Assembly (NCBI RefSeq): GCF_009711525.1
Contig: NZ_SMLV01000435.1
Span: 1-59,172, forward strand
Direction: 5' to 3'
Source: Fulvivirga lutimaris
Lineage (GTDB): Bacteria; Bacteroidota; Bacteroidia; Cytophagales; Cyclobacteriaceae
Length of the DNA: 59,172 nucleotides
In this document: positions 1-59,172 of the stretch, in pieces
Layout of the letters: the number at the start of each line of letters is the position of its first letter
How positions within the stretch are numbered: position 1 is the first letter of the stretch
Translations under genes and position numbers: made by a program
The notes under the pieces: model-generated
Seen by the model: the letters and a program-made list of their open reading frames with translations, nothing else
Databases searched by the model: none
What the model was told of the DNA's origin: nothing

Positions 1-1068
1 ATTCAATACTTTTTGTTTTTGAATTGTTAATTGTTGAAGCTCATTTTTATTTTTAAGCAACGCATTCTCTGCTTCTTCCCTATTCAATTTCAGAAGATTT
101 ATCTCTTTCTCCTTTTCTTCGTTAAAAATACTATCCCCTAAATCCATTGCTGATTTTTGAAAGTTGAAAGCTTTAACATAATCGAGTTTTGCTGCGTAGG
201 CCTCTGTCAAAATTTTGTACACCTCTAATATTTCAAATTTTGCGTTCAGTTTTTTGGCTAATGATTTTGCTATAAAAGCATGAGTTATGCTTTCATCATA
301 GTCCTGAGCCTTTAGGTAGGCTTCTGAAATACCGATTTGAGTTTCTGTTTGTCCAAGAAGGTCATTATTGGATTTACTCAATTCTAAAGCAATATTTAGA
401 TAATGTTTTGCCGAATCGAAATTCTCCTTTTCAATATAAACCTTACTAAGGCTATTGAGTGTTTTAACTTGACCCTCAATATCATTTACTTTGGTTCGAG
501 CTCGCAATGAGGCCAACCCATACTTAAGTGCACTATCATATTCATTTAAGGCTAAGTAAACTTCACCAATATTATTCTTGATTGATCCCAATGCCTCAGG
601 TGTGTGAAAACCAACAATTTGGTTTAGGCATTCATTGAAATATTTTAATGCTAATTCATTCTCACCATGAATTTTATGCACAACCCCAATAGCGTTAAGA
701 ATGGCCATTTCATAGTAATTATCTTCTAACTTTTCAGCTAAAGCAAGTGCTTCAAAATAGTGACTTAAGGCTTTGTCATAATTACCCCTAATCCGATTAA
801 TAATACCTAAGTTATAGTGAGTAACCATCAATCCATAATCGTAATTATTGATAAGAGAAAGCTCCAAAGCTCTTTCAGAAAAGTAACTTGCTGAATCAAT
901 ATCCCTTGACCTCATCTCCTTACTTAGATCATTGAGAATCTCAATCTCTTCATGTAAATCAAGGGTTTCTATCAAAGCAATTTGCAAGCTATCTGTCACT
1001 GCATTTTGCAGTCCAAAAGAAAAGTTATTAATAAAAATAAATAGGATTAAAAGGTGGGTCCAACGCAT
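1..1068 (-). CDS. Exported tetratricopeptide-repeat protein, C-terminus beyond window
   Basis: The reading frame starts at an ATG at 1068 and stays open for 356 codons to the window edge, so the C-terminal part is missing. Residues 1 to about 20 are hydrophobic (LLILFIFINNFSFG) and look like a signal peptide. At least five helical repeats of TPR type follow (for example HYNLGIINRIRGNYDKAL and AILNAIGVVHKIHGENELAL). From about residue 320 the sequence turns into a charged coiled coil. In Bacteroidota this layout usually continues into a membrane helix and a histidine kinase, LuxR-type or cyclase output domain. That output is not visible here, so the function remains open; a sensor role is inference. 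Confidence 0.8.
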   Translation of the reverse strand, partial: MRWTHLLILFIFINNFSFGLQNAVTDSLQIALIETLDLHEEIEILNDLSKEMRSRDIDSASYFSERALELSLINNYDYGLMVTHYNLGIINRIRGNYDKALSHYFEALALAEKLEDNYYEMAILNAIGVVHKIHGENELALKYFNECLNQIVGFHTPEALGSIKNNIGEVYLALNEYDSALKYGLASLRARTKVNDIEGQVKTLNSLSKVYIEKENFDSAKHYLNIALELSKSNNDLLGQTETQIGISEAYLKAQDYDESITHAFIAKSLAKKLNAKFEILEVYKILTEAYAAKLDYVKAFNFQKSAMDLGDSIFNEEKEKEINLLKLNREEAENALLKNKNELQQLTIQKQKVLN

Positions 1069-1276
1069 AGATTAGCCAAGATGACTTTGTGATAATATAG
1101 CTAATTAAATCCAATTCAATAGCTTTTCAAATTACATCTTAGTCATATTTAAGTTAATCTTAATAGTTTTCGTTAGAAAATAAACTAATCGAATATTTAG
1201 TTTTAATATAGTAATCTAATAGTCAGTGATATCACCTTTACTGACAGATAACTTCATAAAAATACAGGGATCAATT

Positions 1277-1807
1277 TCAATTTGATTCCTTCAAAAAATC
1301 TTCTAAATCTACCAACATCTCCTCTATCTCCTGCTTCCTTAGCTGATAGGCGTCATCTTGCTTGACGTTATTGGAATAGTGGTTCCAGTGTTTTTTGGCC
1401 TTTTTAATAACACGAGGAGTGATATCAAATTCTTTGTAGTCTAATAACTCCTTGGCTATGTTTGATACTTTAAAACTTCCAAAAAGGTAGAGTTTGAATA
1501 TTTCAACAAATCTATCACTGATATCAAATCCTTCCAAAGCCACTAGCAAATCCCCCGCTATGTGAGCATTTTCTTTGGCCTGAATTGCCTCTAATAGATT
1601 TGGTAAGGCGGCAGTATTATCCTTGAGTTTACCCAGCGTTCTTGCGGCAATGATTCTATTCTCCTCATTTTCATGAGAAAGCAATTTAATCATAGCTTCC
1701 AGCACTTCTTCTTTACCAATATGTCCTAGTGTATCAGAAATCTCATAGGCATTTTCTGGTAGGCTATCATTTAAAGAATTTATTAATGCAGGAATGTCAT
1801 TTGCCAT
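1277..1807 (-). CDS. HEAT-repeat protein
   Basis: This is a 176-residue cytosolic protein counted from the ATG at 1807; a longer frame exists only by using a TTG at 1846. Residues 1 to about 100 contain paired-helix repeats of HEAT/PBS-lyase type, best seen in ENRIIAARTLGKLKDNTAAL and in the preceding NAYEISDTLGHIGKEEVLEA. The C-terminal third is charged and helical (KQEIEEMLVDLEDFL). Such proteins normally act as protein-binding scaffolds; there is no catalytic motif. It lies alone on the minus strand between the TPR gene and a divergent gene, with no clear promoter box. The exact partner cannot be inferred. Confidence 0.7.
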   Translation of the reverse strand: MANDIPALINSLNDSLPENAYEISDTLGHIGKEEVLEAMIKLLSHENEENRIIAARTLGKLKDNTAALPNLLEAIQAKENAHIAGDLLVALEGFDISDRFVEIFKLYLFGSFKVSNIAKELLDYKEFDITPRVIKKAKKHWNHYSNNVKQDDAYQLRKQEIEEMLVDLEDFLKESN

Positions 1808-1939
1808 GAGAATAATATTTGCCTTTAAATTAAACACATTCCACAAACAACACTATTCCTTAGACAGACAACAATGCAAAGATTCTCTGATTAAATCTGA
1901 AACATTTAGATTTATAAAGTAACAACAACCTTAAAAGTC

Positions 1940-2797
1940 ATGTCTAATAAAAACTCAATTTCGAGAAGAGCACTGGTCAAAAGTTCAATTTTTGGCATGC
2001 TAGCTGTTTCAATTCCCAGCATTGGCTATTCTAAAATCATCCTTCCATCCTCAGAGAAATTATACAATGGTGAGCTCTTTCATCGCTACCCTTCAATTGA
2101 CGATGAGATTGTGTCAGAGATTGTGGGTGCTTCTCACTTCAACCTTGAACGAGTTTCAGAATTGGTAGACAAAAGACCTGAGTTAGCTCGTGCCACGTGG
2201 GACTGGGCATTCGGTGATTGGGAAACAGCCATTGGAGCGGCATCACATGTCGGACGCAGAGATATTGTAGGCTACCTGATGAGCAAAGGTGCCCGACCGG
2301 ACATTTTTACTTATGCTATGTTAGGAGAATATGAGGTGGTAAAAGGTATGATTGAAGCTACACCTGGGGTACAAAAAATAGCTGGCCCGCACGGAATCAG
2401 TCTGCTCACTCACTGCGAAATTGGTGCTCGGAGCAAGGACATTACGGTCACTGAAAAGGCCAAAAATGAAAAGCTCATTGACTATCTCAAGAAGCTGGGT
2501 GATGCCGATGGCACGCAGTATGATAAGTTGGAAGAAACTGCCTTAGAAAATTATACGGGCGATTATATGTATGGTGATGGACCTAATGATGGCTTTAGCA
2601 TTAAGATAAACATGCGTAAAATGATCGCTCTAGGAAAACTCGGTAAATTTGGAGGCGGTTTGTACCCAATAGGGGAAAACAGGTTTGTTTACAATGGAAC
2701 AACTTCCGTTGAAATTTCATTTGAAATGGTCGATGGCAAGGCTATATCACTCACCGTTCATGAACCAGACCTGACCCTTAAAGCAACCAAAGTCTGA
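1940..2797 (+). CDS. Tat-exported ankyrin-repeat-like protein
   Basis: The 285-residue product begins with a twin-arginine type leader: S-R-R-A-L-V-K at residues 8-14 followed by a hydrophobic stretch (SSIFGMLAVSIPSIGYS), so export of a folded protein through Tat is likely. Residues 60-150 carry ankyrin-like helices (GAASHVGRRDIVGYLMSKGA, then MLGEYEVVKGMIEATPGVQ). The C-terminal 90 residues are beta-rich and may form a separate small domain. No catalytic residues stand out. Similar Tat-leader ankyrin proteins are known in Bacteroidota but have no assigned function. It is a single gene, divergent from the HEAT-repeat gene. Confidence 0.65.
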   Translation: MSNKNSISRRALVKSSIFGMLAVSIPSIGYSKIILPSSEKLYNGELFHRYPSIDDEIVSEIVGASHFNLERVSELVDKRPELARATWDWAFGDWETAIGAASHVGRRDIVGYLMSKGARPDIFTYAMLGEYEVVKGMIEATPGVQKIAGPHGISLLTHCEIGARSKDITVTEKAKNEKLIDYLKKLGDADGTQYDKLEETALENYTGDYMYGDGPNDGFSIKINMRKMIALGKLGKFGGGLYPIGENRFVYNGTTSVEISFEMVDGKAISLTVHEPDLTLKATKV

Positions 2798-2909
2798 CCT
2801 CTAATAGAATAGGAGTATATTGCAGAATGAGGGAATACACTCATGTAAATCAACTTTTAAAATCTTGAAATATATGGTAGTTTAAGGATTGCATTAAAAT
2901 CCGTAAACT

Positions 2910-5900
2910 ATGAAAAAAATATACCTAAGTCTGCTGTTGCTATTCTCAGCAAATATTGCCTTTTCTCAAGGCACCATGCTACTAAGGCAGCCTACACTCT
3001 CATCAACAGACGTTGTATTCGTTTATGCTAATGACCTCTGGAAAGCCCCTGCCAATGGGGGAAATGCCATAAGACTAACTTCCAATGAAGGTTATGAATC
3101 CTTACCTCATTTTTCTAATGATGAGAAGTGGATAGCATTCACAGCAGAGTACGATGGCATTACGGATGTATATATCATCCCAGCTGCAGGAGGGTCGCCA
3201 AAAAGGTTAACCTATCACCCTGCTGGTGATTTTGTGCAGGGATGGACACCCGATGGTAAGATTATCTTCCGATCTGGAAGAAATGCACGTCCAACGCAAA
3301 CCAATCAGCTATATACCATCTCTACAAATGGTGGTTTACCAGAGTTGATTGATATACCTAGAGCAGCTTATGGTGAAATATCTGGTGACGGCAAATATAT
3401 TGCTTACACTCCCATTACCGGCTGGGACCCAGAATGGCGGAATTACCGTGGTGGTCAGGCCATGCCTATCTGGATAGTGGATATGAAAACGAAGGATTTA
3501 ACAAGAACTCCGCAGCTGGATAAAGAAAGACACCTTGATCCTGTTTGGATTGGCAATAAGGTTTATTACATGTCAGAAAGAGATTATACCAGCAACATCT
3601 GGAGCTTCGACATTACAACAAAGCAGGAAGAGCAGGTGACTTTCCATAAAAAGTTTGATGTCAAAAGCCTTGATGCCTCAGGCAATAAAATTGTTTACGA
3701 GCAAGGCGGCTATCTGCACGTTTTGGATGCTGGCACCAAAGCCACTACGCAACTTAATATCAATGTTGCCGGAGATTTGAGCTTTAGCCGAGAGCGCTGG
3801 GTAGATGTTAACGCTGGCAATGTTTCCAATCCTAACCTATCGCCAAATGGCAAACGAGCCATCTTTGAATACCGAGGCGACATCTTTACTTTCCCTAAAG
3901 AGGAAGGAAGCTGGAGAAACCTTACTGAAAGCAGCGGTGTAGCTGATCGCTACCCTATCTGGTCGCCCAAAGGCGATAAAATAGCCTGGTTTTCTGATAC
4001 TAGTGGCGAGTACAAACTCGTAATAGCAGACCAGTTTGGCAAAAACCAAAAGTCTTATGCCCTTGAAAACCCAACCTTTTACTTCAGACCTGACTGGTCG
4101 CCTGATGGAAAAAGCATAGCCTACACAGATACAGACTACAACATCTGGATGATAACTCTAGCTGATGGCAAAGTTAAGAAAGTGGATACTGACCGCTATG
4201 CACATCCTAACAGAACCATGAACCCAGTGTGGTCTCCAGATAGCCGTTTTATTGCTTATGAAAAGCAACTGGACTCGCACTTCAAAGCCATATTCATTTA
4301 TGATACGCAAACTTCAAAAGCCACACAGGTTACTGATGGACTTGCCGATGCCATAAGCCCGACTTGGGATCAGTCAGGGGAATATTTGTACTTCCTGGCA
4401 AGCACAGACTATGGTCTAAACACGGGCTGGCTTGACATGAGCTCTTACGATCCAAGTGTCAACAGAAGTCTTTATGCACTAGTGTTAAAAGCTGATGGTA
4501 AAGCTCCTAACCTGCCTCAAAGTGACGAGGAAGAAGTTAAAAGTGATGAAACCAAAGCTGATGATAAATCAAAGTCAGTGACAGTGACCATAGATTTCAA
4601 CAGTATTCAAAGTCGTGCAGTGGCACTCGACCTTCCATCAAGAAATTATCAGGGCCTTATAAAATCTGTTGCTAATCAGGTTTTTGTTGCTGAGGTAATC
4701 CCAAATGAACGAGGTGTAAAAATCCATAGCTACGATGTTAAAAAGCAAAAGGCAACTGATTTTGAAGATGGTGTTGCTTCAATGGTGGCCTCCAGTGATG
4801 GTGGTAATGTGCTGATTAACAAAAGTGGCAGTTGGAGTATCACTGGTAGTAAAGGAAAACCCAAAGGAGAAGATAAAATCTCTATTGCCGGTAAAATGAA
4901 GGTTGTTCCAAGTGATGAATATGCACAGATATTTAAAGAAGGCTGGCGCTACATGCGTGATTTCCTTTATGTTAACAATGTGCATGGCGCGCCATGGGAT
5001 AAGGTTTATAGCTGGTACCAGCCATGGATAAAGTATGTTAAGCACCGAACAGATTTGAACTATGTTGTTGATATCTTAAGTGGGGAAGTAGCTATTGGTC
5101 ATTCATACGTTTCTGGTGGCGATATGCCGGATGTTGAAAGAGTACCTGTCGGACTACTTGGAGCTGACTACATTATCAAAAATGGATATTACACCTTTAG
5201 TAAAATTTATGATGGTGGCCTTTGGAACCCCAACATTGATGCTCCTCTTGGCTTGACAGGCTTAGGAGTTAAAACAGGAGATTATCTATTAGCCATCAAT
5301 GGAACACCTCTAAAAGGTTCACAAAATGTTTATGACTTACTGGCTCAAACTGCAGGTAGAACGGTTTCCATTACTATTAACAGCAAACCAGATATGGCCA
5401 GTGCTAAAACTGTTTATGTTAAGCCTGTTGGCAATGAATATATGCTTAGATATACCGACTGGATCAATGGAAATATCAAAAAGGTAGATGAGTTATCAGG
5501 TGGTAAGTTGGCTTATGTTTATATCCCCAACACCGGAGGTGGCGGGTTTACCAGCTTCAATAGGTATTACTTCTCTCAGCAAGACAAGAAAGGGGTCATT
5601 TTAGACGAAAGAAATAATGGTGGTGGATCAGCAGCGGATTATATGATTGATGTATTAACCCGCGAACCATTCGGTTATTTCAACAGCAAAGCCAATGATA
5701 ATCGTCCATGGACCTCTCCTATTTCTGGTATCTGGGGGCCGAAAGTAATGCTGATCAATGAGCGTGCCGGTTCTGGTGGTGATTTATTACCATATATGTT
5801 TAAAATGAAAAAAATTGGCCCACTGGTGGGCACCAGAACCTGGGGTGGACTGGTTGGTACCTGGGATACCCCAAGATTTATTGATGGTGGCAGAATGGTT

Positions 5901-6140
5901 GCCCCTCGTGGTGGTTTCTATGATGTCAATGGCGAATGGGCTGTGGAAGGCGTTGGAATTGCGCCAGATATAGAAGTTATTCAGGAACCCAAACTGGTGC
6001 TGCAGGGTAAAGATCCACAGCTGGAACGTGCTGTTGCTGAGGCACTCAAACTGCTAGAGACTCAGGAGTTTAAAATGAAACCAGAACCTAAGGCACCTGT
6101 AAGATGGAAGCGCCCTGAAGGTTACGACAACGATAATTGA
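2910..6140 (+). CDS. Tricorn-type S41 serine protease
   Basis: A 1076-residue exported homologue of tricorn protease, close to the length of the Thermoplasma enzyme. A signal peptide (residues 1-19, ending NIAFSQ) is followed by two beta-propeller regions with TolB/WD-like blades (PIWSPKGDKIAWFSDTSGEY, DWSPDGKSIAYTD) up to about residue 540. Then come an acidic linker, a PDZ-like domain (LGVKTGDYLLAINGTPLKG) and a C-terminal S41 protease domain. The likely nucleophile is Ser955 in AGSGGD; the His near 692 (NNVHGAPWDK) matches the position of the tricorn catalytic histidine. It probably degrades peptides in the periplasm. The next gene starts 12 bases downstream, so the two are probably co-transcribed. 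Confidence 0.93.
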   Translation: MKKIYLSLLLLFSANIAFSQGTMLLRQPTLSSTDVVFVYANDLWKAPANGGNAIRLTSNEGYESLPHFSNDEKWIAFTAEYDGITDVYIIPAAGGSPKRLTYHPAGDFVQGWTPDGKIIFRSGRNARPTQTNQLYTISTNGGLPELIDIPRAAYGEISGDGKYIAYTPITGWDPEWRNYRGGQAMPIWIVDMKTKDLTRTPQLDKERHLDPVWIGNKVYYMSERDYTSNIWSFDITTKQEEQVTFHKKFDVKSLDASGNKIVYEQGGYLHVLDAGTKATTQLNINVAGDLSFSRERWVDVNAGNVSNPNLSPNGKRAIFEYRGDIFTFPKEEGSWRNLTESSGVADRYPIWSPKGDKIAWFSDTSGEYKLVIADQFGKNQKSYALENPTFYFRPDWSPDGKSIAYTDTDYNIWMITLADGKVKKVDTDRYAHPNRTMNPVWSPDSRFIAYEKQLDSHFKAIFIYDTQTSKATQVTDGLADAISPTWDQSGEYLYFLASTDYGLNTGWLDMSSYDPSVNRSLYALVLKADGKAPNLPQSDEEEVKSDETKADDKSKSVTVTIDFNSIQSRAVALDLPSRNYQGLIKSVANQVFVAEVIPNERGVKIHSYDVKKQKATDFEDGVASMVASSDGGNVLINKSGSWSITGSKGKPKGEDKISIAGKMKVVPSDEYAQIFKEGWRYMRDFLYVNNVHGAPWDKVYSWYQPWIKYVKHRTDLNYVVDILSGEVAIGHSYVSGGDMPDVERVPVGLLGADYIIKNGYYTFSKIYDGGLWNPNIDAPLGLTGLGVKTGDYLLAINGTPLKGSQNVYDLLAQTAGRTVSITINSKPDMASAKTVYVKPVGNEYMLRYTDWINGNIKKVDELSGGKLAYVYIPNTGGGGFTSFNRYYFSQQDKKGVILDERNNGGGSAADYMIDVLTREPFGYFNSKANDNRPWTSPISGIWGPKVMLINERAGSGGDLLPYMFKMKKIGPLVGTRTWGGLVGTWDTPRFIDGGRMVAPRGGFYDVNGEWAVEGVGIAPDIEVIQEPKLVLQGKDPQLERAVAEALKLLETQEFKMKPEPKAPVRWKRPEGYDNDN

Positions 6141-6151
6141 TTATTCAAATT

Positions 6152-7117
6152 ATGAGACATTCTCTTCTAATACTTTTATGCCTTTGCGCATGCAATCCAA
6201 AAACAGAGGAGAATGTCTCTACTCCTAAATCAGAGACTTCCATATCAATTTCAGAAACCAGCCTGATTATATTAGGTAATGTTCAGGATGGTGGGTCACC
6301 ACATATTGGCTGCCAGAAAGACTGCTGCAAAGCGCTTTTCAAAAATCCTGACAAAGACAGAAAAGTAGTTTCGCTGGGCTTAATTGATGTCGAAAGTCAA
6401 AAGAAATACCTCTTTGAAGCTACTCCTGATATGACCGAGCAAATGAAGATGCTCAAAGAGGCTTGCTCATTTGAAACATCTGAAACACCAGATGGCATTT
6501 TTCTAACGCATGCTCATATCGGGCATTATGCAGGGCTCATGTTTCTGGGCAAAGAGGCTATGAATGCTAGTAAAGCACCCGTTTATGGTATGCCCAGAAT
6601 GAAAAACTATCTCGAAAATAATGGCCCATGGAGTCAGCTGGTAGCATTAGATAATATTGCCATTAAGGAAATAACCAATCAGGACACCATTGATCTCTCT
6701 GCTGCTCTAAAGGTCATTCCTTTTACAGTACCACATAGAGATGAGTTTTCAGAAACAGTGGGTTACAAAATCATAGGGCCCAATAAGTCTGCTTTGTTTA
6801 TTCCTGATATCGACAAATGGGAAAAATGGAATGAAAGCATCATAGACCAGATTGCCCTGGTGGATTATGCTTTTGTAGATGCCACTTTCTTTGATGCTGC
6901 CGAAATCAACAATCGAGATATTTCAGAGATTCCGCATCCTTTTATTATTGAAAGTATGGAGCTGTTTAAGGACTTATCTGAACAGGAAAAAGCCAAAGTT
7001 CATTTTATACATTTTAATCACACCAACCCTGCCCTTGATACTGAAAGTGAGCAAACCAAGCTGATCCTATCAAATGGATTTAACATAGCCAGAATTCATG
7101 ATGTTATTACATTGTAA
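6152..7117 (+). CDS. PqqB-like metallo-beta-lactamase-fold lipoprotein
   Basis: A 321-residue protein from the ATG at 6152; a TTG five codons earlier is less likely. The N-terminus (RHSLLILLCLCACNP) is a lipoprotein signal with a lipobox cysteine. The mature part resembles PqqB: LGNVQDGGSPHIGC with a downstream DCC, then a metal-binding-like THAHIGHYAGL in which the usual Asp of HxHxDH is Gly, a later PHRDE and a C-terminal HFNHTNP. It is therefore an MBL-fold hydrolase or oxidoreductase anchored in the envelope. No other pqq gene is nearby, so a role in PQQ synthesis is not supported. It sits 12 bases after the tricorn gene. Confidence 0.8.
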   Translation: MRHSLLILLCLCACNPKTEENVSTPKSETSISISETSLIILGNVQDGGSPHIGCQKDCCKALFKNPDKDRKVVSLGLIDVESQKKYLFEATPDMTEQMKMLKEACSFETSETPDGIFLTHAHIGHYAGLMFLGKEAMNASKAPVYGMPRMKNYLENNGPWSQLVALDNIAIKEITNQDTIDLSAALKVIPFTVPHRDEFSETVGYKIIGPNKSALFIPDIDKWEKWNESIIDQIALVDYAFVDATFFDAAEINNRDISEIPHPFIIESMELFKDLSEQEKAKVHFIHFNHTNPALDTESEQTKLILSNGFNIARIHDVITL

Positions 7118-7183
7118 CAGCTTCTAAAACCCATCAAAAAGTTAGTATTTAAACATTTGAGCCACAATTCCTGTTGAAATACT

Positions 7184-7642
7184 ATGAAACCAAAAACATT
7201 AGAACAAATCGGATTGAAATGGGGACTAATCGTTTTTGCGTTACTCTCCATGTATTTTTTCGCACTACAACTGCTGGGCTACGTCCATGTGATAGAGCTC
7301 AGAGCGTTTAACGCGGTCATTATGTACTTTGGAGTATATAAGGCCATCAAAGAATTTAAAGCTTCAGATCGTGACTTCAATTACTTTCAAGGATTGGGAA
7401 CAGGTGTAATAACTGCATTTGTATCGACATTAATCTTTGCCGTATTTGGCTTCTTCTACCTTAGTGTTATCAACCCTGAGTTTATGGAATCGATTAGGCA
7501 AAATGAACCATTTGGTATTTATCTGAATAGATTCGGGGCACCGATACAGATTTTTATTGAAGGTATGGCCTCAGGTTGCTTAATGAGTTTTGCCAATATG
7601 CAATTGCTCAAGAAGCCTCGAATTTCCAATGTAGTTCATTAA
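7184..7642 (+). CDS. DUF4199 integral membrane protein
   Basis: A 152-residue membrane protein with about four hydrophobic segments (WGLIVFALLSMYFFALQLLG; a short one near 45; GVITAFVSTLIFAVFGFFYL; and a C-terminal one near 130). The order, the spacing and the charged loop KEFKASDRDFNYFQG after the second helix match the DUF4199 family of Bacteroidota, whose function is unknown. It begins 66 bases after the MBL-fold gene and its stop lies two bases before the GTG of the DUF4174 gene, so these genes may share a transcript. No enzymatic residues are apparent. Confidence 0.8.
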   Translation: MKPKTLEQIGLKWGLIVFALLSMYFFALQLLGYVHVIELRAFNAVIMYFGVYKAIKEFKASDRDFNYFQGLGTGVITAFVSTLIFAVFGFFYLSVINPEFMESIRQNEPFGIYLNRFGAPIQIFIEGMASGCLMSFANMQLLKKPRISNVVH

Positions 7643-7644
7643 AA

Positions 7645-8112
7645 GTGAAACCTATAATTCATCGGTCAACTAGCTTTACTAACACAGGTTGGTTGACCGT
7701 TTTACTTTTTATAATGGCCACAACCTTATCTACAAATGCCCAAGAACTGAATACCCATAGATGGAATAATAGAGTATTATTGATCTTTGCTGAAAATGAT
7801 AATGACCCAACTTTTACTGAGCAGCTTAAAGAACTGAACTCAGATATTGAAGGTCTCAAGGAAAGGAAACTTATAGTGTATCAAATTTTTCCATCGCACT
7901 ATAAGACAGGCTATGCCCATAGTAACGAGACAATCAAACCAGATGAGTCAATATTCAAAAAATACTCTACTCCCTCTGACCCTTTTAAGGCCGTTCTTAT
8001 CGGGCTTGATGGTGGTGTTAAATATGAAAAATCTGGTTTGCTAAAAAATAAGGTTCTTTTTGCAATCATTGATGGAATGCCCATGCGCAAAGCTGAATTA
8101 AACAATAATTAA
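7645..8112 (+). CDS. DUF4174 exported protein
   Basis: I chose the GTG at 7645 because it lies two bases after the upstream stop and yields a signal peptide (hydrophobic WLTVLLFIMATTLS, cleavage near TNAQ); the longer frame from a TTG at 7576 would run through the DUF4199 gene. The mature domain has the DUF4174 pattern: RVLLIFAENDNDPTFTEQL, then FKAVLIGLDGGVKYEKSG and the terminal ALIDGMPMRKAE-type motif (here AIIDGMPMRKAE). The family has a thioredoxin-like appearance but no CxxC here, and its role is unknown. Length (155 residues) is normal. Confidence 0.8.
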   Translation: MKPIIHRSTSFTNTGWLTVLLFIMATTLSTNAQELNTHRWNNRVLLIFAENDNDPTFTEQLKELNSDIEGLKERKLIVYQIFPSHYKTGYAHSNETIKPDESIFKKYSTPSDPFKAVLIGLDGGVKYEKSGLLKNKVLFAIIDGMPMRKAELNNN

Positions 8113-8196
8113 GGTATTGATTAAATAGTTGCGAATCTCTCTGGACAAATTAATGATAAATTAATTAGTTTAGTTTTCAACTATTTCAATTTAGCT

Positions 8197-8628
8197 ATGG
8201 ATAACCAAGAAGTATTCTTTGAAAGCGATGTTGCTAAAGTATATTATGACGGTGACTTAGACACTTTGTTTTTGGAGTATCTAAAAAATGTAAAAAATCA
8301 TGCTGAGTTTTTGGTCATCAATGAAGCCCTGTTGAAGGCTTTCACTGGCTTGAAAACAAATAAGCTTGTTGCTGACATTAGAAAAATAGGCATAATTGCC
8401 ATAGAATCGCAAGAATACGTAGCCAACATAATGTTCCCTGCCATGATAAAACATTTAAATGGTACTCCTTTTTATCATATGCAGTATCTGGATGAAAAGG
8501 ACGTTTTTGCTAAAATTTCCGGAGGTGGTGTAAAAGCAAAAGCAGAGAAGAATAAAGATAATCCTATGGTTGTAGAGCAGTTTTCTGATTGGGATAAAAT
8601 GGTAGCACGTCTAAAAGAAATTCAATAA
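8197..8628 (+). CDS. Conserved hypothetical cytosolic protein, STAS-like
   Basis: A 143-residue protein without signal or membrane segment. The N-terminal half alternates strands and helices (FESDVAKVYYDGDLDTLFLE, then LKTNKLVADIRKIGIIAIES) in a way that recalls SpoIIAA/STAS-type folds, but no diagnostic phosphorylation motif is visible. The C-terminus ends in FSDWDKMVARLKEIQ, a pattern seen in small Bacteroidota regulators of unknown function. It stands alone, 84 bases after the DUF4174 gene and 174 bases before the next gene. I do not assign a function. Confidence 0.6.
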   Translation: MDNQEVFFESDVAKVYYDGDLDTLFLEYLKNVKNHAEFLVINEALLKAFTGLKTNKLVADIRKIGIIAIESQEYVANIMFPAMIKHLNGTPFYHMQYLDEKDVFAKISGGGVKAKAEKNKDNPMVVEQFSDWDKMVARLKEIQ

Positions 8629-8802
8629 ACATCACTTTTTAGGTTTAACCTCAAAGAGCCCTTCACTCTGGTTTGCTAACCAGTCAAGCTGGATTTAGTG
8701 GTTGGTAAAGACTGTGCAAAATACTGTTGTTGATAGCGCTTAGTTTGCTATTCGTCTAAATCTGATAACAGAACTGCCGTCTGCTCGTTAAGCTTAAGTG
8801 CT

Positions 8803-9441
8803 ATGCAACACAAATTTTTAATCACAGAAATATCCTCAATACTTATTCTTCTTACTTTTCTGAATTGTACTAACAGTACAGAAAGCAAATCATCTGGAGC
8901 AATTACTCAAGTTAAAAGCCAGGAGCCACTGCCGAAATGCGAATGGTGTGGTGCAATGGATGCACCCGAAGAGTTATCATGGTCAACAACTATTGCCGAT
9001 GAAAACGAACCTGGAGAAAGGCTAGTTCTTAATGGCACGGTATTTAATCAGGATGGCACACCAGCAGCAGGCGTTTTAATATATGCTTATCATACTAACC
9101 TTCAAGGCATCTATGAAAAGAAAGGTGATGAAACGGGTAATGGCAAAAGGCATGGACACCTGCGCGGGTGGGTAAGGACTGATGCGCAAGGGCGATATCA
9201 GTTCAAGACCATAAAGCCAGCAGCCTACCCCTCAAGATCAGAGCCAGCGCATGTTCATTTCACACTGTCGGCAGCTGATATGCCTGAATACTGGATAAAA
9301 TCAACACTGTTTGATGATGACCCACTTATTACTTCGGGTATGCGAGCCGATAACGACAAAGGCAAATTTGCACGAATATTATCACTCACAAAAAATGATG
9401 GTGTTTGGGTTGGCGAGCGCGATATCAAACTAAAAAAATAA
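8803..9441 (+). CDS. Intradiol dioxygenase-like lipoprotein
   Basis: A 212-residue protein with a lipoprotein signal (SILILLTFLNCTNS; lipobox Cys near residue 22). The mature part has the beta-sandwich pattern of intradiol ring-cleavage dioxygenases: LNGTVFNQDGTPAAGVLIYA, YHTNLQGIY, HGHLRGWVRTDAQGRYQF, then PAAYPSRSEPAHVHF. Candidate Fe(III) ligands are Tyr residues in YAYH/QGIY and PAAYP with His in AHVHF, which fits the family's Tyr2/His2 set, although I cannot confirm geometry. Known members cleave catechols; an envelope-anchored form has no known substrate. Its TAA overlaps the ATG of the VOC gene (TAATG), so the two are translationally coupled. Confidence 0.75.
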   Translation: MQHKFLITEISSILILLTFLNCTNSTESKSSGAITQVKSQEPLPKCEWCGAMDAPEELSWSTTIADENEPGERLVLNGTVFNQDGTPAAGVLIYAYHTNLQGIYEKKGDETGNGKRHGHLRGWVRTDAQGRYQFKTIKPAAYPSRSEPAHVHFTLSAADMPEYWIKSTLFDDDPLITSGMRADNDKGKFARILSLTKNDGVWVGERDIKLKK

Positions 9442-9911
9442 TGAAAAAACTTATTCTGCTGCTTTTAACCTGTGCAGCATTTTCAGCCAATGCGCAGAAG
9501 CAGCTGCCTGATCCTGAGGCTTACTTTATGTCATTTATTGTAGAAGATATTGATACTTCTCTAAAATGGTATAAAGGCATTCTGGGGTTTGACATCATTA
9601 ATGAAATGGCCTCTGAACAAGGTGGTTACAACATCGCCATTCTAAAACGTGGCAATGTACTGCTCGAGGTAATGGAACTTAAAGATGCCCTTGCCCCTAA
9701 AAAAGAACTCGCGCAAGTTGATGGCAAACTGTATCTGCAAGGCATCTTCAAAGTGGGCTTTCAACTTGAAGATTTTGATGATTGGGTTGATTATCTAAAA
9801 AAGGAAGAGGTTGAATTTCATGGTACTGTGGTGAAAGACGAAAACCTGGGCATAAGAACGGTGATCATTAAAGACCCCGATGGCAACTACATCCAGCTTT
9901 TTGAAAAATAA
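9441..9911 (+). CDS. Exported VOC/glyoxalase-fold protein
   Basis: A 156-residue protein from the ATG at 9441, which overlaps the preceding stop codon; a longer frame from 9405 would lose the clear signal peptide (KKLILLLLTCAAFSANAQ). The mature domain has vicinal-oxygen-chelate features: MSFIVEDIDTSLKWYKGILG at the start, GGYNIAILKRGNVLLEVMEL in the middle and VIIKDPDGNYIQLFEK at the end, where the final Glu is a usual metal ligand. VOC proteins include glyoxalases, extradiol dioxygenases and resistance proteins; the substrate is unknown. Being exported and coupled to an intradiol-like gene makes a joint role in processing an aromatic or aldehyde compound possible, but this is inference. Confidence 0.8.
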   Translation: MKKLILLLLTCAAFSANAQKQLPDPEAYFMSFIVEDIDTSLKWYKGILGFDIINEMASEQGGYNIAILKRGNVLLEVMELKDALAPKKELAQVDGKLYLQGIFKVGFQLEDFDDWVDYLKKEEVEFHGTVVKDENLGIRTVIIKDPDGNYIQLFEK

Positions 9912-9928
9912 TTACTAGATTGTCCTTC

Positions 9929-10666
9929 ATGAAAACCTCGCAAAAGATCATTCTCCTGGTCCTGATCTTAGTAAGTCCAGTTTGTGCTTCTGCTCAAAAA
10001 ACTACCGATACGCTACAAACTGAATGGATTAAGGCCATAAACAGCGGTTATGCAATTAATGATTTTTATAACAATAATAGCGGCCTGCTGCTGGATGGTG
10101 AATTCATTTTGGGACAAGAATTAAGTAAAACACTTCACACTTTCATAAGGGATAATGGAGAGATAGGTAATTACGAATTATTAGAAACTCATCGGCTACG
10201 TGATAACCAGAAAATGGAGCTGGGTAAATATGCTGTAAACAACAAAACTTTCTACTCTGTAATTGGTTGGAAGCGGCTTGGTGAATGGACTAAAGAATTT
10301 GAGGTAATTTATGAGCACACACCTGTTCCCGGCAATACTGGTGATGTGGCAGCCACTGGTCGGCAAGCCTGGGAAGATTATGCCAATGAGCACCGTCCTG
10401 ACCAGATAATCAAAAATGTGAGTGCCAAAAATGGCATGTATTTTAACCGCGGCAGCCTCTACCATGGTGATGAAATTATTGAGGCTTACGGATATATGAC
10501 TAATGAAAGCTATCACATAAAACTGGAGTCAATGAGTGGCTCTATGGTTAATGAAGACACCTTCTTTGATATTGGCACCTTTCAGGTAGGTGGCAAAGGC
10601 CTGTACCTCCTCATCTGGACAAAAGAAGGTAACGACTGGAAAATATTGCTGGATTTCAACTTCTAA
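9929..10666 (+). CDS. Exported protein with two NTF2-like (SnoaL/DUF4440-type) domains
   Basis: From the ATG at 9929 (a TTG lies three codons upstream) the product has 245 residues. The first 23 or so form a signal peptide (IILLVLILVSPVCASAQ). Two weakly similar cone-shaped NTF2-like halves can be recognised: about 28-125 (TEWIKAINSGYAINDFY ... YSVIGWKRLGEWTKEFEVIY) and 140-245 (WEDYANEHRPDQIIKNV ... YLLIWTKEGNDWKILLDFNF); the second half ends with the tryptophan-lysine-isoleucine strand typical of DUF4440. The gene follows the VOC gene by 17 bases and is probably the last gene of that unit. Ligand or reaction unknown. Confidence 0.65.
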   Translation: MKTSQKIILLVLILVSPVCASAQKTTDTLQTEWIKAINSGYAINDFYNNNSGLLLDGEFILGQELSKTLHTFIRDNGEIGNYELLETHRLRDNQKMELGKYAVNNKTFYSVIGWKRLGEWTKEFEVIYEHTPVPGNTGDVAATGRQAWEDYANEHRPDQIIKNVSAKNGMYFNRGSLYHGDEIIEAYGYMTNESYHIKLESMSGSMVNEDTFFDIGTFQVGGKGLYLLIWTKEGNDWKILLDFNF

Positions 10667-10727
10667 CCTAAGATCAATTAATAAAAACGATCGTCATAAC
10701 TGAGAAATAATAACATATGAACTTATT

Positions 10728-10825
10728 GTCACTTCGACATGCAGCGCAGTGGATCCGATAGCTATCGGATGAGAAGTCTCCTCGTACTAAGGAGGAGACC
10801 TCTCGCAAAAGGCTTCGAGGTGACG
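10728..10825. repeat. Interspersed inverted-repeat element, copy 1
   Basis: The outer arms GTCACTTCGA (10728-10737) and TCGAGGTGAC (10815-10824) pair with one mismatch. Nested inside are GAGAAGTCTCCTC (10771-10783) with GAGGAGACCTCTC (10792-10804), and a perfect 18-base palindrome at 10753-10770. Similar arms recur at 53970, 58839 and near 59143. It has no coding capacity and fills most of the gap between the NTF2-like gene and the acetyltransferase gene. It resembles REP/MITE-like elements of Bacteroidota genomes. Confidence 0.75.
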
Positions 10826-10930
10826 TTGGGCTTATAAGAGACCGATTGCCAACAAAAATGACGTTACAAGGGAAGCCTCATTTGATTATTAGAACGCAAA
10901 TTTTTGGGCTAAATCCTCCATATTTACAAC

Positions 10931-11467
10931 ATGCTAACTTTTGATAATTACACCATTCGCCCATTAGAAGTCACTGATCTGGAACCTTACTTTGCTCTGG
11001 TTGAGCGGAATAGAAAACGACTTGAAGACTTTTTTACAGGTACCGTATCAAGAACTCAAGACCTTAAAGCCACAAAGGCTTTTTTAGAAGAAATAGATCA
11101 GAAGAGAAAAGACAAGCAGTACTACCCTTTCATAGTTACTGATAACAATACCGGAGCGTTTGTAGCATTCATTGATTTAAAAAATGTGGATTGGTCGATA
11201 CCCAAAACCGAGATAGGCTGCTATACTGATGCTCAGTATGCCGGCAAAGGCATTACCTCCAAAGCCATGCAGCTATTTGTTGATTACTGCTTTGAGCATT
11301 ATGGTTTCAAAAAGATATTTCTACGAACCCATCATTCCAACAAAGCCGCACAATCCATTGCCGAAAAATGCGGCTTTGAAATAGAGGGAACGATAAGAAT
11401 GGACTACAAAACCACCTCCGGTGAGCTTGTAGATTTGATTTATTACGGCAGGCTATCAAAAGCCTAA
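10931..11467 (+). CDS. GNAT N-acetyltransferase, RimJ/RimL type
   Basis: A 178-residue cytosolic enzyme with the GNAT fold. The N-terminus (YTIRPLEVTDLEPYFALVER) is the usual RimJ/RimL opening; the acetyl-CoA pyrophosphate loop is in QYAGKGITSKAM (residues 98-109), and the last strand-helix pair is SNKAAQSIAEKCGFEIEGT. The family acetylates the N-terminus of ribosomal proteins or other amines such as antibiotics; the target here is unknown. It is a stand-alone gene after repeat copy 1, with no upstream gene close enough to form an operon. Confidence 0.88.
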   Translation: MLTFDNYTIRPLEVTDLEPYFALVERNRKRLEDFFTGTVSRTQDLKATKAFLEEIDQKRKDKQYYPFIVTDNNTGAFVAFIDLKNVDWSIPKTEIGCYTDAQYAGKGITSKAMQLFVDYCFEHYGFKKIFLRTHHSNKAAQSIAEKCGFEIEGTIRMDYKTTSGELVDLIYYGRLSKA

Positions 11468-11551
11468 AATATCTTAGATTAGTAAAAAACATTAGTGAAA
11501 TAGCAGGCATGCCCGCTATCCTAATGTTGTAGGGCATAATCTACATAGCTT

Positions 11552-11967
11552 ATGGACAGAATTACAAACTCAGATACACACTTCCTACCACTTGTTAATA
11601 ACAGCAAAGAACCTCTGAGCAAACTGGGATTCGAACTTATCTCCCAAGGACCCGATATTAATGACCGGGTGATTTTTAGAGATGCAAATGGAATTATAGT
11701 TCAGCTTGTATATCAAAGATTTGATCCACCCGAAGTTTGGATAAACAGAGATGGAGAGAGTGGAAGTATTAGAGTAGACCAATTAACTGAGGAATTTTTG
11801 ACGCAAATAAACCTGCATGGAATAGGAACTCTGACAACGAAGGATTTATCAACTATTCGGATTTTAGCTTCTTTGAGGACTTTCTTATCACTTACATGCC
11901 TAAAATTTTAGAAAAGGAAAATTTTGTGGATGACATTAACGACTGGATAAGAAAATTATATAGCTAA
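11552..11967 (+). pseudogene. Frameshifted small hypothetical gene
   Basis: The first frame starts at ATG 11552 and gives a natural-looking protein (GFELISQGPDINDRVIFRDA, then FDPPEVWINRDGESGSIRVD) to about base 11810, after which it degenerates and stops at 11911. A second frame shifted by one base carries a continuous, protein-like end (NYSDFSFFEDFLITYMPKIL ... DDINDWIRKLYS) and stops at 11965-11967. Reading from the first into the second frame needs a net shift equal to one missing base at roughly 11800-11840. It may be a decayed gene or a sequencing error. The family is not recognised; no signal peptide or membrane segment is seen. Confidence 0.55.
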
Positions 11968-12120
11968 CAAAAGCCCTATAACATTCTATATAAATCATGG
12001 CTGTTCAGTAGGTTATTGTAACCTTGGTTCTTTGTAGATTGCCTCGGTACTTAATTGAAATTTTTATACTTTTAATCAGCCACGAATTTATACAGTGGCA
12101 TTATGATCAATACTTAAAAA

Positions 12121-12600
12121 ATGAAATTTGTGAAAACTGCAATATTGTTACTATTGGTGCTGTTTCAATTCCAAGCGATTGGACAGACTTTATCACGTAG
12201 CTCACTCAATGTGATTGGTTTTAATCTAGTGAGTAGTGGATTAACACTAAAACAGTCAGCTGGTGAAATATCAAATGGAATTATAGATAAAAACGGACTT
12301 GAAGGTTATATAGGCTTTATCGTTTTAAATGAAAAGATCAACGATCCTTTAGCAGTAACTTCACCAGTTATTGAGTTTCAAGTTTATCCAAACCCAACTA
12401 GCTCTACAGTAGTTATCTCATTCTCTGGCCAATTTAATGGATCAATTCAAGTGAGTGACATTCAAGGACGATTAATTGATAATTATACAATCAAGTCCAA
12501 ACAAATTGAAATCAAGAATCTTACTAAGGAACTTAACATCATCACTATTATTGATTCAAATGGATCAACTCTTAAGACCATTAAAATTATAAAGAATTAA
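12121..12600 (+). CDS. Small secreted protein with type A (T9SS) sorting tail
   Basis: A 159-residue protein with a signal peptide (AILLLLVLFQFQAIGQ). The C-terminal 80 residues form the type A sorting domain of the Bacteroidota type IX secretion system: EFQVYPNPTSSTVVISFSG, then IQVSDIQGRLIDNYTI and a terminal strand LKTIKIIKN. The short N-terminal part (SLNVIGFNLVSSGLTLKQSA) resembles the small leader modules of surface proteins with a GEI motif. The tail predicts export across the outer membrane and attachment or release at the surface. The next gene begins two bases after its stop, so both form one unit. Confidence 0.85.
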   Translation: MKFVKTAILLLLVLFQFQAIGQTLSRSSLNVIGFNLVSSGLTLKQSAGEISNGIIDKNGLEGYIGFIVLNEKINDPLAVTSPVIEFQVYPNPTSSTVVISFSGQFNGSIQVSDIQGRLIDNYTIKSKQIEIKNLTKELNIITIIDSNGSTLKTIKIIKN

Positions 12601-12602
12601 TC

Positions 12603-13940
12603 ATGAATAAAGTAATCTTTTTTATACTCTTTCTAACTTCCTATTTTTCATATGCACAGCTACCAGAGGTGTTTAATTATCAAGCTCAAGCACTTGATGA
12701 TCAAGGTGAATACATTTCTAATGAAGACATAACAATAAGAATTTCAATTATTCAGGAATCAATTGATGGACCTATTGAATACTCGGAAGCACATGTTAGC
12801 AAAACCGATCAATATGGAATCTTTTCTTTGCAAATTGGAAATGGAAGTCAGGTAATTGGAGAATTCAATTCAATAAATTGGAGTAAAAACCTGAAGTTCT
12901 TGCGAGTTGAAATGAATAAAGATGGAGGTGGATTTCTGAACTTGGGAACAACACAATTTGTTGCCGTTCCATATGCCATGGTAGCTAGAGAAGTTCTGAT
13001 AGATAACGTTAATGACAATGACGCAGATAGTACTAACGAGTTGCAATCTTTGGCTCTGAATAATAACATATTGTCACTTAGCAATTCTCATGAGCAAATT
13101 GATTTTAATGGATTTCTCAATACTGATAATCAAAACTTAGAACTAGCTGTAAATGGAAGTACCAGAAGCCTTTCCATTGAAAATGGAAATACAATTGAAT
13201 TTGATATCTCTGATGACGATGCAGATTCATCAAACGAATTGAATCAATCATTTTCTTTAGAGGGAACCTCAATTTCAATAACTGATGCAGGAGGAACAAA
13301 AACTTTAGATTTATTTCCAAAATTCTCAGATTCAGAAATTCCATTTATTTCAAATCCAGTCGCAGGGCAAATCATTTATAATACCACAACCAATAAACCT
13401 GTTTTTTTCAATGGTACAGACTGGCTAAATTTCGATGGTACAGCAGGAATATCGAGCCCATTACCTGAGGTGGGAGACTATTTATTTGGTGGCATAGTAT
13501 TTTGGATCGACCCAACAAACAAAAGAAATGGTTTAGTTGCCGCTCTTTCAGACCAAAGTACAGGTACTGAGTGGGGTTGTTATGGAACACTAATTACTGG
13601 AGCATATGGAACAGCTATTGGTACAGGTTATCAAAATACAATTGACATAGAAGCTGGATGTGCAACAGTAGGAACAGCAGCAGATTTATGTGCCAATCTT
13701 TCATTAAATGGATTCAATGACTGGTATTTACCTTCAATAGATGAACTGGATCTAATGTATAAGAATATTGGTCAAGGAAATGCCTTTGAGTTAGGAAATG
13801 TTGGTGGTTTTAGTAATGGAACCTATTGGAGTTCCACACAGGACACCGACCTTGCGCGAGTTCAGAGTTTCGGTAATGGCCTTCAGGGCACCTGGCCTAG
13901 AGGTGCCAACTATTATGTTCGAGCTATTCGGGCTTTTTAA
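12603..13940 (+). CDS. Exported surface protein with tail-fibre-like repeats and DUF1566 domain
   Basis: A 445-residue exported protein (signal peptide IFFILFLTSYFSYA). Residues 20-125 form a beta-rich module (EVFNYQAQALDDQGEYISNE) common at the start of Bacteroidota adhesins. Two acidic repeats follow, DNDADSTNELQSLAL near 137 and DDDADSSNELNQSFSLEG near 202, like those of phage tail-fibre-type surface proteins. From about 290 a DUF1566/Lcl-type domain begins (GGIVFWIDPTNKRNGLVAA; NGFNDWYLPSIDELDLMYKN; YYVRAIRAF at the end). No T9SS tail is visible, so its partner at 12121 may supply the export signal, or it stays in the envelope. Adhesion is inference. Confidence 0.75.
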   Translation: MNKVIFFILFLTSYFSYAQLPEVFNYQAQALDDQGEYISNEDITIRISIIQESIDGPIEYSEAHVSKTDQYGIFSLQIGNGSQVIGEFNSINWSKNLKFLRVEMNKDGGGFLNLGTTQFVAVPYAMVAREVLIDNVNDNDADSTNELQSLALNNNILSLSNSHEQIDFNGFLNTDNQNLELAVNGSTRSLSIENGNTIEFDISDDDADSSNELNQSFSLEGTSISITDAGGTKTLDLFPKFSDSEIPFISNPVAGQIIYNTTTNKPVFFNGTDWLNFDGTAGISSPLPEVGDYLFGGIVFWIDPTNKRNGLVAALSDQSTGTEWGCYGTLITGAYGTAIGTGYQNTIDIEAGCATVGTAADLCANLSLNGFNDWYLPSIDELDLMYKNIGQGNAFELGNVGGFSNGTYWSSTQDTDLARVQSFGNGLQGTWPRGANYYVRAIRAF

Positions 13941-14857
13941 CAATTCCTCTATTCTACACTTTACTATCTCGCTGAGGTATTCTTTATTTTTTGGGAGGGC
14001 AAAAGTCCTCCATTATTTGCTCAACTCATTTATAATAACGTTAGAAGGTTTTTGAGCAACTTGACTTCTACAACTTTTATTGGATATTCATTCAATAATA
14101 TACATTTCATGAATAGTGTCGAGCTATTTATTATTGGAATAATTTATCTATAAATTGCTATATCGAAGAAATAACATACCCATACCACGGTCTATATCCC
14201 ATGGTGGTTAGGCAGTGAGATTGGCTTTACTGCTTTCTGGCAGTACCTAACAAATCTCCGACTTTTCACATGGGAAGAAAAAGGAATGATGAAAAATCAG
14301 AGATTTTTCCTACCTTGTTTCCGACACATTAACTTACACCAACGCCACAGGATTTAGACAGGCTTTAGCCCAATAGTTTCAAGACAGGATCATTCTAACA
14401 ATAATACTTTTGACATTTTCAATTTTCGTCAACGTACAAGATTCCTTATTGGTGAATGAGGCTCGCAAAAAGATAACAGAAATAGAGAGCATTGGGCACA
14501 AAGAGGTAGTTTTGAAAAAGGTAATGTCATAATTGCCATAAGTGCAATTAATGATGGTGCCATATTTCAAAGAAGAGGAATATTTTAAAAGGACCTGCTA
14601 GCGGACTGAGTGAAAAAAAAAGGTCTGTGAAGAAACCGCGGAAACCCAAAAGTGAGTGTATGCTACTCTCTATCATTTAACCCCAAATTCAAACTCAACT
14701 GAATTTGTCATTCCATAAAAAAACCTCCCCCGAGTTAACGAAGGAGGTAAAAGCTGAAAAAAGTTGACAGGGCAGCACCGGCCAAAAAATTACAACCAAC
14801 AACCACTACGAATTGGAAAGTAAGCCGGTTTTAATGCTGCGATGTCAAATTGTGGAT
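13941..14857. other. Gene-poor stretch between surface-protein unit and dcw cluster
   Basis: There is no convincing gene in these 917 bases. I see a weak GGAGG/CCTCC hairpin at 13994-14011 just after the surface-protein gene, and a perfect GAAAAATC/GATTTTTC stem at about 14293-14311. A plus-strand frame at 14389-14532 of 48 codons encodes a signal-peptide-like start (IILTIILLTFSIFVNV) but has no ATG, GTG or TTG, so it looks like the remnant of an exported-protein gene. The dcw terminator lies at 14717-14748. The overlapping minus frame at 14379-14570 looks like a shadow. Confidence 0.5.
14717..14748 (-). terminator. Rho-independent terminator of the dcw cluster
   Basis: On the minus strand ACCTCC (14748-14743) pairs with GGAGGT (14728-14723), followed by a run of seven T. 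It lies about 110 bases past the ftsZ stop codon and is the first strong hairpin plus T-run after the thirteen-gene series. Confidence 0.75.
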
Positions 14858-16417
14858 CTAGTCCACATTATCATGCAAGAACTTGTTGTTACCCAAGATC
14901 TGATTATCATCATTTAAATTGTACTTACTAACATGCGGCTCGCTTGAGTGCGGTACATTCTGAAGTCTTACATCTTTGCGCAAAAATGCAGGAACATCCA
15001 GTTTGTCTTTAAATTCATTCGCACTCATTTCGGCTTTATTCAGCCCTTTAAGCTTGTTAATGCGCTCTTCAGCCTGCATTCTCAATCGCTCTTTGGTGCT
15101 GTTCACTTCCATCATACCGTCTTCATTGATGTGTTGATCGCTATCACCTTCGTCCACAATCTCAAACTCCTCTTCTAGCTCAGCAAACAAGCCATCTTCA
15201 CCATCTATATCATCATCTTCTACCCTGTTCTCAGGCTTTCCGAACGAATAACGTGGTGTCTCTTCTGCTGGCTCCTGCTTATCTTCTACCTCTCTTGAAG
15301 TAATCTCGTTTTGGTTGAAGTCATTAACAGTTTTGTCACCGTGAAAAAGATCTATCTGCTGTGGCGCTTCTAAGTCAAATACTCTGCGGCCATCTTCTTC
15401 TGCCTTTTTAGGCTCGTCTTTAGTGTAAAGGTTATTGCTCTGCACCTTATCAAAACCAGTGGCAATGACAGTAACTCTGATGCTTTCTTCCAAATTAGGA
15501 TCAACACCGTGGCCGAAGATCACTTCAGCTTCGTCACCTGCCTGCTCCTGGATGTATTCTGTAATTTCAGTCAGCTCATCCATTTGCAACTCTGCCTGAT
15601 CACCAGAAATAATTGAAAGCAATATTTTCTGTGCTCCATTAATGTCTCTGTTATCCAATAATGGAGAAGCCAATGCCATTTCAGCAGCTCTGCGCGCTCT
15701 GTTTTCACCTTTGGTTTCTGCAGAACCCATAACCGCTGCACCAGCGTTATACATTACTGTTTTAACATCCTGAAAATCGACATTTACATAACCTGCAACA
15801 GTAATGATCTCAGCAATACCTTTGGCAGCTGTAGTCAATACATTGTCGGCCTGAGCAAAAGCATTACCGATAGAGAGGTTACCATGGATCTCTCTCAGCT
15901 TATCGTTTAATATTACCAACACAGTATCGCAGCTATCTTTCAGTGCATCAATACCTGCCTGGGCTTGAGCTATCTTCTTTTTACCTTCAAAAGAGAAAGG
16001 TGATGTAACAATACCTACAGTAAGGATGTCCATCTCGCGGGCTATTTTAGCAATAACCGGAGCGGCTCCTGTACCAGTACCTCCACCCATTCCGGCAGTG
16101 ATAAATACCATTTTGGTATCTGTGCCTAACAGGTCTCTGATATCTTCCTTACTTTCTAAAGCGGCATTTTTACCTACTTCAGGATTGGCACCTGCACCAA
16201 GACCTTCAGTAAGGTTTACCCCTATCTGTATTTTAGCGGGTATAGCGCTTGACTTTAAAGCTTGTGAATCTGTGTTACACACAACAAATTCTACATCTTT
16301 AATACCCTGATTGAACATGAAGTTTACAGCGTTGCTTCCGCCTCCACCCACACCAATCACTTTTATGATCGATTTATGATGTTTCGGAATCTCGAATTTA
16401 TATCCATTGTCATCCAT
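14858..16417 (-). CDS. ftsZ: Cell division GTPase FtsZ
   Basis: The tubulin homologue that polymerises into the division ring at midcell. The 519-residue protein starts [10 protein letters not shown] and shows the GTP-binding core: [17 protein letters not shown] near residue 20, the tubulin signature [15 protein letters not shown] near 110 and the T7-loop region near 210 ([12 protein letters not shown]). A long acidic linker (about 330-470) follows. The conserved FtsA-binding peptide [10 protein letters not shown] is present, but about 37 further residues follow it, so the protein is longer than the 380-residue E. coli form. It is the last gene of the dcw cluster, 32 bases after ftsA and followed by a terminator. 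Confidence 0.98.
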
Positions 16418-16449
16418 AATATTATTATTTAGTGGTTTGCATTAGTTGA

Positions 16450-17754
16450 CTAATAATCTTTGCCCCCATCGAGGTCATCGATTAATAATCCTTTGGTTTT
16501 GTTAAGTATTGATCTAAAAAAGTCTCCGCCTCCGGTTTCTTTTTTCTTTGCGGTAAGTTTACCGCCACCTTGCGCTGCCTTGTATCGGTCTTCTCTGTTA
16601 TCAAGGGCTCTAAAGCCAGATAACACTAAGCCAACTGAGGTAGCATACATGGGGCTCTTAACACTGTCAACCTTGCTTTTACCAAGATGCTCGTTAGGAT
16701 AACCAATTCTGGCATCCATGCCAGTCATATATTCTACCAATTGCTTCAGGCTGTTTAATTGAGAACCACCACCAGTGACTACAATGCCACCTGCCAATCT
16801 GTTCTCAAATCCTGAAGTGATTATTTCTGTATGCGCCAGTTCGATAATCTCTTCCATTCTTGCCTCTATGATGTTGGCAAGGTTTCTTACTGAGATCTCC
16901 TTTGGTGCTCTGTTTCTAATACCCGGTATAGACACAATCTCGTTAGGGCTAGCCTCTTCACCAATCGCTTTACCGAATTTAGTTTTTAGCAATTCAGCCT
17001 GATGCTGCATCACCATACAACCCTGCTTAATGTCAGAGGTGATGATGTTACCACCGAATGGTATTACAGCTGTATGTCTGATGATATTGTCATGGAAAAT
17101 GGCGATATCTGTTGTACCACCCCCAATATCGATAAGACAAATACCGGCTTCTTTCTCCTCGTCACTAAGTACCGCTATGCTTGATGCCAAAGGCTCAAGA
17201 ATCAGGTTCTCAATTTCAAGGCCTGCTCTACGCACGCATTTGTTAATGTTGTTGATCGCGTTAGTCTGTGCTGTGATCACGTGGAAGTCAGCTTCCAACT
17301 TCACCCCGCTCATCCCTACAGGATCTTTGATGCCATCTTCATAATCCACAGTGTAGTCTTGTGGCATTACGTGGATGATCTGGCTACCAGGAGGTATCAC
17401 TATGCGATACATATCATTGGTAAGCCTGTTAATGTCTTCAATAGTAATTTCGTCATCATTGGAAGATCGGGTGATGCTTCCATGATGGATAGAGCTTTTA
17501 ATATGCTGGCCTGCGATACCAACATTGACCACTCTGATATCGATACCAGATTGATCTTCAGCCTCCCGTACTGCTTTTTCGATAGCGTTTACCGTTTTGT
17601 CAATGTTGGTGACAATGCCGCGGATTACTCCGTCAGATTCGGCCTTGCCCATTCCCAAAACTTCAAGTTTGCCAAACTCGTTTTTCCTCCCCACAATTGC
17701 GCAAATTTTTGTGGTTCCGATATCGAGTCCGACTACGATTTTGTCATTTTCCAT
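16450..17754 (-). CDS. ftsA: Cell division protein FtsA
   Basis: The actin-like ATPase that anchors FtsZ to the inner membrane and recruits later divisome proteins. At 434 residues it is about the family length. The phosphate-1 loop is VGLDIGTTKICAIVGRKN (residues 8-25), the second phosphate loop is ICLIDIGGGTTDIAIF near 205 and the adenosine motif IVVTGGGSQLNSLKQL is near 325. The C-terminus ends with ILNKTKGLLIDDLDGG, a short region that could serve as the amphipathic membrane-targeting helix. It starts at an ATG and is separated from ftsQ by 175 bases of repeat-like spacer, the widest gap in the cluster. Confidence 0.97.
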   Translation of the reverse strand: MENDKIVVGLDIGTTKICAIVGRKNEFGKLEVLGMGKAESDGVIRGIVTNIDKTVNAIEKAVREAEDQSGIDIRVVNVGIAGQHIKSSIHHGSITRSSNDDEITIEDINRLTNDMYRIVIPPGSQIIHVMPQDYTVDYEDGIKDPVGMSGVKLEADFHVITAQTNAINNINKCVRRAGLEIENLILEPLASSIAVLSDEEKEAGICLIDIGGGTTDIAIFHDNIIRHTAVIPFGGNIITSDIKQGCMVMQHQAELLKTKFGKAIGEEASPNEIVSIPGIRNRAPKEISVRNLANIIEARMEEIIELAHTEIITSGFENRLAGGIVVTGGGSQLNSLKQLVEYMTGMDARIGYPNEHLGKSKVDSVKSPMYATSVGLVLSGFRALDNREDRYKAAQGGGKLTAKKKETGGGDFFRSILNKTKGLLIDDLDGGKDY

Positions 17755-17792
17755 GGTTGTAAATTTATTTTTAGTGGTTGTTTATTCTTTTT

Positions 17793-17928
17793 TAGTATTT
17801 AGTAGTCAGATATGAGTATTTAGATATCAGTATTGAGCATTCAGAATTGAAAAAATCAATTCCCATTGTTACCCATACTTTTGCAACATCTCCAGTCTCT
17901 TGTCTAATATCTCTTGTCTGACGTCTCA
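17793..17928. repeat. Degenerate short-repeat spacer between ftsQ and ftsA
   Basis: The plus strand holds several related short words (TATTTAG, CAGATAT, TATTTAGATATCAG, TATTGAGCATTCAG) and then a run of TCTCTTGTCT-type words (TCCAGTCTCTTGTCTAATAT, CTCTTGTCTGACGTCTCATT). It is non-coding. Such low-complexity spacers occur between Bacteroidota genes; here one lies inside the otherwise overlapping dcw operon. Confidence 0.45.
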
Positions 17929-17929
17929 T

Positions 17930-18694
17930 TTATTCAGCGATTATCTGATCTTTATATTTCAAATTCACACGTTCATAAGTATTCCAGCCCTTTTGAGGAA
18001 GTATCTGCTTATAGAAAACCTTTAGCTTCTTAAACTTCGCTTCCAAATCATCTGGCTGTCCAAATTCTACAATCTGCTTTGTCACCTGTGGGTAGATCAA
18101 AACATTCATTTTCTTGTCAATATCTATTTGTGCTATCTGTGCTTTCCAGAACTTATCGCCATCTATAAACTTCAATAGCTCATATATTTTTTGGCCTTCC
18201 TCTGTAGCGGTCAAATCGCTTTTTACCAACTCTTTCATAAAGCTCCCGCTAAGGATGATCGTTCTCGAAGTGTACTTGCTTGATGGTGGCAAAACCACAC
18301 CATCTGTCGAGATATAACCTCTGGGCACTGACGGCTCCACAATTCTTGCAAATGGCCTTCTTAGTTTTGCATTCACCAAAATATTGCCTTTCAGGTCTTT
18401 ATAGATTTCAGCCTTTTGTAAGAATTTTTGTGTTCTTACACGCTCCTCTATTGTTTTTAGATTGATCTCTTCGAAGTCTTTTCCAATGATGATATCATCT
18501 CCATCATCAGTCATCAATGCGATAATGTCATTTTCATCGATAAAGAAATTGTCATACTGGTTGTCAAGCTTCACAACAATGTCTTTGCAGACTTCTGCTC
18601 CTTGTTTACGCTCGGCAAAGCTGATAACCGACAGAAGTACAACTGCTGCCGCTATTATTTTTACGCCTTTACCGATCCTGATTTTTTTAAGCAT
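17930..18694 (-). CDS. ftsQ: Cell division protein FtsQ
   Basis: A bitopic inner-membrane divisome protein that links FtsA/FtsZ to FtsL and the septal synthases. The 254-residue sequence has a basic N-terminus (LKKIRIGKGVK), one membrane helix (IIAAAVVLLSVISFA) and a periplasmic POTRA-like part (about 40-110, LKTIEERVRTQKFLQKAEIY, then RRPFARIVEPSVPRGYISTD). The beta domain continues to YERVNLKYKDQIIAE. The ATG overlaps the murC end by eight bases, consistent with translational coupling. The sequence is divergent from proteobacterial FtsQ, as is usual in Bacteroidota, and position within the dcw cluster supports the call. Confidence 0.88.
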   Translation of the reverse strand: MLKKIRIGKGVKIIAAAVVLLSVISFAERKQGAEVCKDIVVKLDNQYDNFFIDENDIIALMTDDGDDIIIGKDFEEINLKTIEERVRTQKFLQKAEIYKDLKGNILVNAKLRRPFARIVEPSVPRGYISTDGVVLPPSSKYTSRTIILSGSFMKELVKSDLTATEEGQKIYELLKFIDGDKFWKAQIAQIDIDKKMNVLIYPQVTKQIVEFGQPDDLEAKFKKLKVFYKQILPQKGWNTYERVNLKYKDQIIAE

Positions 18695-20081
18695 GATATT
18701 TTTCGGTTAAAAGGTTCTCAATAGGTTTTACTAGCTTGTCAATGTCTCCGGCACCAATTGTGGCTACCACTTCTAGCTGGTGCTCGCAAAGCATATCAAG
18801 GAGATCTTCCTTGCTGCACTTAGACTTCACCGTCTTTATGTCTTTAAAGACAATGTCAGAGGTCACACCTGGAATGGGCTCTTCTCTGGCAGGGTAGATA
18901 TCCAAAAGGATAATCTCATCGGCCAGGCTCAGACTTTCAGCAAATTCTGCAGCAAAATCTCGGGTACGACTGTAAAGGTGTGGCTGGAAAATAGCCGTCA
19001 CTTTTTTCTTTGGATACAATGCCTTCAATGATTTCAAGAAGGCCTCTATCTCTACCGGATGATGCGCATAGTCATCAACAAATACTACTTTTTCAGACCT
19101 GATAATAAACTCAAACCTGCGCTTTACACCTTTGTAGCTCTCGATACCAACGCGTATCTCCTCTACAGAAAGGCCAAGCTCTAATGCTACGGCTATTGCC
19201 ACAGTAGCATTTTCAACATTATGAAAACCGGGGACGCCTAGCTTAAGCTTATTAATGCTGTTGATCTCGTCAGTGTAGTTGAATTCAAAAAAACCATTTC
19301 CCATGGTTATATTGCTGGCAAAAAATTGCCCCCGGTTTAATCCATATGTATTCACAGATTTGGTAAAATCTGTGGACACTAAATCTTTTGTTATTTTCTC
19401 GTTGATAAAAAGCTTTCCTGTGCTCTTAATCTTATCTATAAATGCTTTGAAAGAATGCTCTAAATGTGCTTTATCTCCATAAATGTCAAGATGATCAGCA
19501 TCCGCAGAAGTGATTACTGCCAAATCTGGATTAAGCGTTAAGAAAGAGCGGTCGAACTCATCAGCCTCCACCACAGCCACAGTATTTGGTGTGAAAGCTT
19601 CATTGGCAATAAAGTTCGAGTTGTAATTAGTAGCAATACCTCCTAAAAATGCCGCAATATCACGACCTGCATGTTTCAGCAAGTGTGCTATCATGGAAGA
19701 GGTGGTAGTCTTACCGTGAGTACCAGCTACCGCTACTAATTTGAAATTATCTGAAATGACACCTAGCACCTCTGAGCGCTTCAGCATCTTATAGTTGTTT
19801 TCCTTAAAGAAATTGAGCTGCTTATGTCCTTGCGGAATAGCAGGAGTCATGATGACTAAAGTTTTGTCGCAATCAGTACTCACCTCATCACTTACCAGAC
19901 TTATATCATCTTCAAAGTGAATAGCAATACCTTCATTGATCAAAGTATCTGTCAAAACTGTAGGTGTGCGATCATAGCCTGAAACAGCAAAACCATTGAG
20001 GTTAAACCACCGCGCTAAGGCACTCATGCCTATCCCTCCGATGCCTAGAAAATGGACGTTATGGTAATGTTTCAAATTCAT
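18687..20081 (-). CDS. murC: UDP-N-acetylmuramate--L-alanine ligase MurC
   Basis: A cytosolic ATP-dependent ligase adding L-Ala to UDP-MurNAc, the first amino acid of the peptidoglycan stem. The 464-residue protein shows the Rossmann-like start NVHFLGIGGIGMSALARWF, the Mur ATP loop AGTHGKTTTSSMIAHLL near 115, the central motif VVEADEFDRSFL near 170 and the C-terminal DDYAHHPVEI near 320. Length and motifs are normal for MurC rather than Mpl. It overlaps murG by four bases (ATGA) and ftsQ by eight. There is no ddl gene after it, unlike in Enterobacteria. Confidence 0.97.
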   Translation of the reverse strand: MNLKHYHNVHFLGIGGIGMSALARWFNLNGFAVSGYDRTPTVLTDTLINEGIAIHFEDDISLVSDEVSTDCDKTLVIMTPAIPQGHKQLNFFKENNYKMLKRSEVLGVISDNFKLVAVAGTHGKTTTSSMIAHLLKHAGRDIAAFLGGIATNYNSNFIANEAFTPNTVAVVEADEFDRSFLTLNPDLAVITSADADHLDIYGDKAHLEHSFKAFIDKIKSTGKLFINEKITKDLVSTDFTKSVNTYGLNRGQFFASNITMGNGFFEFNYTDEINSINKLKLGVPGFHNVENATVAIAVALELGLSVEEIRVGIESYKGVKRRFEFIIRSEKVVFVDDYAHHPVEIEAFLKSLKALYPKKKVTAIFQPHLYSRTRDFAAEFAESLSLADEIILLDIYPAREEPIPGVTSDIVFKDIKTVKSKCSKEDLLDMLCEHQLEVVATIGAGDIDKLVKPIENLLTEKYHA

Positions 20082-21187
20082 TTGATCATTTCCATTAGTT
20101 GGTTCACAATTTCTACAGCGGCATTAGGCTTCGCCAGTGTTTTTATATTCTTAGATAGCACCTTCTGACGATCTTCATCCTTCAGGAGCTCTATTACTTC
20201 TGCAACCAGATTATCCTTGGCTCTGTTATCTGTCACCATTATGGCGGCATCAATAGCAGTCAATGCAGCAGCATTCTTGGTTTGATGATCTTCAGCCACA
20301 TTAGGTGAGGGCACCAGCACCACAGGCTTGCCTACAATGCATAATTCTGAAATAGACAATGCGCCTGCTCTGGAGATTACTACATCTGCAGCCGCATAAG
20401 CCAAATCCATTTCCTTTATGAACTGTACTATCCTAATATTGGTAAGGTCATAAACCTTGGCTCTTGTTTTAATGTCTTCGTAATAGAACCTTCCGGTCTG
20501 CCAGATCACCTGATAGCCATTCTTAACTACCTTATCCAGCTCACCAAGCACACTATTGTTAATTGTACGGGCACCAAGGCTTCCACCCAACACTAATATT
20601 GTTTTCTTCTTTGGATCTAGTTTGAAATGCTCAAGACCTTCACTTCTTTTAGCACTGATATCCAAAATATCCTTTCTTACCGGGTTGCCTGTCATGCTTA
20701 TGCTTGATGCAGGGAAGTATTTATCCATACCCTCATAAGCCACACATATGCGCTTGGCCTTTCTACCAAACTTCTTATTGGTCAAACCAGCATAACTGTT
20801 TTGTTCCTGAATTAATGAAGGTATATTTAGTGAGTTAGCCGCAAACATCATTGGTCCGCTTGCATAACCACCAAAGCCCAGCACTGCATCCGGCTTATAG
20901 GTTTTAACAATACGCTTAGCCACAAGGAAACTATAGATCACCTTAATAGGGAACAGCACATTGTCAAGCGTTATCCTACGTTGCAGTCCACTAATCCAAA
21001 GCCCTACAATCTTAAAGCCTGCTTCAGGCACCTTAGTCATTTCCATTTTGCCTTTGGCACCTACAAAAATGATTCGAGCATCCTCATACCGAGCCCTTAT
21101 CTCATTGGCCACTGCCAATGCAGGATAGATGTGGCCTCCGGTTCCTCCGCCACTAATTATGAATCGATATGGTTTTGTATTACTCAA
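20078..21187 (-). CDS. murG: N-acetylglucosaminyl transferase MurG
   Basis: Transfers GlcNAc from UDP-GlcNAc to lipid I to form lipid II on the cytosolic face of the membrane. A 369-residue GT-B enzyme with the N-terminal FIISGGGTGGHIYPALAVAN loop, GGYASGPMMFAAN and VLGGSLGARTINNSV, and the UDP-binding ADVVISRAGALSISEL near 270. The start is a TTG directly after the ftsW stop codon; no ATG or GTG occurs before the GGGTGGH loop, so TTG is the only ordinary choice. It overlaps murC by four bases. Confidence 0.96.
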   Translation of the reverse strand: MSNTKPYRFIISGGGTGGHIYPALAVANEIRARYEDARIIFVGAKGKMEMTKVPEAGFKIVGLWISGLQRRITLDNVLFPIKVIYSFLVAKRIVKTYKPDAVLGFGGYASGPMMFAANSLNIPSLIQEQNSYAGLTNKKFGRKAKRICVAYEGMDKYFPASSISMTGNPVRKDILDISAKRSEGLEHFKLDPKKKTILVLGGSLGARTINNSVLGELDKVVKNGYQVIWQTGRFYYEDIKTRAKVYDLTNIRIVQFIKEMDLAYAAADVVISRAGALSISELCIVGKPVVLVPSPNVAEDHQTKNAAALTAIDAAIMVTDNRAKDNLVAEVIELLKDEDRQKVLSKNIKTLAKPNAAVEIVNQLMEMIK

Positions 21188-22348
21188 TTAAGCTGCTTTA
21201 GCAATATTTCTTATTTCTCCTCCGGAATTCTCCCAGCTAGTGTCCGTTTCTCCACGGCTCACACTGATGATAATACCTATTGATAATCCTGTAAATAATA
21301 ATGATGTACCTCCCATACTGATCAATGGTAGGGGTAGTCCTGTTATTGGCCCAAGTCCAACAACTACGCCCATGTTTACCATGGCCTGCAGTACAATGGC
21401 AAAACTTAACCCGGCTGATAGCAAGCCACCAAAAGCTCGCTCACTATTAGTCACTGCCTTCATACCTCGTGATAATAAAATCAGATAAAGCAGGAGCACT
21501 ACTACACCACCGACCATTCCATACTCTTCAATAATGATGGCAAACACGAAATCTGAATATGGGTGCGGAAGGATGTTTCTTTGCTGGCTTTGTCCCGGAC
21601 CTTTACCAAACACACCACCGGTAGCCACAGCTATACGGGCATGTTTTGCCTGGAATGGTAGTTCATCACCATTAATAAAACTCTCGATCCTGCTCTTGGC
21701 TGTTTCACCTCTTACTCCAAAAGTAAGCGCGGTGCCTCCGGCCAATATTCCAACAAACACAAGCATAGCCAGGTATTTAATTGGCACTCTGCCGATAAAC
21801 ATAATCAGCATGCAGGTTAAGAATAGCAGTATCGCTGAAGATAAGTTGGTCAGTGCAATCAATCCACAGATAACTCCGCACCAGATTAGGATCGGAATCA
21901 ACGATTCTTTGAAATCAGCAATGTTTTGCTGACGTTTTGATAGCATACTTGCCAAGCTGGTGATCAGTGCTAAACTCGCCAGGTCTGACGGCTGGAACGA
22001 TGCATTAATTACTGGCAATTGTATCCAACGCGAAGCATCATTAAGACTCACACCATTTGTGAATGTGTATATGAGCAATGGTACGCTTAGCCATAAAGCA
22101 AAACGTGATAGTTTTGAATAATATCTATAGTCTACCTTATGGGCTACCCACATAGCCAAAACACCAAGCCCAACCAGCAAAGTGTGCTTGATTAAGTAAG
22201 ACTCAGGGTTGACCATTCTTTTGAATGCCAGAGTACCTGTTGCACTGTAAACCACTAATATGCTTATTAGCGAAAGTGCAAATATCACTGCCCAGATTAC
22301 TGGATCACCTTTTAAGTTTTCATCTACCCAAGCTTTTACTTTAATCAT
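21188..22348 (-). CDS. ftsW: Septal peptidoglycan glycosyltransferase FtsW
   Basis: A SEDS-family polytopic membrane protein that polymerises glycan strands from lipid II at the septum with FtsI. The 386-residue sequence has about ten membrane segments. Family features are the large extracytoplasmic loop containing AVATGGVFGKGPGQSQQRNI, DFVFAIIIEEYGMVGG and the C-terminal GLPLPLISMGGTSLLFTG. Location between murD and murG and pairing with ftsI in this cluster favour FtsW over RodA. The start overlaps the murD stop by four bases (ATGA). Confidence 0.95.
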   Translation of the reverse strand: MIKVKAWVDENLKGDPVIWAVIFALSLISILVVYSATGTLAFKRMVNPESYLIKHTLLVGLGVLAMWVAHKVDYRYYSKLSRFALWLSVPLLIYTFTNGVSLNDASRWIQLPVINASFQPSDLASLALITSLASMLSKRQQNIADFKESLIPILIWCGVICGLIALTNLSSAILLFLTCMLIMFIGRVPIKYLAMLVFVGILAGGTALTFGVRGETAKSRIESFINGDELPFQAKHARIAVATGGVFGKGPGQSQQRNILPHPYSDFVFAIIIEEYGMVGGVVVLLLYLILLSRGMKAVTNSERAFGGLLSAGLSFAIVLQAMVNMGVVVGLGPITGLPLPLISMGGTSLLFTGLSIGIIISVSRGETDTSWENSGGEIRNIAKAA

Positions 22349-23703
22349 TGTTCTAAAGCTTTAGATTCAAATTCATTTTTCAATTCAAGCACCGCTTGTC
22401 TAAACTGCTCACCACGATCTTCATAATTATTGAATAGATCGAAACTTGCACATGCCGGTGAAAGCAACACCACATCATGCATAGCAGCATAATTCAATGC
22501 CTCACGCACTGCAGTTTTCATGTTATCTGTTTCCAGCATATTGATAATCTGTCCATGAAAAGCATCTCTTAGTTTAGAATTATCCTTACCAAGACATACA
22601 AGCGCTTTTACTTTTTCATTGACAGACTCCATGATCAAATCATATTGATTGCCCTTGTCTATGCCTCCTGCTATCCAAACCAATGGATCTGAAAAGCTTT
22701 CCAATGCGTACTGCACAGCATCAACATTAGTGGCCTTTGAGTCATTAATAAATCTCACATCATTAATGGTAGCGATGTACTCCATACGATGTGGCGCATT
22801 CTTGAAAGTCTGAAGTGATGATTTGATACTTTCAACACTGATGCCAACCTCTAATGCAGCACTAACTGCTGCCATCATGTTAATTGCATTATGTCTGCCT
22901 AAAAGCACAGTGTCTTTCTGATCGATATGCACTTTATCAAAAAGATGCATCATCTGATCATCAAAATATGCAGCTGCAGATTCGTCCGTCAAAGAGATAG
23001 GTACGAAATTGGTATTGTATGCTCTTTCTTTGATCGCCTCTTTGATGAGCACATTATCCTGATAATAGATGAAGTAATCATCCTTACCCAAGTTTTGAGC
23101 TATTCTGAATTTCGAATCAACATAATTATTGATATCATAATCATACCTATCCATATGATCAGGAGTGATATTGAGCAAAATAGAAATATATGGACTCAAG
23201 AGATAGCAACCATCTAATTGGAAGCTGCTCATCTCTACTACGTAGTAATCAAATTCATCTTTAATTACTTGTTTAGCCAGACTTTGACCAACATTACCGG
23301 CTAAACCAACTTTAACTCCAGCCTCTTTGAGAAGATGATAAGTTAATAAAGTGGTAGTGGTCTTTCCATTGGTACCGGTGATAGCAATTAAACGCGCCTT
23401 TGTATAGCTAAAAGCGAACTCTATTTCATCAATAATTTTTACGCCCGCTGTTCTAAGCTCTTTTACAATTGGAGCCTTTTCAGGAATACCAGGACTTTTA
23501 ATAACGAGCTGTGATTCTAGTATTTTTGACTTAGAATGCTTCTCTTCTTCATAGGAAATACCTTCAGCTATAAGTTCCTGCTTATACTTATCAGCAATTT
23601 TTCCATTATCAGAAACGAACACGGCATAGCCCTTAGCTTTTGCTAATAAAGCCGCCCCTGTTCCGCTTTCGCCTGCTCCTAATATGGTAATTAAGTGTCC
23701 TAT
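22345..23703 (-). CDS. murD: UDP-N-acetylmuramoylalanine--D-glutamate ligase MurD, non-canonical start
   Basis: Adds D-Glu to UDP-MurNAc-L-Ala. The Mur ATP loop AITGTNGKTTTTLLTYHLL, the substrate-binding GNVGQSLAKQV and the C-terminal LLSPACASFDLFNNYEDRG are all present. A GTG at 23622 is the first ordinary start, but the sequence upstream stays in frame and encodes the conserved family opening ITILGAGESGTGAALLAKA back to just after the mraY stop. Within that stretch there is no ATG, GTG or TTG, only ATA (23703) and ATT (23691, 23685 being ATA). I extend the gene to 23703 (452 residues); with ATT at 23691 it would be 448. Both fit the family; a truncated start would remove the nucleotide-binding loop. 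Confidence 0.85.
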   Translation of the reverse strand: MGHLITILGAGESGTGAALLAKAKGYAVFVSDNGKIADKYKQELIAEGISYEEEKHSKSKILESQLVIKSPGIPEKAPIVKELRTAGVKIIDEIEFAFSYTKARLIAITGTNGKTTTTLLTYHLLKEAGVKVGLAGNVGQSLAKQVIKDEFDYYVVEMSSFQLDGCYLLSPYISILLNITPDHMDRYDYDINNYVDSKFRIAQNLGKDDYFIYYQDNVLIKEAIKERAYNTNFVPISLTDESAAAYFDDQMMHLFDKVHIDQKDTVLLGRHNAINMMAAVSAALEVGISVESIKSSLQTFKNAPHRMEYIATINDVRFINDSKATNVDAVQYALESFSDPLVWIAGGIDKGNQYDLIMESVNEKVKALVCLGKDNSKLRDAFHGQIINMLETDNMKTAVREALNYAAMHDVVLLSPACASFDLFNNYEDRGEQFRQAVLELKNEFESKALEQ

Positions 23704-23704
23704 T

Positions 23705-24913
23705 TTATCTAAGTTTTAATGTTGCCAAAGTCATAATCGCCAATAAGATGCCTACCATCCAGAATCTGGTGACAATCTTTGACTCGTGTATTTCCATTTT
23801 TTGATAGTGATGGTGCAAGGGTGACATTTTAAAAACCCTTCGTCCTTCACCGTATTTTCTTTTTGTGTACTTGAAGTAGCCTACCTGTATCATTACAGAA
23901 AGACTTTCTATCAAGAATATGCCACATAACAATGGCAGTAAAAGCTCTTTGCGTACAATTAAAGCAAGTACTGCTATGATGCCTCCAATTGTTAGACTAC
24001 CGGTATCACCCATAAAAATCTGAGCTGGATAAGCATTGTACCATAAAAATCCGATGCAGGCTCCTACAAAAGCCGCACAGAAGATTACCACCTCACTTAA
24101 ATTAGGGATGTGCAGAATATTCAGATATTCACTAAAATCGACACGGCCAGACAGGTAAGCCAAAATGGCTATGGTTAAACCAATAATGGCCGAAGTACCA
24201 GCTGCCAAACCATCGATTCCATCAGTGAGATTGGCACCATTAGATACAGCTGTTAATATAAATATGACTACAAATACATAAATGATCCATGTAGAGTCAT
24301 GTGTTAAGAAAGGTATTACCTTATCATAGTCCAGTTCGTTGTCTTTTAGAAAAGGAACAGTAGTTTTTGTAGATTTTACATCCTCATACTCTCTTACCAC
24401 TTCATTCTGGGCATTGATGGTCTCGTCTCCATATTCTCTAACCACTACATTCTGATTAAAGTAAAGTGTAAGACCAACAATGATTCCTATTGAAACCTGG
24501 CCAACAATTTTAAACTTGCCTGCAAGACCTTCCTTATTCTTTTTAAATACCTTGATATAGTCATCCATGAACCCGATTAAACCAAGTGCCAACGTGACAC
24601 CAACCAAAAGAATTACATATACATTTTCTAGACGAGCAAAGAGTAGAACTGGAATCAAGATGGCACTGATAATGATAAGTCCACCCATGGTTGGCGTTCC
24701 TTTCTTAGCCATTTGACCTTCTAGTCCTAAGTCACGAATGCTTTCTCCGACCTGCTTCTTCTGTAAGAAGTCAATAAGTCTTTTGCCGATCAGAATTGTA
24801 ATAACCAATGATAAAACAGCCGCCATACCAGCTCTGAACGAGATGTACTGAAACACACTCGCCCCTATCAGACTATATTGTTTTTCTAAATAATCGAATA
24901 GGTAGTATAGCAT
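23705..24913 (-). CDS. mraY: Phospho-MurNAc-pentapeptide transferase MraY
   Basis: Makes lipid I by moving phospho-MurNAc-pentapeptide to undecaprenyl phosphate in the inner membrane. The 402-residue protein has about ten membrane segments and the family motifs [12 protein letters not shown] near 72, [17 protein letters not shown] near 113, [15 protein letters not shown] near 222 and [17 protein letters not shown] near 363. It is about 40 residues longer than the E. coli enzyme because of an extra loop near 155-200 that contains [15 protein letters not shown] and then [10 protein letters not shown]. It follows murE by three bases and precedes murD directly. Confidence 0.97.
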
Positions 24914-24916
24914 AAA

Positions 24917-26380
24917 TTAATTCGCAAATAGGTTTAACATTCTTCCTAATACTTCTTTGTCATCAAAGGCATGTTTTACACCGTTGATTTCCTGATACTT
25001 CTCATGTCCTTTACCAGCCACAAGAATGATATCCTTTTCTTTTGCCAAAAGGCAGGCTGTCTTAATGGCCTCTTCGCGATCCATCAAAACCACAGTCTTT
25101 TTATAATCTGAGGGGCTTACACCCTGCTTCATATCATTTATGATTTGCTCAGGATCTTCATTTCTTGGATTATCCATTGTGAAGACCACCTTGTCGCTCA
25201 GCTTGCAAGCTATAGAAGCCATCAATGGTCTTTTTGCGGCATCTCTATTACCTCCACATCCAACAACAGTGATCACTTGCTCATTACCCGTTCTGAATTC
25301 AGCAATAGTTTCCAGAACATTTTTCAATGCATCGGGAGTATGTGCGTAGTCTACAATAGCTGTGATGTCAGAGTTGTTATCGACCTGCTCAAATCGACCT
25401 AAGGCTCCGTTTAATGATGAAAGTGCTGTTAGTACAGTATCAGAATCTTCACCAAGCAGCATGGCAGCTGCATAAACTGATAGAAGGTTGTAGGCATTAA
25501 AGTCTCCAATAAGCTTAAACCAAACATTCTTGTTATCAATCTCCAACTCCAAACCCTTAAGAGTATTTGAGACCAGCTTAGCTTTGAAGTCAGTCATACT
25601 TTTAAGCGAATAGGTCTTCTTCTCAGCCTTTGTATTTTGAAGCATAATCTGACCACGCTTGTCATCTTTATTAACCAAGGCAAAAGCATCACTGGTCAAT
25701 CCATCAAAAAGTTTCTTCTTCGCGGCTATATAAGCATCAAAAGTTTTATGATAGTCTAAATGATCATGAGAGATGTTAGAGAATATCGCTCCAGTAAAAG
25801 TTACCCCTGCAATTCTGTGCTGCTCAATGGCATGTGAGCTTACTTCCATAAAGCAATACTCACAACCCTTATCAACCATATTGGCCAAAAGCTCATTAAG
25901 TCTTAAAGCATCGGGCGTAGTATGCATTGAAGGCAAAACTTCGCCATCAATTCTATTATCAATAGTAGATAATAGCCCGGCAGCATAACCAAGTTTTTGA
26001 AACAGATTAAAAAGCAATGTGGCAACGGTGGTCTTACCGTTGGTTCCTGTAACACCTACAAGTTTTAGCTTGGCACTTGGGTTTCCATAAAAGTTAGAAG
26101 AAACAATACCCAATGCTTCCGCACTGTTTTTAACAGCTACATAAGTAACATCCTCATTGACTTGTTCAGGTAGGGTTTGGCAAACTATTGCTACAGCACC
26201 TGATTTAATAGCGCTAGCGATATATTCATGCCCATCAACCTGAGTGCCTTTAACCGCCACGAATAGCGATCCCTTTTTAACTTCTCTTGAATCAAAGCTA
26301 ATCTGAGTAATTTGGCGCGTCATATCACCGCTGGCGGATACCAGTGAAACCTTGTATAGTATATCTCTTAACTCCGCCAT
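24917..26380 (-). CDS. murE: UDP-MurNAc-L-Ala-D-Glu--2,6-diaminopimelate ligase MurE
   Basis: Adds the third stem residue to UDP-MurNAc-dipeptide. At 487 residues it has normal length. The ATP loop is GVTGTNGKTTVATLLFNLF near 110, followed by STIDNRIDG, VSSHAIEQHR and YHKTFDAYIAAKKKLF. The DNPRNEDP motif near 405 is the residue pattern associated with meso-diaminopimelate rather than lysine, so a DAP-type wall is expected. Its ATG overlaps the ftsI stop by one base (TGATG). murF, the next ligase of the pathway, is not in this window. Confidence 0.97.
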   Translation of the reverse strand: MAELRDILYKVSLVSASGDMTRQITQISFDSREVKKGSLFVAVKGTQVDGHEYIASAIKSGAVAIVCQTLPEQVNEDVTYVAVKNSAEALGIVSSNFYGNPSAKLKLVGVTGTNGKTTVATLLFNLFQKLGYAAGLLSTIDNRIDGEVLPSMHTTPDALRLNELLANMVDKGCEYCFMEVSSHAIEQHRIAGVTFTGAIFSNISHDHLDYHKTFDAYIAAKKKLFDGLTSDAFALVNKDDKRGQIMLQNTKAEKKTYSLKSMTDFKAKLVSNTLKGLELEIDNKNVWFKLIGDFNAYNLLSVYAAAMLLGEDSDTVLTALSSLNGALGRFEQVDNNSDITAIVDYAHTPDALKNVLETIAEFRTGNEQVITVVGCGGNRDAAKRPLMASIACKLSDKVVFTMDNPRNEDPEQIINDMKQGVSPSDYKKTVVLMDREEAIKTACLLAKEKDIILVAGKGHEKYQEINGVKHAFDDKEVLGRMLNLFAN

Positions 26381-28470
26381 CAGCTCAACTTGATTGATAT
26401 TTGATTACCATTAGAAACCTTTGTTCCTGGAATTTTAGATTGCTCAACTACACGACCTTTACCAGAAACATTGACTTTTAAACCTGTGCTCTCTAATAAA
26501 TAAAGCGCATCACGCAGGGTCATACCCTTTACATTCGGGACAAGGTTTTCAATTACTTTATTTTCTTTCCACTTTACAGAATTGCCATAGCGCTCTGTAA
26601 CAACCCATTCTTTTTCTGTCGCACTGTGATTTGACACACCTAATTCATTGCATAAGAATTGCAGTTCGTCCTGCTTTCCTGATTGGATAAGGGGAAAAAT
26701 TCCAGCCTCAGCAGTAAACTCTTTTGGAAGTGGGTCATGCATATCTATATCTCTTGAATAGATATTATCAGCAATCTCTTTGAACACTGGAGCAGCCACA
26801 TTACTACCATATTGGCGCCATCCTTTAGGGTTTTTGATCAATACAATAGCGCTGTATTTTGGTTGCTCTGCTGGGAAATAGCCCGCAAATGAAGTGATAT
26901 ACTTTTTAGTATACCTTCCCTTTTCTAATATCTGAGCGGTACCGGTCTTACCCGCTATTTTGTAGTGGCTATTCTTGATGTTAGCTGCCGTACCACGTTC
27001 AACAACACCTTCAAGCATAATCCTCAGCTTAATCAAGGTTTCATCAGAGCAAATTTTATCATTAAGCACAGTGGGTTTGATATTCTCAACTACCTTGTCG
27101 GCCCTTCTTATTTTTTTAACAAATACTGGCCTGATCATTTTGCCATTATTAGCCACAGCATTATATAAAGCCAATGTCTGTAGAGGTGTTAACTCAAGAC
27201 CATAACCATAAGCCATCCATGGCAAAGTAATACCACTCCAGTCTTTATCCGTTGGTCGTTTTATGATAGGAATACCCTCTCCCTTAATCTGAACACCAAG
27301 TGGCTGAGATAAACCTAGCTTATCAATCTGCTCTACAAATTTTGATGGCTGCTTCCCAAAATATTTATCTACCAATTTGGCCATGGCCACATTAGAAGAT
27401 ACTTCAAAAGCCTCCTTTACAGTGATAGTTCCATAACCACCTTCCTCATGATCACGAACTATACTTTTGTAGAATTTCTGAACACCGTTTCCAGTGTTGA
27501 TGGTATCGCTTAGTTTAATGCCTGTATTTTCTAAAAGCGCTATCATAGTAGCCAACTTAAAAGTTGAGCCTGGCTCTCTTAATCCCCCAACTGCATAGTT
27601 ATAGCGCTCATAGTAATTGCCTTTGCTGTTCCTGCTTAGATTTGAAATGGCCTTTATTTCACCAGTAGCTACCTCCATAACTGCTACCACACCATAATCA
27701 GCTTCATGATATTCTAATGCTCTTAATAATGCAGTTTCGCTTACATCCTGAAGGTTGATATCTATTGTAGTTTCAATATCAAGACCCTGCTCCGTTTTAA
27801 CCTCAGTACCATCAAAAACAGGCTTCCAGCTACCTCCGGCTATTCTTTGGTAAAGCGCTTCACCATCCTGACCGGCTAATTCATCATTAAAACTATATTC
27901 AAGACCTGCCCCACGCTCGTTTTCATTGATAAATCCGATGGTTCTTAAGCTCAGGTTGGAGAATGGTCTGAATCTTTTATCCACTTTCTCGAAAATGATT
28001 CCACCTCTTAACCTTCCTGCCCTGAAAATTGGCCAGTCCTCTAAATTCTTTTTATCCTGATACCCGATAGTTGTTGAACTCAAAGGTGTGTATTGGCGAT
28101 TGGCCTCACGTGCATTTCTTAGCATCCTTTTGTAAGCTTCGGCACTTTGATCTTTAAAAAACCTTGAAAGTCTGTAGGCTAGAGAGTCTATACCACTATT
28201 AAAAAGCTCATCAGAAGCAATGGTTGCATCAAATGCTACTTTATAAAAAGGCAGTGATGTAGCCAATAGGCTGCCGTTATCGCTGTAGATATTACCACGC
28301 GTAGCTTTGACAGGTCTGTACTGAAAACTCATCTGATCAGACACCTCTTTCCACTTCTCCCCCTCAAAAAACTGAATGCGGCCCACTTTTATGGCAACCG
28401 CAGCAGCAAAGACGAAGACAAGCAAAAATGCTATCCGTACCCTGAGTAATATGGACTTCTTAATGTTCAC
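26380..28470 (-). CDS. ftsI: Septal penicillin-binding protein FtsI (PBP3) with PASTA domain
   Basis: The transpeptidase that cross-links septal peptidoglycan, working with FtsW. The 696-residue protein starts at a GTG (28470) that overlaps ftsL by 11 bases. It has a membrane helix (IAFLLVFVFAAAVAIKVG), a pedestal domain with KATRGNIYSDNGSLLATS, and the catalytic motifs GSTFKLATM (SxxK, Ser near 303), VSSNVAMAK (SxN) and AGKTGTAQI (KTG). The last 65 residues form a PASTA domain (VPNVKGMTLRDALYLLES). The PASTA tail is common in Bacteroidota FtsI and absent from E. coli FtsI. Confidence 0.96.
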   Translation of the reverse strand: MNIKKSILLRVRIAFLLVFVFAAAVAIKVGRIQFFEGEKWKEVSDQMSFQYRPVKATRGNIYSDNGSLLATSLPFYKVAFDATIASDELFNSGIDSLAYRLSRFFKDQSAEAYKRMLRNAREANRQYTPLSSTTIGYQDKKNLEDWPIFRAGRLRGGIIFEKVDKRFRPFSNLSLRTIGFINENERGAGLEYSFNDELAGQDGEALYQRIAGGSWKPVFDGTEVKTEQGLDIETTIDINLQDVSETALLRALEYHEADYGVVAVMEVATGEIKAISNLSRNSKGNYYERYNYAVGGLREPGSTFKLATMIALLENTGIKLSDTINTGNGVQKFYKSIVRDHEEGGYGTITVKEAFEVSSNVAMAKLVDKYFGKQPSKFVEQIDKLGLSQPLGVQIKGEGIPIIKRPTDKDWSGITLPWMAYGYGLELTPLQTLALYNAVANNGKMIRPVFVKKIRRADKVVENIKPTVLNDKICSDETLIKLRIMLEGVVERGTAANIKNSHYKIAGKTGTAQILEKGRYTKKYITSFAGYFPAEQPKYSAIVLIKNPKGWRQYGSNVAAPVFKEIADNIYSRDIDMHDPLPKEFTAEAGIFPLIQSGKQDELQFLCNELGVSNHSATEKEWVVTERYGNSVKWKENKVIENLVPNVKGMTLRDALYLLESTGLKVNVSGKGRVVEQSKIPGTKVSNGNQISIKLS

Positions 28471-28828
28471 TATTAATCACTATTTTTTCGGGTGGTCTTA
28501 GACTTTCTGTAATTCCCTTTCGGGCAATATTTTTAGCAACCTCAGATTGCTTTCCAGCAAACATGTAGTCGGCCTTGAGTGTGGTATAGTCTGCTCTTAG
28601 ATCTTCAACTTCTTTCTCCAACGTGTCTATTTTGCGTACATTCTTTTCAGCATAATGACTGTTACCGATGTAAAACAATCCGACAAAAGCTACGAATAAG
28701 ATATAAGGCACAAACCTGACCGGTATACCGCTTTTAAAAGCAGCATCCAGCTTTAGAAGGTTCTCTAACTTAGAAAATACACTCCTTCCTTTTTGTTCCT
28801 TCTTTATTCTAAATGTGTTTGTCGACAT
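28460..28828 (-). CDS. ftsL: FtsL-like divisome protein
   Basis: A 122-residue bitopic protein: a basic cytosolic start (about 40 residues), a membrane helix (FVPYILFVAFVGLFYIG) and a periplasmic heptad-rich segment (NVRKIDTLEKEVEDLRADYT). This layout and the position between rsmH and ftsI are those of Bacteroidota FtsL, which pairs with the FtsB/DivIC coiled coil and connects FtsQ with FtsI/FtsW. Sequence conservation of FtsL is low, so the call rests mostly on layout and context. Two bases separate it from rsmH and it overlaps ftsI by 11 bases. Confidence 0.85.
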   Translation of the reverse strand: MSTNTFRIKKEQKGRSVFSKLENLLKLDAAFKSGIPVRFVPYILFVAFVGLFYIGNSHYAEKNVRKIDTLEKEVEDLRADYTTLKADYMFAGKQSEVAKNIARKGITESLRPPEKIVINSEH

Positions 28829-28830
28829 CT

Positions 28831-29751
28831 CTATATTTTCTCGGCTATTCTCAGCTTAGCGCTTCTAGCTCGGTTATTTATCTTCAATTCTTCTTCTGAA
28901 GCCTCTACTGGCTTTCTTGTTATAGCATTAAAAGGCTTAAGCACATTTCCATAAAAATCCTTTTCCAGCTCTCCTTGTACCTTCCCTTTAGCGATGTAAT
29001 TTTTTACCATTCGGTCTTCAAGAGAGTGATAAGACATAACTACCAGTCTTCCTCCAACTTTCAAGACCTCTTCACTTTGAACCAGTACTTCTTCCAAAGC
29101 CTTTAGCTCTTCATTTACCTCAATCCTAATGGCTTGAAAAACCTGTGCGTAATACCTATTCTCTTTGCCTCTTTTGGCAAACCGGCTTAAAATCTTTTTA
29201 AGATCTTCAACCGTCTTAATTTCTTTATTTATCCTCTCTGCTGCTATGGCAGCAGCTAACGTCTTTGCGTTTCTCACTTCACCATACATTCCCAAAAGTT
29301 TGTGAAGTGCATCGGTGCTATAAGTATTTACAACTGTCTTTGCGGTCACATCAGCAGATTGATCCATTCTCATATCGAGCTCCGCATCAAATCGAGTAGA
29401 AAAACCTCGTTCACCATCATCAATCTGATGTGATGATATTCCCAAGTCACCTAAAATGCCATCTACCTGCTTCACCCCATAAGCTTTGAGGTATCGCTTC
29501 AAATACCTGAAGTTTCCCTCTATCAAAGTGAATTTGTTAGAGTCCAGACTCTCGGCATTCTTAACAGCATCCTGATCTTGATCAAAACCATACAAATGGC
29601 CGCCATCAAGGTGCTTAAGGATTTCCTTAGAATGACCCCCGCCACCGAATGTCAAGTCTACATATAGCCCGTTTGGCTTTATGTTTAGGCCTTCAATGCA
29701 CTCTTGAAGCATAACCGGCTGATGATATTCATAGTCAGCCATTTCATTCAT
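28831..29751 (-). CDS. rsmH: 16S rRNA m4C1402 methyltransferase RsmH (MraW)
   Basis: Uses S-adenosylmethionine to methylate N4 of C1402 in the 16S rRNA P site. The 306-residue protein carries YHQPVMLQECIEGL at the N-terminus, the SAM loop VDLTFGGGGHSKEIL near 33, FDQDQDAVKNAESL, GDLGISSHQIDDGERGFS near 100 and the late VMSYHSLEDRMVKNYI. The ATG at 29751 overlaps the mraZ end (ATGAATGA); an in-frame ATG three codons later is an alternative. Length is family-typical. Confidence 0.97.
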   Translation of the reverse strand: MNEMADYEYHQPVMLQECIEGLNIKPNGLYVDLTFGGGGHSKEILKHLDGGHLYGFDQDQDAVKNAESLDSNKFTLIEGNFRYLKRYLKAYGVKQVDGILGDLGISSHQIDDGERGFSTRFDAELDMRMDQSADVTAKTVVNTYSTDALHKLLGMYGEVRNAKTLAAAIAAERINKEIKTVEDLKKILSRFAKRGKENRYYAQVFQAIRIEVNEELKALEEVLVQSEEVLKVGGRLVVMSYHSLEDRMVKNYIAKGKVQGELEKDFYGNVLKPFNAITRKPVEASEEELKINNRARSAKLRIAEKI

Positions 29752-30187
29752 CTAAGTACTTCTGAGCCAATTTTGAGAATTCATCCGGATCTTCAATCAA
29801 ATGATTATTGTATTGCTCCGGATTCCATATTTCCACTTTATTACCCATTCCAACGACTATGGCATCTTTCTCAAGATGAGCATAACCCATCATCAATTTT
29901 GGTATGAGTAAACGGCCTGCGTTATCCAGCTCTACTGTAGAACTACCTCTAAAGAAGTTCCTTTGCAGTTTTCTGTATTCTTCATTGAATTCGCTTAGGC
30001 CAGCAATTTTAGAATAGATTTTTTTATACTCAATCATTGGATAGAGTATTAGACATGGCTCGAAACCCCTGCGCACAACAAGCTCATTACCAGATGTTTC
30101 TGGTAAGCTCGCTTTGATTTTTGCTGGCAAGGCAAGCCTGCCTTTAGCATCAATCTTGCATTCGTACTCACTGGTGAAAAATGCCAT
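29744..30187 (-). CDS. mraZ: Transcriptional regulator MraZ
   Basis: A DNA-binding protein of the AbrB/SpoVT-like fold that controls the dcw cluster from its own promoter. The 147-residue sequence has the tandem MraZ domains: FTSEYECKIDAKGRLALPAK at the start and, near residue 75, FFRGSSTVELDNAGRLLIPK, with the repeated D-x-x-G-R-L motif. It begins the cluster, and directly upstream lie three 10-bp repeats that fit MraZ boxes overlapping the promoter. Autoregulation is therefore likely. Confidence 0.96.
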   Translation of the reverse strand: MAFFTSEYECKIDAKGRLALPAKIKASLPETSGNELVVRRGFEPCLILYPMIEYKKIYSKIAGLSEFNEEYRKLQRNFFRGSSTVELDNAGRLLIPKLMMGYAHLEKDAIVVGMGNKVEIWNPEQYNNHLIEDPDEFSKLAQKYLDE

Positions 30188-30216
30188 TATCGCTTATATG
30201 CTACTGTTCTAATAAA

Positions 30217-30224
30217 CAAACATA
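30217..30224 (-). promoter_or_regulatory. -7 box of the mraZ/dcw promoter
   Basis: TATGTTTG on the minus strand matches the Bacteroidota TAnnTTTG box. It would place the transcription start about 23 bases before the mraZ ATG. The MraZ repeats cover the expected -33 region. Confidence 0.6.
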
Positions 30225-30240
30225 TAAAAATATTTGACAT

Positions 30241-30272
30241 TTTCCACCACTTTCCACCACTTTACTCCACTT
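30241..30272 (-). promoter_or_regulatory. Triple MraZ-type operator repeats
   Basis: The plus strand reads TTTCCACCAC, TTTCCACCAC and TTTACTCCAC in direct succession, so the minus strand shows three 10-bp units with GTGG or GTGGTGG cores spaced by exactly one helical turn. This matches the GTG-rich direct repeats bound by MraZ in other bacteria. Their place over the -33 region fits control of the dcw cluster. Confidence 0.75.
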
Positions 30273-30377
30273 TTTAACATTTTCTTACATAATTATTACA
30301 CAAGAGCAAAAAACTAGTGTATGTCAGCCAAAGCGCTGAAATGATAAAAAATACAAAGTGTTAAGAGTGATTGTTAC

Positions 30378-31556
30378 TTAGAGGTCCAAAATGCCATTTT
30401 TAGCCATTTTAGCTATATCAGCAGCGGAAATTCCCAAAGTATTCTCCAGAATTTCTGTGGTATGCTCCCCATATTTTGGTGGTGGGGGAATGTGGGAGGG
30501 TTTTGATCCCTTTTCGACATAAGTGCGAATACCTTCTAATTTCCCCCCTTTAAAGAGGCCTAAGTCCTTCGCATAGGCATCAATTGCATCCGACACCCCG
30601 TTAACCAAGCCCACCGGCACTTTTCGGATATTAAGCAAATCAATTAATTCCTGAGCATTATATTTTCCAATCTCTGTGGTCAAAAGACTGTTTAAAGATT
30701 TCCTATTTTCCACTCTACCTGAATTCTCTGAGTATTGAGGGTTGCTAGGAAGGTTAAGCACCTCGCATAGGGCCTTGAATTGTTTATTATTACCCACGGC
30801 AAGCATAATTCTCCTATCGTCAGCTGTAACATACGTCTCACCATACGGGGCGATGTTTGGATGGGCAGAGCCTTGCTTTTTGGGCTCATTCCCCACCTTT
30901 AGAAAATTAGAAGCCTGATTGGCAAGTGAAGCGATTCCCGCGTCAATCAGTGACACCTCAACCTTGCTCCCCTCACCAGTCTGTAGCATCTTTATATACG
31001 ACAATAATATAGCCTCCTTTAACTGATGACCTGCTAGAATATCTATAAGTGCCACAGGCATTTTCAAAGGCTCAGAGTCAGGCTCACCATTAATCATCAT
31101 AAAACCAGCTTCGGCCTGAATGATGGCATCATACCCCACCTTATCAACATCAGAACCGTAGCCTGTAATTTGGCCATAAATAATCTTGGAGTTATGCAGC
31201 TTCAATGATTTGTAATCAACACCAAACTTCACATCATCGCCAGGCTTATAACTAGTAATTACAATGTCAGCCTTTTCAACTAATGAATATAAAATGTTCA
31301 GCCCTTCCGGCTTAGAGATGTCAATGGCAATAGATTTTTTACCCCAATTTATACATGAAAAATAGGCTGAATTATCAACTTTATTTTCACCTTGAATCCG
31401 CCATGATCTGGTTACATCTCCTTTGGTAGTTGGGTTTTCTACTTTTACAACCTCCGCTCCTAGCTCAGCAAAAAATTGTCCAACACTTGGTCCAGCCAGT
31501 ACAGATGCCAGCTCAAGCACCATTAAATCTTTAAATAACTGATTTAATTGACTCAT
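30378..31556 (-). CDS. CaiB/BaiF family III CoA-transferase
   Basis: A 392-residue cytosolic enzyme of the family that moves CoA between carboxylic acids through an aspartyl-CoA thioester. Family features are the start LMVLELASVLAGPSVGQFFAELGAEV (split over residues 10-35), VENPTTKGDVTRSWR, YFSCINWGKKSIAIDISKPE and the catalytic-Asp region VALIDILAGHQLKEA near 170. Substrates in this family range from carnitine and formate to methylsuccinyl units, so the acid is not predictable. No other catabolic gene is nearby. It ends 190 bases before the dcw promoter and is divergent from the plug lipoprotein. Confidence 0.9.
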   Translation of the reverse strand: MSQLNQLFKDLMVLELASVLAGPSVGQFFAELGAEVVKVENPTTKGDVTRSWRIQGENKVDNSAYFSCINWGKKSIAIDISKPEGLNILYSLVEKADIVITSYKPGDDVKFGVDYKSLKLHNSKIIYGQITGYGSDVDKVGYDAIIQAEAGFMMINGEPDSEPLKMPVALIDILAGHQLKEAILLSYIKMLQTGEGSKVEVSLIDAGIASLANQASNFLKVGNEPKKQGSAHPNIAPYGETYVTADDRRIMLAVGNNKQFKALCEVLNLPSNPQYSENSGRVENRKSLNSLLTTEIGKYNAQELIDLLNIRKVPVGLVNGVSDAIDAYAKDLGLFKGGKLEGIRTYVEKGSKPSHIPPPPKYGEHTTEILENTLGISAADIAKMAKNGILDL

Positions 31557-31607
31557 ATCACAAGGCCTATTTCATTAAAATCTGATGCAAATTTGTTATA
31601 TTCAAGT

Positions 31608-32021
31608 ATGAAAACGGCTAAAATACTATTCTTTATTCTTTTGTTTGGATGCGGCTCAGCAAATAAGCAGACTTCCTCTGTTCAAGTTCAGCAGGATGTA
31701 GTTTCTAATGAAGTTGCCCCGGGTGACAATAGTACTTCACTTGCTGATTATCTTAAAAGAATTCCAGGTGTTCAAATTCAAGGTCGTGGTCCGGACGTTC
31801 AAGTTTTAATTAGAGGAAACAATACCTTCTCTGAAAATCGCGAACCACTTTTCATCATTAATGGTCTTCGAGTAGGCACAACATATCAATCCGCATCACA
31901 ACTTGTAGATGTCGCAGACATAGCCAACGTTAGAGTTTTAAAATCAGGATCTGAAACTGCACGTTATGGCATGCAGGGTAATAATGGAGTTATCATTATT
32001 ACAACCAAAAAAAAATCTTGA
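31608..32021 (+). CDS. Stand-alone TonB-receptor plug-domain lipoprotein
   Basis: From the ATG at 31608 the product is 137 residues. A lipoprotein signal (ILFFILLFGCGSANK, lipobox Cys near residue 13) is followed by a linker and a SusC/RagA-type plug domain: SLADYLKRIPGVQIQGRGPD, VLIRGNNTFSENREPLFIIN, then NVRVLKSGSETARYGMQGNN and GVIIITTKK at the end. No beta-barrel follows, so this is a free plug rather than a truncated receptor; the stop is clean. The longer frame from a TTG at 31548 is unlikely. Its role may be to interact with TonB or with secretion barrels, but this is inference. Confidence 0.82.
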   Translation: MKTAKILFFILLFGCGSANKQTSSVQVQQDVVSNEVAPGDNSTSLADYLKRIPGVQIQGRGPDVQVLIRGNNTFSENREPLFIINGLRVGTTYQSASQLVDVADIANVRVLKSGSETARYGMQGNNGVIIITTKKKS

Positions 32022-32172
32022 CATTCACACTTCCTGCTGGCACTTAGTTGGTTGCCCAAAATTTATTAGGCTTTATCGCATAATATAATTCAGCGAAACA
32101 ACTTCAAAAATCTTCTTAACAAATGAACGATTTTGACCTTTAAAGCCTTTAAGCATTTATATCAAATAGTAT

Positions 32173-32180
32173 TAACTTTG
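32173..32180 (+). promoter_or_regulatory. -7 box immediately upstream of mnmA
   Basis: TAACTTTG matches TAnnTTTG and ends only five bases before the mnmA ATG. Transcription from it would start at or next to the start codon, giving a leaderless or nearly leaderless mRNA. I could not find a good -33 TTG at the usual spacing. Confidence 0.5.
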
Positions 32181-32185
32181 CGATA

Positions 32186-33373
32186 ATGAAAAGAGTGGTG
32201 ATAGGAATGTCAGGAGGAGTAGACTCCAGTGTAGCAGCATACTTGCTTAAAGAGCAGGGTTATGAAGTTATTGGTATGTTTATGAAGAACTGGCATGATG
32301 ACTCAGTAACAATTAGCAAGGAATGTCCTTGGCTTGAGGATTCTAATGATGCCATGATAGTAGCCCAAAATCTGAGTATACCTTTTCAAGCTATAGATTT
32401 AAGCAAAGATTACAAGGAGCGCATTGTCGACTATATGTTCGATGAATACCAAAAGGGAAGAACTCCTAACCCTGATGTGCTTTGCAACAGGGAAATAAAG
32501 TTTGATATTTTTCTTAAAGCCGCTATTAAGCTCAAGGCCGATTATATTGCTACAGGACATTACTGCAGAAAATCTGAAGAAGTGATTGATGGTGAAACAA
32601 CCTACAAGCTTCTAGCTGGCAAAGACAACAATAAAGATCAAAGCTACTTTCTGTGTCAATTAACGCAAGATCAACTGTCAAAGGCATTATTCCCTATTGG
32701 TGAATTAACCAAGCCTGAAGTACGCGAAATAGCTAAAGAAATTGGATTAATAACTGCTGATAAAAAGGATAGTCAAGGTCTGTGTTTTATCGGTAAGGTT
32801 CGCCTACCCGAGTTCTTGCAACAAAAGCTCGAGCCAAAAAGAGGCAAAGTGATCGAGGTGCCTGCAAATGCACCGTTATATCAGGAGCAAGTATTAGCTG
32901 GAGATAATGCTCAGCACGATCTTGCTGAAATGACTAAAAGCATTACTTACTCAGAAGACGATGGCACAGTGGTTGGAGAACATGCAGGGGCTCATTACTT
33001 TACTATTGGTCAGCGAAAAGGGCTGAATATTGGTGGTACTCCTGAACCATTATTTATAATAAATACAGATACTACTAACAATATTATATATACAGGACAG
33101 GGCGAAAATCATCCAGGTCTTTATAAGAAAGGTCTATTAATAAACACAGATGACATCCATTGGGTAAGACCTGATTTGGAAATGCCAATTGGCTCAAGTA
33201 AAGATTACTTAGTAAGAATCAGGTATAGACAACCATTAGAAAAAGCTACCCTATTTAGAGAGGCAAACGGGCTCTATATCATCTTTGATAATCCTCAAAA
33301 AGCCATTGCTCCTGGGCAATTTGCCGTATGGTATCAGGATGACGAGTTAATTGGATCTGGGGTTATTAGTTAA
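32186..33373 (+). CDS. mnmA: tRNA-specific 2-thiouridylase MnmA
   Basis: Thiolates U34 of tRNA-Lys, -Glu and -Gln with sulfur relayed from a cysteine desulfurase. The 395-residue enzyme shows the PP-loop [19 protein letters not shown] at residues 8-26, the first catalytic Cys in [13 protein letters not shown] near 98 and the second in [16 protein letters not shown] near 200. It is longer than the E. coli enzyme (368) because of an extra acidic stretch near 220-265 ([14 protein letters not shown] at its end). It ends just before a convergent membrane-protein gene. Confidence 0.97.
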
Positions 33374-33392
33374 TTAACCGCAGATCCAATCC

Positions 33393-34061
33393 TTACATAG
33401 ACATGCTGTCGAGTTGGTAATTGATGGTTCTATTAAATCCAGAACTTTCTGAATAGTCCCTGACAATATCTACTATTTCTTTTTTTGCCTTCATTTCATT
33501 CACAAGTTCTCTATCGAGACCATAGTACACATCATAAAAGCCATCTTCAGCATCAAGTTTTTTCACTTTACCGTTGTAAGAAAAAGAGCTGTATGAAACA
33601 AAAAGACTGTCCTCAGTAACGTCAACAACCTTCCATAAATAGTATTTATACTCTGTAGGTTCAGTTTCGTCTTTCAATGTGTAAACATCACCTATGTTAG
33701 GATTTTCAAAAAAATCTGCAGTTTGCTTCTGCTTTACTCCACCAGCATAAGTTAAATAAGCCGCCAGAAGAGCTATTATCGCCAGTCCTGAAAACAAATA
33801 TTTAGGCGTTGGCACAGATGACTTAAGCGCAGAAATGACATCCTTCTTATCCACAGGCATCTGCTTTTCTTCAGTAGCCTTTTGACAATGCGAGCAGTGC
33901 ATTATCGCGCGTTTTTTATAAGGAAATAGTGGAATCCAAAAAATATGCGCGTAGCTTGAATAAATAAGTAATTCCGTTTGCCGCTCATTGCAATTATCGC
34001 AAACCTGATTTTCTAATGGCGCTTGTTTAAGCAGTTTACTGTTAGTTCCGTAAATAATCAT
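33393..34061 (-). CDS. Zinc-ribbon membrane protein, unknown
   Basis: A 222-residue protein with an N-terminal zinc ribbon: CDNC at about 21-24 and CSHC at about 56-59, with a hydrophobic IFWIPLFPYKKRA between them. A single membrane helix follows (LFSGLAIIALLAAYLTYAGG, about 88-107), then an outside domain of about 110 residues (GDVYTLKDETEPTEYKYYLW). It resembles Bacteroidota proteins with a ribbon plus one helix whose function is not known. Two bases separate it from the DUF502 gene upstream, so the two are likely co-transcribed. Confidence 0.6.
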   Translation of the reverse strand: MIIYGTNSKLLKQAPLENQVCDNCNERQTELLIYSSYAHIFWIPLFPYKKRAIMHCSHCQKATEEKQMPVDKKDVISALKSSVPTPKYLFSGLAIIALLAAYLTYAGGVKQKQTADFFENPNIGDVYTLKDETEPTEYKYYLWKVVDVTEDSLFVSYSSFSYNGKVKKLDAEDGFYDVYYGLDRELVNEMKAKKEIVDIVRDYSESSGFNRTINYQLDSMSM

Positions 34062-34063
34062 AT

Positions 34064-34630
34064 CTATTTTTCATCTAAACCTGAAACTCCTCCCGATACA
34101 ACAAATTTCATTGCTGCGGTTGAGCTCATATTTAAAGGTGTTATAAATTTCTTATCTACCAAAAATTGGTTGCCGGACCACGCGTAAGAATGTGGCATAT
34201 AAACAGAAATATAGCCATCTAAATCAATTGTTTTTAGTGATTCATTAGTAACGAACCCTAGCTTCAACAACCTTCTATTCTCATCCATTGCCACGAGAAC
34301 AGGCTTGTTAAATTTTTTCTGATCACCTACAAAAGCCCCAATCAAATCCTTAAGCGAACTGTAAATGATATTAACAAGAGGGATTTTTATAAGATATTTT
34401 TCAAAGTACTCAAAAAACGGCCTAGTAATAAAAAATGACACTAAAAAGCCAAGGAAAGTAACTGCAGATACTATAAGTATAAATCCAAGGCCAGGAATAT
34501 CTACAGGTATCAAACCATCTATCCAGTCAAGGCTCTGGAAAATAACATAAACGGTTAATGCTAAAGGCACTACAAACAAAAGGCCTCGTAAGAAGTAAGT
34601 TATTACTCTATTGAAAGTGAATTTTGACAT
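34064..34630 (-). CDS. DUF502 membrane protein
   Basis: A 188-residue inner-membrane protein with two helices (YFLRGLLFVVPLALTVYVIF and LGFILIVSAVTFLGFLVSFF) and a soluble C-terminal domain of about 100 residues. The DUF502 signature region is LIKIPLVNIIYSSLKDLIGA. The family is common and unassigned. It starts a two-gene unit with the zinc-ribbon protein and begins right after the terminator of the nqr operon. Confidence 0.85.
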   Translation of the reverse strand: MSKFTFNRVITYFLRGLLFVVPLALTVYVIFQSLDWIDGLIPVDIPGLGFILIVSAVTFLGFLVSFFITRPFFEYFEKYLIKIPLVNIIYSSLKDLIGAFVGDQKKFNKPVLVAMDENRRLLKLGFVTNESLKTIDLDGYISVYMPHSYAWSGNQFLVDKKFITPLNMSSTAAMKFVVSGGVSGLDEK

Positions 34631-34650
34631 AACTACAGAATATTATCCAT

Positions 34651-34676
34651 AAAAAAAGGGCTTCAAATGAAGCCCT
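34651..34676 (-). terminator. Rho-independent terminator after nqrE
   Basis: On the minus strand AGGGCTTC and GAAGCCCT (34676-34669 and 34664-34657) form an 8-bp stem with a 4-base loop, followed by seven T. It closes the nqrABCDE unit. Confidence 0.85.
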
Positions 34677-34698
34677 CTAAATTACTTTATAATCTCAA

Positions 34699-35310
34699 TC
34701 AAATTGCGATACCAATAAATGATTTGAAGGCTATACCCATCAAGCCTGTAATAAGCATTGTTATTCCAAGTCCTTTCAAACCATCGGGTACATTTGAATA
34801 TTTAAGTTTCTCACGGATAGCCGCCAGTGCAACAATTGCCAATAACCAACCAATTCCTGATCCAAATCCGAATACAGTAGCTTCTGCCAACGTGTAATCT
34901 CTTTGCACCATGAACAATGATCCTCCTAAGATTGAGCAGTTTACAGCTATAAGTGGCAAAAAGATACCTAATGACCCGTATAATGCAGGTGACATCTTCT
35001 CAACGATCATCTCAACCAATTGCACCATACCGGCAATGATAGCAATGAACATGATGAATTGAAGAAACTCTAAGTTAACATCTGCAAACCCAGCTCCTAA
35101 CCATGTTAGAGCACCTTCTTTAAGCACGTACTCCTGAATTAACCAGTTGATAGGCACTGTTAAACTTAATACAAATATAACTGCTGCTCCAAGACCAATG
35201 GCCGTACTAACCTTTTTTGAAACTGCAAGAAAAGAACACATGCCCAAGAAATAGGCAAAAATCATGTTCTCAATAAATATCGATTTTATTCCTAAGCTTA
35301 CTAACTCCAT
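34699..35310 (-). CDS. nqrE: Na+-translocating NADH:quinone reductase subunit E
   Basis: One of two paralogous membrane subunits (with NqrD) of the sodium-pumping NADH dehydrogenase. A 203-residue protein with six membrane segments. The first helix carries [20 protein letters not shown] and the fourth [20 protein letters not shown]; the Cys residues of these segments (Cys near 26 and 120) match those proposed to hold an iron centre between NqrD and NqrE. It follows nqrD by five bases and is the last nqr gene here. Confidence 0.97.
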
Positions 35311-35315
35311 AATTC

Positions 35316-35990
35316 CTAATGTTCTACGTAACCAGTTTTAGATCTCTGAACCCAAATGATAATTCCTAATATCATAAATGCTCCAATAGAATCAACCATT
35401 AAACCATTTGTTACAAAACTATCTAAACCAATAGCTTCAAATACTTTAAAATCAAAGACAGACCCTGAACCGAACAACTCTCTAAAGAAAGCTACAGCTA
35501 ATATGATCCATGCATAGCCAAAACCACTACCCAATCCATCCAATATAGAATCATAAGGCTTGTTTCCCATTGCAAATGCTTCCAATCGTCCCATCACAAT
35601 ACAGTTAGTGATGATCAAACCAACGAATGCTCCAAGCACCTTATACATGTCATAGCTATAAGCCTTTAGCACTTCACTAACTAGTGTTACCAAAGTCGCC
35701 ACAACAGCAAGCTGAACAATAATTCTTACCCTACTTGGAATGATGTTTCTCATCAACGAAATGATAACGTTAGAGAAAACTATCACAAAAACCACGGCAA
35801 TTGACATGATTAATGTAGGCTCCATTTTAACAGTAACAGCTAAAGCTGAACAAATTCCCAAAACCTGAATGGTAATAGGGTTATCCTCATTTAATGGATC
35901 TGTTACAAGTCTTTTACGTCTCTTAGAAAACAGCTCTTCCGTTGGGACTTTTACTGCTTCTTTTGGTTGTTCTAATGTTTCAGTACTCAT
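35316..35990 (-). CDS. nqrD: Na+-translocating NADH:quinone reductase subunit D
   Basis: A membrane subunit paired with NqrE. At 224 residues it has an extra 20 or so soluble residues at the N-terminus. Membrane segments include [20 protein letters not shown] and [20 protein letters not shown]; both contain the conserved cysteines (near 48 and 130) proposed as iron ligands. The gene follows nqrC by 27 bases and precedes nqrE by five. Confidence 0.97.
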
Positions 35991-36017
35991 TTTTACGCAT
36001 TAAAGCTTAAAATATTT

Positions 36018-36779
36018 TTACAAACTGGCTACACCAGTTGATTTTACTTTTTTGAAATAAGATTGGTAAGAATTCAAATAGTTTTCAAGCATGTCATTCA
36101 AACCTCTTGCTGTAAGTGTCGCTCCAGACATTCCATCTACCTCATGAGAAGATAGTCCGTCATTTCCTTCTCCTTTCAGCATAGTAACTGAAACAAGGCT
36201 TCCAGACTCATCAAAAATCTTCTTACCCACAAACCTATTTTGAATCTCAGCAGTCGCAATTCTCTGCCCCAAACCTGGCGTTTCAGCTTTGTGATCAAAA
36301 GATGCTCCGGCTATTGTGTTCAAATCATCTTCCAACGCCACAAATCCCCATATTTTATCCCATAATCCAGCTCCATATAGAGGTAAGATGTAAGCATCAA
36401 CACTCCCAGAAGATGCATCTTTGGAATATTTAAACACAGGATACATCCTTTCTGCTGGGTCCTTCTTGTAGTTCTTTAGGATATCTACTTCCTCAGCAAC
36501 AATGGCTTTTCCTTTTTCATCCTTCTCTACAACATCACCATTGATATCAACTACAAGTGAAGTAATAGATTTGTCATAAACATCAAGAACCTCTTCCCTT
36601 GTCATAGTTGACAATTTCTCTCTATCCATAACAGAGGACAAAATTTGGCTTTTAGTATCTAGCTCTACAGATTTCTTCTGTGCGGGAGCTAGTCCCTGAG
36701 ATGCCAATGACAACAACCCACCTACTACTACAGTAAGAGCTGCCGTAAATAATAAAACATAAGTATTAGACTGTCGCAC
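36018..36779 (-). CDS. nqrC: Na+-translocating NADH:quinone reductase subunit C
   Basis: The subunit that carries a covalently bound FMN on its periplasmic domain. The 253-residue protein begins with a membrane helix (YVLLFTAALTVVVGGLLSLA). The FMN-attachment motif is DGMSGATLTARGL near 222-234, where the Thr of SGAT-x-T is the attachment residue. The start is a GTG at 36779, overlapping nqrB by 14 bases; starting there retains the full membrane helix. Length is typical for Bacteroidota. Confidence 0.96.
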   Translation of the reverse strand: MRQSNTYVLLFTAALTVVVGGLLSLASQGLAPAQKKSVELDTKSQILSSVMDREKLSTMTREEVLDVYDKSITSLVVDINGDVVEKDEKGKAIVAEEVDILKNYKKDPAERMYPVFKYSKDASSGSVDAYILPLYGAGLWDKIWGFVALEDDLNTIAGASFDHKAETPGLGQRIATAEIQNRFVGKKIFDESGSLVSVTMLKGEGNDGLSSHEVDGMSGATLTARGLNDMLENYLNSYQSYFKKVKSTGVASL

Positions 36780-37965
36780 GTTGTAACCTCCTTTTCTTGT
36801 TAGCGTTCACTACTGAATAATCTATAAGTGGTGCAAAGACATTCATTAAAAGAATGGCTAGCATAATTCCTTCTGGATAGGCTGGATTGAATACTCTAAT
36901 AACAACTGTAAGTACCCCAATTAATATTCCATAAACCCATTTTCCTGTTTCTGTTTGGGCAGCCGTAACCGGATCAGATGCCATAAACACTGCTCCAAAA
37001 GCTAAACCTCCAATAACCAAGTGGTAATGAGCAGGCATCAGCATAAATTCATTCAATCCAATGGCATTCATTCCAAGCCCCATAAGGTAGGCCCCTGCAA
37101 AAACACCGGTTATTACTTTCCAGCTTCCTACTCCTGTCATAATAAGAATAGCCGCACCAATTAAACACATTAATGTTGAAGTCTCACCTATACAACCAGG
37201 AATAAAACCGAAGAACAAATTAGAGAACTCAAACATTCCGTCTGCCCATCCGGCTCCAAAAGAACCCAGCGAAGAAACAACATTTTCACCTGTTGTTAAT
37301 GACTGTGCTCCAATTGCTAACGGTGTGGCACCAGAAAATCCTGATACAGCGGTACCATCTCCAAGATAAGTCCAAACATCACCAGAAATTTGACTTGGAT
37401 AAGCAAAGTATAAAAATGCTCTAGCAGTTAATGCCACGTTTAATATATTCATCCCTGTTCCTCCAAAAGCCTCTTTTGCTATAACTACTGCAAAAATAGT
37501 AGCTAGGGCTACTTGCCATAATGGAATATCAGGAGGCATAACCAAAGGAATTAACATACCTGTCACCAAGTATCCTTCGTTTATTGGGTGTTGCCTTATA
37601 GTAGCAATGGCGAATTCAGTTCCCAGTCCTACAGCATATGAAACAACTACAACAGGTAGTACCTGAATAGCACCAATAAGAATGATATCCAACAAAGCTG
37701 CTTCCTGACCTAATGCCAGAAAATGCTGATACCCAACATTGTAGATACCGAACAACAAACATGGTATCATGGAAATGATGACGGTCATCATCATGCGCTT
37801 CATGTCGATAGCATCTTTGATCTGAGCACCTTTTGTTTTTGTTGTATGGTTGGGAACAAAAAGTAAGGTTTCGTGTGCCTCGTATATGTAATAGAATTTC
37901 TCCCACTTCCCACCTTTGTGGAAATGCGGCTTAACTTTATCTAATTGATCTCTTAAAAAACCCAT
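36766..37965 (-). CDS. nqrB: Na+-translocating NADH:quinone reductase subunit B
   Basis: A polytopic subunit holding covalent FMN and riboflavin, and one of the sodium path subunits. The 399-residue protein has about ten membrane segments. The FMN-linked Thr lies in GFSGATPLAIGAQSL near 230. Other family stretches are MIPCLLFGIYNVGYQHFLAL near 60 and AHYHLVIGGLAFGAVFMASD near 325. It follows nqrA by 11 bases. Confidence 0.97.
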   Translation of the reverse strand: MGFLRDQLDKVKPHFHKGGKWEKFYYIYEAHETLLFVPNHTTKTKGAQIKDAIDMKRMMMTVIISMIPCLLFGIYNVGYQHFLALGQEAALLDIILIGAIQVLPVVVVSYAVGLGTEFAIATIRQHPINEGYLVTGMLIPLVMPPDIPLWQVALATIFAVVIAKEAFGGTGMNILNVALTARAFLYFAYPSQISGDVWTYLGDGTAVSGFSGATPLAIGAQSLTTGENVVSSLGSFGAGWADGMFEFSNLFFGFIPGCIGETSTLMCLIGAAILIMTGVGSWKVITGVFAGAYLMGLGMNAIGLNEFMLMPAHYHLVIGGLAFGAVFMASDPVTAAQTETGKWVYGILIGVLTVVIRVFNPAYPEGIMLAILLMNVFAPLIDYSVVNANKKRRLQRATV

Positions 37966-37976
37966 GCTTTAAATAA

Positions 37977-39341
37977 TTAACTATACTGAACTAAGTCCAA
38001 ACCCTCTCTAACAATTGACTGAACGTCATGCTTAGAAACATCCACAAATTCACAAAGGGCCAAGTCTTCTTCTATTATTTCATATATTCCCAAAGCTTCC
38101 ATTTCATCAAAATCTTCAGCTAAAATCGCCTTAAGAAGATAAGTAGGAAGAATATCCATTGGTGTCACTTTCTCAAATACCCCGGTTTGTACAAATGCAC
38201 GAGGCTCGCCTCTTTCATTAGTATCCACCACATATTCTTTCTTAGGATTAAGGAAAGACAACAAACCAAATGCTCTTTGGAAGCTTAGTTTTTTAGTAGT
38301 TGGAAGAATCCATCCAAACATTTCATAATAATTACCTTCTGGTATTACTGAAACCAAATTGTCATTATAACCGATGTGGCCGTCAGCATCTATTCTCTCA
38401 CCAGTCAGCACATTTCCAGAAACGTATCTAACATTATCAGATTTGATATTATCAGCAACCATCTTCTTGATAGACGCACCAGTGTATGTTTTATAATACT
38501 GCGGGTTATTAACTTCTGAACCGGCTAGGGCTACAACCTTAGAGGCATCATAAATACCTTCTAAGAATAACTTTCCGATCTGTATAACTCCAAAAGGATT
38601 AATAGTCCATGCTACATCACCTTTGTTAATTGGATCCAAATGATGAATCTGCACACCAACATTACCTGCTGGGTGTGGACCAGAAAATTTATTAACCTGA
38701 ACATTCTTAGCATGAGAGAATATCTGCGATACCTCTGCATCAGAATTAAGATTTAAATGTATAACTCCGGGAGTCAACTTTTTCAACACATCAATACCCG
38801 CCTGAAAATACTGCTCTTCACCTTTGAACAATAAATCATAATCCGGAGCCAAAGGGTGTGAATCAAAAGCAGAAATGAATATTGCCTTTGGAGTCTCCTC
38901 AGGATCTGCAATGACACCGAAAGGTCTCTGAACCAAGTTTACCCAAGTACCAGATGCGAGCAGATGCTCAACAGCCTCTTCTCTTGTGGCATTATTTATA
39001 TCTGAGACTGAATACTTTTTGTGCTCAACATGCTCGATTTTCTTATCTGCCAGAATAACGATCTCAAGAAGCTTTCTCTTTTCACCTCTTTTAATCTCAA
39101 CAATTTCACCACTTACTGGCGCAACGTGTTTTACTCTGTCATTTTTCTTGTCGAACAAGATTGGAGTTCCTGCCTTGACATTATCGCCTTCATTGACCGT
39201 CAATTTCGGTCTTAATATTCCATGAAAACTAGAAGGTTTATAGGCGAAGGTTTCAGGTTGATCAACTTGGGCAATTTTCTTTTCAGCTTTGCCTGCTAAG
39301 TTAATATCAAACCCTTTTTTTAGCTTGATGAATTTAGACAT
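37977..39341 (-). CDS. nqrA: Na+-translocating NADH:quinone reductase subunit A
   Basis: The soluble subunit of the sodium-pumping NADH:quinone reductase that binds near the quinone site. The 454-residue protein shows the barrel-sandwich start FAYKPSSFHGILRPKLTVNE near 32, VAPVSGEIVEIKRGEKRKLL near 73, VQRPFGVIADPEETPKAIFI and KVVALAGSEVNNPQYYKTY. It is the first gene of a five-gene unit nqrABCDE. A TAnnTTTG -7 box lies about 43 bases upstream. No nqrF is present in the window, so the full enzyme needs a gene from elsewhere. Confidence 0.97.
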   Translation of the reverse strand: MSKFIKLKKGFDINLAGKAEKKIAQVDQPETFAYKPSSFHGILRPKLTVNEGDNVKAGTPILFDKKNDRVKHVAPVSGEIVEIKRGEKRKLLEIVILADKKIEHVEHKKYSVSDINNATREEAVEHLLASGTWVNLVQRPFGVIADPEETPKAIFISAFDSHPLAPDYDLLFKGEEQYFQAGIDVLKKLTPGVIHLNLNSDAEVSQIFSHAKNVQVNKFSGPHPAGNVGVQIHHLDPINKGDVAWTINPFGVIQIGKLFLEGIYDASKVVALAGSEVNNPQYYKTYTGASIKKMVADNIKSDNVRYVSGNVLTGERIDADGHIGYNDNLVSVIPEGNYYEMFGWILPTTKKLSFQRAFGLLSFLNPKKEYVVDTNERGEPRAFVQTGVFEKVTPMDILPTYLLKAILAEDFDEMEALGIYEIIEEDLALCEFVDVSKHDVQSIVREGLDLVQYS

Positions 39342-39383
39342 GTTTTCCTTTAAGATTCTTATCTATCGTTGAAAAATCGAAGT

Positions 39384-39391
39384 CAAAATTA
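39384..39391 (-). promoter_or_regulatory. Candidate -7 box of the nqr operon
   Basis: TAATTTTG on the minus strand matches TAnnTTTG and would start the transcript about 36 bases before the nqrA ATG. No TTG lies at the usual 17-21-base spacing upstream, so the call is tentative. Confidence 0.4.
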
Positions 39392-39438
39392 ATAAATTTT
39401 GGTACAATAAAAATCGATTACCGCAATTTAAGTCAAAT

Positions 39439-39460
39439 AAAAAACGTGCAATTCACGCTT
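39439..39460 (-). terminator. Terminator after cmk
   Basis: On the minus strand AAGCGTG and CACGTTT pair around a 5-base loop (39460-39442) and run into six T. It follows the cmk stop by about 15 bases and separates cmk from the nqr promoter. Confidence 0.65.
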
Positions 39461-39475
39461 CTATTCACTACCTAC

Positions 39476-40159
39476 TTAAGTATCAATTATTTTACTCAAA
39501 GCAAGATTTATAACTTCTTCTACTTGTTCTTCTAATGTTCTAAAAGTGGTATCAACCACAACAGCATCTTCAGCCTGTTTTAAGGGGCTTTCTTCCCTTG
39601 TTGTGTCCAAATGATCCCTTGTTTTTAAGTTCTCTAATATCTCTTCCAAATCTACCAACTGCTTCTTTTCTAGATATTCTGCCTGGCGTCTTGCTCCACG
39701 AATATAAATGTCAGCAACCATAAAAACTTTTAGCTCCGCATCCTTAAAAACCACTGTGCCGATATCGCGGCCATCCATTACCACGCCTTTCTTCTTGCCG
39801 AGCTTACGCTGCTGTGCTACCATAGCATCCCGAACGGCCTTAATACTGCTCACCTGGCTTACTTTGTTTGAGATATACATCTTCCTGATTTCCTCCTCCA
39901 CATTCAGCCCATTTAAGTAGGTCTCGTTTAGACCACTTTTGGCATTAACAAGAAAGGTAATATCAATGTTTTCAAGAGCCTTTGCTATTTCACTCTCATT
40001 AGTCAGGCTGATGTGGTTTTGCTCAAAGTATAAGGTTACAGCGCGATACATTGCTCCAGAGTCAATGTAAGTGTAGCCTAATATTGAAGCAACCTGCTTA
40101 GCTGTAGAGCTTTTCCCACAAGCTGAGTATCCATCTATTGCAACAACTATCTTCTTCAT
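39476..40159 (-). CDS. cmk: Cytidylate kinase
   Basis: Phosphorylates CMP and dCMP with ATP. The 227-residue protein has the P-loop VVAIDGYSACGKSSTAKQVA at residues 4-23, the nucleotide-binding YIDSGAMYRAVTLYF near 31, the VVMDGRDIGTVVFKDA stretch near 125 and the C-terminal RDHLDTTREESPLKQAEDAV near 180. Length is typical. The small lipoprotein gene ends three bases upstream, so it is probably co-transcribed with that gene and perhaps with the next upstream gene. Confidence 0.96.
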   Translation of the reverse strand: MKKIVVAIDGYSACGKSSTAKQVASILGYTYIDSGAMYRAVTLYFEQNHISLTNESEIAKALENIDITFLVNAKSGLNETYLNGLNVEEEIRKMYISNKVSQVSSIKAVRDAMVAQQRKLGKKKGVVMDGRDIGTVVFKDAELKVFMVADIYIRGARRQAEYLEKKQLVDLEEILENLKTRDHLDTTREESPLKQAEDAVVVDTTFRTLEEQVEEVINLALSKIIDT

Positions 40160-40162
40160 GTA

Positions 40163-40300
40163 TTAGCAGTCTTTTTGTGGACAAGGGATAGGCTTACCTT
40201 TTTTTAACTTACCATTTCGTTTATTACCAGATGCACAAGCGCCTAGCAAAAACACTAGTAAAAGTCCGAAAACAATCGTTTTTGATTTATTGATAAGCAT
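40163..40300 (-). CDS. Very small lipoprotein
   Basis: From the ATG at 40300 the product has only 45 residues. The N-terminus is a clear lipoprotein signal (IVFGLLLVFLLGACASG; lipobox Cys near 21), and the mature part is short and basic (GKLKKGKPIPCPQKDC) with two cysteines near the end in CPQKDC. A longer frame from 40348 would bury the signal. It is followed by cmk three bases downstream. Small cysteine-ended lipoproteins like this are seen in Cytophagales and have no known role; a structural or metal-binding role is open. Confidence 0.65.
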   Translation of the reverse strand: MLINKSKTIVFGLLLVFLLGACASGNKRNGKLKKGKPIPCPQKDC

Positions 40301-40362
40301 ATCATTACAAATATAGTGATATATGCTGCCGAACAAGAATGAGAACATTTAGAATTTTTCAG

Positions 40363-41049
40363 CTATTCCAACTTTTGTGTGTAGCTCATCTGAAAGCCAA
40401 TCTTATAACCAGGACCCAATGCCTGAGTTTTTTCCATCTTTTGATTAAGCGAAATCACTCTTATGTTGGGAAATGGTGATGTAATTAAGTCATTATCAAT
40501 GGATTGGCTAATAACAAGCTGAATGATTACATTAAGATCAAAATTAGAAATAGGCTTTTCAGATACATTCTCAAACATAAAATTCAGCTGCCTTTCACCT
40601 TCCACCAAAAACCTTCCTTCATGATTAATGAACAACCTGGCCAAAAGATATCCAGGATCATTGAGACGGTTAAACTTCAATGAGTCGGCCATAAAATTAT
40701 AGACATTGATTTGGCCCAGATATTTATTATGAGCATTCTCTTGAACATAAGGAGATTTATTAAAGCCATGCGCTTCATCAAGCACTATGATATTTGTGTG
40801 CATAATGAAGATTAATAAATCACCAGCCGCTCGAATATGAAACTCCTGATCACTGATGTATTCGACTTCCAATATAATGTCCTTGTCCTTCTTTGAGATT
40901 TTTTCATTGATCTGCTTTACAACCATCTTTGCTTCCTTTTCCAAAAGTTTGAAGTTGTTGCAAAGCTTTCTATATGCTTCTTGTTTCACAGCTGATTTAG
41001 ATTCAATCAGGCTTGCAATATGTTCTATTGGATTTTGATTATCAGACAT
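40363..41049 (-). CDS. Conserved hypothetical protein
   Basis: A 228-residue cytosolic protein of unknown function. The first 65 residues are charged helices (KLCNNFKLLEKEAKMVVKQI); the central part is beta-rich (IILEVEYISDQEFHIRAAGD), and the C-terminal third contains LNVIIQLVISQSIDNDLITS and GYKIGFQMSYTQKLE. There is no signal peptide and no recognisable catalytic motif. It lies 14 bases before the end of the small lipoprotein frame, on the same strand as cmk, and is probably the first gene of that unit. I do not recognise the family. Confidence 0.6.
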   Translation of the reverse strand: MSDNQNPIEHIASLIESKSAVKQEAYRKLCNNFKLLEKEAKMVVKQINEKISKKDKDIILEVEYISDQEFHIRAAGDLLIFIMHTNIIVLDEAHGFNKSPYVQENAHNKYLGQINVYNFMADSLKFNRLNDPGYLLARLFINHEGRFLVEGERQLNFMFENVSEKPISNFDLNVIIQLVISQSIDNDLITSPFPNIRVISLNQKMEKTQALGPGYKIGFQMSYTQKLE

Positions 41050-41110
41050 GATATTAATTTAAACTTTTCTCCATTATTACGTATAAATTCACATACAAAC
41101 TTCAAAATAT

Positions 41111-41392
41111 ATGGGACGAAGACCTGAAGGTAAGGCCGAAAATCTATTCAAAAATCTCGGCAAACGAATAGATGAACTTCTAAAGGAAATCAAAGATGCT
41201 GGCGAAAAAGCGAAAAACTCTGAGAGATTTGAAGAGTTGAAAAGAAATGGTGAAACGCTGAAAAAGGATTTTGAGAATTTCAAAGACAATAATAAAGGAA
41301 TGATTGACGACCTTGAAAAAGGTATTGATCGGGTAGGTAAAGATCTAAAAGAGGCCTTTGATAAAGCTTTTAAAACAAAAAAGGAGGACTAA
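41111..41392 (+). CDS. Small charged helical protein
   Basis: A 93-residue, lysine- and glutamate-rich protein predicted to be almost all amphipathic helix (LFKNLGKRIDELLKEIKDAG, then IDDLEKGIDRVGKDLKEAFD). Heptad-like spacing of Leu and Ile suggests a coiled coil or membrane-surface helix. No signal peptide. It is divergent from the hypothetical gene at 41049. The stop codon lies in the loop of a terminator hairpin that also serves tsf from the other side. Function unknown. Confidence 0.6.
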   Translation: MGRRPEGKAENLFKNLGKRIDELLKEIKDAGEKAKNSERFEELKRNGETLKKDFENFKDNNKGMIDDLEKGIDRVGKDLKEAFDKAFKTKKED

Positions 41393-41410
41393 GCCTCCTT
41401 TTTGTTTTAT
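41377..41410. terminator. Bidirectional terminator between the small helical gene and tsf
   Basis: AAGGAGG (41381-41387) pairs with CCTCCTT (41394-41400) with a 6-base loop that contains part of the TAA stop codon. It has A-rich sequence on the left and T-rich sequence on the right, so it can end transcripts from both sides. Confidence 0.8.
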
Positions 41411-41424
41411 ATATCTTCGATTAA

Positions 41425-42255
41425 TTAACCGATAGAAACTCTTTTGAATTCTGTAACAGTAAGTCCTGAAGTTACAGTGTTAAGATAAGCTGCAACAGTT
41501 AAAGAGCTATCTTTAACAAACTGCTGGTTCAACAAAGTGTTGTCTTTGTAAAATTTCTGAAGTTTACCCTGAGCAATTTTCTCAACGATATTTTCAGGCT
41601 TGCCCTCAGCTAATGCTTGCTCTTTACCTATTTCAAGTTCTTTTTCAACGATAGTAGCATCTACTCCGTCCTTGTCTACTGCTACTGGGTTCATAGCTGC
41701 AATTTGCATACCTACATCTTTACCAGCATCCTGTACGTCAGCACCGTTAACACCTTTAAGAGATACAAGAACTCCTAATTTGTTACCAGCGTGGATATAA
41801 GGAACAACAGCTTCGCCAGAAACTCTTACATACTGACTGATTTCGATTTTCTCACCAATTTTACCAACAAGCTCAGTGATTTTCTCAGCTACTGTAAGGC
41901 TACCAATTGATTGATTCATCAATTCTTCAGTGCTAGCAGCATTAGAAGTAAATGCCACATCTAGTATAGCGTTTCCTAAAGCAATAAATTCTTCATTTTT
42001 ACCAACAAAGTCAGTTTCGCAGTTAAGAGCGATCAAAACACCTTCTGAATTATCATCATTTGTTTTAACGAAAACAGAACCTTCAGTAACTTCTCTGTCA
42101 GCTCTAGAAGCAGAAACTTTCTGTCCCTTTTTTCTTAAAATGTCAATTGCTTGATCAAAATCACCTTCAGCTTCAGTCAATGCTTTTTTGCAGTCCATCA
42201 TTCCTGCACCTGTCATTTGTCTTAGCTTATTTACGTCTTGCGCTGTGATAGCCAT
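41425..42255 (-). CDS. tsf: Translation elongation factor Ts
   Basis: The nucleotide-exchange factor that releases GDP from EF-Tu. The 276-residue protein has the N-terminal UBA-like domain VNKLRQMTGAGMMDCKKALT and the core motif LIALNCETDFVGKNEEFI near 75. The C-terminal domain includes VEKIAQGKLQKFYKDNTLLN. Length is close to the E. coli factor (283). It follows rpsB by 101 bases, with a hairpin in the spacer, and forms the usual rpsB-tsf pair. Confidence 0.98.
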   Translation of the reverse strand: MAITAQDVNKLRQMTGAGMMDCKKALTEAEGDFDQAIDILRKKGQKVSASRADREVTEGSVFVKTNDDNSEGVLIALNCETDFVGKNEEFIALGNAILDVAFTSNAASTEELMNQSIGSLTVAEKITELVGKIGEKIEISQYVRVSGEAVVPYIHAGNKLGVLVSLKGVNGADVQDAGKDVGMQIAAMNPVAVDKDGVDATIVEKELEIGKEQALAEGKPENIVEKIAQGKLQKFYKDNTLLNQQFVKDSSLTVAAYLNTVTSGLTVTEFKRVSIG

Positions 42256-42295
42256 AGTCTTGTAATTATATTTTTAAAAATGGTTTAGTCCTTAA

Positions 42296-42335
42296 AGAAA
42301 AATTGAACACCAGCACTTGACCAATGTTCAATTTT
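42296..42335 (-). other. Hairpin between rpsB and tsf
   Basis: AAAATTGAAC and GTTCAATTTT (10-bp arms, 42335-42326 and 42308-42299 on the minus strand, 17-base loop) are followed by TCTTT-type sequence. The stem is AT-rich and the T-tract imperfect, so it may be a partial terminator or an RNA-processing site that lowers tsf relative to rpsB. Confidence 0.5.
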
Positions 42336-42356
42336 AAATGAGTTAAATCAAGTGAT

Positions 42357-43130
42357 TTATTTTGCTGGCGCTTCTTCAGTAGAATCTACAGCTTTTTTAG
42401 CTTCCTCTTCTTTTTGAAGATTGGCTTCGTCTTTATCTTTTTTCCTTTCAGCAAGGCCTTCCTCGATAACGGCACCAATATATTTCGTGATTAATGAAAT
42501 AGATTTGAATGCATCATCATTAGCAGGAACTACATAATCAACACCTCTAGGGTCTGAGTTTGTATCTACCATTGCGAAAACAGGGATATTCAATTTTTGA
42601 GCTTCTTTAACCGCGATGTGCTCTCTTTTTACGTCAATTACGAAAAGTGCAGCTGGCAGTCTGTTAAGATCAGCGATACCACCTAGTACTCTTTCTAATT
42701 TCTCTTTCTCACGAGAAATCATTAATCTTTCTCTCTTCGCTAAGTTCAGGTAAGCCTCATCCTTCATCAACTTATCAATAGAAGTCATTTTTTTCAATGA
42801 TTTTCTGATAGTTGCGAAGTTTGTTAACATACCACCTAACCATCTGTCGGTTACGAAAGGCATGTTAAGTCTTTTTGCTTCTTCAGTAACAATGTCTTGC
42901 GCTTGTTTCTTTGTAGCTACAAAAAGAACTTTTCTTCCTGATCTAACGATGTTCTTAAGTGCATAAGATGCTTTGTCGAGGCACTCAATGGTTTTGTGTA
43001 GATCGATAATGTGGATACCGTTCTTCTCCATAAATATATATGGAGCCATTTTGGGATCCCACTTTCTCGTTAAGTGTCCAAAGTGAACACCAGCATCTAG
43101 TAAGTCGTTGTACTCTAATTTATTTGCCAT
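42357..43130 (-). CDS. rpsB: 30S ribosomal protein S2
   Basis: The 257-residue S2 protein starts MANKLEYNDLLDAGVHFGHL, followed by TRKWDPKMAPYIFMEKNGIH and the second S2 signature region near 160 (GIADLNRLPAALFVIDVKRE). Residues from about 225 on are a lysine/glutamate/alanine-rich extension, which is common in Bacteroidota S2. It follows rpsI by 44 bases and lies upstream of tsf, so rplM-rpsI-rpsB-tsf can be one transcript. Confidence 0.98.
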   Translation of the reverse strand: MANKLEYNDLLDAGVHFGHLTRKWDPKMAPYIFMEKNGIHIIDLHKTIECLDKASYALKNIVRSGRKVLFVATKKQAQDIVTEEAKRLNMPFVTDRWLGGMLTNFATIRKSLKKMTSIDKLMKDEAYLNLAKRERLMISREKEKLERVLGGIADLNRLPAALFVIDVKREHIAVKEAQKLNIPVFAMVDTNSDPRGVDYVVPANDDAFKSISLITKYIGAVIEEGLAERKKDKDEANLQKEEEAKKAVDSTEEAPAK

Positions 43131-43174
43131 TAATATTAATTGTTTTCTCTTCTAGCAGATCAGTTGCGAAAATA

Positions 43175-43561
43175 TTAACGCTTACTGAACTGGAATCTTC
43201 TTCTTGCTTTTCTACGACCGTATTTCTTACGCTCGACCATTCTTGGATCTCTAGTTAAGAATCCTTCTTTTTTCAAAGCACCTCTGTGTTCAGGATCGAT
43301 ATCTACCAATGCACGAGAGATGGCAAGACGAATAGCCTCTGCCTGACCAGCAGGACCTCCACCATCAACATTTACCTTAATGTCGAAGTTACCGTCTTGT
43401 TCTACGGTATTTAATGGTTGACGAACGATAGTCTGTAAGATACCTGCAGGAAAGTAATCTTGAACATTTCTATTGTTCACAGTAATATCACCTTTTCCGG
43501 CAGTTACATAAATTCTAGCTACCGAAGTCTTTCTTCTTCCTATTGAACTTATTACTTCCAT
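43175..43561 (-). CDS. rpsI: 30S ribosomal protein S9
   Basis: A 128-residue S9 protein with the conserved start SSIGRRKTSVARIYVTAGKG, the middle GGGPAGQAEAIRLAISRALV near 66 and the basic C-terminal tail KYGRRKARRRFQFSKR, whose last residues reach the P-site tRNA. Length and ends are normal. Two bases separate it from rplM, the standard S9/L13 pair. Confidence 0.98.
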   Translation of the reverse strand: MEVISSIGRRKTSVARIYVTAGKGDITVNNRNVQDYFPAGILQTIVRQPLNTVEQDGNFDIKVNVDGGGPAGQAEAIRLAISRALVDIDPEHRGALKKEGFLTRDPRMVERKKYGRRKARRRFQFSKR

Positions 43562-43563
43562 TA

Positions 43564-44007
43564 TTATAATTTAATTTCTTTGGGTTGTTGAGCCTCATGT
43601 GGGTGCTCGGCACCTTCATAAACATATAGATTGCCAAATAATGCGCTGCCTAATCTGTTTTTTGGTAGCATACCTCTCACAGCACGCTCAACTAGTAAAG
43701 CAGATGATTTAGCTTTCAACTCATTAGGAGTTGTTTTCTTCTGACCACCTGGATATCCAGTGTGAGAAACGTAAACTTTGTCAGTCCACTTTTTCCCAGT
43801 CATTTTTACTTTGTCTGCATTAACAACAATTACGTTGTCACCACAATCAACATTAGGAGTAAAAGAAGGCTTATTCTTACCTCTTATGATCATTGCGACT
43901 TCACTCGCAAGTCTTCCTAATATTTTTGAATCTGCATCTACTACCACCCAACTTTTCTCAACAGTTGCTTTGTTGGCAGAAATGGTTTTATAACTTAAAG
44001 TATCCAC
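43564..44007 (-). CDS. rplM: 50S ribosomal protein L13
   Basis: The 147-residue L13 protein has the family motif WVVVDADSKILGRLASEVAM near 21 and RAVRGMLPKNRLGSALFGNL near 107. It starts at a GTG (44007); no ATG lies in frame before the conserved region. A -33/-7 promoter lies about 55-85 bases upstream and the short leader can fold into a hairpin. It is the first gene of the rplM-rpsI-rpsB-tsf group. Confidence 0.98.
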   Translation of the reverse strand: MDTLSYKTISANKATVEKSWVVVDADSKILGRLASEVAMIIRGKNKPSFTPNVDCGDNVIVVNADKVKMTGKKWTDKVYVSHTGYPGGQKKTTPNELKAKSSALLVERAVRGMLPKNRLGSALFGNLYVYEGAEHPHEAQQPKEIKL

Positions 44008-44043
44008 GCTTTTGAAGCTTTATTTTTTGACAATATATAGTTC

Positions 44044-44058
44044 TCCCTTAAAAAGGGA
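44044..44058 (-). promoter_or_regulatory. Hairpin at the 5' end of the rplM leader
   Basis: TCCCTT and AAGGGA form a 6-bp stem with a 3-base loop, located where the transcript from the -7 box at 44062 would begin. Ribosomal-protein operons often use such leaders for autogenous control; that role here is inference. Confidence 0.4.
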
Positions 44059-44061
44059 CTG

Positions 44062-44093
44062 CAAAGATATATTGATATATTCTTAATTCCAAC
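44062..44093 (-). promoter_or_regulatory. Promoter of the rplM operon
   Basis: On the minus strand the -7 box TATCTTTG (44069-44062) lies 19 bases after GTTGG containing the -33 TTG (44093-44089). Both sequence and spacing match the Bacteroidota primary-sigma consensus well. Confidence 0.7.
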
Positions 44094-44109
44094 ATACACC
44101 AGCAAATAT

Positions 44110-44823
44110 TTACTTATTCTTCTCTAGTTGATGCACCAATACCTTAAAATCTTTTGGGTAGGCCGCATTAACCACTTCTCTTTTTCCTTTTAATGTGTCA
44201 AAAGATAATAAATAGGCATGTAAAGCCAGTCTTTTAATAAGAGGCTGCTCTTCTACTTCTTTCTTAAGATTAAACTTCTTTTTTACACTTGACAAGTAGA
44301 ATAGTTTACCACCATAGGTAGTATCGCCAGTAATAGATGCACTAGTATGTGCTAAATGTATTCTTATCTGGTGCATTCTTCCCGTTAAAGGTTTGCATTC
44401 CACCAGTGTGTGAAACTTATAGGCCTGTAGAGTATTCAAGGTAGTAGTCGCCTCCTTACCTGCCCTATCAATCTTCACCGTCCCGTTTGACAATTTCAGA
44501 ATCTTATCCTGCTTTACCTCATCATTAAAGTCATGAATACCATCTGCCACCGCATGATACACCTTTTCTACCTTGCGAGCTTCAAACTGCATAGACATAT
44601 GACGGTATGCCTCTGGATTCTTAGCGATAATCAGTGCTCCGGAAGTTTCCTTGTCTAATCTATGACAAACCTGAGCAGCAGGATTCTCTTCCCTTGCAAG
44701 ACTTAGTATGTTTATAGATAGCGCCCTATCTTCTAACGTGGAAATAAATGGCGGCTTATTGATTACCCAATAGTCCTCATCTTCCCATATCACTAAATCT
44801 CTAAACTTGATTTTTTGAGCCAT
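44110..44823 (-). CDS. RluA-family rRNA/tRNA pseudouridine synthase
   Basis: A 237-residue single-domain pseudouridine synthase without the N-terminal S4 domain. The catalytic Asp is in VCHRLDKETSGALIIAKN near 57, preceded by DEDYWVINKPPFISTLED; other family motifs are VEKVYHAVADG near 88 and PLTGRMHQIRIHLAHTSASI near 143. The target RNA cannot be told from the sequence. A TACCTTTG box ends four bases before its ATG, so its mRNA may be nearly leaderless. Confidence 0.93.
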   Translation of the reverse strand: MAQKIKFRDLVIWEDEDYWVINKPPFISTLEDRALSINILSLAREENPAAQVCHRLDKETSGALIIAKNPEAYRHMSMQFEARKVEKVYHAVADGIHDFNDEVKQDKILKLSNGTVKIDRAGKEATTTLNTLQAYKFHTLVECKPLTGRMHQIRIHLAHTSASITGDTTYGGKLFYLSSVKKKFNLKKEVEEQPLIKRLALHAYLLSFDTLKGKREVVNAAYPKDFKVLVHQLEKNK

Positions 44824-44827
44824 TAGG

Positions 44828-44835
44828 CAAAGGTA
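44828..44835 (-). promoter_or_regulatory. -7 box immediately upstream of the RluA-type gene
   Basis: TACCTTTG on the minus strand matches TAnnTTTG and lies four bases before the ATG. As at mnmA, this implies little or no 5' leader. No TTG is found at the normal -33 distance. Confidence 0.4.
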
Positions 44836-44858
44836 AATAATTGTCGCTTTTGAAAGGA

Positions 44859-45914
44859 CTAATTTGCAAAGAGAGGTTCTTCTTTTCCTTTAGTCAATTT
44901 AAAACTAAACTCAGAGCCTTTACCAAATGTGCTTTTCACTTCAATTTTCGATTTATGCTCTTCCAGAATATGTTTAACAATGGCCAAACCCAAACCGGTG
45001 CCTCCTTTTTCTCTTGATCTACTCTTATCTACTCTATAAAATCTCTCGAAGATCCTTTTCACATCATCAGAAGGAATGCCCTCACCCGTATCTTTAACAT
45101 AAGTGGTGACATCATTCTTTGTAATTCTAAAACCAACCTCAACATCACCAGCTTCATTGGTATATTTAATGGCATTACTAATCAGGTTGTTCATCACCTG
45201 ATTGATTCGCTGCCAGTCACCATAAACAGTAACCAAATCGGGAGTATCAGGTGCAAAGGAAATCTTGATCTCTTTCTTTTCCGCTTTATTTTCAAACTGA
45301 TCAATGATATCAGTAACAAGACCTTTGATATCAAAATATTCAAAGTGCATTTTAATCTCGCCTGTCTCAATATGAGATAATGTTAACAGGTCTTGCACCA
45401 ACATATCTAAACCGTCAAGACTCTTGGCCGCTCTTTTAAGGAAACGGGTTCTTACCGTCTTATCCTTTACCGCCCCATCTAATAAAGTATGAACAAATCC
45501 CTGTGCTGCAAAAATTGGTGTTTTAAGCTCATGACTAACATCAGCAATAAACTCTCTTCTAAATGCTTCAATCTTTTTAAGCTCATCTATCTCCTTCTGC
45601 TTGAGAGCAGCATAGCTAAAGATTTCATCATTGATCTTTTTAAGCGGATTTAGTGGGTTGGACTTGAATGTATCAATAGTCTTCAGTTCCTTTTTACGAA
45701 GCTTATCAAACAAGTTATAGATCTTATCAATCTCTCTAAAAATCAGAAACTCAAGAATTATAAATCCTAAAAGGTAGCTAACAGAAAAACTGATGAGTCC
45801 GGTTACAACCAATGCAGTCGCACCCACTTCATTAAATAAAGAAAGAAATGCAGAAGTAACGGCTGCTATACAGGTAGCCAAAAGCAAGGCAATAACCCTG
45901 GAACTGTAAACCAT
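44859..45914 (-). CDS. PhoR-like sensor histidine kinase
   Basis: A 351-residue membrane kinase. Two N-terminal helices (VIALLLATCIAAVTSAFLSL and VVTGLISFSVSYLLGFIILE) are joined by a very short outside loop, so sensing is probably within or through the membrane. The H-box is DVSHELKTPIFAAQGFVHTL near 123, the N-box NLISNAIKYTNEAG near 240, then VKDTGEGIPSDDVKRIFERF and GTGLGLAIVKHIL. It follows the response-regulator gene by three bases and forms a pair with it. The lack of a PAS domain is usual for Bacteroidota PhoR-type kinases. A phosphate link is inference. Confidence 0.92.
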   Translation of the reverse strand: MVYSSRVIALLLATCIAAVTSAFLSLFNEVGATALVVTGLISFSVSYLLGFIILEFLIFREIDKIYNLFDKLRKKELKTIDTFKSNPLNPLKKINDEIFSYAALKQKEIDELKKIEAFRREFIADVSHELKTPIFAAQGFVHTLLDGAVKDKTVRTRFLKRAAKSLDGLDMLVQDLLTLSHIETGEIKMHFEYFDIKGLVTDIIDQFENKAEKKEIKISFAPDTPDLVTVYGDWQRINQVMNNLISNAIKYTNEAGDVEVGFRITKNDVTTYVKDTGEGIPSDDVKRIFERFYRVDKSRSREKGGTGLGLAIVKHILEEHKSKIEVKSTFGKGSEFSFKLTKGKEEPLFAN

Positions 45915-45917
45915 GTT

Positions 45918-46607
45918 CTAATTTAAGCTAAACTTATAACCTACACCTTTAACTGTGGTTATAAATTCTTCTCCTATTTTCTCGCGTACTTTTCTAATAT
46001 GTACATCTACTGTTCTGGCAAGAACATAAACATCGGACCCCCAAATGTTTTGAAGTAGCTCATCACGGCCAAATACTTTATTTGGGTTCTGAGCAAGGAA
46101 ATAAAGTAACTCAAATTCCTTTTTAGGCAGTGTAATCTCTTTCCCTTTAAGGTTGATGGTATAGCTGCTTCTATCAATTAAAAGCTCGCCAATAGAAATT
46201 TGATCAGTTACAGATTTCTTTTGCACATCCCTTCTAAAATAAGCACTTATCCTGCTCATTAAAGCCCGGGGCTTTATGGGCTTAGTTATATAGTCGTCAG
46301 CACCAACATCAAATGCGGCTACTTCTGAATACTCTTCAGAACGTGCCGTTAAGAATATAATGAATGCATTAGCCATTTCAGGTATTTCGCGCAGCTGGCG
46401 GCAGGTTTCCACACCGTCCTGCTTAGGCATCATGATGTCCAATAAAACAACATCAGGAAGAAACTTTTTGGCAATTTCAACGCCTTTTACTCCGTCTGGA
46501 GCTGTCTTAACAGTATAACCCTGTTTTTCAAGGTTATATTTCAGCAATTCTAATATTGCCTCCTCATCGTCAACAACAAGCACCTTGTGTTCTTGCTTGT
46601 TTCCCAT
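45918..46607 (-). CDS. PhoB-like OmpR-family response regulator
   Basis: A 229-residue regulator: receiver domain with the acidic pair DDEEAI near 13, phosphoacceptor Asp in VVLLDIMMPKQDGVETC near 56 and Lys in YITKPIKPRALM near 108. A winged-helix DNA-binding domain follows (ITLPKKEFELLYFLAQNPNK, then VFGRDELLQNIWGSDVYV and ARTVDVHIRKVREKIGEE). It is the first gene of the two-component pair and likely receives phosphate from the following kinase. The regulated genes are not known. Confidence 0.94.
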   Translation of the reverse strand: MGNKQEHKVLVVDDEEAILELLKYNLEKQGYTVKTAPDGVKGVEIAKKFLPDVVLLDIMMPKQDGVETCRQLREIPEMANAFIIFLTARSEEYSEVAAFDVGADDYITKPIKPRALMSRISAYFRRDVQKKSVTDQISIGELLIDRSSYTINLKGKEITLPKKEFELLYFLAQNPNKVFGRDELLQNIWGSDVYVLARTVDVHIRKVREKIGEEFITTVKGVGYKFSLN

Positions 46608-46701
46608 AGCTCAAATATTTAGTGAGGTGTACTCAGTCAAATCGGATTTAAAAGTATGCAGAAAAAGCATTATTAAAAAAACAGAAGCTATTTCTTAACA
46701 A

Positions 46702-47535
46702 TTACTTAATCTTTCCTTGACTATAGTTTTGGACGTCAATTTCGACTGAGCCGACAAACATTTGGGCCTTCACCTTTAATGGTACCTTATTTCTATCATC
46801 TGATATCCAAACTCTAATGGAGTTCTCTCCATCAAACAGGCTGTTTTCTGGCATGATCGGAGAAATTACAATTGAGCGAATTACACCCAGTTTAGTTTTA
46901 ACCTCTTCGCGCCCTAAAAACTTTATTTTAAAGTCGTAAACCTCATCATCAAAAAAGGCCTTCATTTTTATAATCTCATTTTCCTTAAGCGTTTTGAAAT
47001 CTACAGTTCTCAGATAGTAGTATCCGCTCACCATGTCCTGAGCGTACTTAGGTATATCAAACTTCTCAATGGGCTTCCATTCCTTTTTCTTAAAATGATA
47101 AGTATGAACTCTTACTTGTTCATTATCATGATCAAAATCTACAATCTCGTGCTTACGGTACTTTCCTTCTTCAATTTTTCGATATGCCTTTTGCGGAATG
47201 ATAGAAGCGGTATCTAAATAGGTACCCCAATTGTCTCTTATTCTGAGAAATAGGTCAAACATACCTATTGACTTTCCATGCACATCGATCTTGTAGCACT
47301 TACGGCCATTGATATCATGCAGATCATCATGGATAACCATCTGAGCTTCTGCGGCATTTACAAAGCCATAGTGCACTTTGTAATCAATCACCTCACCTCT
47401 AAAAAAACTCGTATTAGGTATTACTCTGTAATCCCCAACTTTAGACGCAACATCCTCCTCACGAGCCATAGATATAAGAATAACTAGAGCTCCTAATTTC
47501 AAAAACCAATTGCTTATTGATTTGAAGGTTTTCAT
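46702..47535 (-). CDS. DUF3108 exported protein
   Basis: A 277-residue protein with a signal peptide (WFLKLGALVILISMA). The mature part is the DUF3108 domain: NTSFFRGEVIDYKVHYGFVN near 41, FDLFLRIRDNWGTYLDTASI, IVDFDHDNEQVRVHTYHFKK and the late VWISDDRNKVPLKVKAQMFV. DUF3108 proteins are envelope proteins with a beta-barrel-like fold and no firm function. The ATG overlaps the stop of the aminopeptidase gene (ATGA), so the two are coupled; the OM-like gene is upstream in the same unit. Confidence 0.85.
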   Translation of the reverse strand: MKTFKSISNWFLKLGALVILISMAREEDVASKVGDYRVIPNTSFFRGEVIDYKVHYGFVNAAEAQMVIHDDLHDINGRKCYKIDVHGKSIGMFDLFLRIRDNWGTYLDTASIIPQKAYRKIEEGKYRKHEIVDFDHDNEQVRVHTYHFKKKEWKPIEKFDIPKYAQDMVSGYYYLRTVDFKTLKENEIIKMKAFFDDEVYDFKIKFLGREEVKTKLGVIRSIVISPIMPENSLFDGENSIRVWISDDRNKVPLKVKAQMFVGSVEIDVQNYSQGKIK

Positions 47536-48554
47536 AGGTATGGATGCTTATTTTTTAAATATTCGATAAAATTAACGAGTTCCTGATCAAATTCCTTATT
47601 GAAAAGGCTATCTAATTTACCTTGTTTCGACTGATACCTTTTAAAAGACATGAAATAAGTGTTATTGGGGACAAACCCTTTGAAGTTACTCAGCCGATTA
47701 TCATTATACAGTTTAAGTGTATCCAAGTTATTGATGATAGATTTAATGGCTTCCTCCTTTTTGCTCAATTTCTGTTCATCAGGAACTCCATCAAAACTCA
47801 AATACAAGCTATTAAGAATATCATAACCCGTTAACATATGCTTGATGAACTTTTTATTATCATTTTCCTCGTTGATATAACTTTTCATTTCATCAGAATC
47901 CGTACCATACTTTTCACTCATATATATAAGTGTTCCTTTATCAGCAATGAAGGATGCAAGATTTTCATTAAACTCAACGCTGTCTTTCACAAAAATTGTT
48001 GAATGAACAAGTTCATGAATTATCAGATTAGCCAGATCACCATTACTGCGATTCAGCATTTCGCTAAGAATAGGATCGTTAAACCATCCAAGCGTTGACC
48101 AGCCCCCAACAGTACGCATGCCAGCATCAAGCCCTTTACTCTTTATTACTTCAAGTTCCTGATCAGCCAAATGCTTTTTGAAAAACCCCTTGTAAGGAAC
48201 TGAGCCCAGAACAGGAAATGTCCATTGATACGGTTGAAAACTAAAAGGCTCACAACCGGTAACCACCCATAAGACAGGCTTACCCTGCTGATCATACATC
48301 TCTGTATAATTATCTGTCTCTGCCAGGTGCAATCGCTCGTGAGCAAAAGCTTTAACGTCATCAACAAGCCTGAGCTTGTCTTTCACCTCTTGCGATACCG
48401 TAGAATCGTTTAAATACTGCTCAACTGGCCTTGCATTATAGATTATGTGTATTTGACCCGATGCCTGACGAATACCATACCTGATCAAGTCGAAATTAAA
48501 GATGACCAGAATGGCAATAATGATTAATACAATTAAGCCGATTCGCTTTTTCAT
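47532..48554 (-). CDS. Membrane-anchored aminopeptidase-like metalloprotein (DUF2265/PF10023)
   Basis: A 340-residue protein with an N-terminal membrane anchor (IGLIVLIIIAILVIFNFDLI) and a zinc-peptidase-like active site: IIHELVHSTIFVKDSVEFNE near 179-198, where HELVH gives two His and a Glu, and FNENLASFIAD offers a third glutamate. VVTGCEPFSFQPYQW and TVGGWSTLGWFNDPILSEML are family stretches. The family is annotated as a predicted aminopeptidase, but activity is little studied. It overlaps the DUF3108 gene by four bases and follows the OM-like gene by five, so this is an envelope operon of three. Confidence 0.8.
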   Translation of the reverse strand: MKKRIGLIVLIIIAILVIFNFDLIRYGIRQASGQIHIIYNARPVEQYLNDSTVSQEVKDKLRLVDDVKAFAHERLHLAETDNYTEMYDQQGKPVLWVVTGCEPFSFQPYQWTFPVLGSVPYKGFFKKHLADQELEVIKSKGLDAGMRTVGGWSTLGWFNDPILSEMLNRSNGDLANLIIHELVHSTIFVKDSVEFNENLASFIADKGTLIYMSEKYGTDSDEMKSYINEENDNKKFIKHMLTGYDILNSLYLSFDGVPDEQKLSKKEEAIKSIINNLDTLKLYNDNRLSNFKGFVPNNTYFMSFKRYQSKQGKLDSLFNKEFDQELVNFIEYLKNKHPYL

Positions 48555-48559
48555 ATTAA

Positions 48560-49687
48560 CTATTTACGGGCGTTCTTAAGTAGTTTAAAGTCGGTGTTAT
48601 AATTTAAGTATAACGCATGCGAGAATTCGAAGCGATTATTCAATAAATCAAAGTAGGGCTCAAATCTGCCAGAAAGTACCAGTCCATCTGCCAGCTTCAG
48701 ATTGTGCATCAATCTTAAAATCAACAGCTCCCTTTGCTCCTCTATATGGAAAGGGTTTTTAAAGGTGCTTGACTCTGACGGATAAAGCTTCCCACCCTGA
48801 ATGGTCAAGAATTCATTACCCTTCCAGTAACTGGCCATTATATCCAAATGCATTTTTGTGAAAATTGTAGCATTCAACATTACTCCACTCCCATCTTTAA
48901 ACGGCCTCAACTGATCTGTAGAAAAATCTTTGTAGCCTGTATAGTAACCATCGACTCTGGCTCCTGTAACAAACCCATCACGTCCATTATGAAAGTCAAG
49001 CATTAAACCCAAAGCACTATTAACATAAGTCTGCAGTGGCATCGGGCTACTATCAATTTGCCCCCCGACATGCGTCACAACCATCTGTACTGGTATGGAT
49101 ATCTTAAAGTCCTTATCCATCAATATATAATTCATCGAAAGCCCCCCTGTTACCTCCTCCTGATCGTCTTCTCCAACATACAGCATATTCTGCCAGTCGA
49201 TCCAGGTATCAAGAAATATCCAGTTGTTGTTGACAGTAAACTGCAACCCATTTTCAAGCCGATTGACCATAACTCTTTCAAAGTCATATAAAGGTTCTAT
49301 CAATCTGTGTGAAAGGCTCCCTTCTAACGTGCCAATTACCAATTTGGAATCACCAAAAGTATGGGAGAAGGTGAAAGTTGGTTGTATTTCTGAATAGTCA
49401 TCATTACCAAAGTCCTTTTGGAGATATACCCCAATATCAAACCTTGTATTCCTGGTAGGCTGATAGTAAAGTGATGGATTTATTTGATAGCCAAATAGTG
49501 TATAACCATCTGCTATCTTGCTGAAATATTCATTGTTTTTATTGAAAGCTAACGTGCGCAGCGTCAGGCCAAGTGTATTGGAATCACTTTCTACCACTGC
49601 ATTACGCTGCTCAAACATGGTGTTATTTAGCTGAGCCTGAAGACTGCCAGTGCCAATAAGTATCAAAAAAAGGAGTCTGAAACGCAT
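48560..49687 (-). CDS. Exported beta-rich protein, probably outer membrane
   Basis: From the ATG at 49687 (a TTG at 49738 would extend it) the product has 375 residues. A signal peptide (FRLLFLILIGTGSLQAQ) is followed by many alternating amphipathic strands ending in aromatic residues (YQINPSLYYQPTRNTRFDIG, IQPTFTFSHTFGDSKLVIGT, and the last one LYLNYNTDFKLL). This pattern fits an outer-membrane beta-barrel of perhaps 16 strands. No TonB plug or catalytic motif is present. It heads an operon with an aminopeptidase-like and a DUF3108 gene. The exact function is not recognised. Confidence 0.6.
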   Translation of the reverse strand: MRFRLLFLILIGTGSLQAQLNNTMFEQRNAVVESDSNTLGLTLRTLAFNKNNEYFSKIADGYTLFGYQINPSLYYQPTRNTRFDIGVYLQKDFGNDDYSEIQPTFTFSHTFGDSKLVIGTLEGSLSHRLIEPLYDFERVMVNRLENGLQFTVNNNWIFLDTWIDWQNMLYVGEDDQEEVTGGLSMNYILMDKDFKISIPVQMVVTHVGGQIDSSPMPLQTYVNSALGLMLDFHNGRDGFVTGARVDGYYTGYKDFSTDQLRPFKDGSGVMLNATIFTKMHLDIMASYWKGNEFLTIQGGKLYPSESSTFKNPFHIEEQRELLILRLMHNLKLADGLVLSGRFEPYFDLLNNRFEFSHALYLNYNTDFKLLKNARK

Positions 49688-49829
49688 TGTTTTTAATTTG
49701 TCGCAATATATAAAGAGCCGGGCACTTCTTCTTGCCAATTGAGATAAGATTTTTTACTAGCTGCTGGCGTTATTATGGCCATATCTTATTAACTTCACCG
49801 CTCATAATTCACAATAATTCAAGAGAACA

Positions 49830-50858
49830 ATGAGCGAGAAAGAACAGAAATTAAAAGCCCTTCAACTAACCATCGACAAACTAGAAAAAACATACGGTAA
49901 AGGTGCCGTTATGAAGTTGAGTGATGAAAAGGTTCTTGATGTTCCTGCCATTTCAACTGGTTCATTAGGTCTTGATATTGCCTTAGGCATAGGTGGAATA
50001 CCAAGAGGAAGAGTTGTTGAAATCTATGGTCCTGAATCTTCAGGTAAGACTACTCTTTCAATGCATTGTATTGCAGAAGCTCAAAAAGCAGGTGGATTAG
50101 CAGCGTTTATTGATGCTGAACATGCCTTTGATAAGAGTTATGCTGAGAAGTTGGGTATTGACACAGAGAACTTACTGATCTCTCAGCCAGACAGTGGAGA
50201 GCAGGCACTTGAGATAGCAGAGCATTTAATTCGCTCTGGCGCCATTGACATTATTGTTATTGACTCTGTTGCTGCATTGGTACCTAAAGGTGAATTAGAA
50301 GGTGAGATGGGTGATAGCAAAATGGGCCTACAGGCTCGTTTGATGTCACAGGCATTAAGAAAATTAACTGGTACTATCAATAAAACCGGCTGCTCTTGTA
50401 TTTTCATCAATCAGCTTCGTGAGAAGATCGGTGTGATGTTTGGCAACCCAGAAACAACTACTGGTGGTAATGCACTTAAATTCTACGCTTCTGTACGTTT
50501 AGATATTAGAAGAATAGGTCAGATTAAAGAAGGCGCTGGAGATATGATAGGTAATAGAACCAGAGTTAAGGTAGTTAAGAACAAGGTTGCACCTCCTTTC
50601 AAGGTTGTGGAGTTTGATATAATGTTCGGAAAAGGAATTTCTAAAGCAGGAGAGATCATTGACCTTGCTGTTGAGCTTGACATTATAAACAAGGCAGGAT
50701 CGTGGTTCTCTTATGGAGGCAACAAACTTGGTCAGGGTAGAGATACAGTAAAAGGGCTTATTGAGGACAACCCCGAACTAATGGAAGAACTGGAGAAAAA
50801 AATTAAGGAAAAGATAACTGGCGATGTGCTAGACAAACCAATCGCTGCTAAAGAATAG
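49830..50858 (+). CDS. recA: Recombinase RecA
   Basis: The central homologous-recombination and SOS protein. The 342-residue sequence has the Walker A motif [20 protein letters not shown] at residues 65-84, the catalytic Glu in [20 protein letters not shown] near 92, Walker [16 protein letters not shown] near 139, and loop L2 sequence [20 protein letters not shown] near 200. The C-terminal domain ends with [20 protein letters not shown] and is normal. It is a single gene with a strong terminator; I found no SOS box by eye, as usual for Bacteroidota. Confidence 0.99.
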
Positions 50859-50861
50859 CAT

Positions 50862-50896
50862 AAAAAAAGCCCTTTCAATATTGAAAGGGCTTTTTT
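50862..50896. terminator. Bidirectional terminator between recA and the lipoprotein gene
   Basis: AGCCCTTTCAAT and ATTGAAAGGGCT form a perfect 24-base palindrome (50868-50891), with A7 on the left and T6 on the right. It serves recA on the plus strand and the convergent lipoprotein gene on the minus strand. Confidence 0.9.
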
Positions 50897-50914
50897 GTAA
50901 TAACGATTTTTCTA

Positions 50915-51400
50915 TCATCCATTATTGAATGTCACGATAAAATCAGCTGTGATAGTTCCTGTAAATGTAGTGCCATCATCCATTAGCAAGTCCATCTCAA
51001 CTGTGTAATTGTCTCCGTTATTTTTTGTGACTGTTACAGTGCCTTCACTAAGGTTTGTGCCATCATAAGATGAGCCTACAAATACCGAATAGTTAGTTAA
51101 AAAATCATCGAGGTATAAGTTATCACCCTGTGGAAAACTATAGGTGCCACCAAGTTTTGAGGTGCCATCATACTCTACATCAATAGTCAATGTCTTGCTA
51201 TCTCCAGAAGTAGTAACACTGCTAAATGAAATGCCTGCATGCCCTTCACCATCTTGTGCTACCCCTGTTATTGAATTGAAATTAGTCTCAAAAGCATCAC
51301 CATTGATTAATATCTTATTTGGCGTACCGCCATCATCATCAGAGCCACAGCTCATGAGTCCTATTAAAAAGACAACCAATAAATATTGTAATTTTCTCAT
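50915..51400 (-). CDS. Hypothetical lipoprotein
   Basis: A 161-residue protein with a lipoprotein signal (LVVFLIGLMSCGSDDDGG; lipobox Cys at residue 18; the acidic DDD after it is common in Bacteroidota lipoproteins). The mature domain is beta-rich with repeated VTTSGDSKTLTIDVEYDGTS, SYDGTNLSEGTVTVTKNNGD and FTGTITADFIVTFNNG strands. No catalytic residues are visible. A TAGATTTG promoter box lies about 27 bases upstream. The function is not known; it may be a surface or periplasmic binding protein. Confidence 0.7.
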   Translation of the reverse strand: MRKLQYLLVVFLIGLMSCGSDDDGGTPNKILINGDAFETNFNSITGVAQDGEGHAGISFSSVTTSGDSKTLTIDVEYDGTSKLGGTYSFPQGDNLYLDDFLTNYSVFVGSSYDGTNLSEGTVTVTKNNGDNYTVEMDLLMDDGTTFTGTITADFIVTFNNG

Positions 51401-51426
51401 TCTTCAATTTTTAAATTAATAGAAGT

Positions 51427-51434
51427 CAAATCTA
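51427..51434 (-). promoter_or_regulatory. -7 box of the lipoprotein gene
   Basis: TAGATTTG matches TAnnTTTG. A TTTTG sits 16 bases upstream, slightly close for a -33 element. The transcript would start about 20 bases before the ATG. Confidence 0.4.
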
Positions 51435-51516
51435 TTTAAATTAGAATCTACAAAATGATCAACACCTTGCCATAAATAAGGCGTGTAAGGAAATCTGTAA
51501 TATTAAAGGAAGAAAG

Positions 51517-52779
51517 TTAGCTTCTGATCGCTATCACCGGATCGAGCCTTGCTGCTAGAGCTGCAGGTACAATTCCGGAAACTGTACCTATAATGGCTGA
51601 CACACCCAAGCCAAGAACGATATTCTTAAGCGTAAGCGTAACTTCCAAAGAACCCATAGGAATAAAGGTGATGAGCATTACAAGGAATAATCCTCCCAAA
51701 CCTCCAATCACACTTAAGAATACTGATTCGAATAAGAATTGGAAAAGAATGAAGTAATTCTGTGCGCCCAATGATTTCTGCACACCTATAATAGAGGTTC
51801 TTTCTTTTACAGAAACGAACATGATATTGGCTATACCAAACCCACCCACGAGGATAGAGAATCCTCCAATGATCCAACCAGCAATGCCAAACACATCAAA
51901 TACACCTGATAAAACATTGGCAATTGCCTCAGGTCGGTTAAGCGCAAAATTGTCATCCTCCTTTGGCTTTAGCCCTCTTCTCGTACGCAAAAATCCCGTC
52001 ACTTCACCTTCAAGCTCTATCAATCCAATATCCTGATCATGACCTTTAATGGCTATGGTAGAACCTCTTTCATTATAGCTACCCGTACCTGTAGTATACA
52101 TTGTTCGAAAGGCATCATATGGGACTATGCAATTGGTGTCCTTACTCTCAAAACCCAAAAAGCTTTCACCCTCCTTTTTCAGAGTCCCGATAATAAAAAA
52201 CTTCTTATTTCTAATCTTGATCTCTTTGCCAACAGGGTTTTGTCCATTAGGAAATAGTGCCTCAGCGATATCAGCTCCTATTATGGTCACGTTTCTTGCT
52301 CCAGCTACTTCACTTGGAGAAAAGTAGCGGCCATCAGCAATGTCCAATTCAACTATATCTTTATAGCCATAGCTTCCACCAATGAATTTCGTTTCATAGA
52401 AACTGTTGTTGCCTCGCTTGAGCACCACATTATTGGCATCGGCAAAGATTGAAATGGCTGATTTGTTCTTAAGGTTAGCCTCTAACACCTTAAACTCATT
52501 GTAACTTGGGTTTGGTCTTCTCCAGAAATCCCACCATTTGTACTCCCCGTTAGAGTCGGCAGTGAAGGGCCATTTATCAACATAAATCACCCCAGAACCA
52601 AGAAAATCAAAGCTTTGCTTTACATTCTTCTCGAGTGAATCAACGATAGTAAAAACAGCTATAATAGCAAAAATACCTACGGTAACACCAAGCAATGAAA
52701 GTACTGTTCTCAAGATATTCATCTTAAGCGCATTCCATGCGAACCTGAAACTTTCTAATATGAGTCTGAATACTAACAC
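51517..52779 (-). CDS. MacB/FtsX-family ABC transporter permease
   Basis: A 420-residue permease of the MacB type with one N-terminal helix (ILRTVLSLLGVTVGIFAIIA), a large periplasmic domain (about 45-280) and three C-terminal helices (GIAGWIIGGFSILVGGFGIANIMF; LFESVFLSVIGGLGGLFLVM; the last near GVSAIIGTVSGIVPAA). KERTSIIGVQKSLGAQNYFI and ALAARLDPVIAIRS are family motifs. Start is a GTG at 52779. No ATPase gene adjoins it, so the ATPase partner must lie elsewhere; such permeases in Bacteroidota often act in lipoprotein or small-molecule efflux. Confidence 0.88.
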   Translation of the reverse strand: MLVFRLILESFRFAWNALKMNILRTVLSLLGVTVGIFAIIAVFTIVDSLEKNVKQSFDFLGSGVIYVDKWPFTADSNGEYKWWDFWRRPNPSYNEFKVLEANLKNKSAISIFADANNVVLKRGNNSFYETKFIGGSYGYKDIVELDIADGRYFSPSEVAGARNVTIIGADIAEALFPNGQNPVGKEIKIRNKKFFIIGTLKKEGESFLGFESKDTNCIVPYDAFRTMYTTGTGSYNERGSTIAIKGHDQDIGLIELEGEVTGFLRTRRGLKPKEDDNFALNRPEAIANVLSGVFDVFGIAGWIIGGFSILVGGFGIANIMFVSVKERTSIIGVQKSLGAQNYFILFQFLFESVFLSVIGGLGGLFLVMLITFIPMGSLEVTLTLKNIVLGLGVSAIIGTVSGIVPAALAARLDPVIAIRS

Positions 52780-52839
52780 GTTGCTATCTGATGCTATAAA
52801 AGTATTTTACAATAGTATCCTAAAAGTCACGGATATCTT

Positions 52840-52847
52840 TATCTTTG
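52840..52847 (+). promoter_or_regulatory. -7 box of queA
   Basis: TATCTTTG matches TAnnTTTG and lies 52 bases upstream of the queA ATG. A near-copy (TATCTTTA) starts just before it. No clear -33 TTG was found. Confidence 0.45.
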
Positions 52848-52899
52848 CGTCCTAATTTTAAAAACTCTTTTAAAATTATTTAATACCGTAATATTAAAT

Positions 52900-53946
52900 A
52901 TGAAATTATCAGAATTCAAGTTCGACTTACCGACTGGTCATGTAGCCTTATATCCGGCAGAAAACAGAGATGAATCTCGTTTAATGGTTTTACACAAAAA
53001 AACGGGAGAAATTGAGCATAAAGTCTTTAAAGATGTAGTTAACTATTTTGAAGATGGTGATGTAATGGTCAACAATGACACCATGGTATTTCCAGCTCGC
53101 CTTTATGGCAACAAAGAAAAAACAGGTGCTAAAATTGAAGTTTTCCTTTTGAGAGAACTTAACCCAGAAATGCACCTTTGGGACGTTTTGGTTGACCCAG
53201 CCAGAAAAATCAGGGTAGGAAACAAATTATATTTTGGAGAAGGTGATCTTGTAGCTGAGGTTATTGATAACACCACTTCAAGAGGCAGAACCATCAGATT
53301 CTTATTTGATGGAACAGATGAAGAATTTTACAATACAATTGATAGCTTAGGAGAAACACCACTTCCAAAATACATCAAAAGAGAAGCTGAGCCAGATGAT
53401 AAAGAGCGTTTTCAAACGATCTATGCTAAGGCAAAAGGTGCGGTTGCAGCTCCTACCGCAGGTCTTCACTTCACACCACAATTACTAAAAAGATTAGAAA
53501 TTCTTGGTGTTAAAATGCCTAGCATTACGCTTCACATCGGATTAGGTACTTTCAGACCTGTTGATGTAGAAGATTTAACAAAACATAAAATGGACTCAGA
53601 GAACTTCGAAGTTGCTCAGCCGACTGTTGACATCGTCAACAACGCTTTGGACAACAAGAAGAAAGTATGTGCTATCGGTACTACAACAATGCGTTCATTA
53701 GAATCAGCAGTTTCTGCAAGCGACAGATTGAAGCCTAAGTCAGGATGGACCGATAAGTTTATCTTCCCTCCTTACGAGTTCAAAATTTGTAACGCTATGA
53801 TCACAAACTTCCACATGCCTGAATCTACATTATTAATGATGGCTTGTGCTTTTGGAGGTTATGATTTAGTAAGAGAAGCTTACGAAGTTGCTAAGAAAGA
53901 GAAATACAGATTCTTGACTTATGGTGATGCGATGTTGATCGTATAG
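52900..53946 (+). CDS. queA: S-adenosylmethionine:tRNA ribosyltransferase-isomerase QueA
   Basis: Adds the ribosyl part of SAM to preQ1 at G34 of tRNA, giving epoxyqueuosine. The 348-residue protein shows [20 protein letters not shown] at the start, [20 protein letters not shown] near 52 and the core [20 protein letters not shown] near 168, then [20 protein letters not shown]. The end [20 protein letters not shown] is normal for the family. The gene is single, with a hairpin repeat followed by T-run just downstream that can act as its terminator. Confidence 0.98.
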
Positions 53947-53969
53947 TAGCCAAAGATTCATTAAATTAG

Positions 53970-54047
53970 ACGTCATTTCGAGTACTAACGAGAAATCCCC
54001 TACATCTAAGGGAGATCTCTCATGGAGTTCGAGATGACGTTTTTTTT
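53970..54047. repeat. Interspersed inverted-repeat element, copy 2
   Basis: ACGTCATTTCGA (53970-53981) and TCGAGATGACGT (54029-54040) pair with one mismatch around an inner imperfect stem (GAGAAATCCCC with GGGAGATCTCTC). A run of eight T follows at 54040-54047. It sits 24 bases after queA and can serve as its terminator. It belongs to the same family as 10728 and 58839. Confidence 0.75.
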
Positions 54048-54061
54048 ATACCCTATATACA

Positions 54062-54730
54062 ATGAAAGAATACGCAATAATAGTGGCCGGTGGTAAAGGC
54101 ACAAGAATGAATAATGTCACTTCAAAACAATTTATTGAAGTAGCAGGCTTGCCCATCTTGATGCATACCATCAATGCATTTGTTACTTATTCTTCAGAGG
54201 TGCAGATCATTTTAGTGCTACCTCCAGATGAGGTGGAGATTTGGAAGTCCCTGTGTTCTAAATTCAGCTATCAAGTGCCGGTGACAATAGCTACTGGTGG
54301 TGACTCCAGATTTCAGTCGGTTAAAAATGGTCTTGCTAAAATTAACGACACAGAAGGCCTTGTAGCCATTCATGATGGCGTTAGACCATTGGTTGGTAAA
54401 GATATTATTGGCGCCTCCTATCACCTTGCAGCAGTGCATAAGAGCGCTGTGGCTGCTGTGCGATTAAAAGAGTCGATACGCATAACAAATCAGGATACAA
54501 CCAAAGCCGTAGACCGCTCTGACTACAGGCTAATTCAAACCCCACAGACCTTTGATCTTGCTATGATAAAGGCCGCTTATGATATTAAAGAAGAAGCAAG
54601 TTTAACAGACGATGCCAGTGTGGCTGAGCGAGCAGGTTTTAAAATTTCGTTATTCGAAGGCAGCTATGCCAATATTAAAATAACTACACCTGAAGATTTG
54701 ATAATCGCGGAAGCGCTAATGAAGGAATAA
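54062..54730 (+). CDS. ispD: 2-C-methyl-D-erythritol 4-phosphate cytidylyltransferase IspD
   Basis: The third step of the MEP isoprenoid route, joining CTP with MEP. The 222-residue protein shows AIIVAGGKGTRMNNVTSKQF at residues 5-24, LVLPPDEVEIW, the second CTP-binding stretch ATGGDSRFQSVKNGLAKI near 77 and VAIHDGVRPLVGKDI near 101. The late SLTDDASVAERAGFKISLFE is family-typical. It follows repeat copy 2 and has no other MEP gene nearby. Confidence 0.96.
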   Translation: MKEYAIIVAGGKGTRMNNVTSKQFIEVAGLPILMHTINAFVTYSSEVQIILVLPPDEVEIWKSLCSKFSYQVPVTIATGGDSRFQSVKNGLAKINDTEGLVAIHDGVRPLVGKDIIGASYHLAAVHKSAVAAVRLKESIRITNQDTTKAVDRSDYRLIQTPQTFDLAMIKAAYDIKEEASLTDDASVAERAGFKISLFEGSYANIKITTPEDLIIAEALMKE

Positions 54731-54760
54731 AAAAGCCATCGCGATGAGTCGGGATGGCCT
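54728..54760 (-). terminator. Hairpin between ispD and the DUF2795 gene
   Basis: GCCATC and GATGGC (54740-54735 and 54758-54753 region) form a stem; on the minus strand it is followed by six T, so it mainly ends the DUF2795 transcript, and it may also end ispD. Confidence 0.65.
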
Positions 54761-54776
54761 TAAATCTCTTTAGTAT

Positions 54777-54998
54777 TTAATACTCATCTTCATTAAAGAA
54801 GAAGTCTTCTTTGGTCGGATAGTCCGGCCAAATTTCTTCGATATTTTCGAAAGGCTGCCCATCGTCTTCCAGTTCCTGAAGGTTTTCTACAACCTCAAGA
54901 GGCGCTCCGGTACGGATAGAGAAATCTATCAATTCGTCTTTACTTGCGGGCCAAGGTGCATCTTCAAGATATGATGCTAATTCTAGTGTCCAGTACAT
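54777..54998 (-). CDS. DUF2795 small acidic protein
   Basis: A 73-residue acidic protein of the DUF2795 family: MYWTLELASYLEDAPWPASK at the start, then ELIDFSIRTGAPLEVVENLQ and PFENIEEIWPDYPTKEDFFF. It has a helical fold without catalytic residues and is widely conserved in Bacteroidota with unknown role, possibly RNA- or ribosome-related. It has an unusually strong Shine-Dalgarno AGGAGG eight bases before the ATG and a good TTTG-N18-TACTTTTG promoter, so it is probably well expressed. It is divergent from ettA. Confidence 0.88.
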   Translation of the reverse strand: MYWTLELASYLEDAPWPASKDELIDFSIRTGAPLEVVENLQELEDDGQPFENIEEIWPDYPTKEDFFFNEDEY

Positions 54999-55006
54999 AG
55001 TATAAT

Positions 55007-55012
55007 CCTCCT
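55007..55012 (-). promoter_or_regulatory. Strong ribosome binding site of the DUF2795 gene
   Basis: AGGAGG at 55012-55007 ends eight bases before the ATG. Perfect Shine-Dalgarno sites are uncommon in Bacteroidota, and few genes in this window have one. Confidence 0.6.
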
Positions 55013-55037
55013 ATGATTTTGCCTTTTAAATTTTTTG

Positions 55038-55067
55038 CAAAAGTAAAATTTTAAAGCACAAATCAAA
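55038..55067 (-). promoter_or_regulatory. Promoter of the DUF2795 gene
   Basis: TACTTTTG (55045-55038) matches the TAnnTTTG -7 box, with TTTG (55067-55064) 18 bases upstream. The predicted transcript has a leader of about 33 bases that contains the AGGAGG site. Confidence 0.6.
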
Positions 55068-55182
55068 CTTTTTATCTATTTATTTCAACTTCTGATTTTA
55101 TCACTTATTGTCTGCAACGTGATGATATTTTCAAAAGTTTAAAAAATTTTCGATTTTTTAATAGAATAATATTTCATCTACA

Positions 55183-55214
55183 TTGAAGCAATCTCTATCA
55201 AAAGAATAAATTTG
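55183..55214 (+). promoter_or_regulatory. Promoter of ettA
   Basis: TAAATTTG (55207-55214) is a TAnnTTTG -7 box, with a TTG (55183-55185) 21 bases upstream. The transcript would start about 24 bases before the ettA ATG and could run into asnB. Confidence 0.55.
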
Positions 55215-55244
55215 TTTGACAATTACAAGTATATCGACTGAATT

Positions 55245-56924
55245 ATGAGTGACGAGAAAATAATCTTTTCAATGGCTGGGGTCAACAAGACCTACCCACC
55301 AAGTAAACAAGTATTAAAAAATATCTACCTATCCTTCTTTTATGGCGCTAAGATTGGCGTTTTAGGACTCAACGGTTCTGGTAAGTCTTCTCTTTTGAGA
55401 ATAATAGCAGGGATTGACAATAACTATCAGGGAGAGGTTGTTTTCGATGGTAGTTACTCTATCGGGCTTTTAGAGCAAGAACCACAGCTAGATAAAAGCA
55501 AAACTGTAAAAGAAGTGGTAGAAGAAGGTGCTGCCGAAACAGTAGCGCTTTTAAGGGAGTTTGAAGAAATCAATGAAAAATTCGCTGATCCGGATGTTTT
55601 GGAGAACCCGGATAAAATGGAGAAGCTGATAGAAAAGCAGGGCGAGGTTCAGGAGCGATTAGATCAACTGAATGCCTGGGAGCTGGATAGCAAGCTTGAA
55701 AGAGCTATGGATGCTCTAAGAACACCTCCCGGAGACGCTAAGATCGAGCACCTGTCTGGTGGTGAGAAAAGAAGAGTGGCCCTATGCCGATTATTACTTC
55801 AGGAGCCAGATGTGCTTTTATTAGATGAGCCTACCAACCATTTAGATGCTGAATCGGTGCATTGGTTAGAACAACATTTAAGACAATATGCAGGTACGGT
55901 AATAGCCGTAACTCACGATAGATATTTCCTTGACAATGTAGCAGGCTGGATTCTTGAGCTTGATCGTGGTGAAGGTATTCCATGGAAAGGCAACTACTCT
56001 TCTTGGTTAGATCAGAAGCAAAACAGACTGGCTAAAGAAGAAAAGACAGAGTCTAAAAGACAGAAGACTTTACAACGGGAGTTGGAGTGGGCTAAAATGT
56101 CTCCTAAAGGTAGACATGCCAAAGCCAAAGCTCGTTTGAGCGCCTATGATAAACTCCTTTCTCAAGAGACTAAGGAAAGAGAAGAAAAGCTGGAGCTATA
56201 CATACCAGCAGGACCAAGATTGGGTGATAAAGTAATCGAGGCTCATGGAGTATCTAAGGCCTTTGGTGATAAATTATTATATGAAAATCTGGAATTTAAT
56301 CTGCCAAAAGCAGGAATAGTAGGTATTATCGGGCCTAATGGTGCTGGTAAAACCACACTCTTCAAAATGATCACCGGACAACTGAAACCTGATGCCGGTA
56401 CTTTTGAGGTAGGTTCTACTGTTGAGATCGCTTATGTAGATCAGGAGCATGATAACTTAAACCCTAACCATAGTGTTTGGGAAGCCATTTCTGGTGGTAA
56501 TGAGATCATAGAAATGGGCGGCAAGCAGATGAATAGCCGTGCTTATGTGAGTAAGTTCAACTTCAACGGCTCTGAGCAGCAGAAAAAAGTGAGCGAGCTT
56601 TCTGGAGGTATGCGCGGCAGACTGCATTTGGCCATGGCCCTGAAGCAAGGTGCCAACCTCCTACTTTTAGATGAACCTACCAATGACCTTGATGTTAACA
56701 CATTAAGAGCACTTGAAGAAGGCCTTGAGAATTTTGGTGGTTGCGCGGTAATCATCAGTCACGACAGATGGTTTTTGGATAGAGTTTGTACGCACATCCT
56801 TGCATTTGAAGGCGACTCACAGGTAGTTTGGTATGATGGTAACTTCACTGAATATGAAGAGAACCGCAAGCAACGTCTTGGTGATGAAGCTCCAAAGAGA
56901 ATCAAATACAAAAAATTAGCTTAA
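55245..56924 (+). CDS. ettA: Energy-dependent translational throttle EttA (ABC-F)
   Basis: A 559-residue ABC-F ATPase that binds the ribosomal E site and gates the first peptide bond according to energy state. It has two ABC domains without membrane segments: Walker A GVLGLNGSGKSSLLRIIAGI near 38 and IIGPNGAGKTTLFKMITGQL near 363; signatures HLSGGEKRRVALCRLLL near 168 and ELSGGMRGRLHLAMALK near 450. The linker between them (PtIM-like, about 245-320) contains AKMSPKGRHAKAKARLSAYD. Length matches EttA closely. asnB follows nine bases downstream. Confidence 0.96.
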   Translation: MSDEKIIFSMAGVNKTYPPSKQVLKNIYLSFFYGAKIGVLGLNGSGKSSLLRIIAGIDNNYQGEVVFDGSYSIGLLEQEPQLDKSKTVKEVVEEGAAETVALLREFEEINEKFADPDVLENPDKMEKLIEKQGEVQERLDQLNAWELDSKLERAMDALRTPPGDAKIEHLSGGEKRRVALCRLLLQEPDVLLLDEPTNHLDAESVHWLEQHLRQYAGTVIAVTHDRYFLDNVAGWILELDRGEGIPWKGNYSSWLDQKQNRLAKEEKTESKRQKTLQRELEWAKMSPKGRHAKAKARLSAYDKLLSQETKEREEKLELYIPAGPRLGDKVIEAHGVSKAFGDKLLYENLEFNLPKAGIVGIIGPNGAGKTTLFKMITGQLKPDAGTFEVGSTVEIAYVDQEHDNLNPNHSVWEAISGGNEIIEMGGKQMNSRAYVSKFNFNGSEQQKKVSELSGGMRGRLHLAMALKQGANLLLLDEPTNDLDVNTLRALEEGLENFGGCAVIISHDRWFLDRVCTHILAFEGDSQVVWYDGNFTEYEENRKQRLGDEAPKRIKYKKLA

Positions 56925-56933
56925 CCGTAGCCT

Positions 56934-58832
56934 ATGTGTGGCATAACGGGGGTATATGCATTTAATATGGTCGGTCGGGTTAGCATGGTTAACGCTGCTA
57001 ACGCGACCGCTGCCTTATCCAGCCGTGGCCCAGACTTTCAGGACATTTATAATGATAATACTGTTGCCCTCGGGCACCGCAGGCTTAGCATTATCGACCC
57101 GAGTCCTGAAGGACACCAGCCCATGTGGGATTTGGGAAGCAGGTATTGCATTATCTTCAATGGTGAGATTTATAACTATAAAGCGCTAAGAAAGGAGCTT
57201 GTAGATCAGGGTGTCAAATTTCAGTCCGAGACCGACACTGAAGTGCTGCTGAACCTTTACATGAGGGAAGGCAAAGCATGTCTGCAAAAGGTCAATGGCT
57301 TCTTTGCTTTTGCCATTTATGATTACAAAGACAAAAGTCTATTTATAGCTAGAGACCGACTGGGCATTAAGCCGCTGTATTTTATGATAGATGATGACCG
57401 ATTGCTCTTCGCATCGGAAATGAAGTCTATTATTCAATATGGTATCAATAAAGAAATAGACTACACTGGGCTTTATACTTATCTGCAGCTCAATTACATC
57501 CCCGCTCCTGCTACTATCTTTAAATCTGTAAAGAAGCTACTTCCGGGGTATTACCTGCACCTTACACCGCAGGAGTTTCTCAATGAGCCCTATTATGAGA
57601 TTCCGCATAACAAAGCCAACTATACAAAGCTTGATTACAACCAGCAAAAACAAAAGCTTGCCGAGCTGATGGAAGCCTCGGTGCAAAAGCGATTGGTGGC
57701 TGATGTGCCGTTAGGCTCATTTTTGAGTGGCGGTGTTGACTCTTCAGTGATTGCCACCCTGGCCAAAAAGCACAAAGATGACCTTCATACTTTCTCTATA
57801 GGTTTTAAAGATGAGAAGTTCTTTGACGAAACAGAATATGCGCAAGCCGTAGCCAAAAAGATAGGTAGCGAACATACCGTTTTCTCTTTAACGAATTCAG
57901 ACCTGTACAAGCATGTTGGCGACATCCTCGATTATATCGATGAGCCTTTTGCTGATTCTTCTGCCATTGCGGTTTACATACTGTCGCAAGAGACCCGGAA
58001 GCATGCTACTGTCGCCTTGAGTGGTGATGGTGCTGACGAGCTTTTTGCGGGTTATAATAAGCACACTGCCTTTTTGAAGATCATCAATGATGGTGGTGCG
58101 GCTAGTGCCGTTAAAGCATTGCAGCCACTGTGGTATTTGCTGCCCAAGTCAAGAAATAACAGCTTAACCAATAAATTCAGGCAGCTGCACCGCTTTAGCA
58201 AAGGCATGAGCATGAGCAGCAAGGAGCGTTATTGGAGCTGGGCAGGCTTTGCTTCTGAGCAGGCAGCTGCTAACCTATTGAGTCAGTCCAGTAGGGAGAA
58301 CCTGGACAAGGAGCAGTATTCAAAATTTAAGTCCGGGATATTGAAAGACATTCCCGACAAGGAAGCCATTAACGACCTGCTGCTGACAGATGCCAAGCTG
58401 GTATTACCGGATGATATGCTCACCAAAGTAGACCGCATGAGCATGGCCAACGCACTGGAAGTACGGGTGCCGTTTTTAGATCATGAGGTGGTAGAGTTTG
58501 CCTTCCAGCTGCCAACAGACTCGAAGATCAATGGCGATATAAGAAAGCGTATCGTTCAGGATACTTTTAAAGATATACTGCCGGATGAGCTGTATAACCG
58601 ACCCAAAAAAGGTTTTGAAGTGCCTTTATTGAAATGGTTCAGAAACGAAATGCAGCATACTATCAAAAACGATTTGCTGGCCGATGCATTTATTGAAGAA
58701 CAAGGCATTTTTGATGTTAAAGAAATCAGGAAGTTGAAAAAGAAACTGTTCTCCTCCAACCCTGGCGATGTGCATGCCCGTATCTGGGGACTGATTGTAT
58801 TTCAGCATTGGTGGAAGAAGTATGGGCAGTAG
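56934..58832 (+). CDS. asnB: Asparagine synthase (glutamine-hydrolysing)
   Basis: Makes asparagine from aspartate with ammonia from glutamine, or a related amide in secondary pathways. The 632-residue protein has the class II amidotransferase nucleophile Cys2 (MCGITGVYAF), then SRGPDFQDIY, LGHRRLSIIDPSPEGHQPM and GEIYNYKALRKEL. The synthetase domain has the PP-loop [20 protein letters not shown] near 260 and ALSGDGADELFAGYNKH near 362. It is longer than E. coli AsnB (554) and resembles the TIGR01536-type form found in Bacteroidota, often tied to surface polysaccharide loci. It follows ettA by nine bases. Confidence 0.93.
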   Translation: MCGITGVYAFNMVGRVSMVNAANATAALSSRGPDFQDIYNDNTVALGHRRLSIIDPSPEGHQPMWDLGSRYCIIFNGEIYNYKALRKELVDQGVKFQSETDTEVLLNLYMREGKACLQKVNGFFAFAIYDYKDKSLFIARDRLGIKPLYFMIDDDRLLFASEMKSIIQYGINKEIDYTGLYTYLQLNYIPAPATIFKSVKKLLPGYYLHLTPQEFLNEPYYEIPHNKANYTKLDYNQQKQKLAELMEASVQKRLVADVPLGSFLSGGVDSSVIATLAKKHKDDLHTFSIGFKDEKFFDETEYAQAVAKKIGSEHTVFSLTNSDLYKHVGDILDYIDEPFADSSAIAVYILSQETRKHATVALSGDGADELFAGYNKHTAFLKIINDGGAASAVKALQPLWYLLPKSRNNSLTNKFRQLHRFSKGMSMSSKERYWSWAGFASEQAAANLLSQSSRENLDKEQYSKFKSGILKDIPDKEAINDLLLTDAKLVLPDDMLTKVDRMSMANALEVRVPFLDHEVVEFAFQLPTDSKINGDIRKRIVQDTFKDILPDELYNRPKKGFEVPLLKWFRNEMQHTIKNDLLADAFIEEQGIFDVKEIRKLKKKLFSSNPGDVHARIWGLIVFQHWWKKYGQ

Positions 58833-58838
58833 TCTTTG

Positions 58839-58987
58839 GTCATTTCGAATCCCTTTAGGGTGAGAAATCCCCTCTTAGGAAACGTCACCTCGATGCCTTT
58901 TGGCGAGAGGTCTCCCTATTTGTAACAACTTCTCGACTTAGCGTTTAGGGGACTTCTCACTTCACTGCGTTAAGTATCGAAGTGACG
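58839..58987. repeat. Interspersed inverted-repeat element, copy 3
   Basis: GTCATTTCGA at 58839-58848 and TCGAAGTGACG at 58977-58987 form the outer arms. Inside are GAGAAATCCCCTC (58863 on), a CGTCACCTCGATGCC word and GGCGAGAGGTCTCCC, and a second set CTTCTCGACTTAGCG. It is longer than copies 1 and 2, as if two elements were nested or fused. It starts seven bases after the asnB stop. Confidence 0.7.
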
Positions 58988-59025
58988 ATACTTTTTAGTT
59001 TGCCTTCACCTTGAATCTCTTCAGT

Positions 59026-59172
59026 GTGCGAAATCCCCTCTTAGGAAACGTCACCTCGATGCCTTTTGGCGAGAGGTCTCCCTATTTGTAACAACTTCTC
59101 GACTTATCGTTTAGGAGACTTCTCACTTCACTGCGCTACATTTCGAAGTGACGATACTTTTTAGTTTGCCTT
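59026..59172. repeat. Interspersed repeat element, copy 4 (tandem with copy 3)
   Basis: Bases 59026-59172 repeat 58860-59006 with an offset of 166 and only a few differences (for example AGCGTTTAGGGGA against ATCGTTTAGGAGA). The left outer arm GTCATTTCGA is missing here; the right arm TCGAAGTGACG is at 59143-59153. The array may continue past the window edge. Confidence 0.8.

Follow-up and report, generated by a model that had tools for sequence, protein, structure and literature searches.

The true start codon of murD in Fulvivirga lutimaris is most likely a rare AUA. Comparison of sequences suggests that murD in the window, which is the whole 59,172-nucleotide stretch of contig NZ_SMLV01000435.1 analyzed here, is probably translated, weakly, from the AUA at position 23703 by the ordinary initiator tRNA. 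We infer initiation at the AUA codon, a MurD yield below that of AUG and possibly sensitivity to IF3. The aligned codon is ATA or ATC in nine Fulvivirga species, referred to below as the AUH species.

The start region of murD and its protein

On the minus strand, the stop codon TAA of mraY (23707-23705) is followed by murD in a different frame. Upstream, the murD frame is closed by an in-frame TAA at 23718-23716, from which it reads AAC TTA GAT AAA, ATA (23703), GGA CAC TTA, ATT (23691), ACC, ATA (23685), TTA GGA GCA GGC and GAA. ATG, GTG and TTG are absent from this frame between the TAA and GTG 23622. This GTG is the first canonical in-frame codon, codon 28 when ATA 23703 is counted as codon 1, and the conserved N-terminus of MurD is encoded ahead of it. 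When the frame was read from the upstream stop, the preliminary description was confirmed in that murD has no canonical start in its conserved N-terminus, and its coordinates were right. The frame had also been said to begin directly behind the mraY stop; it is real, but it opens four codons before ATA 23703, within the end of mraY. The features of this region are as follows.

23701..23703, minus strand: ATA, the proposed murD start codon (aligned codon ATA/ATC in nine of the 16 Fulvivirga species and ATG in the closest sister genera; A at -3)
22345..23703, minus strand: murD, 452 codons plus stop, read from ATA (TIGR01087, Mur_ligase_M, Mur_ligase_C and MurD_N; alignment to solved MurD chains)
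23623..23703, minus strand: 27 codons before the first canonical start codon, under purifying selection as protein (pN/pS 0.043 for codons 8-27; shifted frames 2.4-2.8)
23620..23622, minus strand: GTG, the first canonical in-frame codon and an unlikely start (a start here removes the MurD_N-matched residues)
23716..23718, minus strand: in-frame stop closing the murD frame upstream (read from the sequence)
23705..24913, minus strand: mraY, whose stop TAA lies 1 nt before the ATA (read from the sequence)
23689..23691, minus strand: ATT, codon 5, a rejected start candidate (ATT, ATC, GTT, GTA, TTA or CTA in the clade)
23683..23685, minus strand: ATA, codon 7, an unlikely start candidate (ATA in 16 of 16 Fulvivirga species, including the seven with ATG starts)

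The frame read from the ATA is a normal MurD. It matched NCBIfam TIGR01087 with 403.6 bits (cut-off, 211.95) over profile positions 2-439 of 441, starting at residue 5. In the same frame, Pfam MurD_N (PF21377) matched residues 5-74 with 32.5 bits (cut-off, 24), and the Mur_ligase_M and Mur_ligase_C domains were also matched. Moreover, solved MurD chains, from their residues 10-25, align from residues 3-7 of the window MurD. Given that the profile matches begin at residue 5, a start at GTG 23622 would remove the glycine loop. The earlier claim that such a start loses the N-terminal loop is thus borne out, as the MurD_N match would be cut.

The preliminary description had left the start among ATA 23703, ATT 23691 and ATA 23685. 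ATA 23703 is the best of the three by far, and the other two are disfavored by the codons of relatives or by a lost strand. ATT 23691 (codon 5) was rejected because relatives carry GTT, GTA, TTA or CTA there. ATA 23685 (codon 7) is unlikely, as a start there would delete the first strand and leave Met-Leu before Gly-Ala-Gly. Codon 7 is also ATA in the species with ATG starts and is therefore an ordinary internal Ile codon of the ILGAG motif.

The genome of the window holds no second intact murD, as a DNA search gave a single match. At the protein level, the other murD matches in this genome reached at most 62.5 bits, the best of which was murC of the window. Finally, a search of mraY-murD against a plasmid collection gave no match.

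Conservation and selection across Fulvivirga and its relatives

The murD sample comprised 14 other Fulvivirga genomes and named records (Fulvivirga sp. M361, F. kasyanovii, F. marina, F. aurantia, UBA1842 and an uncultured Fulvivirga, L068). It contained 16 species once duplicates (L002, L032, L033, L034, L035, and L064) were left out. Nine of the 16 species have no canonical start from the upstream stop to codon 7. Codon 1 is ATA in three of them (the window's genome G000, G010, and G011) and ATC in six (L068, G005, G003, G013, G012, and G009). The remaining seven species have ATG one codon upstream of codon 1, followed by GTG or GTA, and the nearest sister genera (L036, L017, L018, and others) have ATG exactly at codon 1. 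A murD locus without canonical start was found in none of 74 other loci (54, plus 20 from the family and order), which were mutually distinct (<95% identical) and nearly all Bacteroidota by title, with one Ignavibacteria and one Clostridium. That a canonical start is missing in nine of the 16 Fulvivirga species and in none of the 74 other loci is, as far as these sequences indicate, more than chance.

In a tree of six neighboring proteins, rooted with G029 and G031, the nine AUH species form one clade and the seven ATG species another, each split with a local support of 0.96. ATA or ATC thus occurs in nine of nine species of the clade. These species are related by descent, so the conservation does not represent nine independent events. 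The tree requires about two changes of the third base (C to A, A to C) and none to G. The ancestor of this clade would have had AUC or AUA where the sister genera have AUG, and the weak start would have been kept since. No ATG, GTG or TTG that would yield the full-length protein is present in the murD of this clade; a TTG at codon 8 occurs in three of the nine species (G010, G013, and G009) and is absent in the window. A truncated start at this TTG is conceivable in those three species, though not in the window.

The codons ahead of GTG 23622 vary as coding sequence. Among the nine AUH species, pS is 0.69, pN is 0.030 and pN/pS is 0.043 for codons 8-27; in frames shifted by one or two bases, pN/pS of the same codons is 2.8 and 2.4. 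Codons 29-60 are intermediate (0.34), and constraint extends, more loosely, to codons 2-7 (0.64), next to the non-canonical codon. Codon 1 is always AT followed by A or C, while the encoded amino acid varies at codons 2-5. Among these species, synonymous sites have come close to saturation (pS of 0.69-0.82). As judged from this comparison, the murD N-terminus ahead of the GTG is translated.

Of the 13 division and wall cluster genes, murD is the one without a canonical start; the exception is murG of G012 (L103) and G013 (L104), in which ATA stands at codon 1 and no canonical codon follows up to codon 20. Codon 1 of murG is TTG, GTG or ATG in the other species. Weak starts recur in this cluster (20078-28470 in the window), where ftsI starts with GTG and murG with TTG; murC starts with TTG or GTG in most relatives. 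One murC row, that of L001, matched murD itself at 25% and was ignored.

Predicted genes were also scanned for coding sequence that extends 5' of the first canonical start. In the window, one of 52 predicted genes was flagged, which was murD. In G011, three of 1,173 were flagged (murD, prfB, and dnaX), from 1.6 Mb or 39% of the genome, including a masked stretch of 5,000 bases. The flagged part of prfB (L118:8203-9246) is preceded by CTTTGA. The two halves of dnaX (L114:15617-16872) match one gamma/tau model in different frames, with an A-rich run between them. Both are probable programmed frameshift genes, and the scan thus detects real recoding. Where a canonical codon is nearby, however, the scan is blind: it flagged five of eight AUH murD loci, missing those of G009, G010, and G013, as well as the two murG ATA cases. 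Within these limits, the scan of the window and of 39% of G011 does not support widespread AUH starts.

The leader, the initiation machinery and rival readings

The sequence 5' of codon 1 is of unrelated kinds among the nine AUH species, and the conserved frame still begins at AUH. A distance of 1 nt separates the mraY stop from codon 1 in G000 and G010. In G005 (L009), an ORF for a four-helix bundle (TIGR02436, PF05635) stands between mraY and murD, and its stop lies 1 nt before the ATC. A small ORF ends 11 nt before codon 1 in G003, and in G013, G012, and G009 a small ORF ends 16 nt inside murD, overlapping codon 1 in another frame, where it could itself constrain these bases. G011 and L068 carry two different short-repeat tracts upstream of murD. 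The mraY stop of G011 lies 62 nt upstream with no other ORF of at least 18 codons ending nearby, and the nearest ORF found in L068 ends 23 nt upstream. The small ORF between mraY and murD is exactly 47 amino acid residues long in seven of seven species of the ATG clade, where its stop overlaps the murD ATG, and 51-59 residues long in four AUH species; it is absent in the window (loci L005-L008, L014-L016, and L010-L013). Those of the small ORFs that were compared with Pfam and NCBIfam had no match.

A start driven by a Shine-Dalgarno sequence was rejected. The longest match to AAGGAGGTGATC at -20 to -5 was 4 nt (G013) and at most 3 nt in the other eight species. Adenine at -3, a positive signal in Flavobacterium johnsoniae (PMC6847099), was found at nine of nine AUH murD sites vs. 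73 of the 155 other cluster starts, the latter summed over 11 genes with rsmH and the rows not aligned from residue 1 excluded. In G012, G013, and G009, this A may also be inherited. The mean folding energy from -30 to +30 was -3.0 kcal/mol for the nine AUH sites vs. -5.2 kcal/mol for seven ATG sites. An unstructured leader with A at -3, which is a Kozak-like signal known in the phylum, probably aids initiation without Shine-Dalgarno pairing.

Thirteen of 15 Fulvivirga genomes have an ordinary initiator tRNA. A DNA search found it in 14, complete with anticodon CAT in 13; the match in G003 was partial and G012 gave none. A tRNA pattern in which the first base of the anticodon was left free had matches in nine of the 15 genomes. 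ARAGORN predicted no tRNA in the two odd ones among these matches, L134 (G007) and L135 (G009), and an initiator tRNA with an altered anticodon was rejected. The ordinary fMet-tRNA (anticodon CAU) would read AUA, or AUC in the relatives, with a third-base mismatch.

IF3 was found in all 15 genomes. In all of these sequences, the ATG clade included, a Gly faces Arg99 of the 8jsg chain, which we take to be IF3 of E. coli, at a position presumably bearing on IF3 fidelity. As this Gly is also found in the ATG clade, it does not explain the difference between the clades, and an IF3 of relaxed fidelity was rejected. Moreover, the start of infC itself is ATT in each of the 15 Fulvivirga genomes (L077-L091), with GGAGGT a few bases before. 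The only canonical codons nearby are a GTG at codon 14-15 in four genomes and a TTG at -19 in one. AUH initiation is thus very probably used elsewhere in these cells, as the infC sequences suggest, in that case with a Shine-Dalgarno sequence. A similar AGGAGG with ATT or ATC is seen at infC in several other genera of the order. Ribosomes of Bacteroidia were reported not to recognize Shine-Dalgarno sequences (PMC9976891).

Several other readings of the murD start were weighed. The preliminary description had named a base error as the plain alternative; at 23703, the true codon would then be ATG. The genome of the window is indeed a draft of 436 contigs (98% complete). However, ATA or ATC stands at the same codon in eight other Fulvivirga species, one of which, G011 with ATA, is a single-contig genome, and a base or assembly error is rejected as hardly credible. 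It is also extremely unlikely that MurD begins at a downstream canonical codon, such as GTG 23622, with a dispensable N-terminus. Although several species have GTG at codon 28, this reading would give up the glycine loop and is opposed by the strong protein-level constraint on codons 8-27; moreover, no canonical codon occurs before codon 62 in G012 or before codon 44 in G005. Recoding of an upstream ORF into murD is very unlikely as well. The upstream small ORF is in a frame one base off in 11 species, and G009 has a T-TTA-AAA-like stretch near its end, but G011 has no upstream ORF near murD and the frames differ between species, with the small ORF in one and both mraY and the four-helix ORF in another. 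In addition, no ATG in any frame was found from -28 to +60 in the nine AUH species, which speaks against a frameshift that begins at a canonical start close by.

Initiation at AUA 23703 is thus the reading retained, and two further proposals concern how and why the codon is used. Ribosomes that finish an upstream ORF might restart at the nearby AUH, which we regard as possible but rather unlikely. An ORF stop lies within -11 to +16 nt of codon 1 in seven of the nine AUH species, belonging to mraY (G000 and G010), the four-helix ORF (G005) or the small ORF (G003, G013, G012, and G009). However, the position and frame of this stop vary among species, and G011 and L068 have none so close. Re-initiation after mraY, as suggested earlier, fits the window and one sister species but is not general, since the ORF differs or is absent in the others; it may add to initiation in the seven species. 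The other proposal is that AUH holds MurD low, or ties it to the IF3 level as in infC, with AUG selected against, to which we give somewhat less than an even chance. In its favor, nine species have retained AUH, in which ATA and ATC replaced each other and ATG was never acquired despite the near-saturated synonymous sites, weak starts recur in the cluster (ftsI, murG, and murC, and the murG ATA of G012 and G013), and precedents exist in ccpN, cvfC1 and infC of S. aureus and in sigR of Streptomyces (PMC13009471; PMC5472188). Against it, about two third-base changes are few, such that drift with tolerance of AUH is possible, and ATG in seven sister species means that the genus can do without a low-yield start. 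By analogy with these systems, throttling of MurD and its control by IF3 are plausible. That MurD is under start discrimination by IF3, such that its synthesis would follow the IF3 level or ribosome state and link wall precursors to initiation without a Shine-Dalgarno sequence, is more doubtful and is offered as a speculation. If true, the AUA of murG in two of these species would place a second gene under this control.

Comparison with known non-canonical starts

Documented cases of chromosomal genes with natural AUA or AUC starts are rare. A search of the open-licence literature found no report on start codons of Fulvivirga and, among the papers listed, none on AUH starts of murD or in Bacteroidota. 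Gene callers limited to ATG, GTG and TTG would shorten this essential MurD. Bacteroidota make hardly any use of Shine-Dalgarno pairing, and the murD start also offers a test of how their ribosomes choose starts.

In E. coli, the AUU start of infC permits feedback by IF3 and that of pcnB limits yield (PMC1780047). Similar to these two genes, Fulvivirga murD is an essential or important chromosomal gene that would start at AUH. Different from them, it encodes a peptidoglycan enzyme and its codon is AUA or AUC. Within Fulvivirga, infC has a perfect GGAGGT before its AUU, whereas murD is without such a sequence.

In S. aureus, ccpN (AUA), cvfC1 (AUU), infC (AUA), and citZ (AUA) were described as conserved starts that lower initiation, and reporters with a non-canonical start yielded about 10% of AUG in poor medium (PMC13009471). 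The AUA and AUU sites described there have extended Shine-Dalgarno sequences, and Fulvivirga murD has none. In Streptomyces, sigR starts with GTC in 32 of 34 genomes and with GTT in the other two, and is repressed by IF3 (PMC5472188). Similar to sigR, the third base of the murD start varies without becoming G. Unlike murD, sigR is a regulatory gene with a strong ribosome-binding site and GUC or GUU rather than AUA or AUC. The strong Shine-Dalgarno sequence of the assisted non-canonical starts of ccpN/cvfC1 and sigR is not found at Fulvivirga murD. Thus, conserved AUU, AUA and GUC starts are already known, and the cases from S. aureus and Streptomyces carry strong Shine-Dalgarno sequences. What is new in Fulvivirga murD is that the gene encodes an essential peptidoglycan enzyme, that AUC occurs besides AUA, and that the start is conserved across a clade of nine species with the Shine-Dalgarno sequence absent.
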